Shown here one piece after another: positions 1-64,000 of a stretch of DNA of 64,000 nucleotides. Numbering within the stretch: position 1 is the first letter of the stretch; every line of letters starts with the position of its first letter. This DNA is from an uncultured Bacteroides sp. (GTDB taxonomy: Bacteria > Bacteroidota > Bacteroidia > Bacteroidales > Bacteroidaceae). The notes under the pieces were generated by a model. It did no database searches, was not told the DNA's origin, and worked only from the letters and a program-made list of their open reading frames with translations. The translations under genes and the position numbers were made by a program. The stretch is from assembly GCA_949300425.1 (NCBI GenBank), contig CASGED010000002.1:1-64000 (forward strand). The letters are read 5' to 3'.

Positions 1-67
1 CACCAGGAATCGAACCGGGGACACAAGGATTTTCAGTCCTTTGCTCTACCAACTGAGCTATGACACC
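1..67 (-). tRNA. tRNA-Phe (GAA), 3' end cut by window edge
   Basis: Read on the minus strand, the gene starts at 67 with acceptor GGTGTCA, followed by a D arm (AGCTCAGTTGGTAGAGC), an anticodon loop CTGAAAA with anticodon GAA, and a T arm with TTCGATT. The last five acceptor bases lie outside the window. The T stem has one C-T mismatch. A consensus promoter lies just upstream at 89-118. Confidence 0.93.
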
Positions 68-88
68 ATCGCTTTGGGATTGCGGGTG

Positions 89-118
89 CAAAGGTAGTGA
101 AAGTTTTGGACTGTGCAA
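89..118 (-). promoter_or_regulatory. Bacteroides-type promoter for tRNA-Phe
   Basis: On the minus strand, TTG at 118-116 is followed after 19 bp by TACCTTTG at 96-89. This matches the Bacteroides sigma-ABfr pattern TTTG, N19-21, TAnnTTTG. The expected transcription start near 82 lies about 15 bp before the mature tRNA. Confidence 0.7.
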
Positions 119-138
119 GGGATTGGATGAAAAAAAAC

Positions 139-1197
139 TCATTCAACCAATGGATTTGTGTCTTTTTCATCCTTTAATGGATTCCACCCTTGGGCTTTCA
201 ATTCAAATTCCTGGCCGTCGCGGGTGATGAGGGCACAGCCTAGTTCGGGCTTGGTGATGTGGCCTATCAGCTTTACGCCTTCCATGTCTTGTATCTTTTC
301 GTGGTCGGCTATGGGCACGGTGAACAACAGTTCGTAATCTTCGCCTCCGTTCAAGGCGCAGGTGGTGAGGTTCATGTTGAATTCTTCGGCCATGACTGCG
401 GTTTGGTAATCGATAGGGATATGTTCCTCGTAGACGCGGCATCCGGCGTGACTCTGCGTACAGATGTGCAACAGCTCGGATGAAAGCCCGTCTGAGATGT
501 CCATCATAGCGGTGGGCACAATGTCAGCTTTACGCAGCTTTTGGATGATGTCGCGTCGTGCTTCAGGTTTGAGTTGGCGTTCAAGCAGGTATTCTTTCCC
601 GGCAAAATCAGGTTGCATTTCCTCGCCTTTTCCACGGAGGGCAGCTTTCTCTCGTTCCAAAAGTTGAAGCCCCATGTAGGCGGCACCTAAATCTCCGCTT
701 ACGCAGATGAGATCCGTCTCTTTGGCTCCGTTCCGATAAACGACTTTCCCTTTTTCCCCTTCGCCAATGCAAGTGATGCTGATGGTCAGACCGGTGAGCG
801 ATGAAGTGGTGTCGCCTCCCGCGATGTCTACCCCATATTCCTCACACGCTAAGCGGATGCCGGCATAGAGCGCCTCCATGTCTTCAATGCAAAAACGTTT
901 GGAAATGCCTAAAGAAACTGTGATTTGGCGCGGAGTACCGTTCATGGCGTAGATGTCGGAGAAGTTGACTACAGCCGATTTATAACCTAAATGTTTTAAG
1001 GGCACATAGGTAAGGTCGAAGTGTACGCCTTCCAGCAGGAGATCGGTTGTGACCAATATTTCTTTATCGGCAGGGTAGGAGAGGACGGCGGCATCATCTC
1101 CCACGCCATACAGGGTCGATTTATTTTGCAGTTCAATGCCCTCGGTGAGGTGGCGGATGAGGCCGAACTCACCGAGAGTTGCTATTTCTGTTCTCAT
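139..1197 (-). CDS. thiL: Thiamine-monophosphate kinase
   Basis: The 352-residue protein matches ThiL, which phosphorylates thiamine monophosphate to thiamine diphosphate with ATP in the cytoplasm, the last step of cofactor synthesis. Visible signatures are the Mg/ATP loop GDDAA near residue 33, DLLLEGVHF near 52, AGGDTTSS near 126, and a late GGEDYELLF motif. Length is normal for the family. It is the last gene of the minus-strand run that includes punA, with 11 bp between the two genes. Nothing appears broken. Confidence 0.95.
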   Translation of the reverse strand: MRTEIATLGEFGLIRHLTEGIELQNKSTLYGVGDDAAVLSYPADKEILVTTDLLLEGVHFDLTYVPLKHLGYKSAVVNFSDIYAMNGTPRQITVSLGISKRFCIEDMEALYAGIRLACEEYGVDIAGGDTTSSLTGLTISITCIGEGEKGKVVYRNGAKETDLICVSGDLGAAYMGLQLLEREKAALRGKGEEMQPDFAGKEYLLERQLKPEARRDIIQKLRKADIVPTAMMDISDGLSSELLHICTQSHAGCRVYEEHIPIDYQTAVMAEEFNMNLTTCALNGGEDYELLFTVPIADHEKIQDMEGVKLIGHITKPELGCALITRDGQEFELKAQGWNPLKDEKDTNPLVE

Positions 1198-1208
1198 GTT
1201 TTCTATGT

Positions 1209-2018
1209 TTAAGCGCGGTTAATCAGTTCACGCATGATTTCCGTCATGCGGGGTTGAGCTTCGTCTGCGGCTTTCTGTACTTCTTCGTGCGATACTTCCA
1301 CTATTTGTCCTTCCAGACCAAGGTCGGTAATGACCGATACGCCGAACACTTTGATGCCGCAATGGTTGGCTACGATAACTTCAGGAACGGTAGACATGCC
1401 TACGGCGTCCGCCCCCATAATGTGGAACATCTTGTATTCGGCAGGAGTTTCGAATGTAGGTCCTTGCGTGCCAAGGTAAACACCGTGTTGCACCTTGATG
1501 CCTTTTTCTTGGGCGATGGCGTCGGCCTTGCGGATAAGTTCACGGTCATAAGCCTGGCTCATATCCGGAAAACGGGGGCCGTAGGGAATGTTCTTCCCGC
1601 GCAAGGGGTGTTCGGGGAAGAGGTTGATGTGGTCGGTGATAATCATGAGGTCGCCGATGGAGAAAGCCGGATTCATGCCTCCGGCGGCATTGGACACAAA
1701 GAGGGTCTTGATGCCCAGTTCTCGCATGACGCGTACGGGGAAGGTCACTTCCTGCATGGAATATCCTTCGTAGAAGTGGAAGCGGCCTTGCATGGCCATG
1801 ATGTCTTTCTGTCCCAACTTGCCGAAGATAAGTTTGCCGCTATGGCCTTCTACGGTAGACAGGGGGAAGTGAGGGATGTCTTTGTAGCTTATTTCGTACT
1901 TATCGGTGATTTCGTCGGCAAGGCTTCCCAAGCCGGTACCAAGGATGATGGCCGTTTCGGGGCTGGTGTGCATCTTTCCTTTAAGGAAGGCAGCTGTTTC
2001 TTGAATGTGTTCTAACAT
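1209..2018 (-). CDS. punA: Purine-nucleoside phosphorylase
   Basis: This 269-residue trimeric-type (class I) purine nucleoside phosphorylase cleaves purine nucleosides with phosphate to the base and ribose-1-phosphate in salvage. Family marks include ILGTGLGSLAD near residue 25, the phosphate-binding GRFHFYEGYS segment, SNAAGGMNP, and a late MSTVPEV segment around the substrate site. Its 5' end overlaps the 3' end of lpxK by 38 bp in another frame, so the two are probably translationally coupled. The start at 2018 gives the usual N-terminus of the family. Confidence 0.94.
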   Translation of the reverse strand: MLEHIQETAAFLKGKMHTSPETAIILGTGLGSLADEITDKYEISYKDIPHFPLSTVEGHSGKLIFGKLGQKDIMAMQGRFHFYEGYSMQEVTFPVRVMRELGIKTLFVSNAAGGMNPAFSIGDLMIITDHINLFPEHPLRGKNIPYGPRFPDMSQAYDRELIRKADAIAQEKGIKVQHGVYLGTQGPTFETPAEYKMFHIMGADAVGMSTVPEVIVANHCGIKVFGVSVITDLGLEGQIVEVSHEEVQKAADEAQPRMTEIMRELINRA

Positions 2019-3090
2019 ATTTCAATATATTTTGGTTGAATATCTCTTTTTGGTTCAACAGGAAATCTACCTCAATAGGCAGCACGTGAATGTGCGGCTT
2101 CAGTTCCGGAGGAAGTGCGGGATGGTCTTTAAGGCGTGCCGCATCTTTCTCGGTGGTGAGGATGAAACGGTTCTTTGCTTCCATCTGTGCGAATTTTTGT
2201 CCGATGAGGCGCAAGTCGCCCGTGCTGAAGTCATGATGGTCTCCGAATGCCAACAAGGTGACTTGCCGCGTATATCGTTGCACTTCTTCTTGCATAGGGC
2301 GGGGTGAGGCAATGCCCGTTACCAGCAGAATCTGTGTGTCTTCTCCCGTAAGCGAGTCGGGCAAGATTTGCCGGGCGGCTTGTCCGGGAAACAGAGGCCT
2401 GGGGCTGCCGTAGCGCACTTGTGTGAAGTATAGCTGCTGGCAGGGGTAGAGTTGCAGGCGTTTAGCTGTGATGTTGAAGTCTATCGGCTTAATGTCTCTC
2501 GGACATTTGGTCACAATGACTATCTGCGCGCGATATTTGCCTGATGTCGGTTCGCGCAACAGGCCGGCAGGCAACAGGCGGTCTTCGCAAAACAAGCGGT
2601 TGTAGTCGGTAAGCAGGATGTTTAGCCCGGCATTGACATAACGGTGCTGGAAAGCATCGTCCAGCAAGATGACATCGGTGCGGGGAGTGTCCATTTGCAT
2701 CAATTTCTCGATACCCTCTCTGCGGTCGGCGTCCACGGCCACTCGTACGTTAGGGAACTTCTGTTTCATCTGACAAGGCTCGTCGCCCACCTCCCAAGCG
2801 GTGCTTTGCGGAGTAGCCAATACGTAGCCTTTCGTCTTACGCTTATACCCTCGACTCAACGTAGCTACCTGTAAACCTGCTTGTTGAAGCAAACGAATGA
2901 GGTATTCCGTATGGGGCGTCTTACCCGTGCCTCCCGCGGCTAAGTTTCCGATGCAGATGACGGGTATGCGAAAACTCTTTGACCGGAGCCATCCCCAGTC
3001 AAAGAGCTTATTTCGCAAGCCTACACCCCACCCATAAAGCCAGGAGAAGGGCAAAAGCCAATAGTTGATGTCGGGGCGGTGATCTGTCAT
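1981..3090 (-). CDS. lpxK: Tetraacyldisaccharide 4'-kinase
   Basis: LpxK phosphorylates the 4' position of the lipid A disaccharide at the inner membrane. The 369-residue protein has a hydrophobic N-terminal stretch (YWLLPFSWLYGWGVGLRN), the Walker A region GNLAAGGTGKTP near residue 49, LSRGYKRK, and DDAFQHRYV carrying the catalytic-region Asp. These fit the family well. It follows sppA by 20 bp and runs 38 bp into punA, an unusually long overlap between functionally unrelated genes. Confidence 0.94.
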   Translation of the reverse strand: MTDHRPDINYWLLPFSWLYGWGVGLRNKLFDWGWLRSKSFRIPVICIGNLAAGGTGKTPHTEYLIRLLQQAGLQVATLSRGYKRKTKGYVLATPQSTAWEVGDEPCQMKQKFPNVRVAVDADRREGIEKLMQMDTPRTDVILLDDAFQHRYVNAGLNILLTDYNRLFCEDRLLPAGLLREPTSGKYRAQIVIVTKCPRDIKPIDFNITAKRLQLYPCQQLYFTQVRYGSPRPLFPGQAARQILPDSLTGEDTQILLVTGIASPRPMQEEVQRYTRQVTLLAFGDHHDFSTGDLRLIGQKFAQMEAKNRFILTTEKDAARLKDHPALPPELKPHIHVLPIEVDFLLNQKEIFNQNILKYVRTHSRNSCLP

Positions 3091-3110
3091 GTCCCTGTCT
3101 TACATTTTAA

Positions 3111-4886
3111 TTATTGTACATTCAGTTCGAACGGAAGGCGTGCCTGGATGCGGTCGCTTTGGTCGAAGTGCTCAATGAGGCGGAACTGGCGCAGAGCCTC
3201 GTCCATTTGTTTACCGCCCGGTAAGAGCGCTTTCACGTAGGTGGTGGGATTGGTGTTCATCAGCGTTTCCCAGAAAGACGCTTTTGCGGGATATGCCATT
3301 ACCGTATAGGCGTCTATGCCCGCTTTCTCAATGGCTATTTCCAAAGCGCGGTCCAATCCGCCCAGTTCGTCCACCAGGCCTAACTCTTTGGCCTTGGCGC
3401 CTGTCCATACACGTCCTTGCGCTATCTTGTCCAGTTCCTCTTTCTCAATGCCGCGGCCTTCGGAGCAACGGGTCAGGAAGAGGTCATAGCCTTGATTTAC
3501 CATATTTTGCATCAATCCTTGCTCGCCGGCGTTGAGTGGACGTCCTACGGCACCGAAGTCGGCATACTCATTGGTCTTCACCACGTCAAAATCCAATCCA
3601 ACTTTGTCCGTCAGTCCCTTTACGTTGGGGTACATGCCAAAGATGCCGATAGAGCCGGTGAGTGTGGTAGGTTCGGCCACGATGGTATCGGCGTTGCACG
3701 ACATGTAGTAACCGCCCGAAGCCGCATAGTCGCCCATGGAGACGATGACCGGTTTCTCTTTTTTAAGCTGGCTTACGGCATACCACAATTGTTCAGAGCC
3801 GAAAGCGCTTCCGCCCGGCGAGTTGACGCGCAGCACGACCGCCTTCACGTCCTCATTCTCTTGCAGGCGTCGCAGGTCGCGGATGACCTTGGAAGGTACA
3901 ATGACTTGTTCGGTGCTGAAAGCGGACATGTCATAATCGGTGATTTCACCGGCCGCATAATACACGGCTACGATGTTGCCGCTCTTGTCTTTGGGCATGT
4001 TCTTGCGGATGTTTATCATGTCGTTCAAGCCCAACAGGCGCAGGTCATCATCCTCATCGATGCCGGCCATCTGTTTCAGATAGTCGCGCACGTCATTCTG
4101 ATAGATGAGGGTATCTACCAGCCCGCACTTCACGCTCTCTTCCGAGGGCTTGAACATCAGCATCTCATCGGCGTACCGGTTGAGCTGCTCTACTTTGAGG
4201 CCTCGAGACGCCGACACGCCTTCGCAAAGGCGTTGCCAAATCGAGGAGATGTAGGCCGTCACCTGTTCACGGTTGGCTTCGCTCATCTCGGTGGCGATGA
4301 ACGGCTCTACGGCCGATTTGTAAGTGCCCACTTTGAATATCTGCATTTCCACGCCGATTTTCTCCAGCAAGTCTTTGTAGAACATGGGAGCCGCGGCGAT
4401 GCCTCGCCACTCCAGCGAGCCTTTGGGATTCATCATCACCTTGTCCGCCGCGCTGGCCAGGTAGTAAAGCCCTTGCGTGTAGTTGTCGGCGTAGGCGGCT
4501 ACAAACTTGCCGCTCTCTTTGAAGTCCAGCAAAGCGTCGCGTATTTCTTCGATGGAAGCATAGCCGGCCGTTAAGAAGTTGGCACGCAAGTAAATGCCCT
4601 TGATGTTTTCGTTTTCTTTCGCCTTGCGGATGGAGGACAAGATGTCATCCAGACCATAATACTGATAGTCTTCGCTCATGAACATGTCATAGGGCAGGGA
4701 CTGGTTACGTTCCAGCAATTCGCCTTTGAGGTCGAGCACCATGATAGAGTTTGCCCGTACTTCCGTCTCCGTGTCAGCTGAAGACACTGCGCTGAAGAAG
4801 AACAGGATACTGATAAAGAACAACGCCACGCTCGCGAGGATTAAACCTACTACGGTGGCAAACGTGAATTTTAGAAAATCTTTCAT
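3111..4886 (-). CDS. sppA: Signal peptide peptidase SppA, 67-kDa type
   Basis: This 591-residue membrane-anchored serine protease removes remnant signal peptides. It has one N-terminal membrane segment (about residues 5-35), then two tandem S49 peptidase domains as in E. coli SppA. The second domain carries GDYAASGGYYMSCNAD, with the serine nucleophile in the ASGGYY motif. The first domain holds the dyad Lys region near ADKVMMNPKGSLEWRG. Length matches the long form of the family. A possible -7 box sits at 4926-4933, 40 bp upstream of the start. Confidence 0.94.
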   Translation of the reverse strand: MKDFLKFTFATVVGLILASVALFFISILFFFSAVSSADTETEVRANSIMVLDLKGELLERNQSLPYDMFMSEDYQYYGLDDILSSIRKAKENENIKGIYLRANFLTAGYASIEEIRDALLDFKESGKFVAAYADNYTQGLYYLASAADKVMMNPKGSLEWRGIAAAPMFYKDLLEKIGVEMQIFKVGTYKSAVEPFIATEMSEANREQVTAYISSIWQRLCEGVSASRGLKVEQLNRYADEMLMFKPSEESVKCGLVDTLIYQNDVRDYLKQMAGIDEDDDLRLLGLNDMINIRKNMPKDKSGNIVAVYYAAGEITDYDMSAFSTEQVIVPSKVIRDLRRLQENEDVKAVVLRVNSPGGSAFGSEQLWYAVSQLKKEKPVIVSMGDYAASGGYYMSCNADTIVAEPTTLTGSIGIFGMYPNVKGLTDKVGLDFDVVKTNEYADFGAVGRPLNAGEQGLMQNMVNQGYDLFLTRCSEGRGIEKEELDKIAQGRVWTGAKAKELGLVDELGGLDRALEIAIEKAGIDAYTVMAYPAKASFWETLMNTNPTTYVKALLPGGKQMDEALRQFRLIEHFDQSDRIQARLPFELNVQ

Positions 4887-4925
4887 CTTACAAATATCGT
4901 TTTATGCAACTCTCGTTTGAGTTAA

Positions 4926-4933
4926 CAAAGATA
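4926..4933 (-). promoter_or_regulatory. Candidate -7 box for sppA
   Basis: The minus strand reads TATCTTTG, matching TAnnTTTG, in the 143-bp gap between dinB and sppA. I see no clear -33 element at 19-21 bp, so this is a partial match. It suggests sppA-lpxK-punA-thiL can be transcribed separately from MATE-dinB. Confidence 0.45.
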
Positions 4934-5029
4934 AATAAAAGGATTGAATTATGCCCTATATGTTTCAAGGTTTTTTGGCTTATCACACGGCTTGCATGTT
5001 TTCTTCCTGAAACACAACGATTTCATCCT

Positions 5030-6118
5030 CTATCCCCAATCGCTAAACTCAAAGCTAAGCTGCTCCCACGTGCCGCTTACGTCCGGCTCATGATGCGGAT
5101 TGGACACGGAGAGGCCGATGAGCCGGATGGGATGCTCCGCGTAATCCACTTCCTTCAAGAGTTGCTTGGCGAGGGGAAGAATGGTGTCGAGCGACGTCAG
5201 TTCCTGCGGACGGGTGACGCTGCGGGTGATTTGCGTGAAGTCGTGGAACTTGATTTTCAGCGTCAGCGTGTTGCCTTTGAACTGCTTGCCGTCGAGCCGG
5301 CGTACCAGTTCCACCGCCACATGGTAAAGCTCGATGATGACGGATGACGTCCGGTTGATGTCCTTCTCCAACGTACGCTCGCAACCGATGGACTTGCGCA
5401 CACGCACCGCCTCTACCGGACGCAAGTCGATGCCCCGTGCGAAGTCGTAATAAATCGCCCCCACCTTGCCGAACTCACGGGTAAGTGACTCCAACGAGCG
5501 GGTACGCAACTGGGCGCCATTGTGTATGCCCAACAGGTGCATCCGCTTGGCGGTGACAGGCCCTACGCCCCAAAAGCTCTCGATGGGAAGGCGGGCGATG
5601 AAGTCCAACGCCTGGTCGGGATGGATGGTGCAAAGGCCGTCGGGCTTGCGGTAATCAGACGCTATCTTGGCCAGGAACTTGTTGTAGGACACGCCCGCCG
5701 ATGCTACTAAGCACAGTCGCTCGCGTACCTTCCGTTTGATTTCCTTGGCGATGTCTACGGCCAGTTCGATACCCGGCTTGTTTACGGTTACGTCCAGGAA
5801 GGCTTCGTCCAAGGAGATAGGTTCGATGATGTCGGTATATTCGTGGAAGATTTCGTGTATCTGGCGGGAGACTTCTTTGTAGACACTCATGCGGCCGGGG
5901 ACGAAGATGAGTTGCGGGCAGATGCGTTTGGCCTTTTGCGAGGACATGGCGGAGCGCACTCCGTATCGGCGCGCCTCATAGCTGGCGGCAGCCACCACGC
6001 CCCGCTCCTCGGCATGGCCCACGGCGATGGGCTTGCCCCGCAGTTCGGGATTATCCCGTTGCTCCACCGAAGCATAGAAGGCGTCCATATCTATATGTAT
6101 AATCTTCCGCTCCGCCAC
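5030..6118 (-). CDS. dinB: DNA polymerase IV (Y-family)
   Basis: The 362-residue protein is a Y-family translesion polymerase. It starts with the catalytic-domain motif IIHIDMDAFYASVEQRD, has YEARRYGVRSAMSS, and SLDEAFLDVT containing the second acidic catalytic pair (near residues 103-104). Helix-hairpin-helix and little-finger regions follow, including FWGVGPVTAKRM. The gene starts 3 bp after the MATE stop, so the two are co-transcribed. The C-terminus shows no clear beta-clamp box I can name. Confidence 0.95.
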   Translation of the reverse strand: MAERKIIHIDMDAFYASVEQRDNPELRGKPIAVGHAEERGVVAAASYEARRYGVRSAMSSQKAKRICPQLIFVPGRMSVYKEVSRQIHEIFHEYTDIIEPISLDEAFLDVTVNKPGIELAVDIAKEIKRKVRERLCLVASAGVSYNKFLAKIASDYRKPDGLCTIHPDQALDFIARLPIESFWGVGPVTAKRMHLLGIHNGAQLRTRSLESLTREFGKVGAIYYDFARGIDLRPVEAVRVRKSIGCERTLEKDINRTSSVIIELYHVAVELVRRLDGKQFKGNTLTLKIKFHDFTQITRSVTRPQELTSLDTILPLAKQLLKEVDYAEHPIRLIGLSVSNPHHEPDVSGTWEQLSFEFSDWG

Positions 6119-6121
6119 GGC

Positions 6122-7465
6122 CTATCTCCTTATCAGCTTAATCCGTTTGTAGACGTAGATAAAGGCGGGTATCAGGAAGGCGTCGGCGAATATCCATGCC
6201 GTAGGGTCGCCGAAGCAGACGGCGATGTAGCCCCATGCCGGCACCGCCAATACGCTGACTAAGATGCGGGCTATCATCTCCGACACGCCGGACAGCATGG
6301 CCAGCCCCGTGAATCCCGCTCCCTGGATGGTGTAGCGCAGGATGCAAAGCAGTCCCAAGACAGGGAAGAAGCATACGGACACATGCAGGAAGAGCGCCGT
6401 GTCGTTGAGTATCTCCACCTCGCCCGGCTCGACGAAGAGTAGAGCGATGGTGCGTGCCCCTAATATCAGCACCACGAACGTAAACACCCAGTAAATCATC
6501 ATCATCAGCGCGCTCGACTTCACGCCCTGCCAGATGCGCTCCGGCTTGCCCGCCCCGTAGTTCTGCCCTGCAAAGGTAGCCATGGCGATACCCAAGCTCT
6601 CGAACGTGCAGATGAAGAGCATCTTGATGCGCATACCGGCGGTGAAGGCGGCCACACAAGCCGTGCCCAACGCATTGTTGGCGCTCTGCAACATGATGCT
6701 GCCGATGGCGGTGATGGAGAACTGTAGTCCCATGGGCATACCGATGTACAACAGCGTGCGGGCCAAGGCCCCGTTGAACTTCCGTTCGGAGGGCGTGGCG
6801 CGCAGGATGTCGAAGTGACGCATCATATAGCGGTAGCACAACGCGGCGGACACGCCTTGCGACACCACCGTGGCAATGGCCGCTCCCGCCACGCCCCAAT
6901 CGAGGACAAGGATGCAGAAGAGGTCGAGCACGATGTTGAGCACGGTGGAGAACAGCAGGAACCAGAACGGCGTCTTGCTGTCGCCCAAGGCACGGATGAT
7001 GCTGGACAGCAGGTTGTAGAAGAACGTGCAGGGAATGCCGATGAACGTGATGAGCAGATACCAGTAAGCCCCCTCGTAGATGTTGTCCGGCGTACGCATC
7101 CAGCGCAGGATGTCGCCGCAGAGCACACACGTCAGTGCGGTCAGAACCACCGACATGATGCCCGCCAGTTGCAGGCTGACGGCTACGTAACGGCGCATGG
7201 TGGCATAGTCCCTTGCCCCGAACTTCTGCGCCACGGGGATGCCGAAGCCGCCGCAACACCCGTTGCAGAACCCTAATATGAGGAACACCACCGACGTGCT
7301 GGCTCCCACCGAAGCCAGGGCGTTGATGCCCAAGAACTTGCCCACGATGGCCGCGTCGACCAGCGAGTAGGTCTGTTGCAGCATGTTGCCCAGCAGCAGG
7401 GGCAATGTAAAGTAGAAGATTTGCGGAAGCGTCCGCCCTTCAGTCATCTCCTTGGATGTAGCCAT
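6122..7465 (-). CDS. MATE-family multidrug/cation efflux transporter
   Basis: A 447-residue, 12-helix inner-membrane protein of the MATE (NorM/DinF-like) family, expected to export drugs or toxic cations using an ion gradient. The N-terminus PQIFYFTLPLLLGNMLQQTYSLVD and repeat-half signature are typical. I chose ATG at 7465 over 7495 because an AGGAGG-like site lies 11 bases before it and a -7 box overlaps the longer start. Substrate cannot be read from sequence. dinB follows after 3 bp. Confidence 0.9.
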   Translation of the reverse strand: MATSKEMTEGRTLPQIFYFTLPLLLGNMLQQTYSLVDAAIVGKFLGINALASVGASTSVVFLILGFCNGCCGGFGIPVAQKFGARDYATMRRYVAVSLQLAGIMSVVLTALTCVLCGDILRWMRTPDNIYEGAYWYLLITFIGIPCTFFYNLLSSIIRALGDSKTPFWFLLFSTVLNIVLDLFCILVLDWGVAGAAIATVVSQGVSAALCYRYMMRHFDILRATPSERKFNGALARTLLYIGMPMGLQFSITAIGSIMLQSANNALGTACVAAFTAGMRIKMLFICTFESLGIAMATFAGQNYGAGKPERIWQGVKSSALMMMIYWVFTFVVLILGARTIALLFVEPGEVEILNDTALFLHVSVCFFPVLGLLCILRYTIQGAGFTGLAMLSGVSEMIARILVSVLAVPAWGYIAVCFGDPTAWIFADAFLIPAFIYVYKRIKLIRR

Positions 7466-7492
7466 ACTCTTATACCCTCCTGAAAAACGCCG

Positions 7493-7500
7493 CAAAATTA
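7493..7500 (-). promoter_or_regulatory. Candidate -7 box for MATE-dinB
   Basis: The minus strand reads TAATTTTG, matching TAnnTTTG, 28 bp upstream of the chosen MATE start. No convincing -33 partner is visible. The 142-bp gap to phnW holds nothing else I recognise. Confidence 0.4.
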
Positions 7501-7607
7501 CTGCTTTTTTCGTTACCGCGTCATGACGGAAGTCAAAAAAAGAACAAGGGAAGAAGCCGCCTTATAGCGGAGCTTCCTCCCCCTGTCGTTCACTATGGAA
7601 ACTCTTG

Positions 7608-8699
7608 TCAATAACGGCATCCGCGCACCGCCTCTATCAGCCGCCGGAAGTCATCGGGATGCACGTCGCCGATGTTGCCGATGCGGAAGGTGTCCGCCTG
7701 CGATATCTTGCCGGGATAGATGACGAAACCCTGTGCCTTCAACTGGGCATAGAAGTCCTTGAAGTCGAAGCCCGCGTGCGGATAGAGGAATGAGGTGATG
7801 ATGGGCGACTGGATGGCGTCGGGCAGCAGCGTCTCGAAGCCCAAGGAACGCATCCCCTCCACCAGCACGCGGTGGTTCTCGCAGTAGCGTTGATGACGGG
7901 CCTCCACGCCGCCTTCCTCCTTCAGTTCCTCCATGGCCTGCTTGAAGGCGCGCACCACGTGGGTAGGCGAGGTGAAACGCCACTTGCCGTGCCCCTGCTC
8001 CATGGTCTTCCATTGGTCATAGATGTCCAATGACAGCGAGCGGCTTACTCCCTGGCAACGTTCCAGTTCCGAGCGGCGGGCGATGATGAAGCCGAAGCCC
8101 GGCACGCCCTGTATGCACTTGTTGGCGCTGCTGATGAGGAAGTCTGCGCCCAGGTCCCACACATCGAGCGGCACGCCGCCGAAGCTGCTCATGGCATCCA
8201 CAATCAGCCGCTTGCCATACATCTTCACCACGTGGGCCACGTCCTTCAGCGGGTTCAGGATGCCGGTCGTCGTCTCGCAGTGCACGATGGCCACGTGCGT
8301 GATTTCCGGGTTGTGCGCCAGGTAGTCGTCCACGTCCTCCACGGACACTTGCTCGGTCTCGTCAAAAGCCATCAGGTCGTAGCGCAGGCCGTGATACTCG
8401 GCTATGTGCCCCATGCGGTCGCCGTAAGCGCCGTTGCTCAGTATCAGGAGCTTGTCCGCATCGGGCTTCACGGCGCTGCCGATGACGGCCTCCACGCAAT
8501 ACGTCCCGCTGCCCTGCATCAGTATGGCGGTGTATTCGTCGGTGTGCGATGTGGCCAGTTCCACCAGCCCGTGGCGTACTTCTTCCACGATGCCCAGGTT
8601 ATAATCTTCGTCCCATGTGCACCAGTCGGCCATCATGGTTTGCTTTACGCTGTCGGTCGTTGTCAACGGACCGGGAGTCAAAAGAATGTAAGGTCTCAT
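7608..8699 (-). CDS. phnW: 2-aminoethylphosphonate--pyruvate transaminase
   Basis: This 363-residue PLP enzyme moves the amino group of 2-aminoethylphosphonate to pyruvate, giving phosphonoacetaldehyde and alanine. It begins [15 protein letters not shown], has [11 protein letters not shown] near residue 61, and the PLP-lysine segment [17 protein letters not shown], with Lys near 193. It appears intact. Its expected partner PhnX survives only as part of a chimera upstream (8970-10082), so the pathway may end at toxic phosphonoacetaldehyde or serve phosphonate synthesis. An unusual palindromic array separates the two genes. Confidence 0.95.
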
Positions 8700-8773
8700 G
8701 TCTGTATATAATAATATGTTAAGTGATTATTCTATGATATCGTAAGTTATAAGTCCCGTATCTCCTATGTCAT

Positions 8774-8948
8774 AAGGTATATACCTTTGGGGTCATAAGG
8801 TATATACCTTTCTGCTCATAAAGTATATACCTTTTGGGTGATAAGGTATATACCTTTTAACCTGTAAGGTGTACACCTTTGCTGTCATAAGGTGTACACC
8901 TTTCATCCTATAAGGTGTACACCTTTTACCCCATAAGGTGTACACCTT
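8774..8948. repeat. Eight-unit 23-bp-period palindromic repeat array (array A)
   Basis: Eight 14-bp palindromes start at 8774, 8797, 8820, 8843, 8866, 8889, 8912 and 8935, exactly 23 bp apart. The first four read AAGGTATATACCTT (the third has one change), and the last four read AAGGTGTACACCTT. The A-to-G and T-to-C differences are paired, so the palindrome is kept. The 9-bp linkers vary freely apart from a common -AT end. The array lies between phnW and the PhnX chimera. It could be a protein-binding array, a series of RNA hairpins or a mobile repeat type. Confidence 0.97.
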
Positions 8949-8969
8949 TTGGGGTAGGAGATAGGCATG

Positions 8970-10082
8970 TCATCGGGTAGGAGATACGTATCTGTCCTGC
9001 TTCATCCTCAGGTTGATGTCGTCTATTATCTTGGGGAGTTCCGCCATGCGGTCTATCACGTAGTGGGCACCTGCCTCCGTCATGCGGCGGCGCACATCGG
9101 CCATGCGGGCTTCCAGTTCCGTGCGGGGGAGGGTGTTCACTTCTTCCTCGGAAAGGGCCAGTTCGTTGCTGCCCAGGATGACGCCCACGGTCCATGCTTT
9201 GGAGTGGATGCCTTCGGCGATGTCGGCCATGGTGTCGCCCACCTTCACCACGCTGTCCACGGAGGGGATGGCGAGGTTTATCATGTTCTGGTACACCATA
9301 TAAGGGGCCGGACGGCCGGCAGGCAGATGGTCGGACGTGACGCAACTGTCGGCCCGGTAGCCTTGGGCGGCCGCTGCGGGCTGCACGATGTCCATCATGG
9401 CGGCGGTGTATCCGGTTGTCGAGCCTATCTTGATGCCGCGCTCGCGGAGGATGTTCACCGTCTCCACTACGCCGGGGATGGGTGTGGCGTAACGGTCTAA
9501 TGTGGCGCAGAGGATGCGTTGAAAGTCGGCGTAGCGTGCCTGCACGTCGCTCTCGTTGATGTGCAGCCCGTCCATCACCCACAGCCCGATGGACTTGGCC
9601 GTGCCAGAACTGAGGGCGATGCTCAGTCCCATGAGGCTGGCCAGCAAGTCCGTCACCCGCCTGCCTTCGAGGAAGCTGAAGATGACTCCCCACATGCAAC
9701 CCAATGACAGCCCGTTGAAGAAGAGCGCGAACACATTGAACGGCCTCGGCAGACAGCCGAACAGCACCAGCGAGGCTTCGGCCAGGGCGACGGAGAGGAT
9801 GATGAAGCGCAGGCGGTTCTCCCGCTTCAGTTCCGAAATCACCTTGATGCCGATGAGCTTGGCCAGGAAGTAACCGGCTATCTGGACAATGCTGGTGGCC
9901 GTCTTGTAGTCCATGCCGAAGAAGTCCAGCCCGTTGAACTCGGCGGCGGTAAAGGGCTTGCGTAAGGCATATACCAGCGAGTAGGACAGCAAGGCCGCCC
10001 CGCCTGCCCAGAGGATAAACAGCACGTCGGACAACTGCCGTCCGTGAGCTTGAGTTGTTTTAGTCATTGTCGTCATATTCAT
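8970..10082 (-). pseudogene. In-frame chimera: DUF5690-like transporter N-half joined to PhnX C-half
   Basis: The open frame encodes about 370 residues. Roughly the first 170 form several membrane helices with ALRKPFTAAEF and VIFSFLEGRRVTDLLA, as in the DUF5690/MFS-like protein found beside bacteroidete phosphonate genes. The rest, from about genomic 9560 on, is the back half of phosphonoacetaldehyde hydrolase (IKIGSTTGYTAAMMD, VKVGDTMADIAEG). The PhnX N-terminal part with the nucleophile motif (DWAGT) and the Schiff-base lysine is absent. A deletion between two adjacent genes explains this. I chose 10082 because a -7 box overlaps the longer start at 10118. Catalytic PhnX activity is unlikely. 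Confidence 0.8.
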
Positions 10083-10115
10083 ATCAGTCAGTAGGTCGTT
10101 TCTTGATTTCGGCGG

Positions 10116-10123
10116 CAAAGATA
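10116..10123 (-). promoter_or_regulatory. Candidate -7 box for the chimera
   Basis: The minus strand reads TATCTTTG. A start of transcription about 7 bp downstream would exclude the ATG at 10118 and favours 10082 or 10067 as translation start. No clear -33 element is seen. Confidence 0.45.
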
Positions 10124-10281
10124 GGGCGGCGCGGCAAGCCTGGGAATTAATTCCTATTATTAATAAACTTCATATTATCAGGTCTTTATTATGTAACATT
10201 CATGTAATATTCATGCAATACGCATGACATGGAGATGACGTTTCTTTGCGCCCGACTTAGACGATATATATAATAAGGTGT

Positions 10282-11163
10282 ATGAACGAACTGCCGGAAA
10301 TCTATAAGCGCATCGAGTACCTGCGCAACAAGGGAGTGAAAATGAAGGATATGGCCGACCACACCAACATGGCGGCCAGCGTGTTGTCATCGCTCTATTC
10401 GAGCGTGCTGCCCACTTACATCAGGCAAGTAAAGGAGGGCATCGGCGAGGAAGAGGCTCTGGACTATGCGCTCTCGCAAGTGAACAACGTGTCGAAGAAA
10501 CGCCTGCTGGGCAGTTTGAAGGAATTGAAAGAGCAACTGTATCAGCTGGAACCTGCTCAGGCAACCGGACAGAAGGACAACCCGATGCTCGCGCTGCTGG
10601 CCGAAGAAATGGCACGCTCCACGCAGGATGCCTACAACTACAGCGGCATCTACATGAGCTACAGCCTGTCCTCCTCCCGCCAGGCGTTGAAGGCCGAGCC
10701 TTACCTCATCTGTCCTTCGGAGAACAGCGATTACGTCAAGGTGGTGCACAACAGCGCTTACAACCTTACGCACTACGGCACCTGTCTCTTCAGCAACCAT
10801 CAGAACGCCTACCTCTTCTTCAACGAACGCGAGGCGCCGCAGATAGCCCTGTTCACCATCTACCTGCAACTGCCCATGTACGACTTCCCGCACCTGCTCA
10901 AAGGGCTGTACCTCAGCTTGGACTATAACCGCAACCCCATCGCGCGGCGCATCCTCTTCGTCAAGCACTCGGACAGCACGTCCATGGACGATTTCCTGGA
11001 GTTGAAAGGCCGCATCATCCCCCAAGAGGAACTGACCGACGAGTTGCTGCCCTACTACAACTACACCTGCCAGAAAGAGGACTGCATCAAGACCTGCTCC
11101 GTCCCCTCGCCCCGCCTCGACGCAAGCGATTTGGAGCGGGAGAAGAAGCTGTTGGAGATATAA
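10282..11163 (+). CDS. Conserved hypothetical protein, possible DNA-binding regulator
   Basis: I do not recognise a named family. The 293-residue soluble protein begins with about 50 residues resembling a helix-turn-helix (IEYLRNKGVKMKDMADHTNM, then SSLYSSVLPTY). A longer alpha/beta region follows without an enzyme motif I can identify. The C-terminal part has several cysteines (CQKEDCIKTC) that could bind a metal. It is divergent from the phosphonate genes with 199 bp between, so it may regulate them, but this is inference. It converges with the next gene with only 14 bp between stops. Confidence 0.6.
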   Translation: MNELPEIYKRIEYLRNKGVKMKDMADHTNMAASVLSSLYSSVLPTYIRQVKEGIGEEEALDYALSQVNNVSKKRLLGSLKELKEQLYQLEPAQATGQKDNPMLALLAEEMARSTQDAYNYSGIYMSYSLSSSRQALKAEPYLICPSENSDYVKVVHNSAYNLTHYGTCLFSNHQNAYLFFNEREAPQIALFTIYLQLPMYDFPHLLKGLYLSLDYNRNPIARRILFVKHSDSTSMDDFLELKGRIIPQEELTDELLPYYNYTCQKEDCIKTCSVPSPRLDASDLEREKKLLEI

Positions 11164-11177
11164 GGTCTTGTTTCCCT

Positions 11178-13502
11178 TTACATACGGTTCCTTTGCTCCT
11201 GCCCGGCGCCCGTACCTTTGTACTTGCTCTTCGAGGGATTGAACTTGTAGCGCAGGGTCAGCGAGAAGGTGCGGCGCGTCTGCTGGTCGAGCTTCATGGT
11301 GCGGTTGCCGCTGAAGAGGGTGACATCGTTGTCGCTGGAGCTGAAGAGGTCGCGCCCTTGCAGTTGCAGGCTGAGGCGGTCGCCGAGGAACGCCTTGCGC
11401 AGGCTGAAGCCGAGGGACCAAGGGATGTTGTTGATGTGGGCATTCTCGTTGTCACCGGGCGTGTCGAGCAATGCGTCCACATCCAGCAACAGTCCCCAAG
11501 GCAGACGGAAGTTGTTGCGCCAACTGAAACTGCCCATCGGATTGTTGAAGTTCTTGCGCTTGCCTTCAAGCATATCCACCATATACCATTGTTGAAGCAG
11601 CATCAGCGTGAGTTGGGGCGACCAAATGCCGATGGTGGGCGAGAAGCTGAGCGTGGCGTAAAGTTTGTCGGAATCATACTTGTTGAAGTATTTCAGCATC
11701 GAGATGGTGGGGTCATCCTCCGAGTAGGTGCTACTCTGTTGGATGATGGCATCCCTGGCATGCGTGTAACGGGCGTTGAAGTATATCCATTTCCAAGAGA
11801 CATCCAAGGACAGGCGGTTGATGATGGAAGGACGAAGCAGGGGATTGCCGCCCTCGTAGGTATAGCGGTTGATGTAGGTGACGTTGCTGCGCAGCATCCA
11901 GTAGTCGGGGCGATAGATGCTGCCGGAATAGTTGAGCGAGAGTTGCGCCTTACCCACGGGTAGAGAGAGGGCAAGCGTGGGAAAGACATTGTCGTACGTG
12001 CGGCTCTGTTCGTCCACACGGACGCCTCCCTCGTAATAGTCAGATCCGATGTGCTCGTAACGCACACCGGCTTGGGCTTGTACAGGACCGAACGCGCGAC
12101 TGTACTCCAAGAAGGCCGATGCTGCGTTCTCCTTAATTTCGCTCTGGTCGTCATCCAGGATACCTTGCTCGTTGCGGTAGACAGTCTTGTGGTCGGTGTA
12201 GGTATATTCCCCGCCGAAGGAGAGGTTGCCTTGCCACAAAGGTCGGCTGACAACGAGCTTGGCGGCATAGAGGGTGTTGCCGTCACGGTTGTAGGTAGCG
12301 ACGTTCTGCTGTTGTGGTTCTTCGCCGGTGGTGGTGTATCGCTCCAGCATGTCCTGCAAAGTCTTTTGGTACGACCACAGTCCGTCAGCGTTGAAGTCGA
12401 TGTTCCAGTTGCCCAGCTGCCCGTTGTAGTAGACGTTGAGGGAGTGGCTGGTGCTGGGGAGGCTTTGCCATCCTTGGCTGGTATTGTCCTCGTAGGGCAC
12501 GCCGTCTTGCATCACCCGGGTAGTCATGTCCACGTCCCAATAGCTCTTGGGGCAGCGGTCGTAGTCGTAGCGGGCACCGATGGAGTGACGATCATTGAAC
12601 TGGTAGTTAAGCGAAAGCATGGCGGAGACGTTCTTTCGGTCACCTCCGGTGAGCAGGTCGCTCTCCTGCCGCCACGTCTTGTCGAGGAAGGTTTCTTGCA
12701 CAATGGACTTGTTATCCTCCCGCTCTATCTTCGAGCCAAAGAGCATGGCACCCAGGTCGAAACCTCCCTTGCGGTAGTTCACGTTCAGTTGGTCTATCAC
12801 ATCCCATCCGTATTGGTACTGGGTGACAAAGCGCTCGTTTACGCCGAAGCCTTCGCCCTGCGGACGCTTGGTGTAGATGCGCACCACCGCCTTCACCGTA
12901 GCGTCATACCGTGCGCCGGGATTGCGCACCACCTCCACGCGCTTGATGTCCTCGCTCTCCAGTTGGTCCAGCTCCGAAGCATCGCGCATCTTGCGGCCGT
13001 TGATGTAGATTTCCGCCGCGCCACTACCGAAGACATTGACCGCCCCGTCATCGGCCGACACACCGGGCAGCTTGTTCAGCAGGTCGTTGCCCGTGCCCGC
13101 TTTTTCCAAAATGCTGCCTTGCACGGTGGTCACCTGCGCGTCGCCTTTCAGCCGCACTTTGGGCATGTCCGCCTTCACCACCACTTCGCCCAGCATCTGC
13201 GCGTCGGGCTGTAGTTGCAGCGTGCCGAGGTCTTGCCCCGTGCATTCTTTATATAAAGTGGCGTAGCCGATGGAGGAGATGCGGATAAGCCGGTTGTTGC
13301 ACGCGGCGTTCAGCCGGAACGTCCCGTCTTCCGCACTGACGCAACCCGTCACGAAGGCGGAGTCCGGCAGCGAAAGCAGCACGATGTTGGCGTACGGCAG
13401 GGGTTGATTCTTCTCGTCAATGAGTTTTCCCGTCAGGGTCTGCGCCTGCATGGCGAGTGTGGCCAGCAGGCAGGCGCAAAGAAAAGCAATTCGTCTATTC
13501 AT
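11178..13502 (-). CDS. Outer-membrane beta-barrel receptor (OMP_b-brl_3/TonB-dependent-like)
   Basis: The 774-residue protein has a signal peptide (MNRRIAFLCACLLATLAMQA), a carboxypeptidase-D-regulatory-like domain (LTGKLIDEKNQPLPYANIVL), a plug-like domain (NDLLNKLPGVSADDGAVNVFG, then YINGRKMRDASEL), and a long C-terminal beta-barrel rich in alternating aromatic residues. This is the outer membrane beta-barrel family of Bacteroidetes. No SusD partner is nearby, so its ligand is unknown. An ECF-type promoter at 13545-13571 resembles the one before the sigma factor operon at 28.7-30.0 kb, suggesting control by that sigma factor. Confidence 0.88.
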   Translation of the reverse strand: MNRRIAFLCACLLATLAMQAQTLTGKLIDEKNQPLPYANIVLLSLPDSAFVTGCVSAEDGTFRLNAACNNRLIRISSIGYATLYKECTGQDLGTLQLQPDAQMLGEVVVKADMPKVRLKGDAQVTTVQGSILEKAGTGNDLLNKLPGVSADDGAVNVFGSGAAEIYINGRKMRDASELDQLESEDIKRVEVVRNPGARYDATVKAVVRIYTKRPQGEGFGVNERFVTQYQYGWDVIDQLNVNYRKGGFDLGAMLFGSKIEREDNKSIVQETFLDKTWRQESDLLTGGDRKNVSAMLSLNYQFNDRHSIGARYDYDRCPKSYWDVDMTTRVMQDGVPYEDNTSQGWQSLPSTSHSLNVYYNGQLGNWNIDFNADGLWSYQKTLQDMLERYTTTGEEPQQQNVATYNRDGNTLYAAKLVVSRPLWQGNLSFGGEYTYTDHKTVYRNEQGILDDDQSEIKENAASAFLEYSRAFGPVQAQAGVRYEHIGSDYYEGGVRVDEQSRTYDNVFPTLALSLPVGKAQLSLNYSGSIYRPDYWMLRSNVTYINRYTYEGGNPLLRPSIINRLSLDVSWKWIYFNARYTHARDAIIQQSSTYSEDDPTISMLKYFNKYDSDKLYATLSFSPTIGIWSPQLTLMLLQQWYMVDMLEGKRKNFNNPMGSFSWRNNFRLPWGLLLDVDALLDTPGDNENAHINNIPWSLGFSLRKAFLGDRLSLQLQGRDLFSSSDNDVTLFSGNRTMKLDQQTRRTFSLTLRYKFNPSKSKYKGTGAGQEQRNRM

Positions 13503-13544
13503 ATCTGTATAATCATTAAAGTTATCATTTGCATTCTTGCGTTA

Positions 13545-13571
13545 GACGTGCAAAGCCGTTCAAACGTTGCA
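13545..13571 (-). promoter_or_regulatory. ECF sigma-type promoter of the beta-barrel gene
   Basis: On the minus strand, TGCAAC (13571-13566) is followed by a 17-bp spacer and CGTC, within CGTCTAAC (ends 13541). The same two elements with the same 17-bp spacing lie before the DUF6249-ECF operon at 30068-30094. AAC and CGTC with 16-17 bp are typical of ECF sigma factors. A housekeeping-like -7 box TAATTTTG also lies upstream at 13580-13587. Confidence 0.65.
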
Positions 13572-13764
13572 CGACGGGGCAAAATTAGCGCATCCCGTTG
13601 GGATGGCCTTGCTATACAGCTATACAAGGCTGCGGATGCAAATGGTTATAAATCAGATAAATGAATATGAATAGATGAATTGCTTGCTATACAATGGGGG
13701 ACGAGGTAGTATTTATTATAGGAATAAGTCTGACATGAAATCCTTCAACCGAACAACGTTTACT

Positions 13765-13992
13765 TTAGGAAATGGGATGGAAGCCGGTGCGAAGATGTTG
13801 TTTACCCAGTTCATCCAGCTTTTGCTGATTCAAGGTGCCATCGTCCCATAGCATCTCCAATTCTTCATCCAGTTTGCGTGCGTAATAATCGCGAATGACA
13901 CGGCTCAGTTCATCGGCCTCTTCTTGCGACTTCATGTTAGCGAACGATTCGAGCAAGGTCAGTTGTGCCGGGCTAAGTTGAATGGTTTTCAT
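13765..13992 (-). CDS. Small hypothetical protein, antitoxin-like
   Basis: About 75 residues, starting MKTIQLSPAQLTLLESFANM and rich in charged helical residues (EEADELSRVIRDYYARKLDEEL). Small proteins of this shape are common in Bacteroides beside toxin genes, but no toxin gene adjoins it. I chose ATG at 13992 because the good promoter at 14026-14057 overlaps the longer frame. The 262 bp downstream to the beta-barrel gene hold only that gene's promoter elements and a short CTATAC direct repeat near 13613. Confidence 0.6.
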   Translation of the reverse strand: MKTIQLSPAQLTLLESFANMKSQEEADELSRVIRDYYARKLDEELEMLWDDGTLNQQKLDELGKQHLRTGFHPIS

Positions 13993-14025
13993 ATTCTTTT
14001 TCTTTTTAGGATGTGTTCTACTTCG

Positions 14026-14057
14026 CAAAAATAAAGAGTTATCCTTTCATTACCAAA
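14026..14057 (-). promoter_or_regulatory. Strong Bacteroides-type promoter of the small antitoxin-like gene
   Basis: On the minus strand, TTTG at 14057-14054 is followed by 20 bp and TATTTTTG at 14033-14026. Both boxes match the consensus TTTG, N19-21, TAnnTTTG. This is one of the best matches in the window and supports the gene at 13765-13992 being real. Confidence 0.75.
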
Positions 14058-14110
14058 TGCCAAGCACCTTTATTTTCTTAGTCAGTAATTCAGTCCGAAC
14101 CACACAGCGA

Positions 14111-15805
14111 CTAAAACCTTCCTAACCACTCGTCCAGCGACTCGCCTTCGGCAAGGGTGCAGCCTTCGGCCTGCTGCAGGCGCTTCTTGATGCGCGACTT
14201 CTGCTGGGAGACGGAGGAGGGGGCCACGGCCATCAGTATGCCTATCTGCGACACGGTGAAGCCCAGCTTGATGAGGACGCAATAGCGGATGTAGACTTCC
14301 GACAACTGGGGACAATGCTCGTGCAGGCGGGTGGTGAAGCCGTTGTACACGCGGTCGGTCACCGCCTTCAGTTTCTCCCAGTCCTCTTCACCCAGGAACT
14401 TGGGTTCCCGGCGCAGGCGTTGCATCAGCTCCGTGTCGTTGGTCAGGGCGTGGCTCAGTTCCTGTTCGCGCGTCTCCATCTCCGAGAGGCGGCCGGTGAC
14501 TTCTTCGGTATGCGCTTTCTCTTCCTCCAGATTGGTCTGCAAGGTGTTGATGGTTTGGTCTTTCTCGTGCAATTGTTGCTCGCGGCGGTGCAGACGGTCG
14601 CGGTAGGCCTTGCGGCCAAAGACGATGACAATCAGCAGCGCCACCGCCACGGCGAGGCTTATCAGGATGATGTCGTCCCGCTGCCGGCTGACGCGGGCAT
14701 GGTCTTCGGAGAGTTGGTCGTTGGCATACTTCTCTTTGATTTCCGCCACTTGGGTGGACACCTGCTGGCGGGCAGCCGCAGGTTGGTAATGGAACAGGGA
14801 GTCGGCCGCCCAGGCGGCAAGGTCGGGTCGCTTCTTCGCCTGGTAGTATTGGAAGAGCATCTCGTAGACGTGGTAGCGGATGTTGTTCTGATGGGCAGGC
14901 AGGGCAAGGGCCTGGTCGATGTAGACTTGCGCCGAGTCAGGACGATCCAGCTGAAGGAAAACGGTAATCAGAGAGAACAACGTGGCGCCTTTCTGGTCAG
15001 GAAACGTGCGAAGCCCGAAGTCTTTCGTCTCTTGCAGCAGGGGCAGGGCCTCGTAGGGACGCTGGCGGTGCATGTAGAGTGTGGCGAGTTCGTATTTGGC
15101 CACCATCTCGTTAAACTCATCCCCTGCCTCATGCGCCAGTTCAGCCGCCTTGCGGTAATGGGCGACACCTTCCTGCCAACGGTCGTAGAGGGAATCGCCG
15201 GGCAAGGCAGCGATGTACAGACGGCCCAAGTTGGCATGGCAGGAGGACAGCCGGGAAGCGTCGCCCAATTGCTCGGCCAGGCGCATGGCATTCCCGTAGG
15301 CTTTCGCCGCCTCAGAACGCAGTTCGGTGCGAATGAGGTATAATTCGCCCAACCTCATCCAGCACAGGAGTACTTGCGTAGAGTCGCCTCCTTGACGAGC
15401 CAGGCGGAGTGCCTTTTGGTACGCCAGTTGGGCATCAGCGGCATTGCCCCTCCGCTCCAAGCCCATGCCGTGCAGAAGGAGGGCGCGAACCCGCTCGCGG
15501 GGTGTGCCGTGCTTTTCCAGGTAAGCGACAAGGGGTGCCGTTACGGAGTCGGGCGCAGCCTGCTGGGTCTCGAAAGCGGTCAGCCACGCACGAACCAGGC
15601 GGCGCACCACTTGTTCGTGCTCACCGGCATCGGGAGCGGCCTGTTCAAGGGAGTCCAAGCGGGCGAAGTCTGTCTGTCCGTCCGTTGAGGTGGATGTAAG
15701 TATGTCGAGCAAGGCTTCACGACGGGCTTGGCTGCCGCCTCCGCACGAAGCGGCCAGCAGGCAGACAGCCAGCCCGAATAAGAGAATGTAGAGTATGTTT
15801 CGCAT
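14111..15805 (-). CDS. TPR lipoprotein-like sensor with membrane segment, coiled coil and C-terminal HTH
   Basis: The 564-residue protein has an N-terminal lipobox-like signal (LLAASC, Cys near 21), then TPR-like helical repeats to about residue 340. A single membrane segment follows (ILISLAVAVALLIVIVFG, about 372-390), then a coiled coil (QQLHEKDQTINTLQTNLEEE), and a C-terminal region resembling a LuxR/sigma-4-like helix-turn-helix (LGFTVSQIGILMAVAPSSVSQ). This build is known in Bacteroidetes as a periplasmic TPR sensor with a cytoplasmic DNA-binding tail. Its targets are unknown. A consensus promoter lies upstream at 15839-15869. Confidence 0.75.
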   Translation of the reverse strand: MRNILYILLFGLAVCLLAASCGGGSQARREALLDILTSTSTDGQTDFARLDSLEQAAPDAGEHEQVVRRLVRAWLTAFETQQAAPDSVTAPLVAYLEKHGTPRERVRALLLHGMGLERRGNAADAQLAYQKALRLARQGGDSTQVLLCWMRLGELYLIRTELRSEAAKAYGNAMRLAEQLGDASRLSSCHANLGRLYIAALPGDSLYDRWQEGVAHYRKAAELAHEAGDEFNEMVAKYELATLYMHRQRPYEALPLLQETKDFGLRTFPDQKGATLFSLITVFLQLDRPDSAQVYIDQALALPAHQNNIRYHVYEMLFQYYQAKKRPDLAAWAADSLFHYQPAAARQQVSTQVAEIKEKYANDQLSEDHARVSRQRDDIILISLAVAVALLIVIVFGRKAYRDRLHRREQQLHEKDQTINTLQTNLEEEKAHTEEVTGRLSEMETREQELSHALTNDTELMQRLRREPKFLGEEDWEKLKAVTDRVYNGFTTRLHEHCPQLSEVYIRYCVLIKLGFTVSQIGILMAVAPSSVSQQKSRIKKRLQQAEGCTLAEGESLDEWLGRF

Positions 15806-15838
15806 CCGAATCGTTGTTTGTGGTTATCAATTCGGGCG

Positions 15839-15869
15839 CAAAAGTAATACTTTTCCTTGATTACTCCAA
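15839..15869 (-). promoter_or_regulatory. Bacteroides-type promoter of the TPR/HTH gene
   Basis: On the minus strand, TTG (15869-15867) is followed by a 20-bp spacer and TACTTTTG (15846-15839). The -33 part lies inside the last codons of the GH95 gene, so the TPR gene is transcribed independently of the PUL. Confidence 0.65.
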
Positions 15870-18149
15870 CACCAACTGATAGCTTCCGCCACGTTCGGTA
15901 GGAATGACATACACTCCGTCCGCTTCTTGCCGGACTTCCACTTCCTGACTGGAATTGTTTTTTACACTAAGGATAGGAACATCCGGACTATAGATACGGC
16001 ACTCTCCTCCGGAACCGGACAGAAACGAACATTTGCGCAGTGCATGTTCCTCCCATTCCAAGCAGAACGTGAAATTGCCTGCTGCACGTAATCCTGCCAC
16101 TTTCCCCGCTGGCCAAGCCTCAGGCAGAGCCGGAAGCAACCGGATGTAGTCCTGATGGCTTTGGAGCAGCATTTCGGCAATGCCTGCCGTCGCCCCGAAG
16201 TTCCCGTCAATCTGGAACGGCGGATGAGCGTCGAACAGATTTTCATACACTCCTCCTTTGTCATTGTCTATACTGAGAGAGGTGGTCGTGGTAAAATTCA
16301 AGGCCGACTTCAAGAGGCGGTAAGCATGATTGCCGTCTCCCAGACGCGCCCAGCAGGCAATCTTCCAGGCACGGCTCCAGCCAGTTCCCAGGTCTCCACG
16401 AGAGTTTAAAGTAGTTTGGGCGGCTTTGGCAAGTTCCGGAGTCTTCTGGTTGGATATCTGGTTGCCCGGATAGAGGGCTATCAACTGAGAGAGATGGCGG
16501 TGCTGGTTGCCTAAGGTGTCCAAATGCCAGGAATCCTGTTTCCATTCCTTGATCTGTCCCCATTCTCCTACTTCTACACCGTTGTCCAGCCGTTCGAGAT
16601 TGGAGGCAAGCTCCATGGCAAAGGCTTCATCCACTGTTTCCCCATGTTTCTGCAATGCCTGTACCGCCTGCGAAGTTTCGCTGAACAGTTGCCAAACCAG
16701 TTGCTGGGCGTAGGCCACGCCGTCTTCCCACGGACCTTGCTCGGGCGACCAGTCATCGGGGGCAATCAGTTTCCCGTTCTCGTCTTCTTTCAGACGGCCG
16801 AACCAATACTCACAGGCACTCCGCATGACGGGGAAAGCGGTTTCAACCAGGAAGTCTGTGTCCAGTGTGTAGCGGTAATGCTGCCACAGGTGCATGCAAT
16901 ACCAGGCATTTGCCGGACGGTTGATGTTCCAGTCCGTATAGCCGAAAATGTTGTTTTGGGTTCGCATCGCCCAGCCTCTCAGCCCTTCGCTTTGAGCCAC
17001 CTGTTGCCAACTGCCGTCTGGGCGCAAAGCTTCCGTGGCGATGTAGTTCAGGTAGGGAAGATGGCATTCAGACAGATTGCATGTCTCCGCCGGCCAGTAG
17101 TTCATCTGCACGTTGATGTTGCTATGGATATCGCATTCCCAAGGGGGCGTATTGCTGTCGTTCCAGATGCCTTGCAGGTTACTGGGCAGATTCATGCCAC
17201 GGGAGGAAGCCAACATCAGGTAACGGCCATACTGGAAATAAAGCATGTCCAAGTAAAGGCTTTCCCGATGGGAGCGTACCAGTTCGTCTGTCGGGATTTC
17301 AGGCAAGGCAGTTCCCAAATCCAGCTTCACCCGCTCGAACAACGGCTGGTAGTCCGCCAAATGTCTTTCTTTCAGTTGGCCGTAACTGCGGGCAGAGGCT
17401 TGTTCCATCCGTTTGGACAGACGCTCATGCAGTTGCTCCTTCGTCTCGCCAATATAATCGGGTGAAGAAAGACTGAAGTTGGTAGCTCCCGTCAGCAACA
17501 GTGTGACAGCATCGGCATCGGACACTTTCAAGCAGCCATCCTCCGCGGTCAACGTACCACCTTCGTTCATCACTTTCAACTGGGCTTCGTAGGAAAGCAA
17601 GTCAAGGCGACTCTGCAACAGAAACACGTTCTGCTCAGTTATCTTGACAATTCCATCCCGTCCGTCTTTCAGTGAAATGGTGAAGTTCAACTGTCCGGAC
17701 TTGCCCGGTGTGACGAAGCGGGCTACCACCACTCCATCCGGATGACTGGCAAAGTACTCACGCACATAGTCTGTTTCTTTCCAGCGGTAACTTACCCGTC
17801 CGATGGCCTCGTCCAAAGACAACTCGCGCCGGTAATCCATTACCTCAGTAATACTCATACCTTCAAAATCAATGTACACGTCGCCGAAGTTTTGGTAAGC
17901 GCCCCGTTTCTCAGTACTACCTGTCCAAAGCGTCTTTTCGTTGAACTGCAACCGCTCCCTGTCAATCCCTCCAAAGAACATGATACCCAGTTCTCCGTTG
18001 CCTATGGGTAAGGCGGAAGTCATCCACTCTGTAGCCGGACGAGGATACCATAACTTCAGTTCCGTTGTTTCGTCAGCCTGTTGGCAAGAAGCTGCTATTT
18101 GGCAGAAAGCCAACAAAAGAAAGGCGATATATGCCAATTGTCGTTTCAT
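15861..18149 (-). CDS. GH95 alpha-L-fucosidase (or alpha-L-galactosidase), lipoprotein
   Basis: The 762-residue protein has a lipoprotein signal (IAASC, Cys near 22), then the GH95 N-terminal domain (LWYPRPATEWMTSALPIGNG, FNEKTLWTG). The all-helical catalytic domain holds HSNINVQMNYWPAE with the two conserved Asn and QIDGNFGATAGIAEM with the catalytic-region Asp. GH95 enzymes invert and release alpha-1,2-linked fucose or related L-galactose. It is the last gene of the PUL, after GH2. It is slightly shorter than many members but looks complete. Confidence 0.92.
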   Translation of the reverse strand: MKRQLAYIAFLLLAFCQIAASCQQADETTELKLWYPRPATEWMTSALPIGNGELGIMFFGGIDRERLQFNEKTLWTGSTEKRGAYQNFGDVYIDFEGMSITEVMDYRRELSLDEAIGRVSYRWKETDYVREYFASHPDGVVVARFVTPGKSGQLNFTISLKDGRDGIVKITEQNVFLLQSRLDLLSYEAQLKVMNEGGTLTAEDGCLKVSDADAVTLLLTGATNFSLSSPDYIGETKEQLHERLSKRMEQASARSYGQLKERHLADYQPLFERVKLDLGTALPEIPTDELVRSHRESLYLDMLYFQYGRYLMLASSRGMNLPSNLQGIWNDSNTPPWECDIHSNINVQMNYWPAETCNLSECHLPYLNYIATEALRPDGSWQQVAQSEGLRGWAMRTQNNIFGYTDWNINRPANAWYCMHLWQHYRYTLDTDFLVETAFPVMRSACEYWFGRLKEDENGKLIAPDDWSPEQGPWEDGVAYAQQLVWQLFSETSQAVQALQKHGETVDEAFAMELASNLERLDNGVEVGEWGQIKEWKQDSWHLDTLGNQHRHLSQLIALYPGNQISNQKTPELAKAAQTTLNSRGDLGTGWSRAWKIACWARLGDGNHAYRLLKSALNFTTTTSLSIDNDKGGVYENLFDAHPPFQIDGNFGATAGIAEMLLQSHQDYIRLLPALPEAWPAGKVAGLRAAGNFTFCLEWEEHALRKCSFLSGSGGECRIYSPDVPILSVKNNSSQEVEVRQEADGVYVIPTERGGSYQLVLE

Positions 18150-18168
18150 ATTAGTAATCTTAAATGGG

Positions 18169-18288
18169 AATTTAGCGGCCCCCTCCCTCCTCCCCCCGAA
18201 GGGGAGGTGACCTGCTCAAATCCATTTATAATAAACCGAATGCTCTGAACCCCCTCCCTTCGGGGGAGGGATGGGGAGGGGCTAAATT
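18169..18288. repeat. Long imperfect inverted repeat between GH2 and GH95
   Basis: The left arm begins AATTTAGC followed by C-rich blocks, and the right arm ends GGGGAGGGGCTAAATT. Each arm also contains its own hairpin of CCCTCCC and GGGGAGG type. The structure fills most of the 144-bp gap. Without a U tract it is not a standard terminator. It could stabilise RNA or reduce expression of the distal GH95 gene. Confidence 0.8.
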
Positions 18289-18293
18289 ATCAT

Positions 18294-20894
18294 TTATTCC
18301 AAAACAATACCTTTTACAACCACTTCCGTCAAGGCAGCCTGGTCGCTTTCCAAGAAACGGATGCGGACAAAGCGGCCGCTGGGAGCTTCCTCCGGGAATG
18401 TCAGCAGCAAGTTTTGTTCAGCCTGCGTATTCCGACTCTTGTCGCAGAGCACTTCCCACGTGTTGTTGTCATGAGACGTTTCTGCCACATAGCGGCGGGT
18501 CGCTTCCTCCGGGAAATGCAGTTGGATTTCTTTCAGCCGCAACAGTTTCTCCGTATTCACCGTCCAGTAAGGCGATTTGTCCGTAGCCGAAGCCTTCCAA
18601 TAGGTCTGCATATTTCCGTCTGCGGCCATGCCGGGAGTATGTTCCTCCTCGTTGCTGCTGGTAATGGTCGGATTGTTCCGTCCGAAAGTTTGGACAACCT
18701 CCGTTTTCCCTTCACGTACATAGCGTTTGTAGGGTCGTTCTGCTATTGGAGTCACTCCTTCTTGGTATTCTGTCTCTCCTTCGAAACGGATTGTCACTCG
18801 TGCCGGCTCCAGTCCCTCGGAGACGGCTTCCACCACCGTCTTGCCGGCATAGTAGGAACGCATGGCGATAGCCGCCTGCCCGTCTTGGATGCGTATGTCG
18901 CTGTCCGCCTCAAAACGGATGGAGCGTCCCGTGGGGAACTCACCCGGACCGGAAACGATGCGCAACTCTACGTCCGGTGACTGGCTGACCCATTTGCCCG
19001 AAGCGTCACACACCGTGACTACTAACTGTATATCGTCCGTACCGTCCGTTTTTGCCGTTGTGCCGCTGGCTTTCAATTTCAGTTTGGCAGCCGCATTGTC
19101 TGTCGGCCATTCCGGCGGAGCGATGCCTGCATATTCATTCCGATACCAGTACCAGTAACGTTTGGGGATGCGGAAATAGTCGATGATACCCAATTTGGCC
19201 ATCATGCTTCCGGCAATGCTTCCGTGGTCGAATGCACACCAACTGACCTGCCCGCTGCGCCAGGGATAGCCTTTCCAGCCTTCGTTCTGCTCGATGCAGC
19301 CCCACTTCGCATTGTATTCTCCCGGACGGTCTGATGAGATTTCAGAACCATATTCGGTAACAAGGTTGGCAACGCCCGGATTCTGGAAGTCCGGTATGAT
19401 GGCTCCGTCGCCATTATATCCGGCAATGTCTCCAATGCGGTCAATGCGTCCTTCCCCAATGGGGCGTTGCGCGCCGCCTATGGCCGCCGGACGTGTCGGG
19501 TCCAACTGATGGCTTCTGTCCACCATCTTCCGCAACAGTCCCCTCATGCCGTCCATGGCTTCCGGAGCGGTGAAGAAGACCTCGTTGCACATGCTCCACG
19601 CCACGATGGACGGATGATTGCGGTGGATGCGTATCATTTCCTCTAACTGCTGCAAAGCACTCGCCTCGAATGCGGCTTCATGGGCTTTGTCCACCGGATA
19701 AGCACTGCTGTTCCAATATCCGTCTTCTCCAAAACCACCTATCCCCCAAAACGGAGCTTCCGACCAGAACAGAAGACCCAGTTCATCACAGGCTTGCACA
19801 AAGAACGGAGCGTGCGGATAGTGCGAGCCGCGGATAAAGTTGAAGCCGGCTTCTTTCACCATCGCCACATCCCGTCGGGCGGCACTTTCCGTCACGGCAT
19901 CTCCCCAGCCCGCTTGGTCCTGATGTACATTGGCACCCTGAATGACAAAATGCTCGCCGTTCAGGAAGAAACCTTTGTCGGCTGTCCACTGGAACCAACG
20001 GAAACCGAAGGGAGTTTCCATGCGGTCCAGCAGTACATCATCTTTATAAAGTGAACTGACAGCTTTGTACAGGACGGGCGTCTGAGGTGTCCACAGCGCA
20101 GGCTTCTGTATCGCTTCGGTCTGTTGCGTCCACACCTTGCGTTCGTTGGCGGCCAATGTTTCCGTGGTTTCCGTTACCGCTACTTCTTTTCCCTTTTCGT
20201 TGAGGATGCGCGTTTCCAAGCGGTAGGTACCCGGTTCATCGGTGTCGTTGCACAGTTCCGTTTCAATCTTTACCGACGAACTTTTGCCGTTCTGTTCTCC
20301 CAATTGCGGAGTGGTAACGAACGTGCCATACCAGGCAATGTGTACGGGTGCTTTCTTCACCAACCGTACATTCCGGTAGATACCTCCGCTGAAAACGTGT
20401 TCACCTGCCCGGGGTGCCACGTCCGGTTGCCAAAGGTTGTTTACCCGGACGGCTACCACATTGTCCCCAGCCTTGGCGCAATCAGAGATGTCTACTGAGA
20501 AACCCGTATAACCTCCCACGTGCCTGCCGGCCAGTTTCCCGTTGACAAACACTTCCGCTTCCTGGAACACACCGTCAAACTCCAAGAAGAGCTTTTTCGT
20601 CAAATCCTCTTCATTCAGTTGCAGATGTTTCCGGTACCAGCCGTAGCCCACATAGAAATCTTTCGCCATAAAGTAGGGAATGCTGAAGGAATGGGGAATG
20701 CCGATGTTTTCCCAATTCCCGTCGTCATAACCTACTTGCTCGGCTCCCGTGTAATCGCCTTGGGCATATTTCCAACAGTTGTTGATGTTGGTCACTTCGC
20801 GAGGACTCTCACTAAGGTTTGTGCAGGCTGTCTGAAAGCAAAGTACTTGCAATAACAAACCTATTACATAGATGCTTTTTTTAAGGCTTCTCAT
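18294..20894 (-). CDS. GH2 beta-galactosidase-like lipoprotein with C-terminal discoidin-like domain
   Basis: The 866-residue protein has a lipoprotein signal (FQTAC, Cys near 24), a GH2 sugar-binding domain (FLEFDGVFQEAEVFVNGK), an Ig-like domain, and the TIM-barrel. The barrel carries HRNHPSIVAWSMCNEV with the acid/base Glu and LVTEYGSE with the likely nucleophile Glu. About residues 610-720 are Ig-like, and the end resembles an F5/8 type C (CBM32) domain. GH2 includes beta-galactosidase, glucuronidase and mannosidase; beta-galactosidase is the best guess. It sits between the binding protein and GH95 in the PUL. Confidence 0.88.
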   Translation of the reverse strand: MRSLKKSIYVIGLLLQVLCFQTACTNLSESPREVTNINNCWKYAQGDYTGAEQVGYDDGNWENIGIPHSFSIPYFMAKDFYVGYGWYRKHLQLNEEDLTKKLFLEFDGVFQEAEVFVNGKLAGRHVGGYTGFSVDISDCAKAGDNVVAVRVNNLWQPDVAPRAGEHVFSGGIYRNVRLVKKAPVHIAWYGTFVTTPQLGEQNGKSSSVKIETELCNDTDEPGTYRLETRILNEKGKEVAVTETTETLAANERKVWTQQTEAIQKPALWTPQTPVLYKAVSSLYKDDVLLDRMETPFGFRWFQWTADKGFFLNGEHFVIQGANVHQDQAGWGDAVTESAARRDVAMVKEAGFNFIRGSHYPHAPFFVQACDELGLLFWSEAPFWGIGGFGEDGYWNSSAYPVDKAHEAAFEASALQQLEEMIRIHRNHPSIVAWSMCNEVFFTAPEAMDGMRGLLRKMVDRSHQLDPTRPAAIGGAQRPIGEGRIDRIGDIAGYNGDGAIIPDFQNPGVANLVTEYGSEISSDRPGEYNAKWGCIEQNEGWKGYPWRSGQVSWCAFDHGSIAGSMMAKLGIIDYFRIPKRYWYWYRNEYAGIAPPEWPTDNAAAKLKLKASGTTAKTDGTDDIQLVVTVCDASGKWVSQSPDVELRIVSGPGEFPTGRSIRFEADSDIRIQDGQAAIAMRSYYAGKTVVEAVSEGLEPARVTIRFEGETEYQEGVTPIAERPYKRYVREGKTEVVQTFGRNNPTITSSNEEEHTPGMAADGNMQTYWKASATDKSPYWTVNTEKLLRLKEIQLHFPEEATRRYVAETSHDNNTWEVLCDKSRNTQAEQNLLLTFPEEAPSGRFVRIRFLESDQAALTEVVVKGIVLE

Positions 20895-20940
20895 TATGTA
20901 TAAAAAGAATTGATTAAGTAACTAATCAAAATTATCTTAT

Positions 20941-21033
20941 AGCACACAGATGACACAGACGAGACTGATTTGCACAGATTATTTTTTTAATAACATCTGT
21001 GGCCATCTGTTAAATCTGTGTTATCTGTGTGCC
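20941..21033. repeat. Inverted repeat between binding protein and GH2
   Basis: AGCACACAGATGACACAGA at 20941-20959 pairs with its near reverse complement at 21015-21033 (17 of 19 positions). Additional ATCTGTG and CACAGAT copies lie in the loop. It lies inside the 177-bp gap of the PUL transcript. Confidence 0.85.
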
Positions 21034-21071
21034 ATAGTATAAGTTAATTCTGTACACTTACTTAGCAATAT

Positions 21072-22415
21072 TTATTCTACCCCATAAACATATACCTCGG
21101 ACAGCGAAGCGTACCCGTCTCTGTGGCTGGTCTCTATCCGTATCTTCAGATAACGTCCCTTGGCAGTGTTCACGCCGAATGTCTGCGTTTCTTCAAGCCC
21201 ATTCTCCATGGAGAACTGACCAACTTCCGTCCAACTGTTTTTGTCTGAACTGATAGAGAAACGTCCCGTCGCCGTGTCCGTATAACCGTTGCAACGCTGA
21301 GCCAAGGCAATCTGACTAACCGTATGTTCCGCCTGCATGTCGATAACAATCTCAAACGGAGGATAGGCCATGACTTGCCAACTGGAATGCCAATAGGTAG
21401 ACGCGTCGTCATCCAAGATACATCCGGCGACACCATTGCCGGCACCTTCGCCTGTCGTCTCTTCGGATGTCGCTTCGGCAGTCCAGCCCGTACGGTCCAA
21501 TTGCGTACCCATGATACGGTACATCAAAGGATAAACGGAATTGGACTCAGAAATCGTGAACATGGAAACACCCGTAATCTTGACCGGGAGCATGTAGTCG
21601 CCCGGCGACAAGGCACTTCCGGAAAATCCGATTTCCAGTTCATCCGTGGTAATGCCGTTTGCCAATGTCATAGTTTCCGGCAAAGTATAACTGCCTTCGG
21701 GGAACATACTGAACACCGTGCTGTTAGAACGATTATACTCGTCTACATACGCTTCGTCCACGTCAAAAGAGCATTCTAAGTCCCAAGTGTTATCCACATT
21801 CAGTCCAAACGGAAGTTCCGCAGTGAAATCAGTCAGTGCACTGTAATCCATTTGAATTACTTCGACAGGGGAGGCCATTATAAAACCCATTGTCGGGGCC
21901 AAGACGGCTTCCAATTCGATAAACACTTCATTCTTGTCCGCATTGATGGAATCGGTAGCACTGGTTACCTGCAAAGGCAAAACCCACACTCTGTCCGGAT
22001 TGTTTTCCATCACTTCCTTCACCTGCGAGGTTTTGAAAAACACATTGACTAACTTATAACGGTCGGAGGAACTGAAATTGACTTCAGTCGTTTCCAACGA
22101 ATAGCAATCCTCGCCGATTAACGAATAATTCACTCCTTCCGGGATGCTGTATTCTTCATCAATCTGAGTCTGCGACATCACGTTTATGGAAGCATGAGCC
22201 GTCAGCGTAGGTTCGCTACCGGCCTTGATGATGGAGACCGTGTACTGCTGGTCGCTTCCCGTATCGTACAAAGTCAACGCCTGTTTGCCACTGTTGTTCA
22301 CGTACAATATATTGTGATATTCCTCTGGAACAATTTTACTTAACTCATAGTCAGAATCTGTGCAGGCTCCCAACGCCATCAGGCCACCCGCTACTAATAA
22401 ATATTTCAACTTCAT
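21072..22415 (-). CDS. Surface glycan-binding lipoprotein (DUF1735-like plus F5/8 type C domain)
   Basis: The 447-residue protein has a lipobox (ALGAC, Cys near 18), then two DUF1735/BT_3987-like beta domains. A C-terminal discoidin (F5/8 type C) domain carries DDDASTYWHSSW and the closing YLKIRIETSH plus SLSEVYVYG. Proteins of this build in PULs sit on the cell surface and bind the target glycan, helping SusD. It is encoded between susD and GH2. It has no catalytic motif. Ligand is unknown, but galactose- or fucose-containing chains would fit the neighbours. Confidence 0.83.
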   Translation of the reverse strand: MKLKYLLVAGGLMALGACTDSDYELSKIVPEEYHNILYVNNSGKQALTLYDTGSDQQYTVSIIKAGSEPTLTAHASINVMSQTQIDEEYSIPEGVNYSLIGEDCYSLETTEVNFSSSDRYKLVNVFFKTSQVKEVMENNPDRVWVLPLQVTSATDSINADKNEVFIELEAVLAPTMGFIMASPVEVIQMDYSALTDFTAELPFGLNVDNTWDLECSFDVDEAYVDEYNRSNSTVFSMFPEGSYTLPETMTLANGITTDELEIGFSGSALSPGDYMLPVKITGVSMFTISESNSVYPLMYRIMGTQLDRTGWTAEATSEETTGEGAGNGVAGCILDDDASTYWHSSWQVMAYPPFEIVIDMQAEHTVSQIALAQRCNGYTDTATGRFSISSDKNSWTEVGQFSMENGLEETQTFGVNTAKGRYLKIRIETSHRDGYASLSEVYVYGVE

Positions 22416-22464
22416 AAATTACTTACTAATTAAATGATAATTTATCGGGATGAGTGTTGTCTGA

Positions 22465-22575
22465 TTTTTCATCCGCAGATGACGCAGATTTTATATTTTT
22501 TCTCTGCTTATGACAAAAATTTAGGCGAAGTCCCTTTAATAATCCGCGTTGTCTGCGTCATCTGCGGATGAAAAA
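22465..22575. repeat. Perfect 24-bp inverted repeat between susD and binding protein
   Basis: Positions 22465-22488 and 22552-22575 are exact reverse complements (24 of 24), starting TTTTTCATCCGCAGATGACG. They are separated by 63 bp. Lying in the 203-bp gap downstream of susD, this would form a strong hairpin in the PUL mRNA. A hairpin there could lower expression of downstream enzyme genes relative to susCD by attenuation or RNA processing. Confidence 0.92.
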
Positions 22576-22618
22576 TAAACACACAGTTAAATTCCCATTT
22601 ATAAACAAACTTCCCTTA

Positions 22619-24622
22619 TTAATAACCGGGTGCCTGAACCATTTGAGGATTACTGTAATACTCATCTGTCGGGACAGGAAGCAGATACAAGCGAGTATCC
22701 CACTGGAAAGGCTGGTCAATGAGGGTTGGCACATTGAAATCTTCAAAGCCCGGATTTACTAATAAACCGTTCAATCCGTAACGCGCACCCGCTTTCAGCA
22801 TCTCGGGAGCCAAGTTCCAACGGCGCAGGTCGTAGTAGCGGTGTCCTTCCTCAAATAGTTCGACAAAACGCTCGTTGCGTACCCAGTCCATCAGGCCCAT
22901 TTCTCCGTCCAAGTCCGCTTCCGTCAAATCCTCGATACCGGCACGCTCGCGTATGATGTTCAGGTTGGCAAGTGCTTCCGAAGTATTACCCAACATGGCA
23001 TTGCATTCCGCCAAGTTCAAGTACAGTTCCGCCATTCGGATAAAAGGAATACGGGGTGCGGTATGCGTTTGGGTTCCGCTGGCACTGTAAATGATGTTCG
23101 GGTCAATGAACTTCTTCGACAGATAGCCGGTTCCGACACAATTTCGTTCATTGCTTACATTATAGCCATTCGTATTCGTATTTTTGAAGTTGATCCACAA
23201 CGGGTTACTGTCATTGATTTTGGTCATATACTGGCAGCCATCGAAAACTATCCACGCATAGAAACGGGCTTCGCGATGAGTATGCATCTTGATGATGTCG
23301 TTCTTCACCTCTTCGCTGTCCAACTGATCCGTTGCCAGTGCAGGACTTTCAGTACCTTCGTAAAAGCGGGTGTACCATTCCGACTCTGGATAGAAGTCCG
23401 AGTCGTAAGCGGGCAGTTTGCCGTTCTCCGTATAAAAATGCTGAGCCGAATACAAAGTTGGCGCTACGGATGCCCAACCTCCGGAGAATACGCCGTTGCT
23501 CTGTTTCACCACTTTGTTAGGCAGGCGACTTTCTACTCCACTACCACCATTATTGGAGAAATCGGTAATGCGTTGCGCCCAAATCAGTTCTTTGTTGTTA
23601 TCGCCTTCGTTGGCGGTCACCAAATACTGAAACATTCGCACCCGTTCCTTGAAGAGTTGGTTCTCTGGTGTATCCTCTTCCTTGCCCGGGACGAAAGGCA
23701 ACGGCACATCGTCACGCTTCGCCTTCGTATTGGCAGTCTCAAGATCGAACAGTGCATAGCCCGCCTCTTCCGCAGCAGTCAACGCTTCCTGACATGCCGT
23801 CAAGGCGCGTGTCCACTTGCTTTCGTCATACGTGTGGCTGACCAATTCAGTGCCATAACCCGGAGTCTCGTAGTTCTCGTTCTTCCAATTTGGATAAGGG
23901 AAAGAACCGTTCCACAAGGGGGAAGCGGCATAGAGTAGCACACGTGCCTTCAAAGCTTTGGCAATGGTGGAGGTGGCGCGTCCCAAGTCATTGTCGGGAC
24001 GTGTAGCGGGCAATACGGCGGCAGCCTGATCCAGCTTATCCACAATCCAGTCCACACAATAGTCGAAATGCGAACGTCCGGGGATTTCTGAAGCGGTCGT
24101 GTTGGGATCTACCCGGGCCGGAATTATCGGGCAAGGGCCGAAAGCCTGCAATACCCGGAAATGATAGTAAGCCTCCAAGAAATAACACTCCGCCTTGTAT
24201 TCCTCTTTGTCCTCTTGTGTGACTCCTATAGGCTGCATATCGTCTATCAAGTCCAAGAAATAATGCACATAACCGATATGGTTATAGCTGGGTACCCAGA
24301 TATTATAGTCTTCGCCGCCCCATCCGGCTGAATAAGAAGGCGATAGGGTTCCCCACGCCATTTGTTGAGGATAGGTTGAATACAACTGGGGTTGGGCCGT
24401 CTCATCAGTAGAATTTTCAAACGAGGTAATAGGAATCGGATTGGAAGAAACAACTCCGTAATAACCGCTGTACAAGAAAGCCAAAGTCGTATTTTCGTCC
24501 TTCATGGTGTCCTCAAAATCCGCTTGTGCCGGTGGAATAACGTCTAAATAGTTACACGACGTCAGGCAGCAAGCAACCAAAACCACCTGCACCATTTTAT
24601 CAATTTTATTTTTTATTCTCAT
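22619..24622 (-). CDS. SusD/RagB-family surface glycan-binding lipoprotein
   Basis: The 667-residue SusD-like protein caps the SusC pore at the cell surface and helps capture oligosaccharides. A lipoprotein signal is clear (CCLTSC, with NYLDVIPP after the Cys). TPR-like helices follow, with the typical RIPFIRMAELYLNLAECNAML and the C-terminal LLPVPTDEYYSNPQMVQAPGY ending. I chose ATG at 24622 because it directly precedes the signal peptide; the frame upstream to 24730 overlaps susC. The gene starts 32 bp after susC. Confidence 0.95.
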   Translation of the reverse strand: MRIKNKIDKMVQVVLVACCLTSCNYLDVIPPAQADFEDTMKDENTTLAFLYSGYYGVVSSNPIPITSFENSTDETAQPQLYSTYPQQMAWGTLSPSYSAGWGGEDYNIWVPSYNHIGYVHYFLDLIDDMQPIGVTQEDKEEYKAECYFLEAYYHFRVLQAFGPCPIIPARVDPNTTASEIPGRSHFDYCVDWIVDKLDQAAAVLPATRPDNDLGRATSTIAKALKARVLLYAASPLWNGSFPYPNWKNENYETPGYGTELVSHTYDESKWTRALTACQEALTAAEEAGYALFDLETANTKAKRDDVPLPFVPGKEEDTPENQLFKERVRMFQYLVTANEGDNNKELIWAQRITDFSNNGGSGVESRLPNKVVKQSNGVFSGGWASVAPTLYSAQHFYTENGKLPAYDSDFYPESEWYTRFYEGTESPALATDQLDSEEVKNDIIKMHTHREARFYAWIVFDGCQYMTKINDSNPLWINFKNTNTNGYNVSNERNCVGTGYLSKKFIDPNIIYSASGTQTHTAPRIPFIRMAELYLNLAECNAMLGNTSEALANLNIIRERAGIEDLTEADLDGEMGLMDWVRNERFVELFEEGHRYYDLRRWNLAPEMLKAGARYGLNGLLVNPGFEDFNVPTLIDQPFQWDTRLYLLPVPTDEYYSNPQMVQAPGY

Positions 24623-24654
24623 AGTCTGTATTGTATTAAATGTAATCGTATTTA

Positions 24655-27600
24655 TCAGAAGGTAAACTGTACACCCAAGTTGAACGTGCGTTGCAACGGA
24701 TAGGAGTTCCACGACAGTTCCGGATCCCACAACTTAAATGGACTGAATACCGCCAGATTGTCACCGTTCAGGTAGATGCGGCAATAGGGCAAGGTGTACC
24801 CTATCTCCAACGTCTTGAAGCGGATGAAGTTACCGTTGCGCATCCAGTAAGAACTGGTCACGAAGTTATTGGACACATCAGAATTGCTGGTACCTAAACG
24901 GGGGAAAGTGGCGTTAGGGTTCGGATTGTCCACTGACCAATAATCATCCGCAATCCATTGCATCAGGTTTCGCTCAGTTGTCTCATTAGCTCCATCTCCA
25001 CCGCTTGACAGGAACGGTACGATACCTGAATTGATGGTGATTTTCCGTTTGGCGGAACCGTTGAAGAACACGCCGAAGTCGAACTTCTTATAGATGACGT
25101 TCAATCCGACACCGTATTGGATGCGCGGGATGTTGTTGTAAGGAGACAACATGACCTGGTCCTCCGTGGTAATTTTTCCGTCACCGTTGATGTCACGGTA
25201 CTTGATGTCACCCGGCATGATGCTGGCACCCAACTGCGACTGATCTGGCCAGTTCGCAACCTCTTCTTCGCTGGTAAACAGCCCTTCGGCGACATAACCC
25301 GTAATGGTATTCAAGGGCTTACCGGTCTTAGTTTGCCATACATACGGATAGCTTGGCTCATCTGCATACAGGTATTCATTTTGGTTGTAGGTGAAGTTAC
25401 CCCGCAAGTCTATCCTCCAGTCTTTACCAAATTGTCTTGCCCAATTGATACTCAGTTCCACGCCTTGGTTCTTTACCTTACCTATGTTGCTCCAGGGTGT
25501 GGAACCCCAATAACCCAACAGCCTGGGCCATGAAGCGCGCGCCATCAGGATACGGTCGCGGATGTCGTGAAAGTAATCGAACGTGATATTCACCTGGTTA
25601 AACAAAGACAGGTCAATACCCACATTGAACTTCTTCACGCGTTCCCAACTTGCGTCTTGAATAGCTAAGATGCGAAACGACGGACCTGCTTTAAAAATTT
25701 CATTTGTCGGCAATCCGGTCCAATAGCCGAAAGCACTTCCCAGCACAACATCACTTTGGTACAAGAAGTGCGGGGCATTTCCGTTAAAAGAGTCGCTACC
25801 TACCAAACCGTAGGACATTCTTAGTTTAAGATGATTGACATAGTCCGACACCGGTTCCCAAAAATCCTCGGAACTGGCCACCCATCCCACAGAAGCCGCC
25901 GGGAAGAACTCGAAACGATGGCCTGCTGCCAGACGTTCGGAACCGTTGTAACCGAAGTTGAACTCAAACAAGTAACGGTTGTCGTAATCGTACGTCAGAC
26001 GACCCGAATAACCTTGGTTGCGGTTGGGTTGGGCATCATGCCGGTATTCACGCATCATGTACATCAGCATCGTCGACAGATTATGGCTGCCAAAACTCCG
26101 CTTCCAGTCCAAACGGGCGTCGAAATAGAACGTCTGGTCGGAATCGCGCGTCGCACCGGACTGTGTCAGGTACTCATCGCCCGTGCGTAACAACTGAAGA
26201 TCGTACGTATCAGTCTCCGGATTATACGAACCGTCCTTCACCTGATATAAATAAGATGTAATAGAACGTGTGTAGTAGGACTGTGACCAGTTCTTGAAAT
26301 TGACCAATGCCTTGAAACTCAATCCTTCGGTGATAAACTTCAAATCTTGGGTCAGTGCTATTGAGGTATTCAGCGTATTATAGTTTGTTTCTTTGAAAGA
26401 ATTCATCATGTATTCATACGGGTTCTGCCCGAACATGCCCGGCTTCAGTTCCGTAGTACCGAAACGGATGAATTCCTCACCCTCTTCCTGCGGGAAATAA
26501 GCGGGGAAAGCGACCGGATTTGCGTACATCACGGTTTTATACAAATCTGAGGTAGAGTAATTGGGGCCTTGCAAATTGCCGATTTGCGCCATCATGCGCA
26601 AGTCCACGGTCGTAGTGTTGGTCAGCTTATAGGAGATGTTGTTCTGGAAATTGTAGTTCCAGTTGTTGATGTTGTTGTTGTAGTAGTACTTGGGGGCGTC
26701 CAGCAAACCGGCATCGTGGTTGGCCTGCAGGCTCATATAATACGTCACGCGCGAACCGCCACCTTGCACATTGATGTTGGCGCGCTGGTTGAAGTTCCCT
26801 TTCTTAAAGATAAGGTCGTACCAGTCCACATTGGGATAGGCATACGGATTGACACCCTGCTCAGTGCGCTGTATCTGCTCCTCCGAATAGCGGGGGGTTA
26901 GGATAGGCGTGGAACTGCGAGCCTGCTGCGCTTCGTTGTACATGCGCATAAATGTAGGACCGTCCACAAAATCCACCACATTCATCGGACGGAAATAGGA
27001 CACTTCTAGGGAGGCGTTGACCGTAGCCTTCGAATTTTCCTGACCACTCTTTGTCGTAATCAGCATGACACCGTTGGCGCCCCGGTTACCGTAGATGGCG
27101 GTGGCGGAAGCGTCCTTCAATATAGAGAAACTGGCAATGGACTCGGCGGGTATGCGATCCAAGTCTCCCGATGAGATTTCTACACCGTCCAACAAAATCA
27201 ACGGAGTAGCCACACCGCCAAAGGTATTGATGCCACGAATATAGAACTGGGAAGACGAACCCGGCTCACCGCTGCTCGTCATGGATACCACACCCGCCAA
27301 TTTTCCGGCAAACGAATTCGTCAGCGAAGAGGAGGGTATCTTCAGCGTCGCGCCCTTCACCGTAGCAATAGAACCGGTGACGGACACCTTCTTCTGCGTA
27401 CCTTGTCCTACAATGACGACTTCATCCAAGACTTCGTTGTCCGACTCCAGGCGTACGGTCAGCACACCGAGGTCGCCCACCATAACTTCCTGCGTCTTGT
27501 AGCCCACGTAAGAGAAAACCAGTTCTGTGTCGCTGGTCACTTCGAGTTGGAAGTTACCGTCAATGTCTGTAATGGTTCCGCCTTCCTGTCCTTTCACCTT

Positions 27601-27846
27601 TACGTTCACACCAATCAGCGTCTCGCCGGTGGAAGCGTCCACTACAGTACCCAAAAGTGTTCGCTTACGGGGAGGATTGTTTTGAGTGGCAGGTTCCGAT
27701 GACGGATGGTTGAAATTCGCCAACGTGTCGAGTGGATAACAAACACTGCAGGTCAACCCTACAGTGAAGAACAGACCTGCGAAGAATCGTCGTCTGTCTC
27801 TCGTCAAGACTTTGCTTGAAAGACCATGTTTCCTTTCGTTTTTCAT
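24655..27846 (-). CDS. SusC/RagA-family TonB-dependent outer-membrane transporter
   Basis: The 1063-residue TonB-dependent transporter imports oligosaccharides across the outer membrane. It has a signal region, a carboxypeptidase-D-regulatory-like domain (LLGTVVDASTGETLIGVNVK), the plug with a SusC marker (ATAIYGNRGANGVMLITTK), and a C-terminal barrel ending FNLGVQFTF. There is no N-terminal STN domain, so it is not of the FecA/anti-sigma signalling type. I chose ATG at 27846; the longer frame adds only eight residues. A -7 box lies 48 bp upstream. It heads the five-gene PUL. Confidence 0.95.
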   Translation of the reverse strand: MKNERKHGLSSKVLTRDRRRFFAGLFFTVGLTCSVCYPLDTLANFNHPSSEPATQNNPPRKRTLLGTVVDASTGETLIGVNVKVKGQEGGTITDIDGNFQLEVTSDTELVFSYVGYKTQEVMVGDLGVLTVRLESDNEVLDEVVIVGQGTQKKVSVTGSIATVKGATLKIPSSSLTNSFAGKLAGVVSMTSSGEPGSSSQFYIRGINTFGGVATPLILLDGVEISSGDLDRIPAESIASFSILKDASATAIYGNRGANGVMLITTKSGQENSKATVNASLEVSYFRPMNVVDFVDGPTFMRMYNEAQQARSSTPILTPRYSEEQIQRTEQGVNPYAYPNVDWYDLIFKKGNFNQRANINVQGGGSRVTYYMSLQANHDAGLLDAPKYYYNNNINNWNYNFQNNISYKLTNTTTVDLRMMAQIGNLQGPNYSTSDLYKTVMYANPVAFPAYFPQEEGEEFIRFGTTELKPGMFGQNPYEYMMNSFKETNYNTLNTSIALTQDLKFITEGLSFKALVNFKNWSQSYYTRSITSYLYQVKDGSYNPETDTYDLQLLRTGDEYLTQSGATRDSDQTFYFDARLDWKRSFGSHNLSTMLMYMMREYRHDAQPNRNQGYSGRLTYDYDNRYLFEFNFGYNGSERLAAGHRFEFFPAASVGWVASSEDFWEPVSDYVNHLKLRMSYGLVGSDSFNGNAPHFLYQSDVVLGSAFGYWTGLPTNEIFKAGPSFRILAIQDASWERVKKFNVGIDLSLFNQVNITFDYFHDIRDRILMARASWPRLLGYWGSTPWSNIGKVKNQGVELSINWARQFGKDWRIDLRGNFTYNQNEYLYADEPSYPYVWQTKTGKPLNTITGYVAEGLFTSEEEVANWPDQSQLGASIMPGDIKYRDINGDGKITTEDQVMLSPYNNIPRIQYGVGLNVIYKKFDFGVFFNGSAKRKITINSGIVPFLSSGGDGANETTERNLMQWIADDYWSVDNPNPNATFPRLGTSNSDVSNNFVTSSYWMRNGNFIRFKTLEIGYTLPYCRIYLNGDNLAVFSPFKLWDPELSWNSYPLQRTFNLGVQFTF

Positions 27847-27893
27847 GGAATACAATTTTAAATTTAACAATAGAGTTATTCAATTCACTGACG

Positions 27894-27901
27894 CAAAAGT
27901 A
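27894..27901 (-). promoter_or_regulatory. Candidate -7 box for the PUL (susC)
   Basis: The minus strand reads TACTTTTG, matching TAnnTTTG. No good -33 element is present, as expected for a promoter needing an activator such as a hybrid two-component regulator. Confidence 0.5.
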
Positions 27902-28029
27902 CCTTGAACACATTCAGAAAAGAGGTGAAAAACGAGCAAATAAGGGGAGAAATCGGGCAAACAGGCTTTTAATGACCGCCCATGGATGGAATCAGAAATC
28001 AATGCGGGGCTCCGTCCCGCTAAATTCCC

Positions 28030-28405
28030 CTTTAATGTCCCGCCCCTTATCATTTAATGTGCCGCCTCGTCCCTTTAAATGGGAACGGCCTTCTGATTAA
28101 ACGTAATTTGACCGTTTGGAAACAAGACGTGTTTGAACCGGGAAGGCGCAACGTTTCACCCTCTACACAAATCTTACCGATGTAAGTTTCACGCCTTCAC
28201 GGTGCTGTAATCGGTTGACTTTGAGGATGATGTTGTGAAAGATGCATCCTTCACGGATGTTTCACATCTCTGTCTTGTGAAGGATGCGGAATGTTTCCTT
28301 AGAAACCGGTTCTGTACGATTTGTGCATGTGGGATGTACGATTTGTGCATATAACATGCGCCACTGTGGAGCATGGCAACGCGTGAAAGGAACGGATGTT
28401 TCATC
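28030..28405 (+). repeat. Dispersed intergenic repeat, copy 1 (inverted relative to copy at 63060-63357)
   Basis: The 583 bp between susC and the DUF5056 gene hold no gene I can support. Most of it is a repeat related to the reverse complement of 63060-63357. An identical 29-bp block lies at 28086-28114 and 63259-63287, with further shared blocks such as TTCACCCTCTACACAAA and AGTTTCACGCCTTCAC. It contains CATTTAATG units at 22-bp spacing (28031-28081), a near-palindrome at 28235-28254 (GTGAAAGATGCATCCTTCAC), many GTGAAA/TTTCAC motifs, and two TGTACGATTTGTGCAT copies at 28313 and 28335. Confidence 0.88.
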
Positions 28406-28429
28406 GGCTGGGACTGACGTGCTTTCGCT

Positions 28430-28759
28430 TTACGCCAGCGAAGCAATCTTCCGGTACAGGAGGTACAGCAGGACCACTCCCGCAATCACCAACGACTGAG
28501 GGTCGGCCTGGGCGCCGCTTTCCAACATACCGTGGAACGTTTCGCGCAGCGTGTTGCCTATCAGTTCGATTCCGTTTAGCGAGACAAACAGCACAACGGC
28601 CAGCGCACAGCAGCATACGGTCCAGACGCGTGCCAACAGACTGCTATGGTCGGGCAAGCGGCGCATCACGCGGCGGGTGAATCCGCTGTCGGCTATCTCT
28701 TGCCGGTTTGAGGCGAAGAATTTTTCTATTAATGTATCGTCATTTTCCATCATATCCAT
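28430..28759 (-). CDS. DUF5056-like membrane protein, probable anti-sigma factor
   Basis: The 109-residue protein has a charged N-terminus (LIEKFFASNRQEIADSGFTRRVMRRLP) and two membrane segments (VCCCALAVVLFVSLN and SLVIAGVVLLYLLY). It resembles DUF5056, found downstream of ECF sigma factors in Bacteroides. Its start overlaps the sigma factor's 3' end by 20 bp (starts at 28753 or 28750 would shorten this). By position and build it probably holds the sigma factor at the membrane until a signal arrives; this role is inferred. Confidence 0.7.
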   Translation of the reverse strand: MDMMENDDTLIEKFFASNRQEIADSGFTRRVMRRLPDHSSLLARVWTVCCCALAVVLFVSLNGIELIGNTLRETFHGMLESGAQADPQSLVIAGVVLLYLLYRKIASLA

Positions 28760-29285
28760 TCTTTTTTAAGTAAGACGCCATCTTTTCCTTGGCCCTCGAA
28801 AGGTGGCTTTTCACGGTTCCCGTGGGGCAGCCGGTGATTCCTGCAATCTTCTCAATACTTTGGTCTTCCATGTAGAACAGCGTGATGCAGGTACGTTCTA
28901 TTTCTTTCAGCGTGGCGAGCGCGCGGTACAGGTCCATCCGTTGCCCGATGTCCTCTTGTCGGACGCTGCACTGGGCATCCACCAAGGCGATGTCCAAGTC
29001 GTCCGTCTCCTTCCGGCTGCGAAGGTAATCATAAAATTCGTTGTACGCAATACGGTACAGCCAAGTGGAGAAGCCGGACAGGTTCTTGAACGAAGCGATG
29101 TGTGTGTAGGCTTTGAGGAAGGTTTCCTGTGCCAGGTCGTCGCTCAGTTCCCGGTCGCCGCAGGTCAGGTTCAGGAAGAACCGCCTGACGGGCGACTGGT
29201 ATTTGCGCACCAGTTGGTCGAAGGCACGGGTGTTGCGGAACACCGCTACCTGCGTCACCAACGCTATGTCGTTGAGCTGGCTCAT
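28740..29285 (-). CDS. ECF-family RNA polymerase sigma factor
   Basis: This 181-residue sigma-70 factor of the extracytoplasmic-function group has only region 2 (FDQLVRKYQSPVRRFFLNLT, then DDLAQETFLKAY and FSTWLYRIAYNEFYDYLR) and region 4 (LKEIERTCITLFYMEDQSIE, then IAGITGCPTGTVKSHLSRAK). Its start overlaps the DUF6249 gene stop (ATGA, 4 bp), and the DUF5056 gene overlaps its end. A matching ECF-type promoter lies ahead of the operon at 30068-30094 and another before the beta-barrel gene at 13.5 kb, which suggests autoregulation and one local target. Confidence 0.93.
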   Translation of the reverse strand: MSQLNDIALVTQVAVFRNTRAFDQLVRKYQSPVRRFFLNLTCGDRELSDDLAQETFLKAYTHIASFKNLSGFSTWLYRIAYNEFYDYLRSRKETDDLDIALVDAQCSVRQEDIGQRMDLYRALATLKEIERTCITLFYMEDQSIEKIAGITGCPTGTVKSHLSRAKEKMASYLKKNGYDGK

Positions 29286-30034
29286 TGTTGCGGGTCGTTA
29301 TGCGGCGTTTCGTCCGTTGTCGGGTTATTGTCCTCCGGCTTCTTGCGGTTGCTGATTTCTATTCCGCCTATTTTCACTTTCCGCTGACCGGTGGTCTCAT
29401 CCCGTTCGATGTGTATGTCCGGACGGTTTTCGGGACGGGTGTAGTAAGTGACCAGTTGCCCGAATCCGGTGAACATGATGAGCAGGCCGATGCAACCTAA
29501 ACCGAAATTTTCAGTAATGGCCCACAGGAAGATGAAAAGACCTATTCCCAAAAAGATATTCTTGATGCCTTTGCTGCGCAAATCTTGTTTCTCCATGCCT
29601 TCGAAGAACTCCGGAGGAAGTTGTTGGCCGCTTGCCAAAGCCTGCTCTGCCAGTCGGTATTTCGCCTTTCGGTTTTTGTAGCGGAAATAGAAGATGATGA
29701 AAATAAGCAGGGCGGGCAGGCCAAAGACAAATACGATAGCCACGATGGGCACGATGGCCAGATTCCAAAGATTTTTTTCAAGTCCGAAGAGGTAATCGCC
29801 CTTGAAGCGGTAAGTTACTTTGTCTATCTGTTCTTTTGTGACAGATTGGGTTGGATCTTCGTAGGTCGTGATGCTCAGTGTGTCGGTCACGGCTTTTCCG
29901 TCCACCACGGTGTCTTGCAGTTCAATGACTCGTTTCTTTCCGTCCACGCTGTCGGTCACGAGACGGTTTCCCGCTTGCGAGGGCAGGCAACTTGCGGCCA
30001 TCAGGCCGAGGATTAGTAGAATTTGTTTCATCAT
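29282..30034 (-). CDS. DUF6249-like membrane protein, first gene of ECF operon
   Basis: The 250-residue protein has a signal peptide (ILLILGLMAASCLPSQAG), a short periplasmic part (about residues 22-90), then membrane segments near 92-115 and 160-195, and a charged tail rich in Asp, Asn and Pro. It resembles DUF6249 proteins common in Bacteroides beside ECF sigma factors. No enzymatic motif is visible. Overlap with the sigma factor gene implies coupled translation, so it may take part in sensing the envelope signal. Confidence 0.68.
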   Translation of the reverse strand: MMKQILLILGLMAASCLPSQAGNRLVTDSVDGKKRVIELQDTVVDGKAVTDTLSITTYEDPTQSVTKEQIDKVTYRFKGDYLFGLEKNLWNLAIVPIVAIVFVFGLPALLIFIIFYFRYKNRKAKYRLAEQALASGQQLPPEFFEGMEKQDLRSKGIKNIFLGIGLFIFLWAITENFGLGCIGLLIMFTGFGQLVTYYTRPENRPDIHIERDETTGQRKVKIGGIEISNRKKPEDNNPTTDETPHNDPQQ

Positions 30035-30067
30035 ATGATAGCTTTTGTTATTGTCCTTTGTGTGTTA

Positions 30068-30094
30068 GACGCAGTGAGGCTGGTAAAAGTTGCA
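30068..30094 (-). promoter_or_regulatory. ECF sigma-type promoter before the DUF6249-ECF-DUF5056 operon
   Basis: On the minus strand, TGCAAC (30094-30089) and CGTC (30071-30068) are separated by 17 bp, and CGTC continues as CGTCTAAC. The same elements and spacing occur at 13545-13571. This fits autoregulation of the ECF operon. Predicted transcription starts about 30 bp upstream of the ATG. Confidence 0.65.
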
Positions 30095-30166
30095 AGGAGA
30101 CGAATTTTTTTCTGTTATCTTCCGCCCGGATATCCCCGCAATGGACGTAACAAGTAGCTTCAGACG

Positions 30167-30206
30167 ACATGATGCCGTGCCGCATCCCTGCGGCACGGTA
30201 TCATGT
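30167..30206. terminator. Strong 18-bp stem-loop downstream of GH29
   Basis: ACATGATGCCGTGCCGCA at 30167-30184 pairs with 30189-30206 with one G-T pair and a four-base loop (TCCC). It lies beyond the 3' end of the GH29 gene, in the 223-bp gap before the ECF operon. There is no U tract on either strand, so it may protect RNA ends or be a repeat element rather than a classic terminator. Confidence 0.6.
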
Positions 30207-30257
30207 TCATTTCATTACGGAGAGTCGTTTTTCTTAAGAATGGCGGTATAGTATGTC

Positions 30258-32324
30258 TTATTCCGTAATAACCGAAAACTCCGCCATGCCGGTCCGTTCC
30301 GCATCGTCCACGTTCCTCACCGAAACAAGTTCCAATGTCTGTCCTTTCACCGGAGCAAAGCGGACGGTTTGCATAATCGGATTGGCTTTGATGTTTGAGA
30401 ACTCACCACTCGACATGAGTTTCCCATCTACGTAGAATTTATAGCTGGAGATGGTTCCCGACGCATATCGGTTTTGGTCCGGCAAGTAATGAAATCCGCA
30501 AATGGTTCTCGGCTCCTTCAACCGGACTGTCAGTTTACGTTGTCCTTTGGGAAGATAATAAGCCGTATAACCGTTACCGTCGAACAACACGTCCGCTTTG
30601 GAATCCGATACCCGATACGAAAGATTGGAAATGTCAAAACGTTGCGCCGACACCGGGCTATATTTGTCGAACGTGGCATCATAAGCAATCGCTTTGACGA
30701 TTCCTTTCTGATTGAGGACAAAAGGATGCTCGTAGCGTAAGGACTCTTTGGTCGGGTCGGTACCGTCCACCGTATAATAGATTCCCGCTCCCGCATCTCC
30801 CGCGTGAATGCTTACCTCGTCTTTGCCGTTTCGGGTTATCTGCGGCTCGGTCAGCAATGCCGGTGCCAGATAGGCTTCCACGTTATTGATACAAAGCGGG
30901 CCGCGGGCGTCCAGGAAATTCACCCGAATCTGTCTGGTATGAACCGTTTGAAAACGAACGATGCGCTTATAGCCCACAGTTGTGGTAGAGTCCGTCGGTT
31001 GCACTGGCAGCCATTGCCCGTCTTTCAGATACTCAATCGTAAAGGCACGGACACGTTGCCCCAACGGGATATATTCTTGAACCAGCAACCGATTTACGTC
31101 AGTTGTTTCCGGCAAGGTGAAGGTAAGTGAAGCCTTTGTCACGCCGTCCTCCGTAGCCCAATACGTATCCCAATCGCCGTCAGTCACATTAGATGCCGCA
31201 AACTTCTTCCCGCGTGTATGGTCGGCTTTCACGGAAGCTCCTTGCAACAGGTTTGTTTTCAGGTCGTTCTGAATGGTTTGATGCCATTCTACGGCACGGA
31301 TGGAATCTGTCGGTGCAATCTTTCCGTTCAGAGCGACCGGAAAGTTCAACAGGAAGTTCGCGTTATGCCCTACGCTTCGATAGTATAGGTCCACCAAGTG
31401 GGGCAGTGACTTCAACTGATGGTCTTCCCGTTTGTGATAGAACCATCCCGGACGAATGGAAACGTCACATTCTCCGCCTAACCACTTTTTCTCATGTTCG
31501 CTGCCATATGCGCTGTTGCGGTAATTGCCAAGGGCTATCTCCGTGTCATAGATGCTCCATTGCGTGTCGCCGGCCCAACCTTCTTCGTTGCCAATCCAGC
31601 GAATGTCGGGTACCGTTCCTCCGAAAATCATCGCTTGCGGATGCTTGGACTTTATCTTTTCCCGTGCTTCTTCATACTTATAATAAGTCTTTGCCACAAT
31701 GGAACGTTTCTCGCGGGCGCCGCCATAATATCCGTCGCCTCCATTGGCTCCGTCAAACCAATACTCAAACAGCGGGCCGTAATTACTGATCAACTCTTCC
31801 ATCTGCGCATGAAACTTGTCTACATAGCCCGGTTCACCATAGTTTGCGCTATTGCGGTCCCAAGGTGAAAGATAAATGCCGAATTTTAGTCCATACTTGT
31901 GACAAGCGTCGGACAACTCGCGCACGAGGTCGCCTTTCCCGTTCCGCCAAGGAGAGTTCTTGACGGAATATTCCGTTGTCGCCGTAGGCCACAAGCAGAA
32001 CCCATCGTGATGTTTGGCTGTCAGGATAACGCCTTTCAGTCCGGCGGCCTTTATGGTGCGTACCCATTGCTCGCAATCCAAGTCCGTAGGATTGAAAGTA
32101 GAGGCCGGTGTATCGCCATAGCCCCATTCCAAGTCATTGAACGTATTTAGTCCGAAATGCACAAAGGCATACGTTTCCATCTTATGCCAAGCCACTTGCT
32201 CCGGAGTAGGAACCGGCAAGACCGGCGCGGGCGCTTCCGCCTCCTGGCAGGAAATAAAATGAACCAGGCTTAAGCAAACAACTAATGATGCGCATAAAGA
32301 GGCGCAATTTAATTTCGTATTCAT
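30258..32324 (-). CDS. GH29 alpha-L-fucosidase, lipoprotein, multi-domain
   Basis: The 688-residue protein has a lipobox (HFISC), then the GH29 barrel: [37 protein letters not shown], and [11 protein letters not shown] carrying the nucleophile Asp (near 193). A C-terminal F5/8 type C-like domain (about 350-480), a chitobiase/FN3-like domain ([10 protein letters not shown]) and a final beta domain follow. This resembles GH29 subfamily B, often specific for alpha-1,3/1,4 fucose on branched chains, but specificity is inference. It follows GH43 by 28 bp in the same operon. Confidence 0.92.
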
Positions 32325-32352
32325 TGCACGTAGAATCTATATAACATAATGA

Positions 32353-33375
32353 TTATAATTGCGATAGCGTATCGACAGCCAGTTTATCCCCTGACAAGTC
32401 AACCTTGAAAAGATGGGGCACACGGATGTAACGGCCTTTCTCGTCCACCCGATGACTATGCGCGGAAAGCATCCATTGTCCGTCGAAGTCGCGGAACAAC
32501 ATGCCGTGGCCGAAGTTCGGCGGAGTGACAGGCTGAGGCTCTTGTACCCAAGGGCCATCCAACGTGCCGCTTTCGGAATATGCCACTCCTTGCGTATAGA
32601 CATCAAATATCCAGCTGGTCCAAAGCATGCCCAAGCGTCCGGTGCCGGTGCGGAAGAGCCAAGGGCCGTCGGTCACACGATTGGGCACTGTCTTCCCGTC
32701 CAGCTTCTCACGGCTCCAGGGCGAGTCGCTGGCACGGAAAAGCAATTTCCCTTCGCCTATGGAACCGCTTAAATCGGACTTCAATTCAATCTTCTCAATG
32801 GTGCCGTTGTTGTTTTGCAACCATTCGTGGCAATAGACCATGTAAGGTTTACCGTCCCTATCTACCCAAAAAGTCCCGTCCAGTGTCGGCTTGTCGGCAG
32901 GCAGGTAGGTAGGGTCGGCCATGGGGCGGTATGGCCCTTCGGCTTTGTCGGACACCAAGACGTGACTGGCGCGACGGGGAATGACGTTATTTCCTACGGT
33001 GTCTATGGCAATGGAATTGTTAGTAAAAGTAGCGAAGTAGTAATACTTCCCGTTGTATTCGTGCAACTCGGCAGCCCATATCTGCGGACGGCTTCCCATC
33101 CACGAGGTCGTGTCGATGTCTGCCACTCTGTAAGGCCCTTCCCACAAGGCCAAATCCTTGCTTTTCCATAACAAGCCGCCTGTGCCGGTCATGTAATACT
33201 GGCGGGTCTTAGCGTCAGCCAGGATACAAGGGTCGCTCAAGATGATGGAATCGAGCGGGACGTCCGTACGGAAGCTGGCTGTCTTCTGAGGAAGAGCGTC
33301 TTGTTCTACTTTGGGATTGCCGCAGGAGGCAAAAGCCAATAAGAGGCTGATGAAAAGGATGAGTTTCTGTTTCAT
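32353..33375 (-). CDS. GH43-family glycoside hydrolase, lipoprotein
   Basis: The 340-residue protein has a lipobox (AFASC, Cys18) and a five-bladed-propeller GH43 fold. The general base Asp48 lies in SDPCILAD, and the pKa-setting Asp166 in TLDGTFWVD. The position of the usual acid Glu (EGP) reads VTDGPWLF, so it is Asp236. This may be a subfamily trait or reduced activity. GH43 enzymes usually remove arabinose, xylose or galactose. It lies between the toxin gene (21 bp) and GH29 (28 bp). Confidence 0.87.
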   Translation of the reverse strand: MKQKLILFISLLLAFASCGNPKVEQDALPQKTASFRTDVPLDSIILSDPCILADAKTRQYYMTGTGGLLWKSKDLALWEGPYRVADIDTTSWMGSRPQIWAAELHEYNGKYYYFATFTNNSIAIDTVGNNVIPRRASHVLVSDKAEGPYRPMADPTYLPADKPTLDGTFWVDRDGKPYMVYCHEWLQNNNGTIEKIELKSDLSGSIGEGKLLFRASDSPWSREKLDGKTVPNRVTDGPWLFRTGTGRLGMLWTSWIFDVYTQGVAYSESGTLDGPWVQEPQPVTPPNFGHGMLFRDFDGQWMLSAHSHRVDEKGRYIRVPHLFKVDLSGDKLAVDTLSQL

Positions 33376-33396
33376 GGTTCTTTTATTTGTGAAAGG

Positions 33397-33714
33397 TTAT
33401 AATCTGCTTGTCAATGCCGACGGTTCCCGGCGGGTGTCCCATAAATCGACAATGTAAAGGGTATCACGAACGGATTCTATGTAGTAGATGAGTTTAAAAT
33501 GCTTATGCACTACTAAGGAACGATATTCATGACGTTTCTTATGGGTGAGCAAGGGTTCTACTCTGCCCATGAATGGATAAGAACTTAAAAGTAATACTTG
33601 TTTATTGATGCTTTCGATAAAGTTCAGTGCAACATGCGCATCAAAAGTGTAGGTACAATAACGCACCTCTCGTTCCATTTGCCTTTCAGCCTGTTTTCTC
33701 CATTGATATTTCAT
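33397..33714 (-). CDS. RelE/ParE-family toxin
   Basis: The 105-residue basic protein fits the RelE/ParE fold: an N-terminal helix pair (KQAERQMEREVRYC, then AHVALNFIESINKQVLLLS), a YPFMGRVEP turn, and C-terminal strands (YRSLVVHKHFKLIYYIE, LYIVDLWDTRREP). RelE members cut mRNA at the ribosome and ParE members poison gyrase; I cannot tell which applies. Its start overlaps the antitoxin stop by 4 bp. GH43 follows 21 bp downstream, so the toxin gene may share its transcript. Confidence 0.85.
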   Translation of the reverse strand: MKYQWRKQAERQMEREVRYCTYTFDAHVALNFIESINKQVLLLSSYPFMGRVEPLLTHKKRHEYRSLVVHKHFKLIYYIESVRDTLYIVDLWDTRREPSALTSRL

Positions 33715-33986
33715 AGTGTCGCTACTAAGGTCCGCATTCTTTTCATAACCTCTTCATGAGATGCGGCAGACGTCCCAGCATCTTCTTCCGCTTCCGCCTC
33801 ATCTATCCTTGCTTCCAGTTCCTCCATCGTATAGGGCGTGAGGTCCTCTTTGACCACTTGGGGCATGTAGTTTGTGCGGATGCGGTTGAAGCTGCGTTTC
33901 AGTTTCTTAAGTAGTTCCGGGTTGTCAATGTCAAGTATGTCCCGCAGAAGTTCGCGGCGCAATGTTTCGGTTTCTAATGTATGCAT
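33711..33986 (-). CDS. Antitoxin of RelE/ParE-type module
   Basis: The 91-residue acidic protein (TLRRELLRDILDIDNPELLK, then EELEARIDEAEAEEDAG) immediately precedes the toxin gene with an ATGA overlap. Small acidic, helical proteins in this position are typical toxin neutralisers. I see no clear DNA-binding fold of a named class. An almost perfect promoter stands 27 bp upstream. Confidence 0.78.
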   Translation of the reverse strand: MHTLETETLRRELLRDILDIDNPELLKKLKRSFNRIRTNYMPQVVKEDLTPYTMEELEARIDEAEAEEDAGTSAASHEEVMKRMRTLVATL

Positions 33987-34012
33987 GGTCTGTCAATCTC
34001 CTTTCTGACGGA

Positions 34013-34043
34013 CAAACTTAGGCAAAAGTTGGGTAAGTACAAA
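34013..34043 (-). promoter_or_regulatory. Consensus promoter of the toxin-antitoxin/GH43/GH29 run
   Basis: On the minus strand, TTTG (34043-34040), 19 bp, then TAAGTTTG (34020-34013). Both boxes match the Bacteroides consensus exactly. No other promoter is obvious in the short gaps downstream, so the toxin-antitoxin pair and the two hydrolases may form one unit. Confidence 0.78.
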
Positions 34044-34118
34044 ACAAACTTTCCTTTTTCTTGTGCTAAAATGCTGAAACCTATCGGAAAAACGCATCGT
34101 TCTTCCAAAGTTTTCTCT

Positions 34119-34126
34119 ATCTTTGT
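34119..34126 (+). promoter_or_regulatory. Candidate -7 box for the steroid-reductase gene
   Basis: TATCTTTG lies 26 bp before the start codon at 34152. The -33 element is not clear. Together with the divergent promoter at 34013-34043 it defines a 165-bp divergent control region. Confidence 0.5.
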
Positions 34127-34151
34127 GCGGTTTTATTAAAAATAAGGTGAT

Positions 34152-34919
34152 ATGTCATTACATGAGTTTCATACATTCTTGTGGGTGATGAGCGGCGTGG
34201 CGCTGATAGTCTTTATAGCTCTTTATTTTGTAAAGGCTGGGTACGGCATGTTCCGCACGGCGTCGTGGGGCGTCTCTATTCCCAACAAAGTGGCTTGGGT
34301 GCTGATGGAAGCGCCGGTGTTCTTCGTCATGGCCTGGCTGTGGATGCGGAGCGGCGTAGGTCTTGCCGTGCCCCAAGTCGTGTTCTTACTGCTGTTCGAG
34401 TTGCACTACCTGCAACGCTCGTTTGTCTTCCCTTTATTGATGAAAGGACGCAGCCGCATGCCTGTGGCCATTATGGCGATGGGCATTGTGTTCAACGTGC
34501 TGAACGGCGTGATGCAGGCGGGCGGACTATTCTGGTTCCCGTCGGAAGCCTACGCCGAGGGAACGGCTTATTTGTTGCGGCCTCATGCCATTGCGGGCTT
34601 GCTCCTCTTCATTATAGGAATGGGCATCAACCTACATTCCGACCACGTCATCCGTCATTTGCGTAAGCCGGGCGACACACACCACTACCTGCCGGCAAAA
34701 GGCATGTACCGCTACGTCACTTCAGGCAACTACTTTGGTGAGCTGGTAGAGTGGACGGGCTTTGCCGTGCTGACAGCTTCGCCTGCGGCTTGGGTGTTCG
34801 TATGGTGGACGGCGGCCAACCTTGTGCCTCGTGCCAACGCCATTCACAAGCATTATTGCGAGGAGTTTGGCAAAGAGGCGGTGGGACAACGGAAGCGTAT
34901 TATACCTTATATATATTAA
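34152..34919 (+). CDS. 3-oxo-5-alpha-steroid 4-dehydrogenase-like membrane reductase
   Basis: The 255-residue protein has six or seven membrane segments and the C-terminal steroid 5-alpha-reductase domain: LPAKGMYRYVTSGNYFGELV, EWTGFAVL, and a basic end (RKRIIPYIY). Eukaryotic SRD5A enzymes and bacterial homologues reduce the delta-4 double bond of 3-oxo-steroids with NADPH. In gut Bacteroidetes, homologues reduce 3-oxo-delta-4 bile acids to allo forms. Here it is followed by an OYE and an SDR, the combination described for iso-allo-lithocholic acid formation. The assignment to family is firm; the substrate is inferred. Confidence 0.85.
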   Translation: MSLHEFHTFLWVMSGVALIVFIALYFVKAGYGMFRTASWGVSIPNKVAWVLMEAPVFFVMAWLWMRSGVGLAVPQVVFLLLFELHYLQRSFVFPLLMKGRSRMPVAIMAMGIVFNVLNGVMQAGGLFWFPSEAYAEGTAYLLRPHAIAGLLLFIIGMGINLHSDHVIRHLRKPGDTHHYLPAKGMYRYVTSGNYFGELVEWTGFAVLTASPAAWVFVWWTAANLVPRANAIHKHYCEEFGKEAVGQRKRIIPYIY

Positions 34920-34934
34920 TAAAGCGTTTTTTTA

Positions 34935-35013
34935 CTTTAAATGAAAAGCCCGGTCCCTTTAAAGGGGACTGCTGTTTTCTTTAAAGGGGACTGCAGTCCT
35001 CATTTAATGGGAC
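34935..35013. repeat. Four-unit 22-bp-period palindromic array (array C)
   Basis: Units starting at 34935 (CTTTAAATGAAAA), 34957 and 34979 (CTTTAAAGGGGACTGC) and 35001 (CATTTAATGGGAC) are exactly 22 bp apart, each with a TTTAAA or TTTAAT core. It lies in the 132-bp gap between the steroid reductase and the OYE gene. The same core at 22-bp spacing occurs in the dispersed repeats at 28031-28081 and 63290-63357. Confidence 0.85.
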
Positions 35014-35051
35014 GGACGCTCGCATAGATTGAACATAATAATAAGATACGT

Positions 35052-36281
35052 ATGGAAGAATCCAAACTTTTCACGCCCGTGACTATCGGCCCGCTGACGT
35101 TGCGCAACCGCACCATCCGTTCGGCGGCTTTCGAGAGTATGTGTCCGGGAAACAAACCTTCCGAGCAACTGCTCGACTATCACCGTTCAGTAGCCGCAGG
35201 CGGTGTGGGTATGACGACCGTGGCCTATGCGGCAGTGACCCGTAGCGGACTTTCCTTCGACCGGCAGTTGTGGATGCGGCCGGAGATTGTGCCCGGTTTA
35301 CGTAAACTGACCGAAGCCATACATGCCGAGGGAGCCGCCGCCTCTATTCAGTTAGGCCATTGCGGTAACATGTCCCACAAGAGCATCTGCGGTTGCACGC
35401 CTGTAGGCGCCAGCACCGGTTTTAACCTATATTCGCCAACGTTTGTACGCGGGCTTCGGACAGACGAACTTCCCGCGATGGCGCGGGCTTACGGACAGGC
35501 GGTCAACCTGGCTCGTAAGTCGGGCTTTGATGCAGTTGAAGTCCATGCGGGCCATGGCTATCTTATCAGCCAATTCCTTTCGCCTTCTACCAACCATCGT
35601 AAGGATAAATTCGGTGGCTCGTTGGAAAACCGCATGCGATTCATGGATATGGTGATGGAGGAAGTGATGAAAGCCGCCGGAAATGACATGGCTGTGCTGG
35701 TGAAGATGAACATGCGTGACGGTTTCCGGGGTGGTATGGAGATTGACGAGTCCTTGCAAGTGGCCCGGCGTTTGCAACAATCGGGCGCCCATGCTTTGGT
35801 GTTGAGCGGCGGCTTTGTAAGCAAGGCTCCCATGTACGTGATGCGCGGCGAGATGCCTATCCGCACCATGACCTACTACATGAACTGCTGGTGGCTGAAG
35901 TACGGCGTGCGCATGGTAGGCAAGTATATGATACCCACCGTTCCTTTTAAAGAGGCCTACTTCCTGGACGATGCACTGAAATTCCGTGCCGAGTCGCCCG
36001 ACATGCCTTTGGTTTACGTAGGTGGCCTGGTAGCCCGTGAGAAGATAGACGAAGTGTTGAATCAAGGCTTCGAAGCGGTACAGATGGGACGTGCGTTACT
36101 CAACGAACCGGGCTTTGTCAACCGCATGCGCGCTGAGGAGAAGGCGCGTTGCAATTGCCGCCACAGCAACTATTGCATCGCCCGCATGTACTCCATTGAC
36201 ATGGCTTGCCACCAACACCTGAAGGAAGAACTTCCACCGTGCCTCAAAAAGGAAATCGAACAAATAGAAAGCCGGGGGTAA
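35052..36281 (+). CDS. Old Yellow Enzyme-family NADH:flavin oxidoreductase (BaiCD/5-beta-reductase-like)
   Basis: The 409-residue FMN-binding TIM-barrel starts LFTPVTIGPLTLRNRTIRSA, has QLGHCGNMS, EVHAGHGYLISQFLSPSTN, and RFGG-like KDKFGGSLENRMRF, all OYE marks. The C-terminus has a Cys cluster (CNCRHSNYC) but lacks the FAD/NAD domain of longer BaiCD/DCR enzymes, so it is a single-domain type. OYEs reduce activated C=C bonds, and BaiCD relatives act on 3-oxo-delta-4 bile acids. Its neighbours support a steroid role. The SDR gene follows after 3 bp. Confidence 0.83.
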   Translation: MEESKLFTPVTIGPLTLRNRTIRSAAFESMCPGNKPSEQLLDYHRSVAAGGVGMTTVAYAAVTRSGLSFDRQLWMRPEIVPGLRKLTEAIHAEGAAASIQLGHCGNMSHKSICGCTPVGASTGFNLYSPTFVRGLRTDELPAMARAYGQAVNLARKSGFDAVEVHAGHGYLISQFLSPSTNHRKDKFGGSLENRMRFMDMVMEEVMKAAGNDMAVLVKMNMRDGFRGGMEIDESLQVARRLQQSGAHALVLSGGFVSKAPMYVMRGEMPIRTMTYYMNCWWLKYGVRMVGKYMIPTVPFKEAYFLDDALKFRAESPDMPLVYVGGLVAREKIDEVLNQGFEAVQMGRALLNEPGFVNRMRAEEKARCNCRHSNYCIARMYSIDMACHQHLKEELPPCLKKEIEQIESRG

Positions 36282-36284
36282 GCG

Positions 36285-37130
36285 ATGGAAAAGAAATTAG
36301 CGATTATCACAGGAGCCGATGGCGGCATGGGTACGGAAATCACCCGTGCCGTAGCCAAGGCGGGTTATCGGGTTGTGATGGCATGTTACGACTTAGCGCG
36401 TGCCGAAGTCAAACGACAGATGTTGGTAAAGGATACAGGAAACCAGGATATTGAAATAGAATTCATTGACCTGGCTTCGCTGAAAACGGTAGCTGACTTC
36501 GCCCGCCGGATGGAGGCAAAAGGCGAACACGTGTCCTTGCTGATGAACAATGCCGGGACCATGGAGACCCGCCGCATCATTACCGAAGACGGGCTGGAGC
36601 GTACGGTCAGTGTCAACTATGTAGGACCTTATCTGCTTACCCGCAAACTGCTTCCGTTGATGGGGGAGGGTAGCCGGATTGTGAATATGGTGTCGTGTAC
36701 CTATGCTATCGGCACACTTGACTTTCCTGATTTTTTCCGGAAAGGAAAGAAAGGCGGCTTTTGGCGCATCCCCATTTATAGCAATACCAAGTTGGCTTTG
36801 ACACTCTTCACCATCGACCTCTCACGAAGGGTCCGGGAGCGTGGCATCACGGTCAATGCCGCCGACCCGGGTATCGTGTCTACAGACATCATCACGATGC
36901 ACATGTGGTTCGACCCTTTAACAGATATCCTTTTCCGTCCCTTCATACGCACACCCCGGCAGGGAGCCGCCACCGCCATCAGCTTGCTTTTGGATGAAGA
37001 GACTGGCAAACGTACCGGGACTCTGAACGTCAGTTGCCACCCCAAGCACCTGTCTGACAAATACCTGCATCACCGACAAATGGCGGAACTTTGGGCACGG
37101 ACGGAACAAGAGGTGAAGAAGTGGTTGTAG
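36285..37130 (+). CDS. Short-chain dehydrogenase/reductase, possible 3-beta-hydroxysteroid dehydrogenase
   Basis: The 281-residue SDR has the NAD(P) motif TGADGGMG (residues 9-16), LLMNNAG, and the catalytic YSNTK (Y-x-x-x-K) with the Ser-containing VSCTYAIG ahead. The segment after the active site (VNAADPGIVSTDIITMHMWF) sets the substrate pocket. The 3-bp gap to the OYE gene indicates coupling. In gut Bacteroidetes a related trio includes a 3-beta-HSDH that completes iso-bile-acid formation. Family is certain; the substrate is inferred from context. Confidence 0.82.
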   Translation: MEKKLAIITGADGGMGTEITRAVAKAGYRVVMACYDLARAEVKRQMLVKDTGNQDIEIEFIDLASLKTVADFARRMEAKGEHVSLLMNNAGTMETRRIITEDGLERTVSVNYVGPYLLTRKLLPLMGEGSRIVNMVSCTYAIGTLDFPDFFRKGKKGGFWRIPIYSNTKLALTLFTIDLSRRVRERGITVNAADPGIVSTDIITMHMWFDPLTDILFRPFIRTPRQGAATAISLLLDEETGKRTGTLNVSCHPKHLSDKYLHHRQMAELWARTEQEVKKWL

Positions 37131-37178
37131 AAAAAATGTCCTTTCCTCTTAGAATATTAAAAAGCTGGAGGAAGAAAG

Positions 37179-37209
37179 TTGTAAGGTATTCCGATTTTTC
37201 GTACCTTCG
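37179..37209 (+). promoter_or_regulatory. Promoter of pflB
   Basis: TTG at 37179-37181, a 20-bp spacer, then TACCTTCG at 37202-37209, one base off TAnnTTTG. The start codon is about 50 bp downstream, leaving a short leader that could carry control, though I see no known riboswitch. Confidence 0.55.
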
Positions 37210-37258
37210 CAGCTCCTTTTCAGAAAGGGCACTACTTAACCATTAAAACTTTTTATTT

Positions 37259-39481
<2,223 letters not shown>

Positions 39482-39506
39482 AAAGCTACGGTAAATATTC
39501 ACTACC

Positions 39507-39553
39507 AGCCTCTTCCCATCCCCTTTCCATAGGACTGGGGAGAGGCTTTTTTT
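39507..39553 (+). terminator. Rho-independent terminator between pflB and pflA
   Basis: AGCCTCTTCCC at 39507-39517 pairs with GGGGAGAGGCT at 39537-39547, followed by a run of T to 39553. It would limit pflA expression to partial read-through, which suits an enzyme needed in small amounts. Confidence 0.8.
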
Positions 39554-39566
39554 AATTCGTTGTTTT

Positions 39567-40295
39567 ATGATACGCGTACATTCCTACGAATCTTTAGGCA
39601 CTTACGACGGTCCCGGCATCCGGTTGGTCGTCTTCTTGCAAGGATGTAATTTCCGTTGTCTGTATTGTGCCAATCCCGATACCATCGACTGTAAAGGCGA
39701 GAGCAAAGAGACGGCTCCCGAAGAAATATTGCGCATGGCGGTCAACCAAAAGCCGTTCTTCGGGAAAAAAGGAGGCATCACTTTCAGCGGAGGCGAACCT
39801 ACCTTTCAAGCCAAGGAGTTACTTCCCCTGTTCCGGCAACTGAAAGAGGCAGGCATCCACATCTGCGTAGACACAAACGGCAGCATTTGGAACAATTCGG
39901 TGGAAGAGCTGTTGAGCCTCGCCGATTTGGTACTGCTTGATGTAAAAGAGTTCAACGAGGAACGCCACCGCCAATTAACCTCATGCAGCAATGTACAGAC
40001 TCTGCGAACCGCCGCTTGGTTGGAAGCGAACGGAAAGCCTTTTTGGCTTCGCTACGTGTTAGTGCAGGGGCACACGGCTTTTCAAGAAGACATCGAAGCA
40101 TTAGGACAGCACTTTAAAGACTACCGGATGATTGAACGGGTGGAAATCCTGCCTTATCACATGTTGGGAGTACATAAATACGAAGCGATGGGATGGGAAT
40201 ATCAGTTGAAGGATGTCGGACAAAACACGCCCCGTCAACTGGAAGAAGCCCGCTCGCTGTTCGAGACTTATTTTACCAAGGTGTATGTGAATTAG
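39567..40295 (+). CDS. pflA: Pyruvate formate-lyase activating enzyme
   Basis: The 242-residue radical SAM enzyme installs the glycyl radical on PflB. It has the CNFRCLYC iron-sulfur motif (C-x3-C-x2-C) near residues 28-35, then GGITFSGGEPTFQ. Its position behind pflB is standard. The stop lies 2 bp from the stop of the convergent sulfatase gene, leaving no room for a separate terminator. Confidence 0.95.
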   Translation: MIRVHSYESLGTYDGPGIRLVVFLQGCNFRCLYCANPDTIDCKGESKETAPEEILRMAVNQKPFFGKKGGITFSGGEPTFQAKELLPLFRQLKEAGIHICVDTNGSIWNNSVEELLSLADLVLLDVKEFNEERHRQLTSCSNVQTLRTAAWLEANGKPFWLRYVLVQGHTAFQEDIEALGQHFKDYRMIERVEILPYHMLGVHKYEAMGWEYQLKDVGQNTPRQLEEARSLFETYFTKVYVN

Positions 40296-40297
40296 TT

Positions 40298-41905
40298 TCA
40301 ATACTCATCTACTCCCAAGGAAATACGGAAGGTATCTAACTGCTGCTGCAAACGCTGTTGCACTTTCGTGTAAGCCGGATTGCCATAGAGATTGTTTAAC
40401 TCGTTGGGATCGGCTTTCAGGTCATAAAGCTCGTTACAGTCCACAAAGTCTTGCTGGGAGTCTTTGTCCCCATAAAAATGAATCAACTTATACCGTTTGT
40501 CGCGCACGCCGTCATGACGCCTTACCATGTGGATAGCCGGATAGTCATAGTAATGATAGTAAAGATACTGACGCCAATCCGCAGGAGTCTTCCCATCCAG
40601 CAACGGTACCAAAGAACAACCGGACATATAGTCCGGTTTTTCAATGCCGGCAATGTCTAAATAAGTCGGAGCATAATCAATGTTCTGTACCAAGTCATTG
40701 TTTTCCACCCCTTGTTTTTTCCCGGGATAGCGGATAATCAGGGGGGTACGGAACGACTCTTCATACATGAACCGCTTGTCGAACCATCCATGTTCGCCCA
40801 TATAGAATCCTTGGTCAGATGTGTAAACAATCACCGTGTTGTTCATCAAGTCATGCTCCTCCAAATAAGCCATCAAACGCCCTACCTCATCGTCAATCGA
40901 TTTGATGCAACGAACGTAATCCCGGATATATGCCTGATATTTCCATTTGACTAAATCCTTTCCTTCCGGCTTTTTCTTCAGGAAGTCTTCGTACCGATCG
41001 GCATAAGCCTCCTCCCACGAGCGGCGTTGTTCCTCGTTCATGCGGTCAATGGAGGCTAATATGCCTTCCTTATACCATTCGTGGTTGTAAGGAGGAATAT
41101 CTTTTAGTCCGGTCAGTTTAAGGTCGTACACCAATGTCATGTTCTCGTCAATACGCATTTCCTGTGTGTGGGCGGGTGAACAACGAGTTTCATAGTCATC
41201 AAACAAAGTCGCCGGATAAGGGAACTCGACATCCTCATACAAGTGCAGGTATTTTTCTTCCGGCATCCAGTTTCGGTGGGGCGCCTTGTGGTGTACCAAT
41301 AAGCAAAAAGGTTTGCCGGAGTCACGATGTTCCAAGAAGTCAATGGCATAGTCGGTGGTGAGCCGAGTAGCATATCCTTCACGCTTCACATACTTGCCAT
41401 CCGTATCCTTACTCCGGAATTCAGGATTGTAATACTCACCTTGATCCCATAATATCTGATAATAGTCAAAGCCCTTTGGCTCGCACTGCATGTGCCATTT
41501 GCCTACCACCGCAGTCTGGTAACCCTGTTGTTGTAATAGTTCCGAAAAGAAGGTCCGGGTCGTGTCGATGCCTGCGCCTAACTGACGTTGCCCATTCTGA
41601 TGGCTGTACAGACCGGTCATCAGGCATGCGCGACTGGGAGTGGACAAGGAATTCTCCACAAACGCTTGCCTAAACAGCATACCTTGCGCGGCTAACTTGT
41701 CCAAGTTGGGCGTAGGAGCCAGTTTGCCTAAGGCATGCCCATAAGCACTTAACGTCTGATAAGAATGATCATCTGTCATAATATGAACAATGTTGAACGG
41801 GCGTTGTGCCCCAGTTTCTTGCTGCCCGGTTCCACAGGCGGCAGACAAGAAGGCAGATGCTGTAAGCGGAATGATACCGAGGATTTGTTTCTTCATCTTT
41901 TTCAT
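40298..41905 (-). CDS. S1-family sulfatase, serine type, lipoprotein
   Basis: The 535-residue protein has a lipobox (LSAAC), metal ligands (MTDDHS), and the maturation motif STPSRACLMTG, in which Ser becomes formylglycine. Other ligands appear in GKWHMQ and TSDQGFYMGEHG. The overall pattern resembles S1 subfamilies acting on GlcNAc-6-sulfate, as on mucin or heparan, but this is a moderate guess. Maturation needs an anSME enzyme, which is not in the window. I chose ATG at 41905; 41896 is also possible. It may supply desulfated glycans to the nearby GH enzymes. Confidence 0.88.
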   Translation of the reverse strand: MKKMKKQILGIIPLTASAFLSAACGTGQQETGAQRPFNIVHIMTDDHSYQTLSAYGHALGKLAPTPNLDKLAAQGMLFRQAFVENSLSTPSRACLMTGLYSHQNGQRQLGAGIDTTRTFFSELLQQQGYQTAVVGKWHMQCEPKGFDYYQILWDQGEYYNPEFRSKDTDGKYVKREGYATRLTTDYAIDFLEHRDSGKPFCLLVHHKAPHRNWMPEEKYLHLYEDVEFPYPATLFDDYETRCSPAHTQEMRIDENMTLVYDLKLTGLKDIPPYNHEWYKEGILASIDRMNEEQRRSWEEAYADRYEDFLKKKPEGKDLVKWKYQAYIRDYVRCIKSIDDEVGRLMAYLEEHDLMNNTVIVYTSDQGFYMGEHGWFDKRFMYEESFRTPLIIRYPGKKQGVENNDLVQNIDYAPTYLDIAGIEKPDYMSGCSLVPLLDGKTPADWRQYLYYHYYDYPAIHMVRRHDGVRDKRYKLIHFYGDKDSQQDFVDCNELYDLKADPNELNNLYGNPAYTKVQQRLQQQLDTFRISLGVDEY

Positions 41906-41923
41906 GGATTGATAGTCTGTGGA

Positions 41924-41931
41924 CAAACTTA
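41924..41931 (-). promoter_or_regulatory. Candidate -7 box for the sulfatase
   Basis: The minus strand reads TAAGTTTG, 19 bp upstream of the chosen start codon. This excludes the longer start at 41926. A -33 partner is not clear. Confidence 0.5.
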
Positions 41932-42054
41932 CGAAATATTTATGACTTTAGCACGATTTCACCAACAAAAAGCGCATACCATTTTCCCTCTTTCTGCTAC
42001 CGGGAAAAAATGATATGCGCTTTACGTTATAGTAAAGGAGCGGACAACGTCTGC

Positions 42055-43035
42055 TTAGATGGAAAGCTCGCGCAATACGTTTACCAGTTCTCGTTTGATA
42101 GGTTTGTCGTTCTTGATGGCCTTGGTGAAAGGTACATAGACGATTTCATCGTGATCGACACCAATCATGACGTTGCGTTGCCCTTCCATAATGGCGTCAA
42201 TGGCAGCGGCGCCTAAGCGGCTTGCCAAGATGCGGTCATGCGCCGTAGGACTTCCGCCACGCTGCAAGTGGCCGAGGATAGTAACGCGCACGTCATATTG
42301 CGGATATTCGTTCTTCACACGCTCGGCATAGTGCATGGCACCGCCCGTCAGTTCGCTTTCTGCCACTAATACGATACTACTGTTCTTCGATTTGCGGAAA
42401 CCGTTCTTAATGAACTCTTCCAACTGGTCTACTTCCGTACTGAATTCCGGAATGATGGCTGCTTCCGCTCCCGAAGCAATGGCGCCGTTCAGCGCAAGGA
42501 AACCGGCATCACGCCCCATTACTTCTACGAAGAACAGACGTTCGTGCGATGTAGCCGTATCACGGATTTTGTCAACGGCATCAAGAATCGTGTTAAGTGC
42601 CGTATCATACCCGATGGTTGTATCGGTTCCGAACAAGTCGTTGTCAATGGTACCCGGCAAGCCGATGCAGGGAACATCAAACTCTTGCGCAAAGATGCGG
42701 GCGCCCGTTAACGAACCGTCACCGCCGATAATTACCAGCGCGTCAATACCCTCTTTTTTCATGTTCTCGTATGCAATCTGGCGTCCCTCAGGAGTGGTGA
42801 ACTCCTTGCAGCGGGCCGTTTTCAAGATGGTACCGCCCAACTGAATGATGTTGCTCACATTCTGGCTTTTGAACTCTTTGATTTCACCCGTTACAAGTCC
42901 TTTGTAACCTCTGTAGATGCCTTTTACGGAGAGTCCGTTGTAAATGGCAGCGCGCGTCACGGCACGTATAGCCGCATTCATGCCCGGAGCGTCGCCTCCG
43001 GATGTCAAGATTCCGATGCACTTAACTGTACTCAT
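42055..43035 (-). CDS. pfkA: ATP-dependent 6-phosphofructokinase
   Basis: The 326-residue PfkA converts fructose-6-phosphate to the 1,6-bisphosphate, the committed step of glycolysis. [19 protein letters not shown] lies at the N-terminus, GGDGSLTGA binds ATP, and [20 protein letters not shown] holds the catalytic Asp. The Gly after GGDGS favours ATP rather than PPi use. A -7 box (TATCTTTG on the minus strand) lies at 43084-43091. Length and motifs are normal. Confidence 0.96.
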
Positions 43036-43143
43036 AACTATTCTATTAAGCGTTTAATGATTGATGTTCAAACTTCTGTGGGACAAAGATAGTGAAAAGC
43101 TAAGGTTTTTACGAATAAACTGACATAATTTTGCAGTGCTTTT

Positions 43144-44022
43144 TTAAGCTCCGATGTCCCGCAATTTGTCGAGAATGGCCTTTTGCACCTCCTCCATCAG
43201 CCATTTGGGGGTAGAAGTAGCGCCGCAGATGCCTATAGAGCGGACATCGTGCAACAGGTTACTGTCTATTTCCGCCACGTTGTCAATCAGATGCGAGTTC
43301 GGATTTACCTTCAGGCATTCGCTGAAAAGCATCTTGCCGTTCGAACTTTTCTTGCCACTTACGAAGAATATCAAGTCGTGCGCTGCCGCAAATGTGCGTA
43401 TATTGGGAATGCGGTTAGCCACTTGGCGACAGATTGTGTCGTAATACTCAAAAGACACGTCGGGAGCAATGTGTTCCTTGATATATTGTACTATCTGCTT
43501 AAACTCGTCCAATGACTTGGTGGTTTGCGAATAAAGGCAGATACTCTTGCTGAAATCCAACGTTTTGGCTTCGTCCAGTTTCTCTATCACGATGGCCTTG
43601 CCGCAGGTTTGCCCCACGAGACCCAATACCTCGGCATGTCCGTTCTTGCCGTAGATGACAATTTGCCTTTCTCCGTTGTTGTCATACTCCTGCTTGATTT
43701 TCTTTTGCAGGCGAAGTACGACCGGGCACGTCGCGTCAATGATTTCTATGTGGTTGCGACGGGCTATTTCGTACGTTTCGGGAGGTTCGCCGTGCGCCCG
43801 AAGCAACACCTTTACGTCGTGCAGGCGTTCAAACTCCTCATGCCCGATGGTAATAAGTCCCATATTCTTCAGTCGCTCCACTTCGCGGCTATTATGCACG
43901 ATGTCGCCCAAGCAATACAAAATACCACCCTTGGCCAACTCTTCTTCCGCTTTTCGTATGGCGGTCACTACGCCAAAACAGAAGCCTGAACCTTCGTCTA
44001 TTTCTACTTTTGTCATAATCAT
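43144..44022 (-). CDS. ispH: 4-hydroxy-3-methylbut-2-enyl diphosphate reductase
   Basis: The 292-residue iron-sulfur enzyme makes IPP and DMAPP in the last step of the MEP pathway. The three cluster cysteines are expected in GFCFGV (near residue 14), IDATCPVV, and GICGATSTP. The start at 44022 overlaps the MntA-like gene's stop by 4 bp; ATG at 44016 is an alternative. In many Bacteroides ispH directly follows cmk, so the MNT gene looks inserted between them. Confidence 0.95.
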   Translation of the reverse strand: MIMTKVEIDEGSGFCFGVVTAIRKAEEELAKGGILYCLGDIVHNSREVERLKNMGLITIGHEEFERLHDVKVLLRAHGEPPETYEIARRNHIEIIDATCPVVLRLQKKIKQEYDNNGERQIVIYGKNGHAEVLGLVGQTCGKAIVIEKLDEAKTLDFSKSICLYSQTTKSLDEFKQIVQYIKEHIAPDVSFEYYDTICRQVANRIPNIRTFAAAHDLIFFVSGKKSSNGKMLFSECLKVNPNSHLIDNVAEIDSNLLHDVRSIGICGATSTPKWLMEEVQKAILDKLRDIGA

Positions 44023-44327
44023 TCCCTTCCCTTTGAATAAAACACCTGTCCGACCCGGTCAATGTGTCCTCCTAACGGAGTGCCGGCTACTTTTTGGTAA
44101 TCTACGATATCTACTTTATATAGCAAATCCAGATCGTCTATCCGTAAATTCAAATCCAACATCAACTTAAATGAAATGTCTTCGCCTATCACCGCCAAAT
44201 CAATGTCTGAACCTGCCGTATAATTCCCTTTGGCTCTTGAGCCGAAGAGAATGACCTTACGGATGGAGGGAAAACTGCGAAATACTCGGCAAATATCTTC
44301 TCTTACTTCATCGCTTAGTCCATACAT
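44019..44327 (-). CDS. MntA-type nucleotidyltransferase (antitoxin of HEPN-MNT pair)
   Basis: The 102-residue protein is a minimal nucleotidyltransferase with GSRAKG and SDIDLAV, giving the full GS-x10-D-x-D motif (G29, S30, D41, D43). In HepT-MntA modules this enzyme transfers AMP to a Tyr of the HEPN toxin and blocks it. The upstream gene ends 2 bp before and carries a HEPN domain with the matching target motif. The stop overlaps ispH by 4 bp. Together the genes form a tight four-function transcript with cmk and ispH. Confidence 0.87.
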   Translation of the reverse strand: MYGLSDEVREDICRVFRSFPSIRKVILFGSRAKGNYTAGSDIDLAVIGEDISFKLMLDLNLRIDDLDLLYKVDIVDYQKVAGTPLGGHIDRVGQVFYSKGRE

Positions 44328-44329
44328 GG

Positions 44330-45472
44330 TTAAAATAACGTATTCATTTCACTTCTAATTTTTTCTTCATTCAATCGTATGTCAAGCTGTTTTAGCAAGC
44401 CGGAATATTCTTCATAGATTTGCTGCACGATTGCTATGGCATCTCCTTCATTATAAGTATGCGAAGTTGTGATGCGGGCTTTTGCCATTCGTCTCCATCC
44501 GTCATGATCGGTGATAAGTCCGTCTTCCAGTGCTTTTTGCAGTGTTCCGTTTGGACCTTGCACAAATTCGTATCCTTTGTATCTTAATAAGTCCTGAAGC
44601 ACTTTCCAACTCAATTCAAACGTATATTCGAACCGTTGGATTAATCCTTCCATTTCCAGTTCGGATAAGTCACTTGAAGTTCGTCCTGATTCTGTAATTT
44701 CCAATATTCGTTTGTTGGCACGGTGAAAGTTGTCATAGCGTTGCAGCCAGCGAATATCTTTCTCCTCACTCTTTGCCGGAGCAGTTAATCCCACGACCCG
44801 TTCATATTGCTGCATCAGCCACGCTTTTTGTTGCTCAATGCTCAAGTAGCTGTTATCCAGCAGCAGGGCGTCATCAGCCTTGCGTAGCGGGCTTACTTCA
44901 CGGTTTTGGTCAATATAGTCTCGTTGTTTCACGTTCTCCAATATTTCCTCATAGCTGGCTGGTTGTCCTTTTTCTTTCAGCTCATCATAGCGGCGTTGCG
45001 CACGGATTTCCGGTGAAGCGGTTACAAAAACCTTCAGTTCAGCGTCCGGAAAGACCGTTGTGCCGATGTCCCGCCCGTCCATGACGATACCTTTCTCCTT
45101 TCCCATCTCCTGCTGTTGTGTCACCATGGCTTCGCGCACAAAGTCCAATGCGGCGATGGGACTTACATGTGAAGACACTTCCATGGTGCGTATTTTGTCC
45201 TCCACGTTTGTCTCATTAAGGTATGTGTCCGGGCGTCCTGTAGCCGGGTTGAGCTTAAAGGAAATTTTGATTTGCTCTATTTGCTTTTTTAATCTTTCCG
45301 TATCAATATAATCAGCCTCAAACATTCCGTTTTCCAAAGCGTATAAAGTTACGGCACGGTACATGGCGCCGCTGTCTATGTAGATGTACCCTATCTCACG
45401 AGCCAAGTCTTTGGCCATAGTGCTTTTCCCGCACGAGGAAAAACCGTCGATTGCGATAATTATTTTCTTCAT
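44330..45472 (-). CDS. cmk: Cytidylate kinase fused to HEPN (HepT/HI0074-like) domain
   Basis: Residues 1 to about 229 are a complete cytidylate kinase, with P-loop GFSSCGKST (10-18), [12 protein letters not shown] (131-142) and [13 protein letters not shown]. They are followed in frame, with no ATG between, by about 145 residues of a HEPN/HI0074-family nucleotidyltransferase-substrate-binding domain. This carries the RNase-type motif R-x4-H-x-Y (R333, H338, Y340). Ordinary Cmk proteins end near 230. Start 45472 was chosen because the P-loop domain begins there. The MNT partner follows after 2 bp. A stop or frameshift lost from an older two-gene arrangement could explain the fusion. Confidence 0.9.
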
Positions 45473-45541
45473 ATTTATATATATAATATGGTATATGGTT
45501 TGCTTTAATGAAAAATATTTGTTTTTCCCAAAAAAACATGC

Positions 45542-45549
45542 CAAAGATA
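45542..45549 (-). promoter_or_regulatory. Candidate -7 box for cmk-hepT-mntA-ispH
   Basis: The minus strand reads TATCTTTG, about 70 bp before the chosen cmk start. The intervening leader is A/T-rich. No -33 partner is convincing. Confidence 0.45.
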
Positions 45550-45686
45550 AGGCTATTTTTAAAATATCTTGCTACATTTGTGGCACAAAAGTATAAGTTG
45601 ACTTTTGAAGGATTAAAAAAATAAAAATGCAACGGTTTGCGGTGTAAAAAAAAGCATTTACGCATGAGCATTCATGGGAAAAGTGC

Positions 45687-45694
45687 TATATTTG
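45687..45694 (+). promoter_or_regulatory. Candidate -7 box for tonB
   Basis: TATATTTG matches TAnnTTTG and lies 37 bp before the tonB start. A second match, TACATTTG, lies at 45573-45580. Neither has a clear -33 element. Confidence 0.5.
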
Positions 45695-45731
45695 CCCCCA
45701 ATGAGAAACACTAAAAATTAATAGATAAATT

Positions 45732-46430
45732 ATGGAAGTAAAAAAATCGCCTAAAGCAGACTTGGAGGGCAAGAGATCAACCTGGCTGCTCGTCGGTTAT
45801 GTCATTACGCTTGCTATCATGTTCGTGGCCTTCGAATGGAGTGAACGCGACGTGCAGATTGATACAAGCCAGGCCGTAGCCGATGTCGTGTTTGAAGAGG
45901 AAATTGAAATTCCTATTACGGAACAACCGGAGGAAGTTACGCCTCCGCCTGCTCCAGTTGAAGCACCCGCAATCGTAGAACAATTGACTATCGTGGATGA
46001 CGACATGGAAATTGAGTCTACTCAGATTGCATCTTCAGAGGAGACCGGTCAGGCCGTTGAAATCTCCTATGTGCCTCCTACGGTAGAGGAAGAAGAGGAA
46101 GTTGCCGAAGAGGAAATCTTCGAGGTTGTAGAACAGATGCCTGAATTCCCCAACGGTGGTATGGCGGGCTTGATGCAGTTCTTGAGCAAGAACATCAAGT
46201 ATCCGACTATTGCACAAGAGAACGGTACGCAAGGTCGTGTAACGGTACAGTTCGTCGTAAACCGTGACGGTAGTATCGTGGATGCCAAGGTTATCCGTGG
46301 TGTAGACCCCTACTTGGACAAAGAAGCCCTTCGCGTGATTAACTCCATGCCGAAGTGGAAGCCGGGTATGCAGCGTGGTAAACCCGTGCGCGTAAAATAC
46401 ACGGTGCCTGTGATGTTCAGATTGCAGTAA
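45732..46430 (+). CDS. tonB: TonB energy transducer
   Basis: The 232-residue protein has one N-terminal membrane helix (WLLVGYVITLAIMFVAFEW), a Pro/Glu-rich periplasmic linker (ITEQPEEVTPPPAPVEAPAI), and a C-terminal TonB domain (GRVTVQFVVNRDGSIVDAKV, ending VKYTVPVMFRLQ). It passes proton-motive energy from ExbB/ExbD to outer-membrane receptors such as the SusC-like protein here. The exb genes lie 3 kb away at 49.4-51.7 kb rather than next to it. A terminator follows. Confidence 0.92.
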   Translation: MEVKKSPKADLEGKRSTWLLVGYVITLAIMFVAFEWSERDVQIDTSQAVADVVFEEEIEIPITEQPEEVTPPPAPVEAPAIVEQLTIVDDDMEIESTQIASSEETGQAVEISYVPPTVEEEEEVAEEEIFEVVEQMPEFPNGGMAGLMQFLSKNIKYPTIAQENGTQGRVTVQFVVNRDGSIVDAKVIRGVDPYLDKEALRVINSMPKWKPGMQRGKPVRVKYTVPVMFRLQ

Positions 46431-46446
46431 TAAACGAAAATAGAAT

Positions 46447-46480
46447 AAAAAAGAGGTTGCCGTATGTGCAGCCTCTTTTC
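46447..46480 (+). terminator. Terminator after tonB
   Basis: AAAAGAGGTTGC pairs with GCAGCCTCTTTT (one G-T pair), with an A-rich left side and TTTTCGTTTC after. It may work in both directions. Confidence 0.7.
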
Positions 46481-46511
46481 GTTTCTACCCGATAATTATC
46501 ATTTTTTTATT

Positions 46512-47489
46512 ATGTTCAAATCCTCCGAACTTCTCGAACTAATCAATACGCATATCGCGGAGCTGGCTTTCACTCGCAAACCGCAAGGGTTGTATGCGCC
46601 CGTGTCCTACGTATTGTCCTTAGGCGGCAAACGCATCCGTCCGGTATTGATGCTGATGGCTTACAACTTATACAAAGAGGATGTGGAGTCCATCCTCGGT
46701 CAAGCCACGGGCATTGAAGTCTACCACAACTATACCCTGCTACACGATGACTTGATGGATCAAGCCGATCGCCGACGCGGGAAAGCTACCGTCCATAAAG
46801 TATGGAACGAAAATACGGCCATCCTGTCAGGTGACGCCATGTTGGTATTGGCCTACCAGTTTATGTCGGCTGATTGCCCGTCCTCCTCGTTGAAGAAAGT
46901 AACCGACTTGTTCAGTCTGACCGCACTTGAAATTTGCGAAGGACAGCAATATGACATGGAATTTGAAACACGTAACGATGTGACGGAAGCCGAATACATC
47001 GAAATGATTCGGTTAAAAACGTCCGTCTTGTTAGCCGCCAGTCTGAAGATTGGAGCCTGGCTGGGAGGCGCCTCCGAAGAAGATGCCTCCCGCCTGTATG
47101 ACTTCGGCATGAATTTGGGTGTAGCTTTCCAGTTGAAAGATGATTGGTTGGACGTGTACGGCAATCCGGAAGTCTTTGGCAAGAACATCGGTGGAGACAT
47201 CCTGTGCAACAAGAAAACCTACCTGCTGATTCAAGCCTTGAAGCACGCCAATGAGGATCAGTCCCGGCAGCTTCAACAATGGTTGGATGCTACGGAGTAT
47301 GAGCCGGCCGAGAAGATAGCCGCGGTTAAGTCACTTTATGACGTAATTGGGGTTGACCGTATGTGCCTGCAAAAGATAGCGGACTATACGGCGTTGGCCG
47401 CAAAATCGTTGGAACAGGTCAGCGTCCCGGTTGCCGCCAAAGCGGAATTAAAAGATTTGATGAATCAATTAATGAATCGGGAGGTGTAA
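46512..47489 (+). CDS. Polyprenyl diphosphate synthase (octaprenyl-type)
   Basis: The 325-residue trans-prenyl transferase extends farnesyl diphosphate to a long chain for menaquinone. The first Asp-rich motif is in LLHDDLMDQADRRRGK, the second in QLKDDWLDVYG, and GGKRIRPVLMLM lies at the start. Chain length cannot be read surely from sequence. I chose ATG at 46512 because family N-termini align there; the frame upstream runs into the tonB terminator. Confidence 0.92.
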   Translation: MFKSSELLELINTHIAELAFTRKPQGLYAPVSYVLSLGGKRIRPVLMLMAYNLYKEDVESILGQATGIEVYHNYTLLHDDLMDQADRRRGKATVHKVWNENTAILSGDAMLVLAYQFMSADCPSSSLKKVTDLFSLTALEICEGQQYDMEFETRNDVTEAEYIEMIRLKTSVLLAASLKIGAWLGGASEEDASRLYDFGMNLGVAFQLKDDWLDVYGNPEVFGKNIGGDILCNKKTYLLIQALKHANEDQSRQLQQWLDATEYEPAEKIAAVKSLYDVIGVDRMCLQKIADYTALAAKSLEQVSVPVAAKAELKDLMNQLMNREV

Positions 47490-47508
47490 ATGGGAATTAT
47501 CATTTAAT
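47488..47508. repeat. 21-bp repeat copy shared with 63337-63357
   Basis: A 21-bp sequence beginning AAATGGGAATTATC right at the stop codon of the prenyl synthase gene is identical to the reverse complement of 63337-63357. Related AAATGGGAATTTA copies lie near 18162 and, reversed, at 22588. It is probably a fragment of the dispersed repeat family. Confidence 0.75.
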
Positions 47509-47530
47509 TTGTAACTTAAAACTTTAAATC

Positions 47531-48277
47531 ATGCCTTACAGAAGATTGCCCAATACAGACCAAGCGCGCGTGCGGGCCTTGAAAGCCGTATGTGAGATGG
47601 CCGATAAAAGCGACGACCTCTACGAGATGCCCGTCGACCTGAAAACGTTGACCGCGGTGCGGAACTTTCTTCCTCACTTTGAAGCGGCGCAAGTGTATTA
47701 CAAGGAATGTTTTGACAAACAATCGAAAGAAGGCCATAAGCACCAAAACAACGTAAAGACCGCCCGCCTGTATGTTTCGCACTTCATTCAGGTGCTCAAT
47801 TTGGCGGTGATTCGCTCGGAGGTACGCAGGGCGCACAAAGAGCTGTATGGGCTTGATCCGAAAAGCAACACTATTCCCGACCTTACCAGCGAAGCGGCCT
47901 TGGTCGACTGGGGACGAAAAATCATCGAAGGCGAGAACAAACGCATTGCCCAAGGCGGTATCCCCATCTACAACCCCACGATAGCCAAGGTAAAAGTGCA
48001 CTACGACATCTTCTACGAAAGCTACAGCCGGCAAAAGAACCTGCAAATGCTTACCGAACGAAGTTTGAACGAGTTGTCGGCCATGCGTCCCGAAGCGGAT
48101 GCCTTGATACTGAACGTATGGAATCAGGTGGAAAAGAAGTTCGAGTTTGTTACCCCCAATGAAAAGCGGTTGGAGGCGTGTCGGAAATACGGTATGATTT
48201 ACTACTACCGTACCAGCGAGAAATTGAAAGCCGAAGAAAAAAAATCCTGTCCTCTCTTTCCCAGTATGCAATTATGA
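47531..48277 (+). CDS. Conserved hypothetical protein
   Basis: I do not recognise the family. The 248-residue soluble, mostly helical protein is rich in Lys, Arg and Glu, with no signal peptide or membrane segment. It contains NNVKTARLYVSHFIQVLNLA and a long helix near the middle. It shares a 4-bp ATGA overlap with tatD, so the two are translated together. That association hints at nucleic-acid or quality-control work, but nothing in the sequence proves it. Confidence 0.72.
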   Translation: MPYRRLPNTDQARVRALKAVCEMADKSDDLYEMPVDLKTLTAVRNFLPHFEAAQVYYKECFDKQSKEGHKHQNNVKTARLYVSHFIQVLNLAVIRSEVRRAHKELYGLDPKSNTIPDLTSEAALVDWGRKIIEGENKRIAQGGIPIYNPTIAKVKVHYDIFYESYSRQKNLQMLTERSLNELSAMRPEADALILNVWNQVEKKFEFVTPNEKRLEACRKYGMIYYYRTSEKLKAEEKKSCPLFPSMQL

Positions 48278-49050
48278 TAGACACCCATTCCCATCTCTTC
48301 TTGGAAGATTTTAAAGACGATTTGCCGGACGTCATGGCGCGCGCCCGCGAAGCGGGAGTCAGCCATATTTTTATGCCCAACATAGACAGTACTTCGATAG
48401 CCTCTTTGCTTCGCGTTTGCCACGACTACGCCAAATATTGTTTCCCGATGATCGGGCTGCATCCTACTTCGGTCAATGAAGGTTATGAGGACGAACTCCG
48501 TATGGTAGAGCAAGAGTTGTCTACGCGACGGGACGAGTATGTAGGCATCGGAGAAATCGGCATGGATTTGTATTGGGACCAAACCTATGTAACCGAGCAA
48601 CAAATCGCGCTGAAGCGCCAACTCGATTGGGCATTGGCCTACGACCTCCCCGTCGTGATTCATTGCCGCGAAGCCTTCTCCTATATATATAAGGTATTAG
48701 AATCTTATCGGCACACTCCCTTGCGGGGGATTTTCCATAGCTTTACGGGCACACGTGAGGAAGCCGGGCGCATTTTAGAGTTTCCCCGCTTTTTGATAGG
48801 AATCAACGGAGTGGTCACGTTCAAGAAATCGACCCTGCCGGAAGTCCTTTCCCAGATTCCTTTGGAAAGAATCGTGTTGGAAACCGATTCGCCCTATCTG
48901 ACCCCGGTCCCCTATCGCGGCAGGCGGAACGAAAGCTCTTTTATAAAATATACCTTAATGAAGGTTGCCGAAGTATATGGGCTTTCTCCCGAAGAAGTCT
49001 CAGTTGTTACTTCTGAAACCGCTTTAAAAGTGTTCGGAATGCCCCAATAA
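48274..49050 (+). CDS. tatD: TatD-family metal-dependent DNase
   Basis: The 258-residue TIM-barrel hydrolase begins MIDTHSHLF (metal ligands H-x-H) and has IGLHPTSVNE, GIGEIGMDLYWD with the Glu ligand, VIHCREAF, HSFTG, and the final ETDSPYLTPVPYRG with Asp. Relatives are 3'-5' DNases used in repair and DNA breakdown. I chose ATG at 48274, which overlaps the previous stop by 4 bp and directly starts the family fold. Confidence 0.92.
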   Translation: MIDTHSHLFLEDFKDDLPDVMARAREAGVSHIFMPNIDSTSIASLLRVCHDYAKYCFPMIGLHPTSVNEGYEDELRMVEQELSTRRDEYVGIGEIGMDLYWDQTYVTEQQIALKRQLDWALAYDLPVVIHCREAFSYIYKVLESYRHTPLRGIFHSFTGTREEAGRILEFPRFLIGINGVVTFKKSTLPEVLSQIPLERIVLETDSPYLTPVPYRGRRNESSFIKYTLMKVAEVYGLSPEEVSVVTSETALKVFGMPQ

Positions 49051-49136
49051 GGGCGCAAAGGTTTTAAAGTTTATTAATTTTGGTGCTTTCTCAAAGATTT
49101 AAAGCAAAGAATGTAACGTGAGAACAAAAAAAAGAA

Positions 49137-49144
49137 TACATTTG
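49137..49144 (+). promoter_or_regulatory. Candidate -7 box for tRNA-Ser
   Basis: TACATTTG lies 60 bp before the tRNA. No clear -33 element is seen. Confidence 0.4.
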
Positions 49145-49203
49145 TAGCTGAAAACATTCGAGGGTCGTAAAAACGAAGAGAAAAGCGGCTCACAAAAGAA
49201 AAA

Positions 49204-49291
49204 GGAGAGATGCTCGAGTGGTTGAAGAGGCACGCCTGGAAAGCGTGTATACTCCTAAAGGGTATCGGGGGTTCGAATCCCCCTCTCTCCG
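49204..49291 (+). tRNA. tRNA-Ser (GGA)
   Basis: Acceptor GGAGAGA (49204-49210) pairs with TCTCTCC (49284-49290), and the discriminator is G. The anticodon loop CTGGAAA holds GGA. The long variable arm (TATACTCCTAAAGGGTATC) is typical for serine tRNAs, and the T loop is TTCGAAT. CCA is not encoded. Confidence 0.97.
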
Positions 49292-49382
49292 CGAAGTGGA
49301 AAACATGAAGTGAATGAAAAGGAAACAATAAATAAATATCATAAGTAATTCAATTAATTAATCTTAAAAAATTAGACACACA

Positions 49383-50147
49383 ATGAAAAAGTTATTTGCA
49401 ATTGTTGCTGTGATGGGAGCCTTGACATTTGGCTCAACTCAATTGGCTCAGGCCCAGGATGCTCCTGCTGCCGGTCAAACTGAAACTGTCGCTCCTGCTG
49501 AGAGTGGCGGTATTCACAAAGAATTGAAGATTAAGTACATCGAAGGTTCTGCATTCTTCATGAGCTTTATCTCTATTGCTTTGGTGATTGGTCTTGCATT
49601 CTGCATTGAGCGTATCATTTACTTGAGCTTGGCCGAAATCAACACGAAGAAGTTCGTTGCTTCTATCGAAGCTGCTATGGAAAAAGGTGATGTAGAAGGT
49701 GCTAAGGATATCGCACGTAACACTCGCGGTCCTATCGCTTCTATCTACTATCAAGGCTTGATGAGATTGGATCAAGGTTTGGACGTTGTTGAGAAGTCTG
49801 TTGTATCTTACGGTGGCGTACAAGCCGGTTATTTGGAAAAAGGTTGCTCTTGGATTACGCTGTTCATCGCGATGAGCCCGTCTTTGGGATTCTTGGGAAC
49901 TGTGATTGGTATGGTGCAGGCATTCGATAAAATCCAGCAGGTAGGTGATATCTCTCCGACGGTTGTTGCAGGTGGTATGAAAGTGGCCTTGATTACGACT
50001 ATCTTCGGTTTGATTGCAGCCTTGATTCTGCAGGTATTCTACAACTACATCTTGTCTAAGATTGAAGCTCTGACCAGTGATATGGAAGACTCTTCTGTAA
50101 CATTGTTGGATATGGTTGTTAAATATGAACTGAAGTACAAAAAATAA
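49383..50147 (+). CDS. exbB: MotA/TolQ/ExbB proton channel protein
   Basis: The 254-residue inner-membrane protein forms the proton channel that drives TonB. It has a signal-like start (IVAVMGALTFGSTQLAQAQ), then three membrane segments, including SFISIALVIGLAFCIERIIY, and the conserved MSPSLGFLGTVIGMVQAF region. It is the first of four tightly spaced genes with a small membrane protein and two ExbD-like genes. tRNA-Ser lies 91 bp upstream. Codon usage suggests strong expression. Confidence 0.92.
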   Translation: MKKLFAIVAVMGALTFGSTQLAQAQDAPAAGQTETVAPAESGGIHKELKIKYIEGSAFFMSFISIALVIGLAFCIERIIYLSLAEINTKKFVASIEAAMEKGDVEGAKDIARNTRGPIASIYYQGLMRLDQGLDVVEKSVVSYGGVQAGYLEKGCSWITLFIAMSPSLGFLGTVIGMVQAFDKIQQVGDISPTVVAGGMKVALITTIFGLIAALILQVFYNYILSKIEALTSDMEDSSVTLLDMVVKYELKYKK

Positions 50148-50162
50148 TAATCTTATTGCAAG

Positions 50163-50648
50163 ATGAAAAAATTTAAAATACAAAGAGTTTCAGGACTCAT
50201 CCTGTCTGTAATGCTCCTCATTACACTGGTCATCCTGGGCTTGTTCTTCTTCGGAGGAGAGACCCCCATGGATCAGCGTGTAGTGGCAGACCCGTCACTG
50301 TCGGAGCCGCTCTATACGGACGCTATCCTGTATTGGAATTATATTTTGTTTGTATTGGGAGTTGTGGCGATTGTTATCGGCGTGGTTTATCAGTTTGGCT
50401 CAACGTTCGCTGATTCTCCTAAGACTGCTCTTAAATCTTTGGTAGGTGTCGTTGCCCTTGTATTAGTCCTTGTCATTACTTGGGCTGCAGGTAGTACAGA
50501 AATATTGGATATACCGGGATACGAAGGAACAGAAAATGTTCCCTCTTGGTTGAAAGTAACTGATATGTTCTTGTACACTATTTACATTGAAGTAGGTGCA
50601 ATGATTTTGCTGATGTTGGGATTTGGCATCTCAAAGAAAATCAAATAA
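50163..50648 (+). CDS. Four-helix membrane protein of the exb operon
   Basis: The 161-residue protein has about four hydrophobic segments (SVMLLITLVILGLFFFGG; YILFVLGVVAIVIGVVY; SLVGVVALVLVLVITWAAG; IYIEVGAMILLMLGFGI) and a basic N-terminus. I know it only as a conserved protein placed between exbB and exbD in Bacteroidales. It follows exbB by 15 bp and precedes exbD by 21 bp. A structural or regulatory role in the TonB motor complex is plausible but not shown. Confidence 0.78.
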   Translation: MKKFKIQRVSGLILSVMLLITLVILGLFFFGGETPMDQRVVADPSLSEPLYTDAILYWNYILFVLGVVAIVIGVVYQFGSTFADSPKTALKSLVGVVALVLVLVITWAAGSTEILDIPGYEGTENVPSWLKVTDMFLYTIYIEVGAMILLMLGFGISKKIK

Positions 50649-50669
50649 TCAAGATTAGAGGAATTTAAT

Positions 50670-51260
50670 ATGGCTAGAAAGAAAAGAGACGTTCCCGAAA
50701 TCAACTCAAGTTCTACGGCGGATATGGCTTTCATCTTGCTGCTGTTCTTCTTGCTTACGACTTCTATGGATACCGACCGTGGTTTGGCAAGACGTTTGCC
50801 CGAACCTCCTCAGGAGAACCAGAAAAAAGAAGATGTAGACATCAAGGAACGCAACATCTTGCAGGTGTTCGTCAACTTCCAGGACCAGTTGATGGTGGGC
50901 GATAGTTATCTTTCTGTTGACCAGCTACGCGATAAAGCCAAAGAATTCATTGCCAACCCGAACGATGATGAAAAGTTACCGGAAAAGGTGGCAGAAGAAG
51001 TTCCTTTCTTTGGAACTCAAAGAATTACAAAGAATCATGTAATATCTTTGCGTTGCGACCGCGGTACGTCCTATAAGACTTATATCGCCGTTCAAAACGA
51101 ACTGGTAGCAGCCTACAATGAGTTGCGTGACGAACTGGCACAGTCAAAGTGGCAGGTAAATTACGCAGACTTGAATGAAAGTCAACAGGAAGCAATACGT
51201 AAGATTTATCCTCAGGTGATTTCTGAGGCAGAACCTAAAAAGTATGGAGAACAAAAGTAA
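50670..51260 (+). CDS. exbD: ExbD/TolR-family protein (first copy)
   Basis: The 196-residue protein has a short cytoplasmic start with STADMAFILLLFFLLTTSMD, the single membrane helix carrying the Asp that carries protons. A longer periplasmic domain follows. It is longer than typical ExbD (about 140) because of a charged insertion (QENQKKEDVDIKERN and the stretch near residue 100). Its stop overlaps the next start (TAATG). Confidence 0.88.
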   Translation: MARKKRDVPEINSSSTADMAFILLLFFLLTTSMDTDRGLARRLPEPPQENQKKEDVDIKERNILQVFVNFQDQLMVGDSYLSVDQLRDKAKEFIANPNDDEKLPEKVAEEVPFFGTQRITKNHVISLRCDRGTSYKTYIAVQNELVAAYNELRDELAQSKWQVNYADLNESQQEAIRKIYPQVISEAEPKKYGEQK

Positions 51261-51727
51261 TGGGAAAATTTAATAAAACAGGTAAGCGCGGTATGCCGGC
51301 ATTGAATACCTCTTCATTGCCTGACCTTATTTTCACGTTGTTGTTCTTCTTCATGATTGTAACGACCATGCGTGAGGTGACTTTGAAGGTGGAGTTTAGA
51401 GCTCCGGCTGCCACAGAATTGGAAAAACTGGAGAAAAAATCGTTGGTAACGTTTATCTATGTAGGTAAACCGACTAAAGAGTTTCGTAAACAATTGGGTG
51501 AAGAAAGCCGTATTCAGTTGAACGATGCCTTTGCCGAAGTGTCTGAAGTTCAGGACTACGTCATCGGTGAGCGTGCAAGTATGAAAGAGGTAGACCAACC
51601 AAACATGACTGTTTCACTGAAAATCGACCAGGACACCCGGATGGGTATCGTTACCGAGATTAAGGAAGCGCTCCGTAGAGCGTATGCGTTGAAGATAAAC
51701 TACTCTTCCGTTGAGCGTAACGACTAA
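51260..51727 (+). CDS. exbD: ExbD/TolR-family protein (second copy)
   Basis: The 155-residue protein carries SSLPDLIFTLLFFFMIVTTM with the proton-carrying Asp in the membrane helix, and a compact periplasmic domain. Two different ExbD proteins in one operon are common in Bacteroidetes and may form a heteromeric motor. It ends the operon; a terminator follows at 51748-51783. Confidence 0.88.
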   Translation: MGKFNKTGKRGMPALNTSSLPDLIFTLLFFFMIVTTMREVTLKVEFRAPAATELEKLEKKSLVTFIYVGKPTKEFRKQLGEESRIQLNDAFAEVSEVQDYVIGERASMKEVDQPNMTVSLKIDQDTRMGIVTEIKEALRRAYALKINYSSVERND

Positions 51728-51747
51728 CGTAGTTTAGACTATAACTT

Positions 51748-51783
51748 TAAAAAGGCTGTTTGCTTGGCAGACAGCCTTTTTTA
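51748..51783 (+). terminator. Rho-independent terminator of the exb operon
   Basis: AAAAAGGCTGT pairs with ACAGCCTTTTTT across an 11-base loop and ends in T residues. Confidence 0.85.
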
Positions 51784-51823
51784 GTTGTCTTCTTCGCGCA
51801 CGGAAGACAGCTTGCTTCCTTGT

Positions 51824-51907
51824 ACGATTACTAATCGTCACGCTGCACGATTACTAATCGTCATGCTGTACGATTACTAATCGTCATGCTGTACGATTAC
51901 TAATCGT
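51824..51907. repeat. Four-unit 23-bp-period palindromic array (array B)
   Basis: ACGATTACTAATCGT, a perfect palindrome around a central C, starts at 51824, 51847, 51870 and 51893, exactly 23 bp apart. Linkers are CACGCTGC, CATGCTGT and CATGCTGT. It shares period and build with array A but not sequence. It lies in the 293-bp gap between the exb operon and the DUF456 gene. No gene is evident there. Confidence 0.95.
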
Positions 51908-52020
51908 GTCAAGGATGAGGCTATATTACTGGCAGAATTATTAAAGTTGATGTTGGATATTTGATTATTCACAAGCAGTTCTTATCTTTGTCTCGAATTA
52001 TAAAGAATAGAGATAGGACC

Positions 52021-52500
52021 ATGGCTGACATTCTACTTGTCATTTTAGGACTTCTTTGCCTGTTGGTGGGGCTGGCAGGTTGTATCCTTCCGGCTTTGCC
52101 CGGCCCGCCATTGGCTTATGGTGGCATGTTGCTTCTGCACTTTACCGACCGTGCGCAATTTTCCGCAACCGAGTTGATTGTATGGTTTGTTTTGGTCGTT
52201 ATAGTCCAGGTTCTTGATTATTTCGTTCCTTTACTGGGCGCCAAATATAGCGGAGGAAGCCGGTGGGGAGAACGGGGCTGCCTGGCCGGAACAGTCATTG
52301 GTTTGTTCTTCATGCCTTGGGGAATTGTCCTCGGTCCGTTTTTGGGGGCGGTGATTGGTGAACTGTTAGGCGGACGCGAAACGAAAGACGCCTTGCGTTC
52401 CGGTTTTGGCTCTTTGCTCGGATTCCTGTTGGGTACTTTCGTCAAGTGCATCCTTTGCGGCTATTTCATCTGGAAGTTTGTAGAAACTTTGGTGGCGTAA
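52021..52500 (+). CDS. DUF456-family membrane protein
   Basis: The 159-residue protein has about four membrane segments with many glycines (VILGLLCLLVGLAGCILPAL; PPLAYGGMLLLHF; GTVIGLFFMPWGIVLGPFLG). It matches DUF456, a small conserved family of unknown function. I chose ATG at 52021; the frame upstream to 51961 adds a soluble stretch unlike the family. No operon partner is close. Confidence 0.82.
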   Translation: MADILLVILGLLCLLVGLAGCILPALPGPPLAYGGMLLLHFTDRAQFSATELIVWFVLVVIVQVLDYFVPLLGAKYSGGSRWGERGCLAGTVIGLFFMPWGIVLGPFLGAVIGELLGGRETKDALRSGFGSLLGFLLGTFVKCILCGYFIWKFVETLVA

Positions 52501-52581
52501 ACTTGACACCATGAAAGGTGTAAAACTATTAATCTTCTCCAAAGGAGTGGTTAAAAACAGGCTATTTTCAATATTAATCAG

Positions 52582-52589
52582 TATATTTG
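52582..52589 (+). promoter_or_regulatory. Candidate -7 box for parA-parB operon
   Basis: TATATTTG matches TAnnTTTG in the 261-bp gap before parA, leaving a leader of about 165 bases. A small hairpin (ACACC/GGTGT at 52506-52522) lies before it. No parS site is visible here. Confidence 0.45.
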
Positions 52590-52761
52590 CCGACAAAGCC
52601 AAAGGGCTGCGAAAACCTTGAAGGAGAGATGGAGCCCGAGACGATGCGGATAGTTATTAACAGAAAAGGCAATTTATCAACCGTTTTTGCAATATCTTCC
52701 GCTTTTGTGCAGGCCCTTTCAGAAATAATCGCTTATTTCGCCGCCGATAAAAAGTAAGTAT

Positions 52762-53535
52762 ATGGGAAAAATTATTGCTATGGCAAATCAAAAGGGTGGG
52801 GTAGGTAAGACTACGACAACCATCAACCTGGCTGCTTCATTAGCCACCCTTGAAAAGAAAGTGCTTGTTGTAGACGCTGATCCGCAGGCAAATGCATCAT
52901 CGGGATTGGGCGTGGATATTAAACAAGCCAAATGTACCATCTACGAGTGCATCATCGACCACGCTGATGTACGCGAGGCTATTCATGATACTGAAATTGA
53001 TACGCTGAAGATTATTTCTTCGCATATCAATCTGGTAGGCGCTGAAATCGAAATGCTTAACTTGAAAAACCGGGAGCGAATCTTAAAGGAAGTACTCGCA
53101 CCGTTGAAAGATGATTTTGACTATATTTTGATAGATTGTTCTCCGTCGTTAGGACTGATTACGGTCAATGCGCTTACGGCTGCGGATTCGGTGATTATTC
53201 CTGTTCAAGCCGAGTATTTTGCTTTGGAAGGTATCAGCAAGTTGCTGAACACCATTAAAATCATTAAATCGAAACTGAATCCTTCTTTGGAAATAGAAGG
53301 TTTTTTGCTCACGATGTACGATTCACGCTTGCGACAGGCAAACCAGATTTACGATGAAGTGAAACGTCACTTCCAAGAATTGGTTTTCAACACGGTCATA
53401 CAGCGTAATGTGAAACTGAGCGAAGCACCCAGTTACGGATTGCCCACCATATTGTATGATGCGGATTCGACGGGGGCTAAAAATCACATGGCTTTGGCTA
53501 AGGAATTGATTGAGCGAGAAAAGAAAAACGAATAA
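52762..53535 (+). CDS. parA: Chromosome-partitioning ATPase ParA (Soj)
   Basis: The 257-residue protein has the deviant Walker A KGGVGKTT near residues 10-17, DADPQANASSGLG, and DYILIDCSPSLGLITVNAL. It works with ParB to move replicated origins. It is the first gene of parA, parB, DUF5683, mltD, relA/spoT, the common Bacteroidales order. Six bp separate it from parB. Confidence 0.95.
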   Translation: MGKIIAMANQKGGVGKTTTTINLAASLATLEKKVLVVDADPQANASSGLGVDIKQAKCTIYECIIDHADVREAIHDTEIDTLKIISSHINLVGAEIEMLNLKNRERILKEVLAPLKDDFDYILIDCSPSLGLITVNALTAADSVIIPVQAEYFALEGISKLLNTIKIIKSKLNPSLEIEGFLLTMYDSRLRQANQIYDEVKRHFQELVFNTVIQRNVKLSEAPSYGLPTILYDADSTGAKNHMALAKELIEREKKNE

Positions 53536-53541
53536 GAAGTT

Positions 53542-54432
53542 ATGGCACAGAAAAGAAATGCATTAGGACGAGGACTGGACGCGTTGCTTTCCATAGACGA
53601 TGTGCAGACGGGCGGTTCTTCTTCCATCAACGAAATAGAATTGTCAAAAATCAGTGTCAATCCCAATCAACCGCGTAGGGAGTTTGACCCTACCGCCTTG
53701 CAGGAGTTGGCCGATTCTATTGCCGAAATCGGTGTCATACAACCTATTACGTTGCGACAAGTTTCGGAGGATGAATACCAGATTATAGCGGGGGAGCGGC
53801 GTTTCCGTGCTTCCCAAATGGCAGGACTCACTTCTATTCCGGCTTACATCCGTACAGCCGATGACGAGAATATGATGGAGATGGCACTCATCGAGAACAT
53901 TCAGCGTGAAGATTTGAACTCGGTAGAGATTGCTTTAGCCTACCAACATCTGTTGGATCAGTACGGACTGACACAGGAACGTCTGAGTGAGCGTGTAGGA
54001 AAAAAACGAACGACCATAGCCAACTACCTGCGCTTGCTCAAACTGCCGGCTCCCGTGCAAATGGGGTTGCAAAACAAACTGATAGACATGGGACACGCCC
54101 GGGCGTTGGTGGCGTTGGACAATCCGAAATTGCAAGTGAAAGTTTATGAAGAGATTTTGGAGCACGGCTATTCGGTACGTAAGGTAGAGGAAATCGTAAA
54201 ATCGTTGAGTGAAGGCGAGACGATTAAGAGTGGTAACCGTAAGATTGCGCCCAAACGCGGCAAACTGCCTGAAGAGTTCAATCTGTTGAAACAACAGCTG
54301 TCACATTTCTTTGACACAAAAGTACAACTGACCTGTTCGGAGAAGGGAAAAGGAAAAATCAGTATACCGTTCAATAATGAAGAAGAACTGGAACGTATCA
54401 TTGGAATCCTTGATGCGCTAAGAAACAAATGA
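53542..54432 (+). CDS. parB: Chromosome-partitioning protein ParB (Spo0J)
   Basis: The 296-residue DNA-binding CTPase has a ParB/sulfiredoxin domain (ISVNPNQPRREFDPTALQEL; IAGERRFRASQMAG with the CTP-binding GERR; MALIENIQREDLNSVE), an HTH (LSERVGKKRTTIANYLRLLK) and a C-terminal dimer domain. It binds parS sites; I see none in the window in the normal orientation. Its stop overlaps the next gene. Confidence 0.95.
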   Translation: MAQKRNALGRGLDALLSIDDVQTGGSSSINEIELSKISVNPNQPRREFDPTALQELADSIAEIGVIQPITLRQVSEDEYQIIAGERRFRASQMAGLTSIPAYIRTADDENMMEMALIENIQREDLNSVEIALAYQHLLDQYGLTQERLSERVGKKRTTIANYLRLLKLPAPVQMGLQNKLIDMGHARALVALDNPKLQVKVYEEILEHGYSVRKVEEIVKSLSEGETIKSGNRKIAPKRGKLPEEFNLLKQQLSHFFDTKVQLTCSEKGKGKISIPFNNEEELERIIGILDALRNK

Positions 54433-55271
54433 TGGGGAAAACGTACATATACCGCTTCTTGAGCATCCTGCTGTTGTGTTTCGTGCAAGCGGCAGGAATC
54501 ATCGTTTGTGGACAGGAACTTTCGCGTGCCGCCTCCAAACGTGCGCATGTAGTGACCAAGGACTCTGCGCGGATAGGCCGTCCGCTTGTTGTCGCATCCT
54601 CGGACAGTCTGGCCAACGTGCAAGGCGAAGCTGCTATAGCGGACAGCATTTCGGAGGAAAACTACAGACATCTTCAAGAACTGACTGAAAGCCCGGAACT
54701 GAAAGCGGATGGTTTGTCGACGGACAGCCTGACGCGCGAACTGAACCGTAAGCAGTGGGTGCCTAACCCTACAACGGCCACTTGGCTGGCGTTGGTGATT
54801 CCGGGCGGGGGACAGATTTATAATCGCAAATATTGGAAGCTTCCCATTATATATGGTGGCTTCGCAGGTTGTGCATACGCGTTGACGTGGAACGGGAAAA
54901 TGTACAATGATTATCAGGCTGCCTACGTGGATGCTGTAAACGAAAATTGGAACGCAACCAGCATCACCGACTTGTTGCCACCGGGCTATCTGGACCGGGT
55001 AGGGAAAACACAAGTTACCGAAACATTACGAAGACGAAAGGACACGTACCGCCGTTGGCGCGATTTGAGTATTTTTGCCACCATAGGTGTTTATCTGATA
55101 TCAGTTATCGATGCTTACGTGGATGCTGAACTGTCCAACTTTGATATTACACCAGATTTGAGCATGAAAGTGGAACCTGCCGTTATCAGCAACCACAGTA
55201 ACGGTTTCCGCAACAATGTAGGCTCGTTGAAGGACAATTCGGTGGGCGTACAATGTAGTTTCCGTTTTTAA
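54429..55271 (+). CDS. DUF5683-family envelope protein
   Basis: The 280-residue protein has a signal peptide (FLSILLLCFVQAAGIIVCGQ), a Ser/Asp-rich region (about 30-105), then two membrane or hydrophobic helices around WLALVIPGGGQIYNRKYWKL and IFATIGVYLISVIDAYVDA. This fits DUF5683, found between parB and mltD across Bacteroidales. The function is unknown. The ATG overlaps parB's stop by 4 bp, and mltD follows after 54 bp. Confidence 0.83.
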   Translation: MMGKTYIYRFLSILLLCFVQAAGIIVCGQELSRAASKRAHVVTKDSARIGRPLVVASSDSLANVQGEAAIADSISEENYRHLQELTESPELKADGLSTDSLTRELNRKQWVPNPTTATWLALVIPGGGQIYNRKYWKLPIIYGGFAGCAYALTWNGKMYNDYQAAYVDAVNENWNATSITDLLPPGYLDRVGKTQVTETLRRRKDTYRRWRDLSIFATIGVYLISVIDAYVDAELSNFDITPDLSMKVEPAVISNHSNGFRNNVGSLKDNSVGVQCSFRF

Positions 55272-55325
55272 AAATGTTGTTAGCAAATGATTGTGATTAA
55301 GTTTAAATACATCTTAAAATATCCC

Positions 55326-56609
55326 ATGAAGAAAACCCTATTCGGTCTGGCCGCACTTCTGATGAGTCTGCATGCAGGACTTCCTGTGTATGCCCAAAAA
55401 AGTATAAACGTCACCATCCATGAGAATGGGACTGAACGTCAGGATACCATAGACTTGCCTCTCAGCATGACTTATCCTTTGGACAGCTTGCTGAATGATT
55501 GGAAGGCAAAGAACTACATCAACCCGGCCAAAGATTGCCAGACTTCTCAGGAAAACCCGCAATTCAGTGATTCGGTTTACATAGACCGCCTTGCCCGGAT
55601 CCCGGCTGTGATGGAAATGCCTTACAATGACATCGTACGCAGGTTTATTGACCAGTATACGGGACGGTTGCGTACACAAGTGTCTTTCATGCTGAGTGCC
55701 TGCAACTTTTATATGCCTATCTTTGAGCAAGCTCTTGACGCTTATAACCTGCCGCTTGAATTAAAGTATTTGCCCATCATTGAGTCCGCGCTCAATCCGT
55801 CGGCGATGTCGCGTGCCGGAGCTTCCGGCCTATGGCAATTTATGTTGCGTACTGGGAAACTATACGGTTTGGAGAGTAACAGTCTGGTGGATGAACGTCG
55901 TGATCCTATCAAGTCCACATGGGCCGCCGCCCGTTACCTGAAGGATATGTATGACATTTATAAAGATTGGAACTTGGTCATAGCTGCCTATAATTGCGGT
56001 CCGGGCAATGTCAACAAAGCCATTCGCCGTGCCGGTGGAAAAACGGACTATTGGGAAATTTATAATTTCCTTCCTCGCGAAACACGTGGTTACGTACCGG
56101 CTTTTATTGCCGCCAACTATGTGATGACATATTATTGTAAGCACAACATTTGTCCTATGGAAACCAACATCCCGGAGGTGACTGATACGGTACAAGTGGA
56201 CAAGCAGCTTCATTTCCAGCAAATAGCCGACATTTGTCACTTGCCTTTGGAAGAAATCAAGAGCCTGAATCCCCAATATAAGCGTAATGTCATACCCGGC
56301 CATACTAAACCGCAGACCTTGCGCCTTCCTTTGGACGCCATCAGTTCTTTTATCGACAACCAAGACACTATTTATGCGCACCGTCAGCAAGAACTGTTCA
56401 AGAACCGGCGTCTTGTTGCCGTCTCAGATACCCGTCCGCGTGCTGTGGCGGGCAAAGGGAAGCCTACTATTTACAAAATACGCCGTGGCGACACATTGGG
56501 ACAGATTGCCGAACGTTTTCATGTCCGCACCAATGACATCCGTTTGTGGAATGGCATTGTCGGAAATCGTATCACGGCAGGTAAGACACTAAAGATATAT
56601 AATAACTAA
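55326..56609 (+). CDS. mltD: Membrane-bound lytic murein transglycosylase D-like protein
   Basis: The 427-residue protein has a signal peptide (LFGLAALLMSLHAGLPVYA) and an SLT domain with the catalytic Glu in LPIIESALNPSAMSRAGASG and LWQFM. The AAYNCGPGNVNKAI motif follows, and one LysM domain at the C-terminus (YKIRRGDTLGQIAERFHV). It cleaves peptidoglycan glycan strands. I chose ATG at 55326 because the signal peptide begins there. Confidence 0.92.
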   Translation: MKKTLFGLAALLMSLHAGLPVYAQKSINVTIHENGTERQDTIDLPLSMTYPLDSLLNDWKAKNYINPAKDCQTSQENPQFSDSVYIDRLARIPAVMEMPYNDIVRRFIDQYTGRLRTQVSFMLSACNFYMPIFEQALDAYNLPLELKYLPIIESALNPSAMSRAGASGLWQFMLRTGKLYGLESNSLVDERRDPIKSTWAAARYLKDMYDIYKDWNLVIAAYNCGPGNVNKAIRRAGGKTDYWEIYNFLPRETRGYVPAFIAANYVMTYYCKHNICPMETNIPEVTDTVQVDKQLHFQQIADICHLPLEEIKSLNPQYKRNVIPGHTKPQTLRLPLDAISSFIDNQDTIYAHRQQELFKNRRLVAVSDTRPRAVAGKGKPTIYKIRRGDTLGQIAERFHVRTNDIRLWNGIVGNRITAGKTLKIYNN

Positions 56610-56637
56610 GAATTTTATTTTTTATTGGCAGAATCGC

Positions 56638-56667
56638 TTGTCCGGTGTCAAAATTTGCTTATTTTTG
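56638..56667 (+). promoter_or_regulatory. Bacteroides-type promoter of relA/spoT
   Basis: TTG (56638-56640), a 19-bp spacer, then TATTTTTG (56660-56667). The predicted transcript begins about 10 bases before ATG 56683, so the start at 56695 is a possible alternative. Confidence 0.65.
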
Positions 56668-56682
56668 CGGGAAGAGAAGTAA

Positions 56683-58962
56683 ATGGATACGGATATGGAA
56701 GAGAACCTCAGTCTGAAAGAGAAAGAAAAAGCCGAAGAGGCGATGATAGAACAAGCGTTTCAGGAACTGCTAAACGACTATCTTCACACCAAGCACCGCA
56801 AACGTGTGGAAATCATTACGAAGGCATTCAACTTTGCCAACCAGGCGCACAAAGGCATAAAACGCCGCTCAGGTGAGCCTTACATCATGCACCCCATTGC
56901 GGTGGCCAAAATTGTGTGCAATGAAATCGGCCTGGGGTCTACGTCCATTTGCGCCGCTCTGTTGCACGATGTAGTAGAAGATACGGACTATACGGTCGAG
57001 GACATTGAAAATATCTTCGGGCACAAGATTGCGCAAATTGTGGACGGACTGACTAAAATCTCCGGCGGTATCTTTGGCGACAAGGCGTCAGCGCAGGCAG
57101 AGAACTTCAAGAAACTGTTGCTGACCATGAGCGATGATATCCGCGTCATCCTCATCAAGATAGCCGACCGCTTGCACAACATGCGCACCTTGGGTTCCAT
57201 GCTACCCAGCAAACAGTACAAGATTGCCGGCGAGACTCTCTATATCTATGCTCCTTTAGCTAACCGGTTAGGCTTGAACCGTATCAAGACGGAATTGGAA
57301 AATCTTAGTTTCAAGTACGAACATCCTGAGGAATACCACGAGATAGAAATGAAGTTGGCCGCTACCGCTGCCGAACGTGACAAGGTCTTCCAGGAATTTA
57401 CCGCTCCTATCCGTGAACAGTTGGACAAAATGGGGCTGAAATATCATATTTTGGCTCGTGTCAAATCCATTTATTCCATTTGGAACAAAATGCAGACCAA
57501 ACATGTGCCTTTTGAAGAAATCTACGACATATTGGCCGTGCGTATCATCTTCACTCCGCGCAGTATGGAAGAAGAATTGAACGACTGTTTTGACATCTAT
57601 GTGGCCATTTCCAAAATATACAAACCTCATCCCGACCGTTTACGTGACTGGGTAAGTCATCCGAAATCTAACGGATATCAGGCCTTGCATGTCACTCTTA
57701 TGGGCAACAATGGACAATGGATTGAAGTGCAGATACGTAGCGACCGGATGGATGATGTGGCAGAGCAAGGTTTTGCCGCCCATTGGAAATACAAGGAAGG
57801 CGGAGGCAGCGAGGATGAAGGGGAATTGGCCAAGTGGCTTAAGACAATCAAAGAAATATTGGACGACCCGCAGCCGGATGCCATTGACTTTCTGGATAAT
57901 ATCAAATTGGGCTTGTTCGCATCGGAAATCTTCGTGTTTACTCCGAAAGGCGAACTGAAAACATTGCCTCAGAACGCTACCGCATTGGATTTCGCATTTT
58001 CTCTTCATACGGATATAGGTTGCCATTGCATAGGAGCGAAGGTAAATCATAAACTGGTGCCTTTAAGCTATAAACTGAAGAGCGGGGACCAAGTTGAGAT
58101 ATTGACTTCCAAGTCGCAACGCGTTCACCCCGAGTGGTTGAACTTTGCCACTACCTCACGAGCCAAAATCGCCTCCATCTTACGCAGGGAAGACAAGGCT
58201 AACCAGAAAGTTGGTGAAACCATGTTGTCCGCTTTCTTGCAGGCTGAAGGCATTCGTATGGATGAATCTTCTTTGGATAAGCTGACAAATTTACACAATT
58301 TCCATACTCCTGATGAACTCTTGGCTGCTATTGGAGCCAAACGCATTACGCTGGGTGATGCTGACCGAAACGTATTCAAAGAAAAACAGAACAAGAGCTG
58401 GAAAAAACTGCTCAGTTTCACATTCGGAGGCGGAAAGGATAATAAAGATGGTAAGGACAGTAAAGAACAGGCTCCATCTGAGACTAAACCGGCTGAGAAG
58501 ATTAATCCGAAAGAGATACTGAAAATTACCGAGGAAACCATCTCCAAGGATTATATCATGGCCGATTGTTGCCACCCCATTCCCGGAGATGATGTATTGG
58601 GGTATATTGACGAGAACAACCGCGTCATCATCCACAAACGCCAGTGTCCCGTAGCCGTCAAACTGAAAAGCAGTTACGGAAACCGTATTATCGCTACACA
58701 ATGGGATACCCACAAAGAATTGTCTTTCCTTGTTACTATTTATATAAATGGTATAGACACCATCGGGCTGCTGAACGAAGTAACCCAAGTCATCTCAAGG
58801 CAACTGAACGTCAATATTCGCAAGTTGGACATTGAGTCTAATGACGGTATCTTTGAGGGGCGTATCAAGCTTTACGTACACGATGTGGACGATGTAAGAA
58901 CCATTTGCAATAACCTGAAGCAGATACAGAACATCAAACAGGTAACACGCGTTGAAGACTGA
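56683..58962 (+). CDS. Bifunctional (p)ppGpp synthetase/hydrolase
   Basis: The 759-residue Rel/SpoT protein makes and breaks the stringent-response alarmone. The HD hydrolase domain holds LLHDVVEDTDYT (near residue 95), and the synthetase domain has VSHPKSNGYQALHVTLMG (near 325). TGS (VFTPKGELKTLPQNATALDF, near 420) and a C-terminal ACT domain follow. The protein appears complete with both active sites. A Lys/Asp-rich linker (about 580-605) is unusual but harmless. Its stop lies 4 bp from the convergent hybrid-regulator stop. Confidence 0.95.
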   Translation: MDTDMEENLSLKEKEKAEEAMIEQAFQELLNDYLHTKHRKRVEIITKAFNFANQAHKGIKRRSGEPYIMHPIAVAKIVCNEIGLGSTSICAALLHDVVEDTDYTVEDIENIFGHKIAQIVDGLTKISGGIFGDKASAQAENFKKLLLTMSDDIRVILIKIADRLHNMRTLGSMLPSKQYKIAGETLYIYAPLANRLGLNRIKTELENLSFKYEHPEEYHEIEMKLAATAAERDKVFQEFTAPIREQLDKMGLKYHILARVKSIYSIWNKMQTKHVPFEEIYDILAVRIIFTPRSMEEELNDCFDIYVAISKIYKPHPDRLRDWVSHPKSNGYQALHVTLMGNNGQWIEVQIRSDRMDDVAEQGFAAHWKYKEGGGSEDEGELAKWLKTIKEILDDPQPDAIDFLDNIKLGLFASEIFVFTPKGELKTLPQNATALDFAFSLHTDIGCHCIGAKVNHKLVPLSYKLKSGDQVEILTSKSQRVHPEWLNFATTSRAKIASILRREDKANQKVGETMLSAFLQAEGIRMDESSLDKLTNLHNFHTPDELLAAIGAKRITLGDADRNVFKEKQNKSWKKLLSFTFGGGKDNKDGKDSKEQAPSETKPAEKINPKEILKITEETISKDYIMADCCHPIPGDDVLGYIDENNRVIIHKRQCPVAVKLKSSYGNRIIATQWDTHKELSFLVTIYINGIDTIGLLNEVTQVISRQLNVNIRKLDIESNDGIFEGRIKLYVHDVDDVRTICNNLKQIQNIKQVTRVED

Positions 58963-58966
58963 TGCA

Positions 58967-61900
58967 TCATTTCTCCCCTAACTGCATCACGTATTGCTTG
59001 GGCGAAAGGTGCATTTTCTTCTTGAAGGCGTCACGGAAACTCTTGATGTCGTTGAAGCCGCACTTCACACAGACGGAGCTGACATTGGTCTCACCACTCT
59101 TGAAGAGCTGGACGGCCTTGAAGATGCGGTACTCGTTGATGAAGTCGATGCCGGTCATGCCTGTCATGGCTTTTATCTTCCGGTAGAAAGAGGAGTGGCT
59201 CATGCCTAATTTTTCCGCTAAGAAAGCGACACTGAGTTCGGGGTCCATCAGATGTTCATCTATCATCTCCTTGCATTTCAGCAGGAAGCGTTGCTCTTCT
59301 TTGGTATATGTCTTCTCGCTCTGTGCCAATGTGTTGGTGATGCTGACCGTTTCCGAACGAGCCAACAGATGATCAATCCGGTTTCGGAGGTATTTCAGCG
59401 AGATAGGTTTGGTAAGATAAGCGTCGGCTCCGCTATCGAAAGCCGTTATCTGGTCTTCTTCGCCCATCTTGGCAGTCAGCATAATCACCGGGATGTGCGC
59501 CAACGTCTTGTCCGCTTTCAGCAAGTGCAGAAACTCCATGCCATCGAGCTTGGGCATCATGATGTCGCAAATCACCAAGTCGGGAAGCTCCTTTCGTACT
59601 AATTCCAGACCATCCATGCCATTGGTGGCTTTCAGTACCCGGAAATCTTCCACTAACGAGCGTTCCAGCATTTCCAGTATCTCCGGCTCATCGTCTATCA
59701 ACAGGATGGTATGCCCGGCGGCGGGAGAAGAAACCTGCACTTCCGGCGTTGTTGGCGTTGGAGAGGTTGCCGTGGAAGCGGGCGTTTTTATTTCTTCCGT
59801 CGGAGCTTCGTCGGCTGTTTCCGTCAGAGGCAAGGTAAAACTGAACTTCGAACCTTTCCCAGGTTGGCTTTCCACCCATACGTAGCCTCCGTGCAGTTCC
59901 ACCAGATGTTTCACGAAAGAAAGCCCGATGCCGTCTCCGGTCGAAGTGGTGGAGGTAGGATTTACCTGGAAGAAACGGTCGAACACCCTATCCTGCAAAT
60001 CCTTAGGGATGCCGATGCCGTTGTCCTCCACGCCAAATACTACTTCGTGTGCCGTCTCGTGGATGGACAATACGACTTTGCCTCCTTCCGGCGTGTACTT
60101 GAACGCATTGGAGATTAAATTAGACAAAATGATTTCCAACTTTTCCGCATCGAAAGCAACCTTGATAAGCGTCTTTTCGGGCAGGAAGTGGAATATAATG
60201 CTTTTCTGCTGGCAAAGTGCCTCGTAGTCGGGCACTAAGTCCTTGCAAAACGAAACGATGTTTTGGCTATGTAATGTCAGTTGCAGTTTCCCTTGTTCCA
60301 ACTTCCGGAGGTCTATCATGCGGGTGATGAGTTTGGTCAGCTTCATGGCGTTGCGGTACATGGCAGACAAGTAGGACTTGGGTACAGAAACCGTCCGTTT
60401 GTTTTCGCTCATCAGTTCTTCCAAGGGGGCCGTTATCAGGAAGATAGGCGTGCGCAATTCGTGAACGACGTTGGTGTAGAAACGCAGCTTGGCTTCGTTG
60501 ATGTTTCGGGCGGTCTCTTTCTCTATCTCTTTCAGCCGGACCAAATGTTTGATGTTCAGTTCGTGGCGGTAGAACAAGAAAGCGGAAAAAAGCGCGCCGG
60601 CTATGAGCAAGGTCCACAGGCACCATGCCCATCCCGTCTGCCACCAAGGCGGGGTTATAATAATCTGTAAAGATGAAACTTCAGGATTCCAATGACCCGA
60701 CAGGTCGGTCGATTTTACATGAAAAGTGTATTTCCCTGGTGGCACGTTGGTATAGGACACTTGTCTGTCCGTACCGATTTCTTTCCAATCTTCTTCAAAT
60801 CCTTCCATGTAACACGCAAACTGAATTTCCTCCGGCGCGAGCATCTCTGCTACGGAAAAGCGAATGCTAAAGAAATTTCGGTTGTAGGGGAGTGTAACTG
60901 TCTTTTCGCCTTTGTCATGCCAGTGTAAACTTTCTTTTGGATGATCCGGGAAGTCCAGCGCATGGAAACAGACGGGATTGTTATAAGAAACCTGCCGGAT
61001 TTCCGCCGGATTGAAATAAATAAGCCCTTTGGTGAATCCCATATAAATGAATTTGTCATCCTTTGCGCAAGCGTGATAGTTGAACTGGCCGTTTTTCCAA
61101 TTGTCCATTCCTCCTATATGGACGAAGGAGTCGTTAGAAGAGATGTATTTATACAGACCTTTATAGGTGCCCATCCACAAATAGCCTTGGGCGTCTTCTA
61201 CGATGCTGACGACCCGGTTGTCCGCAAGTTCCCGCCTGTCTGCATAAGAAGTCAGGACTGAGTCCTTCAAGTTCAACTTGAAAAGACCACAATCTAAAGA
61301 AAGCCACAAATTGCGGGTCGTGTCCATATAGATATAACGGGCATCGTTGGACTCCAGCGGAAGTTTTTCCGCTCCGTCGTAATAATGAGCCAAAACGGAA
61401 TGGGTCCTTTTATCCAATTTATAGAGACCGGAATATCCCGTTCCAATCCAAACGGTATCACCATCGAATGCGATACTGGAAGCCCCGACTATATTATTTA
61501 TCGTTGTAAATGTCTCTTTCTGAGGATCTAATACCAACAAGCTTGGCCCCAATATCCAGATGTGTCCATTGTTGTCCCGATGTATCGTCCATATCTGATT
61601 GGCATTATGGTTCTTGCTTATCTCAGAAAGGTCATAAAGTTTAAAAGTATGTGTGGAACGGGAGAAACGGTACAGCCCCTTCTCGTAGATGCCCATCCAA
61701 ACGTATCGGTCGTCGGCACACATGGACATGACATTGTTTCCGCTCAAATCACTGTTTCGGCGTGAGTATACGGTAGTCTGTCCGGTGGCTCTATCGTAAA
61801 CATTGAGTCCGCCCCCGTCCAAGCCGATGTAAATTTCATCTTGTGTCGGACAGATGGAAGTAACCATATTGTGTGACAACGTACCGTCCGCCGTGCTGAG

Positions 61901-62896
61901 CGTGTGGAAATTATCGAAAGAAGGTGAATAAAGATTCACTCCGCCCCGATAGGTACCTACCCATAACCGTTCTTCCCGGTCCACGAACAAGGCGTGCACC
62001 GCATCGTTGCTGATGGAACTGTTTTGCGGAACAAGATGAGTCCACTTACCACTCTCCCACTCTACCAATCCTCCCCCGTCCGTACCGAACAGGACTTTCC
62101 CTGCATAATCAATTGTCGCCTTGATGTCCGAAACTTTAAAATCATTCCATCTTTCAACAGTTCCTGTTGATGAGACCTTGTAAGCTTCACCCTTGTATCC
62201 GATACCGACACCGACAAACAGCATTTCCGCTGTGGGGCTATAATACATATTATACAAATCAAAATTGACAGTAGACGAATTAACCGAAGGGAACCAACTG
62301 ACAATTGTTCCTTTCTGCGCATTGAGCAAATAAAGTCCGTCTGTCGTATATGCCCAAAACTGATGGTCTTTATAAGGAGCAATAGCCAAGTAAGTCAGGT
62401 TTTTCCTGAAATCAATAGAGGTGAACAAATGCCCTTCCTTACAAGCCCAAAGCTCGCCCGCACTTGTATACACAAGCACCTGCCCGCCGCAATCTATAAT
62501 TTTCCGGACAGGCGAAGTGAGTGGTCTTTCACCATCGAAAGTCCGGACATAGCACGGATAGAACTTATCTTCTTCGAAAGAATATCGGTTCAACCCGCTT
62601 TCCGTGCCTACCCATAAATCGGCACCCGACGCCAAGATGGCTTCTATATGGTTGTTCGCGATGGAGTTTTCATCAGCCGGATTGTGCCTATACGTAATGA
62701 ATTCCTCCCCATCGAACCGGCACAGACCGTTGAAAGTGCCCATCCAAATAAATCCCAAACTGTCTTGCGTGATGCACTTCACGGTATTGTCCGGTAATCC
62801 GTCCGAAGTGTCGAACACTTTAAAATCTTTGATTGTCGCGTGGAAAGGAATCGACACGAGTAAGAGGAATAGAGATATAGCGATCGTTCTCTTCAT
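58967..62896 (-). CDS. Hybrid two-component system regulator (HTCS)
   Basis: The 1309-residue protein has a signal peptide (AISLFLLLVSIPFHA), a periplasmic two-propeller sensor with many W-x-G repeats, a Y_Y_Y domain near 660-740, and a membrane segment near 752-775. HisKA follows with VVHELRTP (His near 810), HATPase (DNGIGIPKDL), a receiver domain with LVICDIMMPKLDG (Asp near 1113), and an AraC-type HTH at the end. Such proteins bind a breakdown product of the target glycan and switch on a PUL. No SusC/D genes adjoin it; the PUL at 15.9-27.8 kb is a possible target. Confidence 0.94.
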   Translation of the reverse strand: MKRTIAISLFLLLVSIPFHATIKDFKVFDTSDGLPDNTVKCITQDSLGFIWMGTFNGLCRFDGEEFITYRHNPADENSIANNHIEAILASGADLWVGTESGLNRYSFEEDKFYPCYVRTFDGERPLTSPVRKIIDCGGQVLVYTSAGELWACKEGHLFTSIDFRKNLTYLAIAPYKDHQFWAYTTDGLYLLNAQKGTIVSWFPSVNSSTVNFDLYNMYYSPTAEMLFVGVGIGYKGEAYKVSSTGTVERWNDFKVSDIKATIDYAGKVLFGTDGGGLVEWESGKWTHLVPQNSSISNDAVHALFVDREERLWVGTYRGGVNLYSPSFDNFHTLSTADGTLSHNMVTSICPTQDEIYIGLDGGGLNVYDRATGQTTVYSRRNSDLSGNNVMSMCADDRYVWMGIYEKGLYRFSRSTHTFKLYDLSEISKNHNANQIWTIHRDNNGHIWILGPSLLVLDPQKETFTTINNIVGASSIAFDGDTVWIGTGYSGLYKLDKRTHSVLAHYYDGAEKLPLESNDARYIYMDTTRNLWLSLDCGLFKLNLKDSVLTSYADRRELADNRVVSIVEDAQGYLWMGTYKGLYKYISSNDSFVHIGGMDNWKNGQFNYHACAKDDKFIYMGFTKGLIYFNPAEIRQVSYNNPVCFHALDFPDHPKESLHWHDKGEKTVTLPYNRNFFSIRFSVAEMLAPEEIQFACYMEGFEEDWKEIGTDRQVSYTNVPPGKYTFHVKSTDLSGHWNPEVSSLQIIITPPWWQTGWAWCLWTLLIAGALFSAFLFYRHELNIKHLVRLKEIEKETARNINEAKLRFYTNVVHELRTPIFLITAPLEELMSENKRTVSVPKSYLSAMYRNAMKLTKLITRMIDLRKLEQGKLQLTLHSQNIVSFCKDLVPDYEALCQQKSIIFHFLPEKTLIKVAFDAEKLEIILSNLISNAFKYTPEGGKVVLSIHETAHEVVFGVEDNGIGIPKDLQDRVFDRFFQVNPTSTTSTGDGIGLSFVKHLVELHGGYVWVESQPGKGSKFSFTLPLTETADEAPTEEIKTPASTATSPTPTTPEVQVSSPAAGHTILLIDDEPEILEMLERSLVEDFRVLKATNGMDGLELVRKELPDLVICDIMMPKLDGMEFLHLLKADKTLAHIPVIMLTAKMGEEDQITAFDSGADAYLTKPISLKYLRNRIDHLLARSETVSITNTLAQSEKTYTKEEQRFLLKCKEMIDEHLMDPELSVAFLAEKLGMSHSSFYRKIKAMTGMTGIDFINEYRIFKAVQLFKSGETNVSSVCVKCGFNDIKSFRDAFKKKMHLSPKQYVMQLGEK

Positions 62897-62919
62897 GGAA
62901 ATTCAATCTTTTGGTCAGA

Positions 62920-62927
62920 CAAATATA
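62920..62927 (-). promoter_or_regulatory. Candidate -7 box for the hybrid regulator
   Basis: The minus strand reads TATATTTG, 23 bp before the start codon. A -33 element is weak. Confidence 0.45.
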
Positions 62928-63059
62928 TTTCTTTTTCCAAAAGAACGAATTAAAAGATAAAGAAAAGAGTGGATTTTCGTCAAAAAAAGGATATTTTTCG
63001 CATCCGCCGGGTGAAAGTTTCACGCTTTCACCGTCCAATATCCTTCTGACTTTTAAGCA

Positions 63060-63357
63060 TCTGTTGTGAAACATCCGTTCTTTTCCTTGCACCCTTCACA
63101 AGGGCGGTGAAACATACTGTGAAAGATATATCTTTCACAGTATTTCGCTTAGAATCAGGAGGTTGAAACGATGTGAAGGCGTGAAACTAAAAACGGAAAA
63201 TTTTGTGTAGAGGGTGAAGCATTCTGTCTTGCCGGTTCAAATACGGCATGTTTTCAGGCGGTCAAATTACGTTTAATCAGAAGGCCGCTCTCATTTAAGG
63301 GGACGGGGCGTGACATTAAATGATATGGGACGTAACATTAAATGATAATTCCCATTT
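63060..63357 (-). repeat. Dispersed intergenic repeat, copy 2 (inverted relative to 28030-28405)
   Basis: The 488 bp between the hybrid-regulator gene and the LptD-like gene hold no gene. Its reverse complement aligns along most of its length with the region upstream of susC, including an identical 29-bp block at 63259-63287. It contains CATTTAATG units at 22-bp spacing, GTGAAA/TTTCAC motifs, the 30-bp palindrome at 63114-63143, and a 21-bp segment also found at 47488-47508. Confidence 0.88.
63114..63143. repeat. Perfect 30-bp palindrome inside repeat copy 2
   Basis: The sequence is its own reverse complement over 30 bases, centred at 63128/63129, with halves ATACTGTGAAAGATA and its complement. 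The matching spot in copy 1 (28235-28254) is also near-palindromic although bases at its centre differ (GCATC rather than TATATC), so symmetry seems kept. Confidence 0.95.
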
Positions 63358-63384
63358 GTCTGCAATTTTTCCGGAAACACTTTT

Positions 63385-64000
63385 TTAATACCACCGGATG
63401 TTGCTCTGCGTCTGGCTGCGCTGCTCCCACTTGAGGTCTTGCAGGATACTGGCATTGGCGCGGATGGTGAAGTTGTAGTACTTCCAACGGCCAAAGGGTG
63501 AAAGACTGGCGGACATGCTGAAGCAGTGCAAGTCGCGGGTGATGTTGAAGGTGGTCTGCACAATCTCCTTGGCGTCGAAGTCGTAGCCGGAGTTGAAGCT
63601 GATGGCCCACTTGTTGGATATCTTGATATTACCGTTGATACTCAGATTCTGCGTATAGCGATAGGGGTAACGCATCTTCTTCTTATTGATTTCCTTGGAG
63701 CGGTCTTCGGAGATGCTGAAACCGTAGTTCACGTTGATGGACCAAGGCATCTTGAAGGTCTGGTAGCCGTCCTCGTCCACTTCCGCCTTCTCTTTCTTCT
63801 TTCCGCCTATGCCGGAACTGCCGCTGTCGCCTTCCTCGGAGTTCCCGTCGCCCGAAGCGCCTTCTTTGTCCGCTCCCTCTTCATCCGGGTCTTCTCCTTT
63901 GAAGAAAGCGCGAACCTTGTTCCACGTGTCGTTATTGAAGGTATAACTGAAGGACGAGCTGTAGTTCTGGAAGATACCGAAACGCCCGTAGGACCACTCC
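63385..64000 (-). CDS. LptD-like outer-membrane LPS-assembly protein, C-terminal part
   Basis: The frame is open from the window end to the stop at 63385, giving about 204 residues; the N-terminus lies outside. The sequence shows alternating beta-barrel strands (SINVNYGFSISEDRSKE; TQNLSINGNIKISNKWAISF) and ends SQTQSNIRWY, like Bacteroides LptD-type proteins. A low-complexity, acidic, Gly/Ser/Lys-rich insert (about 63782-63900) sits between strands and is probably a surface loop. It would place LPS in the outer membrane. Confidence 0.72.
   Translation of the reverse strand, partial: EWSYGRFGIFQNYSSSFSYTFNNDTWNKVRAFFKGEDPDEEGADKEGASGDGNSEEGDSGSSGIGGKKKEKAEVDEDGYQTFKMPWSINVNYGFSISEDRSKEINKKKMRYPYRYTQNLSINGNIKISNKWAISFNSGYDFDAKEIVQTTFNITRDLHCFSMSASLSPFGRWKYYNFTIRANASILQDLKWEQRSQTQSNIRWY

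What the first reader, a model, noticed from the sequence alone, without database searches (positions are those of the whole stretch)
44019..45472. Cytidylate kinase fused to a HEPN toxin-like domain, followed by its MNT partner
Seen: one 380-codon frame holds a full Cmk (P-loop residues 10-18) followed in frame, without an ATG, by a HEPN/HI0074-like domain with R-x4-H-x-Y (R333, H338, Y340). Two bp later a 102-residue nucleotidyltransferase carries GS-x10-D-x-D (residues 29-43), and it overlaps ispH by 4 bp. Known: HepT-MntA pairs are toxin-antitoxin systems where MNT modifies a Tyr of HEPN. Inference: a toxin domain is tied to an essential nucleotide kinase, so the module cannot be lost, or the kinase activity feeds or senses the nucleotide used for AMP transfer. 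I know of no described Cmk-HEPN fusion.
Basis: partly seen in the sequence, partly recalled or inferred. Interest (0 to 1): 0.85.

Follow-up and report, generated by a model that had tools for sequence, protein, structure and literature searches.

The report
Toxin–antitoxin pair fused onto nucleotide kinase
In one Bacteroides-like genome a mobile toxin–antitoxin pair has landed between two housekeeping genes so that its predicted RNA-cutting toxin is read as the tail of the nucleotide enzyme cytidylate kinase, an arrangement not found in the other genomes examined.

Summary
Window 45472–44330 (minus strand) is one 380-codon frame. It codes a complete (d)CMP kinase (residues 3–215), a short linker, and a complete HI0074-type HEPN domain (244–368) with its active-site residues. 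Two bases later lies an intact 102-residue MNT nucleotidyltransferase, then ispH.

Cause: a recent insertion. In the nearest relative (Cmk 96% identical) cmk ends VVGLL-stop, 9 bases before ispH. Here about 770 bp replaces 16 bp holding the last codon, the stop and the spacer. Related HEPN domains elsewhere are not joined to Cmk, and no second fusion was found.

An assembly error is unlikely: both flanks are syntenic, the 20 bases before the junction match the relative, and the toxin's own ATG is gone.

Most likely a mobile type-VII-like module was captured in frame, making a Cmk–HEPN protein whose HEPN half MNT neutralises by adding AMP to Tyr340. Kinase and toxin activity, neutralisation and production of the long protein are inferred, not shown. 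Nothing supports the kinase feeding or sensing AMP transfer. New variant of a known kind, from one draft genome.

The parts
44330..45472 (-). cmk–HEPN fused reading frame, 380 codons + stop
   Evidence: stop-to-stop frame 413 aa
44786..45472 (-). Cmk part (residues 1–229), complete (d)CMP kinase; only cmk found in this 84%-complete assembly
   Evidence: TIGR00017 239.9 bits; 96% identical to the unfused Cmk of G145, dN/dS 0.037; single match in G000
45419..45445 (-). Cmk P-loop GFSSCGKST, residues 10–18
   Evidence: invariant in alignment of 8 Cmk rows apart from residue 11
44759..44785 (-). linker TAPAKSEEK (residues 230–238); about where relatives' cmk has its stop and relatives' HEPN its ATG
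44333..44758 (-). HEPN domain, HI0074 / PF08780 type (residues 239–380)
   Evidence: PF08780 4.2e-30, TIGR01987 1.8e-22; PDB 8XDJ HEPN toxin 1.4e-21
44627..44638 (-). Q279–E282, equivalent of the Mg2+ RNase site Q44/E47 of the Legionella HEPN
   Evidence: alignment; residues named in PMC11586414
44453..44476 (-). R-x4-H-x-Y motif: R333, H338, Y340 (Y340 = expected AMP acceptor)
   Evidence: role from PMC11586414 (sections) and PMC7641770 (abstract)
44813..44815 (-). in-frame ATG (Met220), possible internal start
   Evidence: same codon present in unfused G145
44792..44794 (-). in-frame GTG (Val227), possible internal start
   Evidence: same codon in G145
44019..44327 (-). MNT nucleotidyltransferase, 102 aa, antitoxin candidate
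   Evidence: PF18765 5.3e-19; MntA NF047752 51.1 bits, below its cut-off of 60; PDB 8XEH MNT 3e-16
44199..44243 (-). MNT GS-x10-D-x-D motif, residues 29–43
   Evidence: kept in the alignment
44017..44786 (-). inserted segment (about 770 bp) relative to G145, replacing 16 bp between cmk codon 229 and the ispH ATG
   Evidence: GC3 36.8% (HEPN) and 41.7% (MNT) against 61.9±10.0 for 38 window ORFs over 250 aa
43144..44022 (-). ispH; native start probably ATG at 44016 (third codon)
45542..45593 (-). two TAnnTTTG boxes upstream of cmk, possible promoter -7 elements
   Evidence: motif recalled; it is over-represented in the whole 6-kb stretch, 11 found against 4.55 expected, so weak evidence

Best explanation
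A mobile HEPN–MNT toxin–antitoxin module of the HI0074/HI0073 (type VII-like) kind inserted recently between cmk and ispH in this Bacteroides-like lineage. The last cmk codon and the stop were lost, and the HEPN frame runs on in frame. SHOWN: the fused frame, the insertion relative to four sister species, the intact partner, the conserved active-site residues, the absence of HEPN's own ATG. INFERRED: the cell makes a Cmk–HEPN protein of 380 residues from the cmk promoter. Cmk keeps its function, because the gene is the only copy found and is under strong constraint. The HEPN half dimerises and would cut RNA. MNT, translated from the ATG 2 bp behind, neutralises it by adding AMP to Tyr340 when ATP is plentiful. 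The result would be a toxin whose dose is set by a housekeeping gene and which cannot be removed without touching cmk.
For: Domain matches above curated cut-offs. The same site in G145, G168, G141 and G144 has cmk stop, 7–9 bp spacer, ispH; cmk is followed directly by ispH in all 29 congener loci held. The five close standalone HEPN rows have an ATG shortly before D-I-R-W where this frame has no start codon. No Cmk was detected in the DNA held for 41 HEPN loci from named records. Low GC3 of HEPN and MNT. The Mg2+-site Gln and Glu and the Arg, His and Tyr of RX4HXY in the closest solved relative are kept (PMC11586414). Precedent of MNT–HEPN insertion inside a housekeeping operon (Thermus lysine operon; PMC2701414 section 20). 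Cmk can carry a C-terminal partner: NCBIfam holds Cmk–Der, and G005 has an in-frame Cmk–IspH frame, itself unverified.
Against: One draft genome (83.6% complete), no second strain, no reads, transcript or protein data. No recurrence, so no sign that the fusion itself is selected. The insertion is recent, so intact frames say little about selection after fusion, and part of the Cmk constraint may predate it. Residues that hold the Legionella HEPN tetramer (Q64, R73) are K299 and N308 here, and there the MNT needed the tetramer to AMPylate, so neutralisation may differ. In that protein R98A and H103A hardly changed RNase activity, so keeping R and H says little about catalysis. MNT is below the MntA equivalog cut-off. 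A bulky N-terminal Cmk may weaken the RNase, since N-terminal residues line its presumed RNA crevice. Essentiality of cmk here is not shown.
Confidence: 0.6

Rival explanations
1. Harmless passenger: the fusion is an accident of insertion. The HEPN tail is translated but has been disarmed by its N-terminal Cmk or is on its way to decay, and MNT is a leftover.
For: No second case: own is the only hit over the family cut-off with a frame above 260 aa among 101 carriers of 395 genomes and 82 carriers of 393, own included in both. Recent insertion. Broken or shortened HEPN copies occur in relatives, e.g. L040, L055, L070.
Against: Both frames are complete and the active-site residues are kept.
Confidence: 0.25
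2. Two products: HEPN is mainly made as a free toxin by internal initiation at Met220 or Val227, and the fusion is a by-product.
For: In-frame ATG and GTG codons lie 12–19 codons before the HEPN core (Asp239).
Against: Those codons are ordinary Cmk codons also present in the unfused G145; no start in the linker; the HEPN ATG of close relatives is absent. Initiation strength was not tested.
Confidence: 0.1
3. Sequencing or assembly artefact that hides a stop codon or joins two loci.
For: A draft genome of 142 contigs; an out-of-frame TAA lies at the junction.
Against: The last 20 bases before the junction are identical to G145; both flanks are syntenic with four sister species; a stop there would leave HEPN with no common start codon before codon 257, inside the domain.
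Confidence: 0.05
4. One reading: Cmk supplies or senses the nucleotide used by MNT.
For: Only that both enzymes use ATP (established knowledge).
Against: Cmk makes no ATP; no recurrence of the pairing; no change at the invariant residues of Cmk.
Confidence: 0.03

Closest known systems
HEPN–MNT (type VII) module of Legionella pneumophila, PDB 8XDJ/8XEH (PMC11586414, sections read)
   Same: Same HEPN subfamily (1.4e-21); MNT aligns almost end to end (residues 1–99, 3e-16) with an MNT described as lacking the C-terminal helix; same RX4HXY, Mg2+-site and GSX10DXD residues
   Different: There HEPN is a free protein (139-residue chain); here it is the C-terminal half of Cmk. Tetramer residues Q64/R73 not kept.
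HepT/MntA of Shewanella oneidensis (PMC7641770, abstract and outline seen)
   Same: GSX10DXD motif in MNT and a tyrosine next to the RNase motif; neutralisation by AMP transfer there
   Different: HepT-like PF01934 match here is only 15.1 bits (cut-off 23.5); MntA model 51.1 bits (cut-off 60)
HI0074/HI0073 pair of Haemophilus influenzae (PDB 1JOG, 1NO5)
   Same: Family models TIGR01987 and PF08780; PDB matches 9.9e-8 and 3.1e-4
   Different: Deposited as two separate proteins
Cmk fusion enzymes: Cmk–Der, PanC–Cmk, AroA–Cmk (NCBIfam PRK09518, PRK13477, PRK11860)
   Same: A complete Cmk joined to another enzyme; in Cmk–Der the partner follows Cmk
   Different: The partners there are housekeeping enzymes, not a toxin-type HEPN domain; none of these three models reaches its cut-off here
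MNT–HEPN insertion in the lysine operon of Thermus thermophilus HB8 (PMC2701414, section 20 read)
   Same: Recent insertion of such a module into a housekeeping operon
   Different: No fusion to an operon gene is reported there

Membership tests
(d)CMP kinase (TIGR00017) | equivalog model score above cut-off | tested here: met
   239.9 against 135.55 bits, residues 3–215
(d)CMP kinase (TIGR00017) | P-loop and conserved core residues | tested here: met
   alignment of 8 rows
(d)CMP kinase (TIGR00017) | phosphorylates (d)CMP with ATP | not testable with these tools
   needs assay
HI0074-type HEPN (PF08780 / TIGR01987) | model scores above cut-off | tested here: met
   104.8 against 31.8; 79.7 against 55.8
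HEPN–MNT (type VII) toxin–antitoxin module | R-x4-H-x-Y in HEPN | tested here: met
   R333, H338, Y340 invariant in 24 rows
HEPN–MNT (type VII) toxin–antitoxin module | GS-x10-D-x-D in MNT | tested here: met
   residues 29–43
HEPN–MNT (type VII) toxin–antitoxin module | HEPN and MNT genes adjacent and co-directional | tested here: met
   2-bp gap; HEPN first in the relatives where both were found
HEPN–MNT (type VII) toxin–antitoxin module | mobile, patchy distribution | tested here: met
   27 of 158 congeners and 28 of 399 family genomes carry a relative of this HEPN, own included; several unrelated neighbourhoods
HEPN–MNT (type VII) toxin–antitoxin module | toxin is a small separate protein (usual form) | tested here: not met
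   HEPN has no start in the linker and continues Cmk
HEPN–MNT (type VII) toxin–antitoxin module | HEPN toxic, neutralised by AMP on Tyr | not testable with these tools
   needs expression and mass spectrometry
MntA equivalog (NF047752) | model score above cut-off 60 | tested here: not met
   51.1 bits
HepT-like PF01934 | model score above cut-off 23.5 | tested here: not met
   15.1 bits

The most novel reading that the evidence does not exclude
A toxin–antitoxin module has made itself inseparable from a housekeeping gene. The Cmk–HEPN protein is at once the cell's only (d)CMP kinase and an RNase held in check by MNT-dependent AMPylation, so loss or failure of MNT poisons the cell through its own kinase. 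An RNA-cutting domain is thereby joined to the enzyme that re-phosphorylates CMP from RNA turnover, under ATP-dependent control.
Probability: 0.3. Interest if true: 0.75.

Novelty: new variant of a known kind. Interest (0 to 1): 0.5.

Why it matters
If the fused HEPN is active and held by MNT, this would be a caught-in-the-act example of a toxin–antitoxin module becoming part of a housekeeping enzyme. It would allow direct tests of whether fusion to a housekeeping protein fixes a module, disarms it, or turns it into a regulator. Whatever the outcome, it shows the insertion route: a precise landing between two tightly packed housekeeping genes, with the upstream stop codon lost. The arrangement was found in one genome, so the broader meaning is limited until more strains are seen.

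Tried and rejected
Recurrence of the fusion: HEPN searches of 158 congener and 399 family genomes, PF08780 in 395 phylum and 393 order genomes (these samples overlap), and 41 loci from named records gave no second Cmk–HEPN frame. Frames of 315–374 aa in G002, G165 and G033 hold no detectable Cmk. The 852-aa frame in G1280 belongs to a hit below the cut-off and was not followed; nor was the 649-aa frame around a HEPN fragment in L131, where no Cmk was detected. Several of the 41 loci are cut short by contig ends. The long Cmk frames in G110, G1603, G1319 and G1447 do not extend Cmk at its C-terminus; G1456 (312 aa) was not fetched. The match lists were cut by the tool, so their frame counts cover the listed rows only.

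Mobile-element sources: viral-contig scans found nothing; phage records gave 4 relatives under 60% identity; plasmid records gave 98 with a HEPN relative, all under 60% identity, and none in which one place covers 80% of the fusion. PADLOC gave only weak hits (VakA 30.9 bits for the fusion; 33.2 bits at best for MNT). Literature searches on cmk essentiality and toxin domains fused to essential genes listed one unrelated paper each.

Partner swap between HEPN and MNT: the MNT is on a longer branch (0.44) than the HEPN (0.15), but the trees are poorly resolved; not claimed.

Rows dropped: L040, L050, L052, L056, L057, L059, L070 (broken, shortened, duplicate or HEPN–MNT-merged frames); 23 of 41 genome-contig loci were used and 9 of 41 in the trees. 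dS was saturated (reported as -1) in many pairs, and those dN/dS values are not used.

Full report
WHAT IS THERE. The minus-strand frame 45472–44330 codes for 380 residues without a stop. Residues 3–215 are (d)CMP kinase (TIGR00017, 239.9 bits, cut-off 135.55). Residues 244–368 are a PF08780 domain (104.8 bits, cut-off 31.8), and 245–363 match HI0074 TIGR01987 (79.7 bits, cut-off 55.8). Two bases on, 44327–44019 codes a 102-residue nucleotidyltransferase (PF18765, 68.6 bits, cut-off 26.9). ispH follows. Its listed ORF starts 4 bp inside MNT, but most relatives' IspH aligns from its third codon, so the native ATG is probably 44016. The assembly (3.34 Mb, 142 contigs, 83.6% complete) holds one Cmk match, one PF08780 match and one MNT match. 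The genus is taken to be Bacteroides: congener contigs have the lengths of named Bacteroides records, e.g. G065:C1 and B. congonensis NZ_FQXY01000011.1, both 1,852,904 bases. This, and that the genome is a MAG, is inference.

HOW IT AROSE. In the 29 congener loci held, cmk is followed directly by ispH in 29 of 29. The gap is −26 to 212 bp measured to the position of the window ORF's first ispH codon, 6 bp more to the native ATG. Cmk is 228–245 residues long there. The closest Cmk is G145 (96% aa identity, 91.1% nt). There cmk reads GTC GTG GGA TTG TTA TAA, then 9 bases, then the ispH ATG. The window reads GTC GTG GGA TTA ACT GCT CCG GCA AAG AGT GAG GAG AAA GAT ATT and goes on into HEPN. At the other end MNT finishes just before the same ispH ATG. 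G168, G141 and G144 have the plain arrangement too, with spacers of 7–9 bp. About 770 bp was thus gained and 16 bp lost on this lineage. G145 also gave no HEPN match anywhere, though it is only 89% complete. HEPN and MNT have 40.6% and 42.4% G+C, with GC3 of 36.8 and 41.7. The neighbouring genes have GC3 of 54.6 (cmk), 60.8 (ispH) and 58.7 (pfkA), and 38 window ORFs over 250 aa average 61.9 ± 10.0. This fits a recent arrival, although some standalone relatives are as AT-rich and others are not.

WHY THE FUSION IS PROBABLY REAL. The last 20 bases before the junction are identical to G145, and both flanks are syntenic. A stop at the junction would leave HEPN with no common start codon before codon 257, inside the domain. 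The ATG that close standalone relatives have just before D-I-R-W is absent. The only nearby in-frame starts, ATG 220 and GTG 227, are codons that G145 also has. Reads and a second strain were not available.

HOW FAR IT IS UNIQUE. Relatives of this HEPN occur in 27 of 158 congener genomes and 28 of 399 family genomes. PF08780 occurs in 101 of 395 phylum genomes and 82 of 393 order genomes. All four counts include this genome, and the samples overlap. Among hits over the cut-off no frame but this one exceeds 260 aa, while a Cmk–HEPN frame needs about 350; one sub-cut-off hit (G1280) lies in an 852-aa frame that was not followed. In one search the next longest frame is 254 aa. Three longer frames hold no detectable Cmk. 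In two congeners (L050, L052) HEPN and MNT lie in one frame with each other, again without Cmk. In 41 loci from named records no Cmk was detected in the DNA held, up to 3 kb on either side and less where contigs end. From the Cmk side, 151 of 158 congeners have a match. In the rows listed, frames over 310 aa are this one, G005 (an in-frame Cmk–IspH frame) and G110, whose Cmk itself stops at 229 aa. In 395 class genomes, 364 with Cmk, the rows listed show four other frames over 310 aa; three were read and are extended upstream only, one (G1456, 312 aa) was not read. The NCBIfam models hit include Cmk with Der, PanC and AroA, none with HEPN. The HEPN survey PMC3710099 (passages only) lists MNT, a resolvase-like nuclease and methylases as occasional partners of this HEPN group, and 'cytidylate' does not occur in its main text. 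Literature searches for cytidylate kinase with HEPN and fusion (0 papers) or with toxin-antitoxin and 'fused' (2 papers, seen as listings) gave nothing relevant by title and abstract start; neither did (5 papers, listings).

HOW IT MOST LIKELY WORKS. The nearest solved relatives are the Legionella HEPN (8XDJ, 1.4e-21) and its MNT (8XEH, 3e-16). Of PMC11586414 I read the abstract, parts 1 and 2 of 3 of the Results, part 1 of 2 of the Discussion, and section 17. There HEPN is a Mg2+-dependent RNase with Q44 and E47 at the metal site; R98A and H103A hardly changed activity. MNT adds AMP to Y105, and in the authors' model low ATP leaves the toxin active. By the alignment these are Q279, E282 and Y340 here; R98 and H103 are R333 and H338. 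All five are kept. The residues that hold the Legionella tetramer, Q64 and R73, are K299 and N308 here, so oligomer state and neutralisation may differ. The expected picture is a Cmk–HEPN dimer neutralised by AMP on Tyr340, with the dose set by the cmk promoter. The gene's constraint (dN/dS 0.037 against G145) argues that Cmk is still needed, but much of that divergence may predate the insertion, and essentiality of cmk here is not shown (one search found nothing on Bacteroides). Whether the RNase is active with Cmk on its N-terminus is open: in the Legionella protein N-terminal residues form the presumed RNA crevices, so attenuation is plausible and would also explain why the fusion is tolerated.

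WHAT SPEAKS AGAINST A FUNCTIONAL FUSION. It is one draft genome, recent and not recurrent in the samples. MNT falls below the MntA equivalog cut-off (51.1 against 60). Broken HEPN copies exist in relatives. A structure model could not be made. That the kinase serves the AMP-transfer reaction has no support here.

VERDICT. It is a new variant of a known kind: a HEPN–MNT module captured in frame by a housekeeping kinase through a recent insertion. The DNA-level claim is strong, the single polypeptide likely, and the live, MNT-controlled toxin unproven.

Noticed in passing
L071 (G005:C8:38500-42500), + coordinates 1132–2715 on the minus strand: In a congener cmk runs in frame straight into ispH (518-aa Cmk–IspH frame). 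It may be a real fusion or a small indel in a draft genome.
   Followed up: partly
L101 (Prevotella sp. RGIG4438), 2431–4024: Two HEPN–MNT pairs stand in tandem, 72% and 36% identical to the window's HEPN.
   Followed up: no
L050 (G175) and L052 (G119): HEPN and MNT lie in one reading frame with each other.
   Followed up: no
window 44019–44327: The MNT is more diverged from its relatives than its HEPN (58% against 83% identity to L033), on a longer tree branch (0.44 against 0.15); possible partner exchange or faster evolution.
   Followed up: partly
L040, L055, L070: Broken or shortened HEPN copies in relatives, in L040 beside a full-length MNT: the modules seem to decay.
   Followed up: no
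L072 and L078 (G065 and G080): HEPN–MNT in two congeners with similar DNA just upstream and a similar gene on one side: HEPN frame full in one, broken in the other.
   Followed up: no
L131 (Duganella aquatilis), around 3040: A HEPN fragment lies in a 649-aa open frame (566 aa upstream of it); content not examined.
   Followed up: no
window 43144–44022: The listed ispH ORF has two extra N-terminal codons that come with the insertion; the native start is probably 44016.
   Followed up: yes
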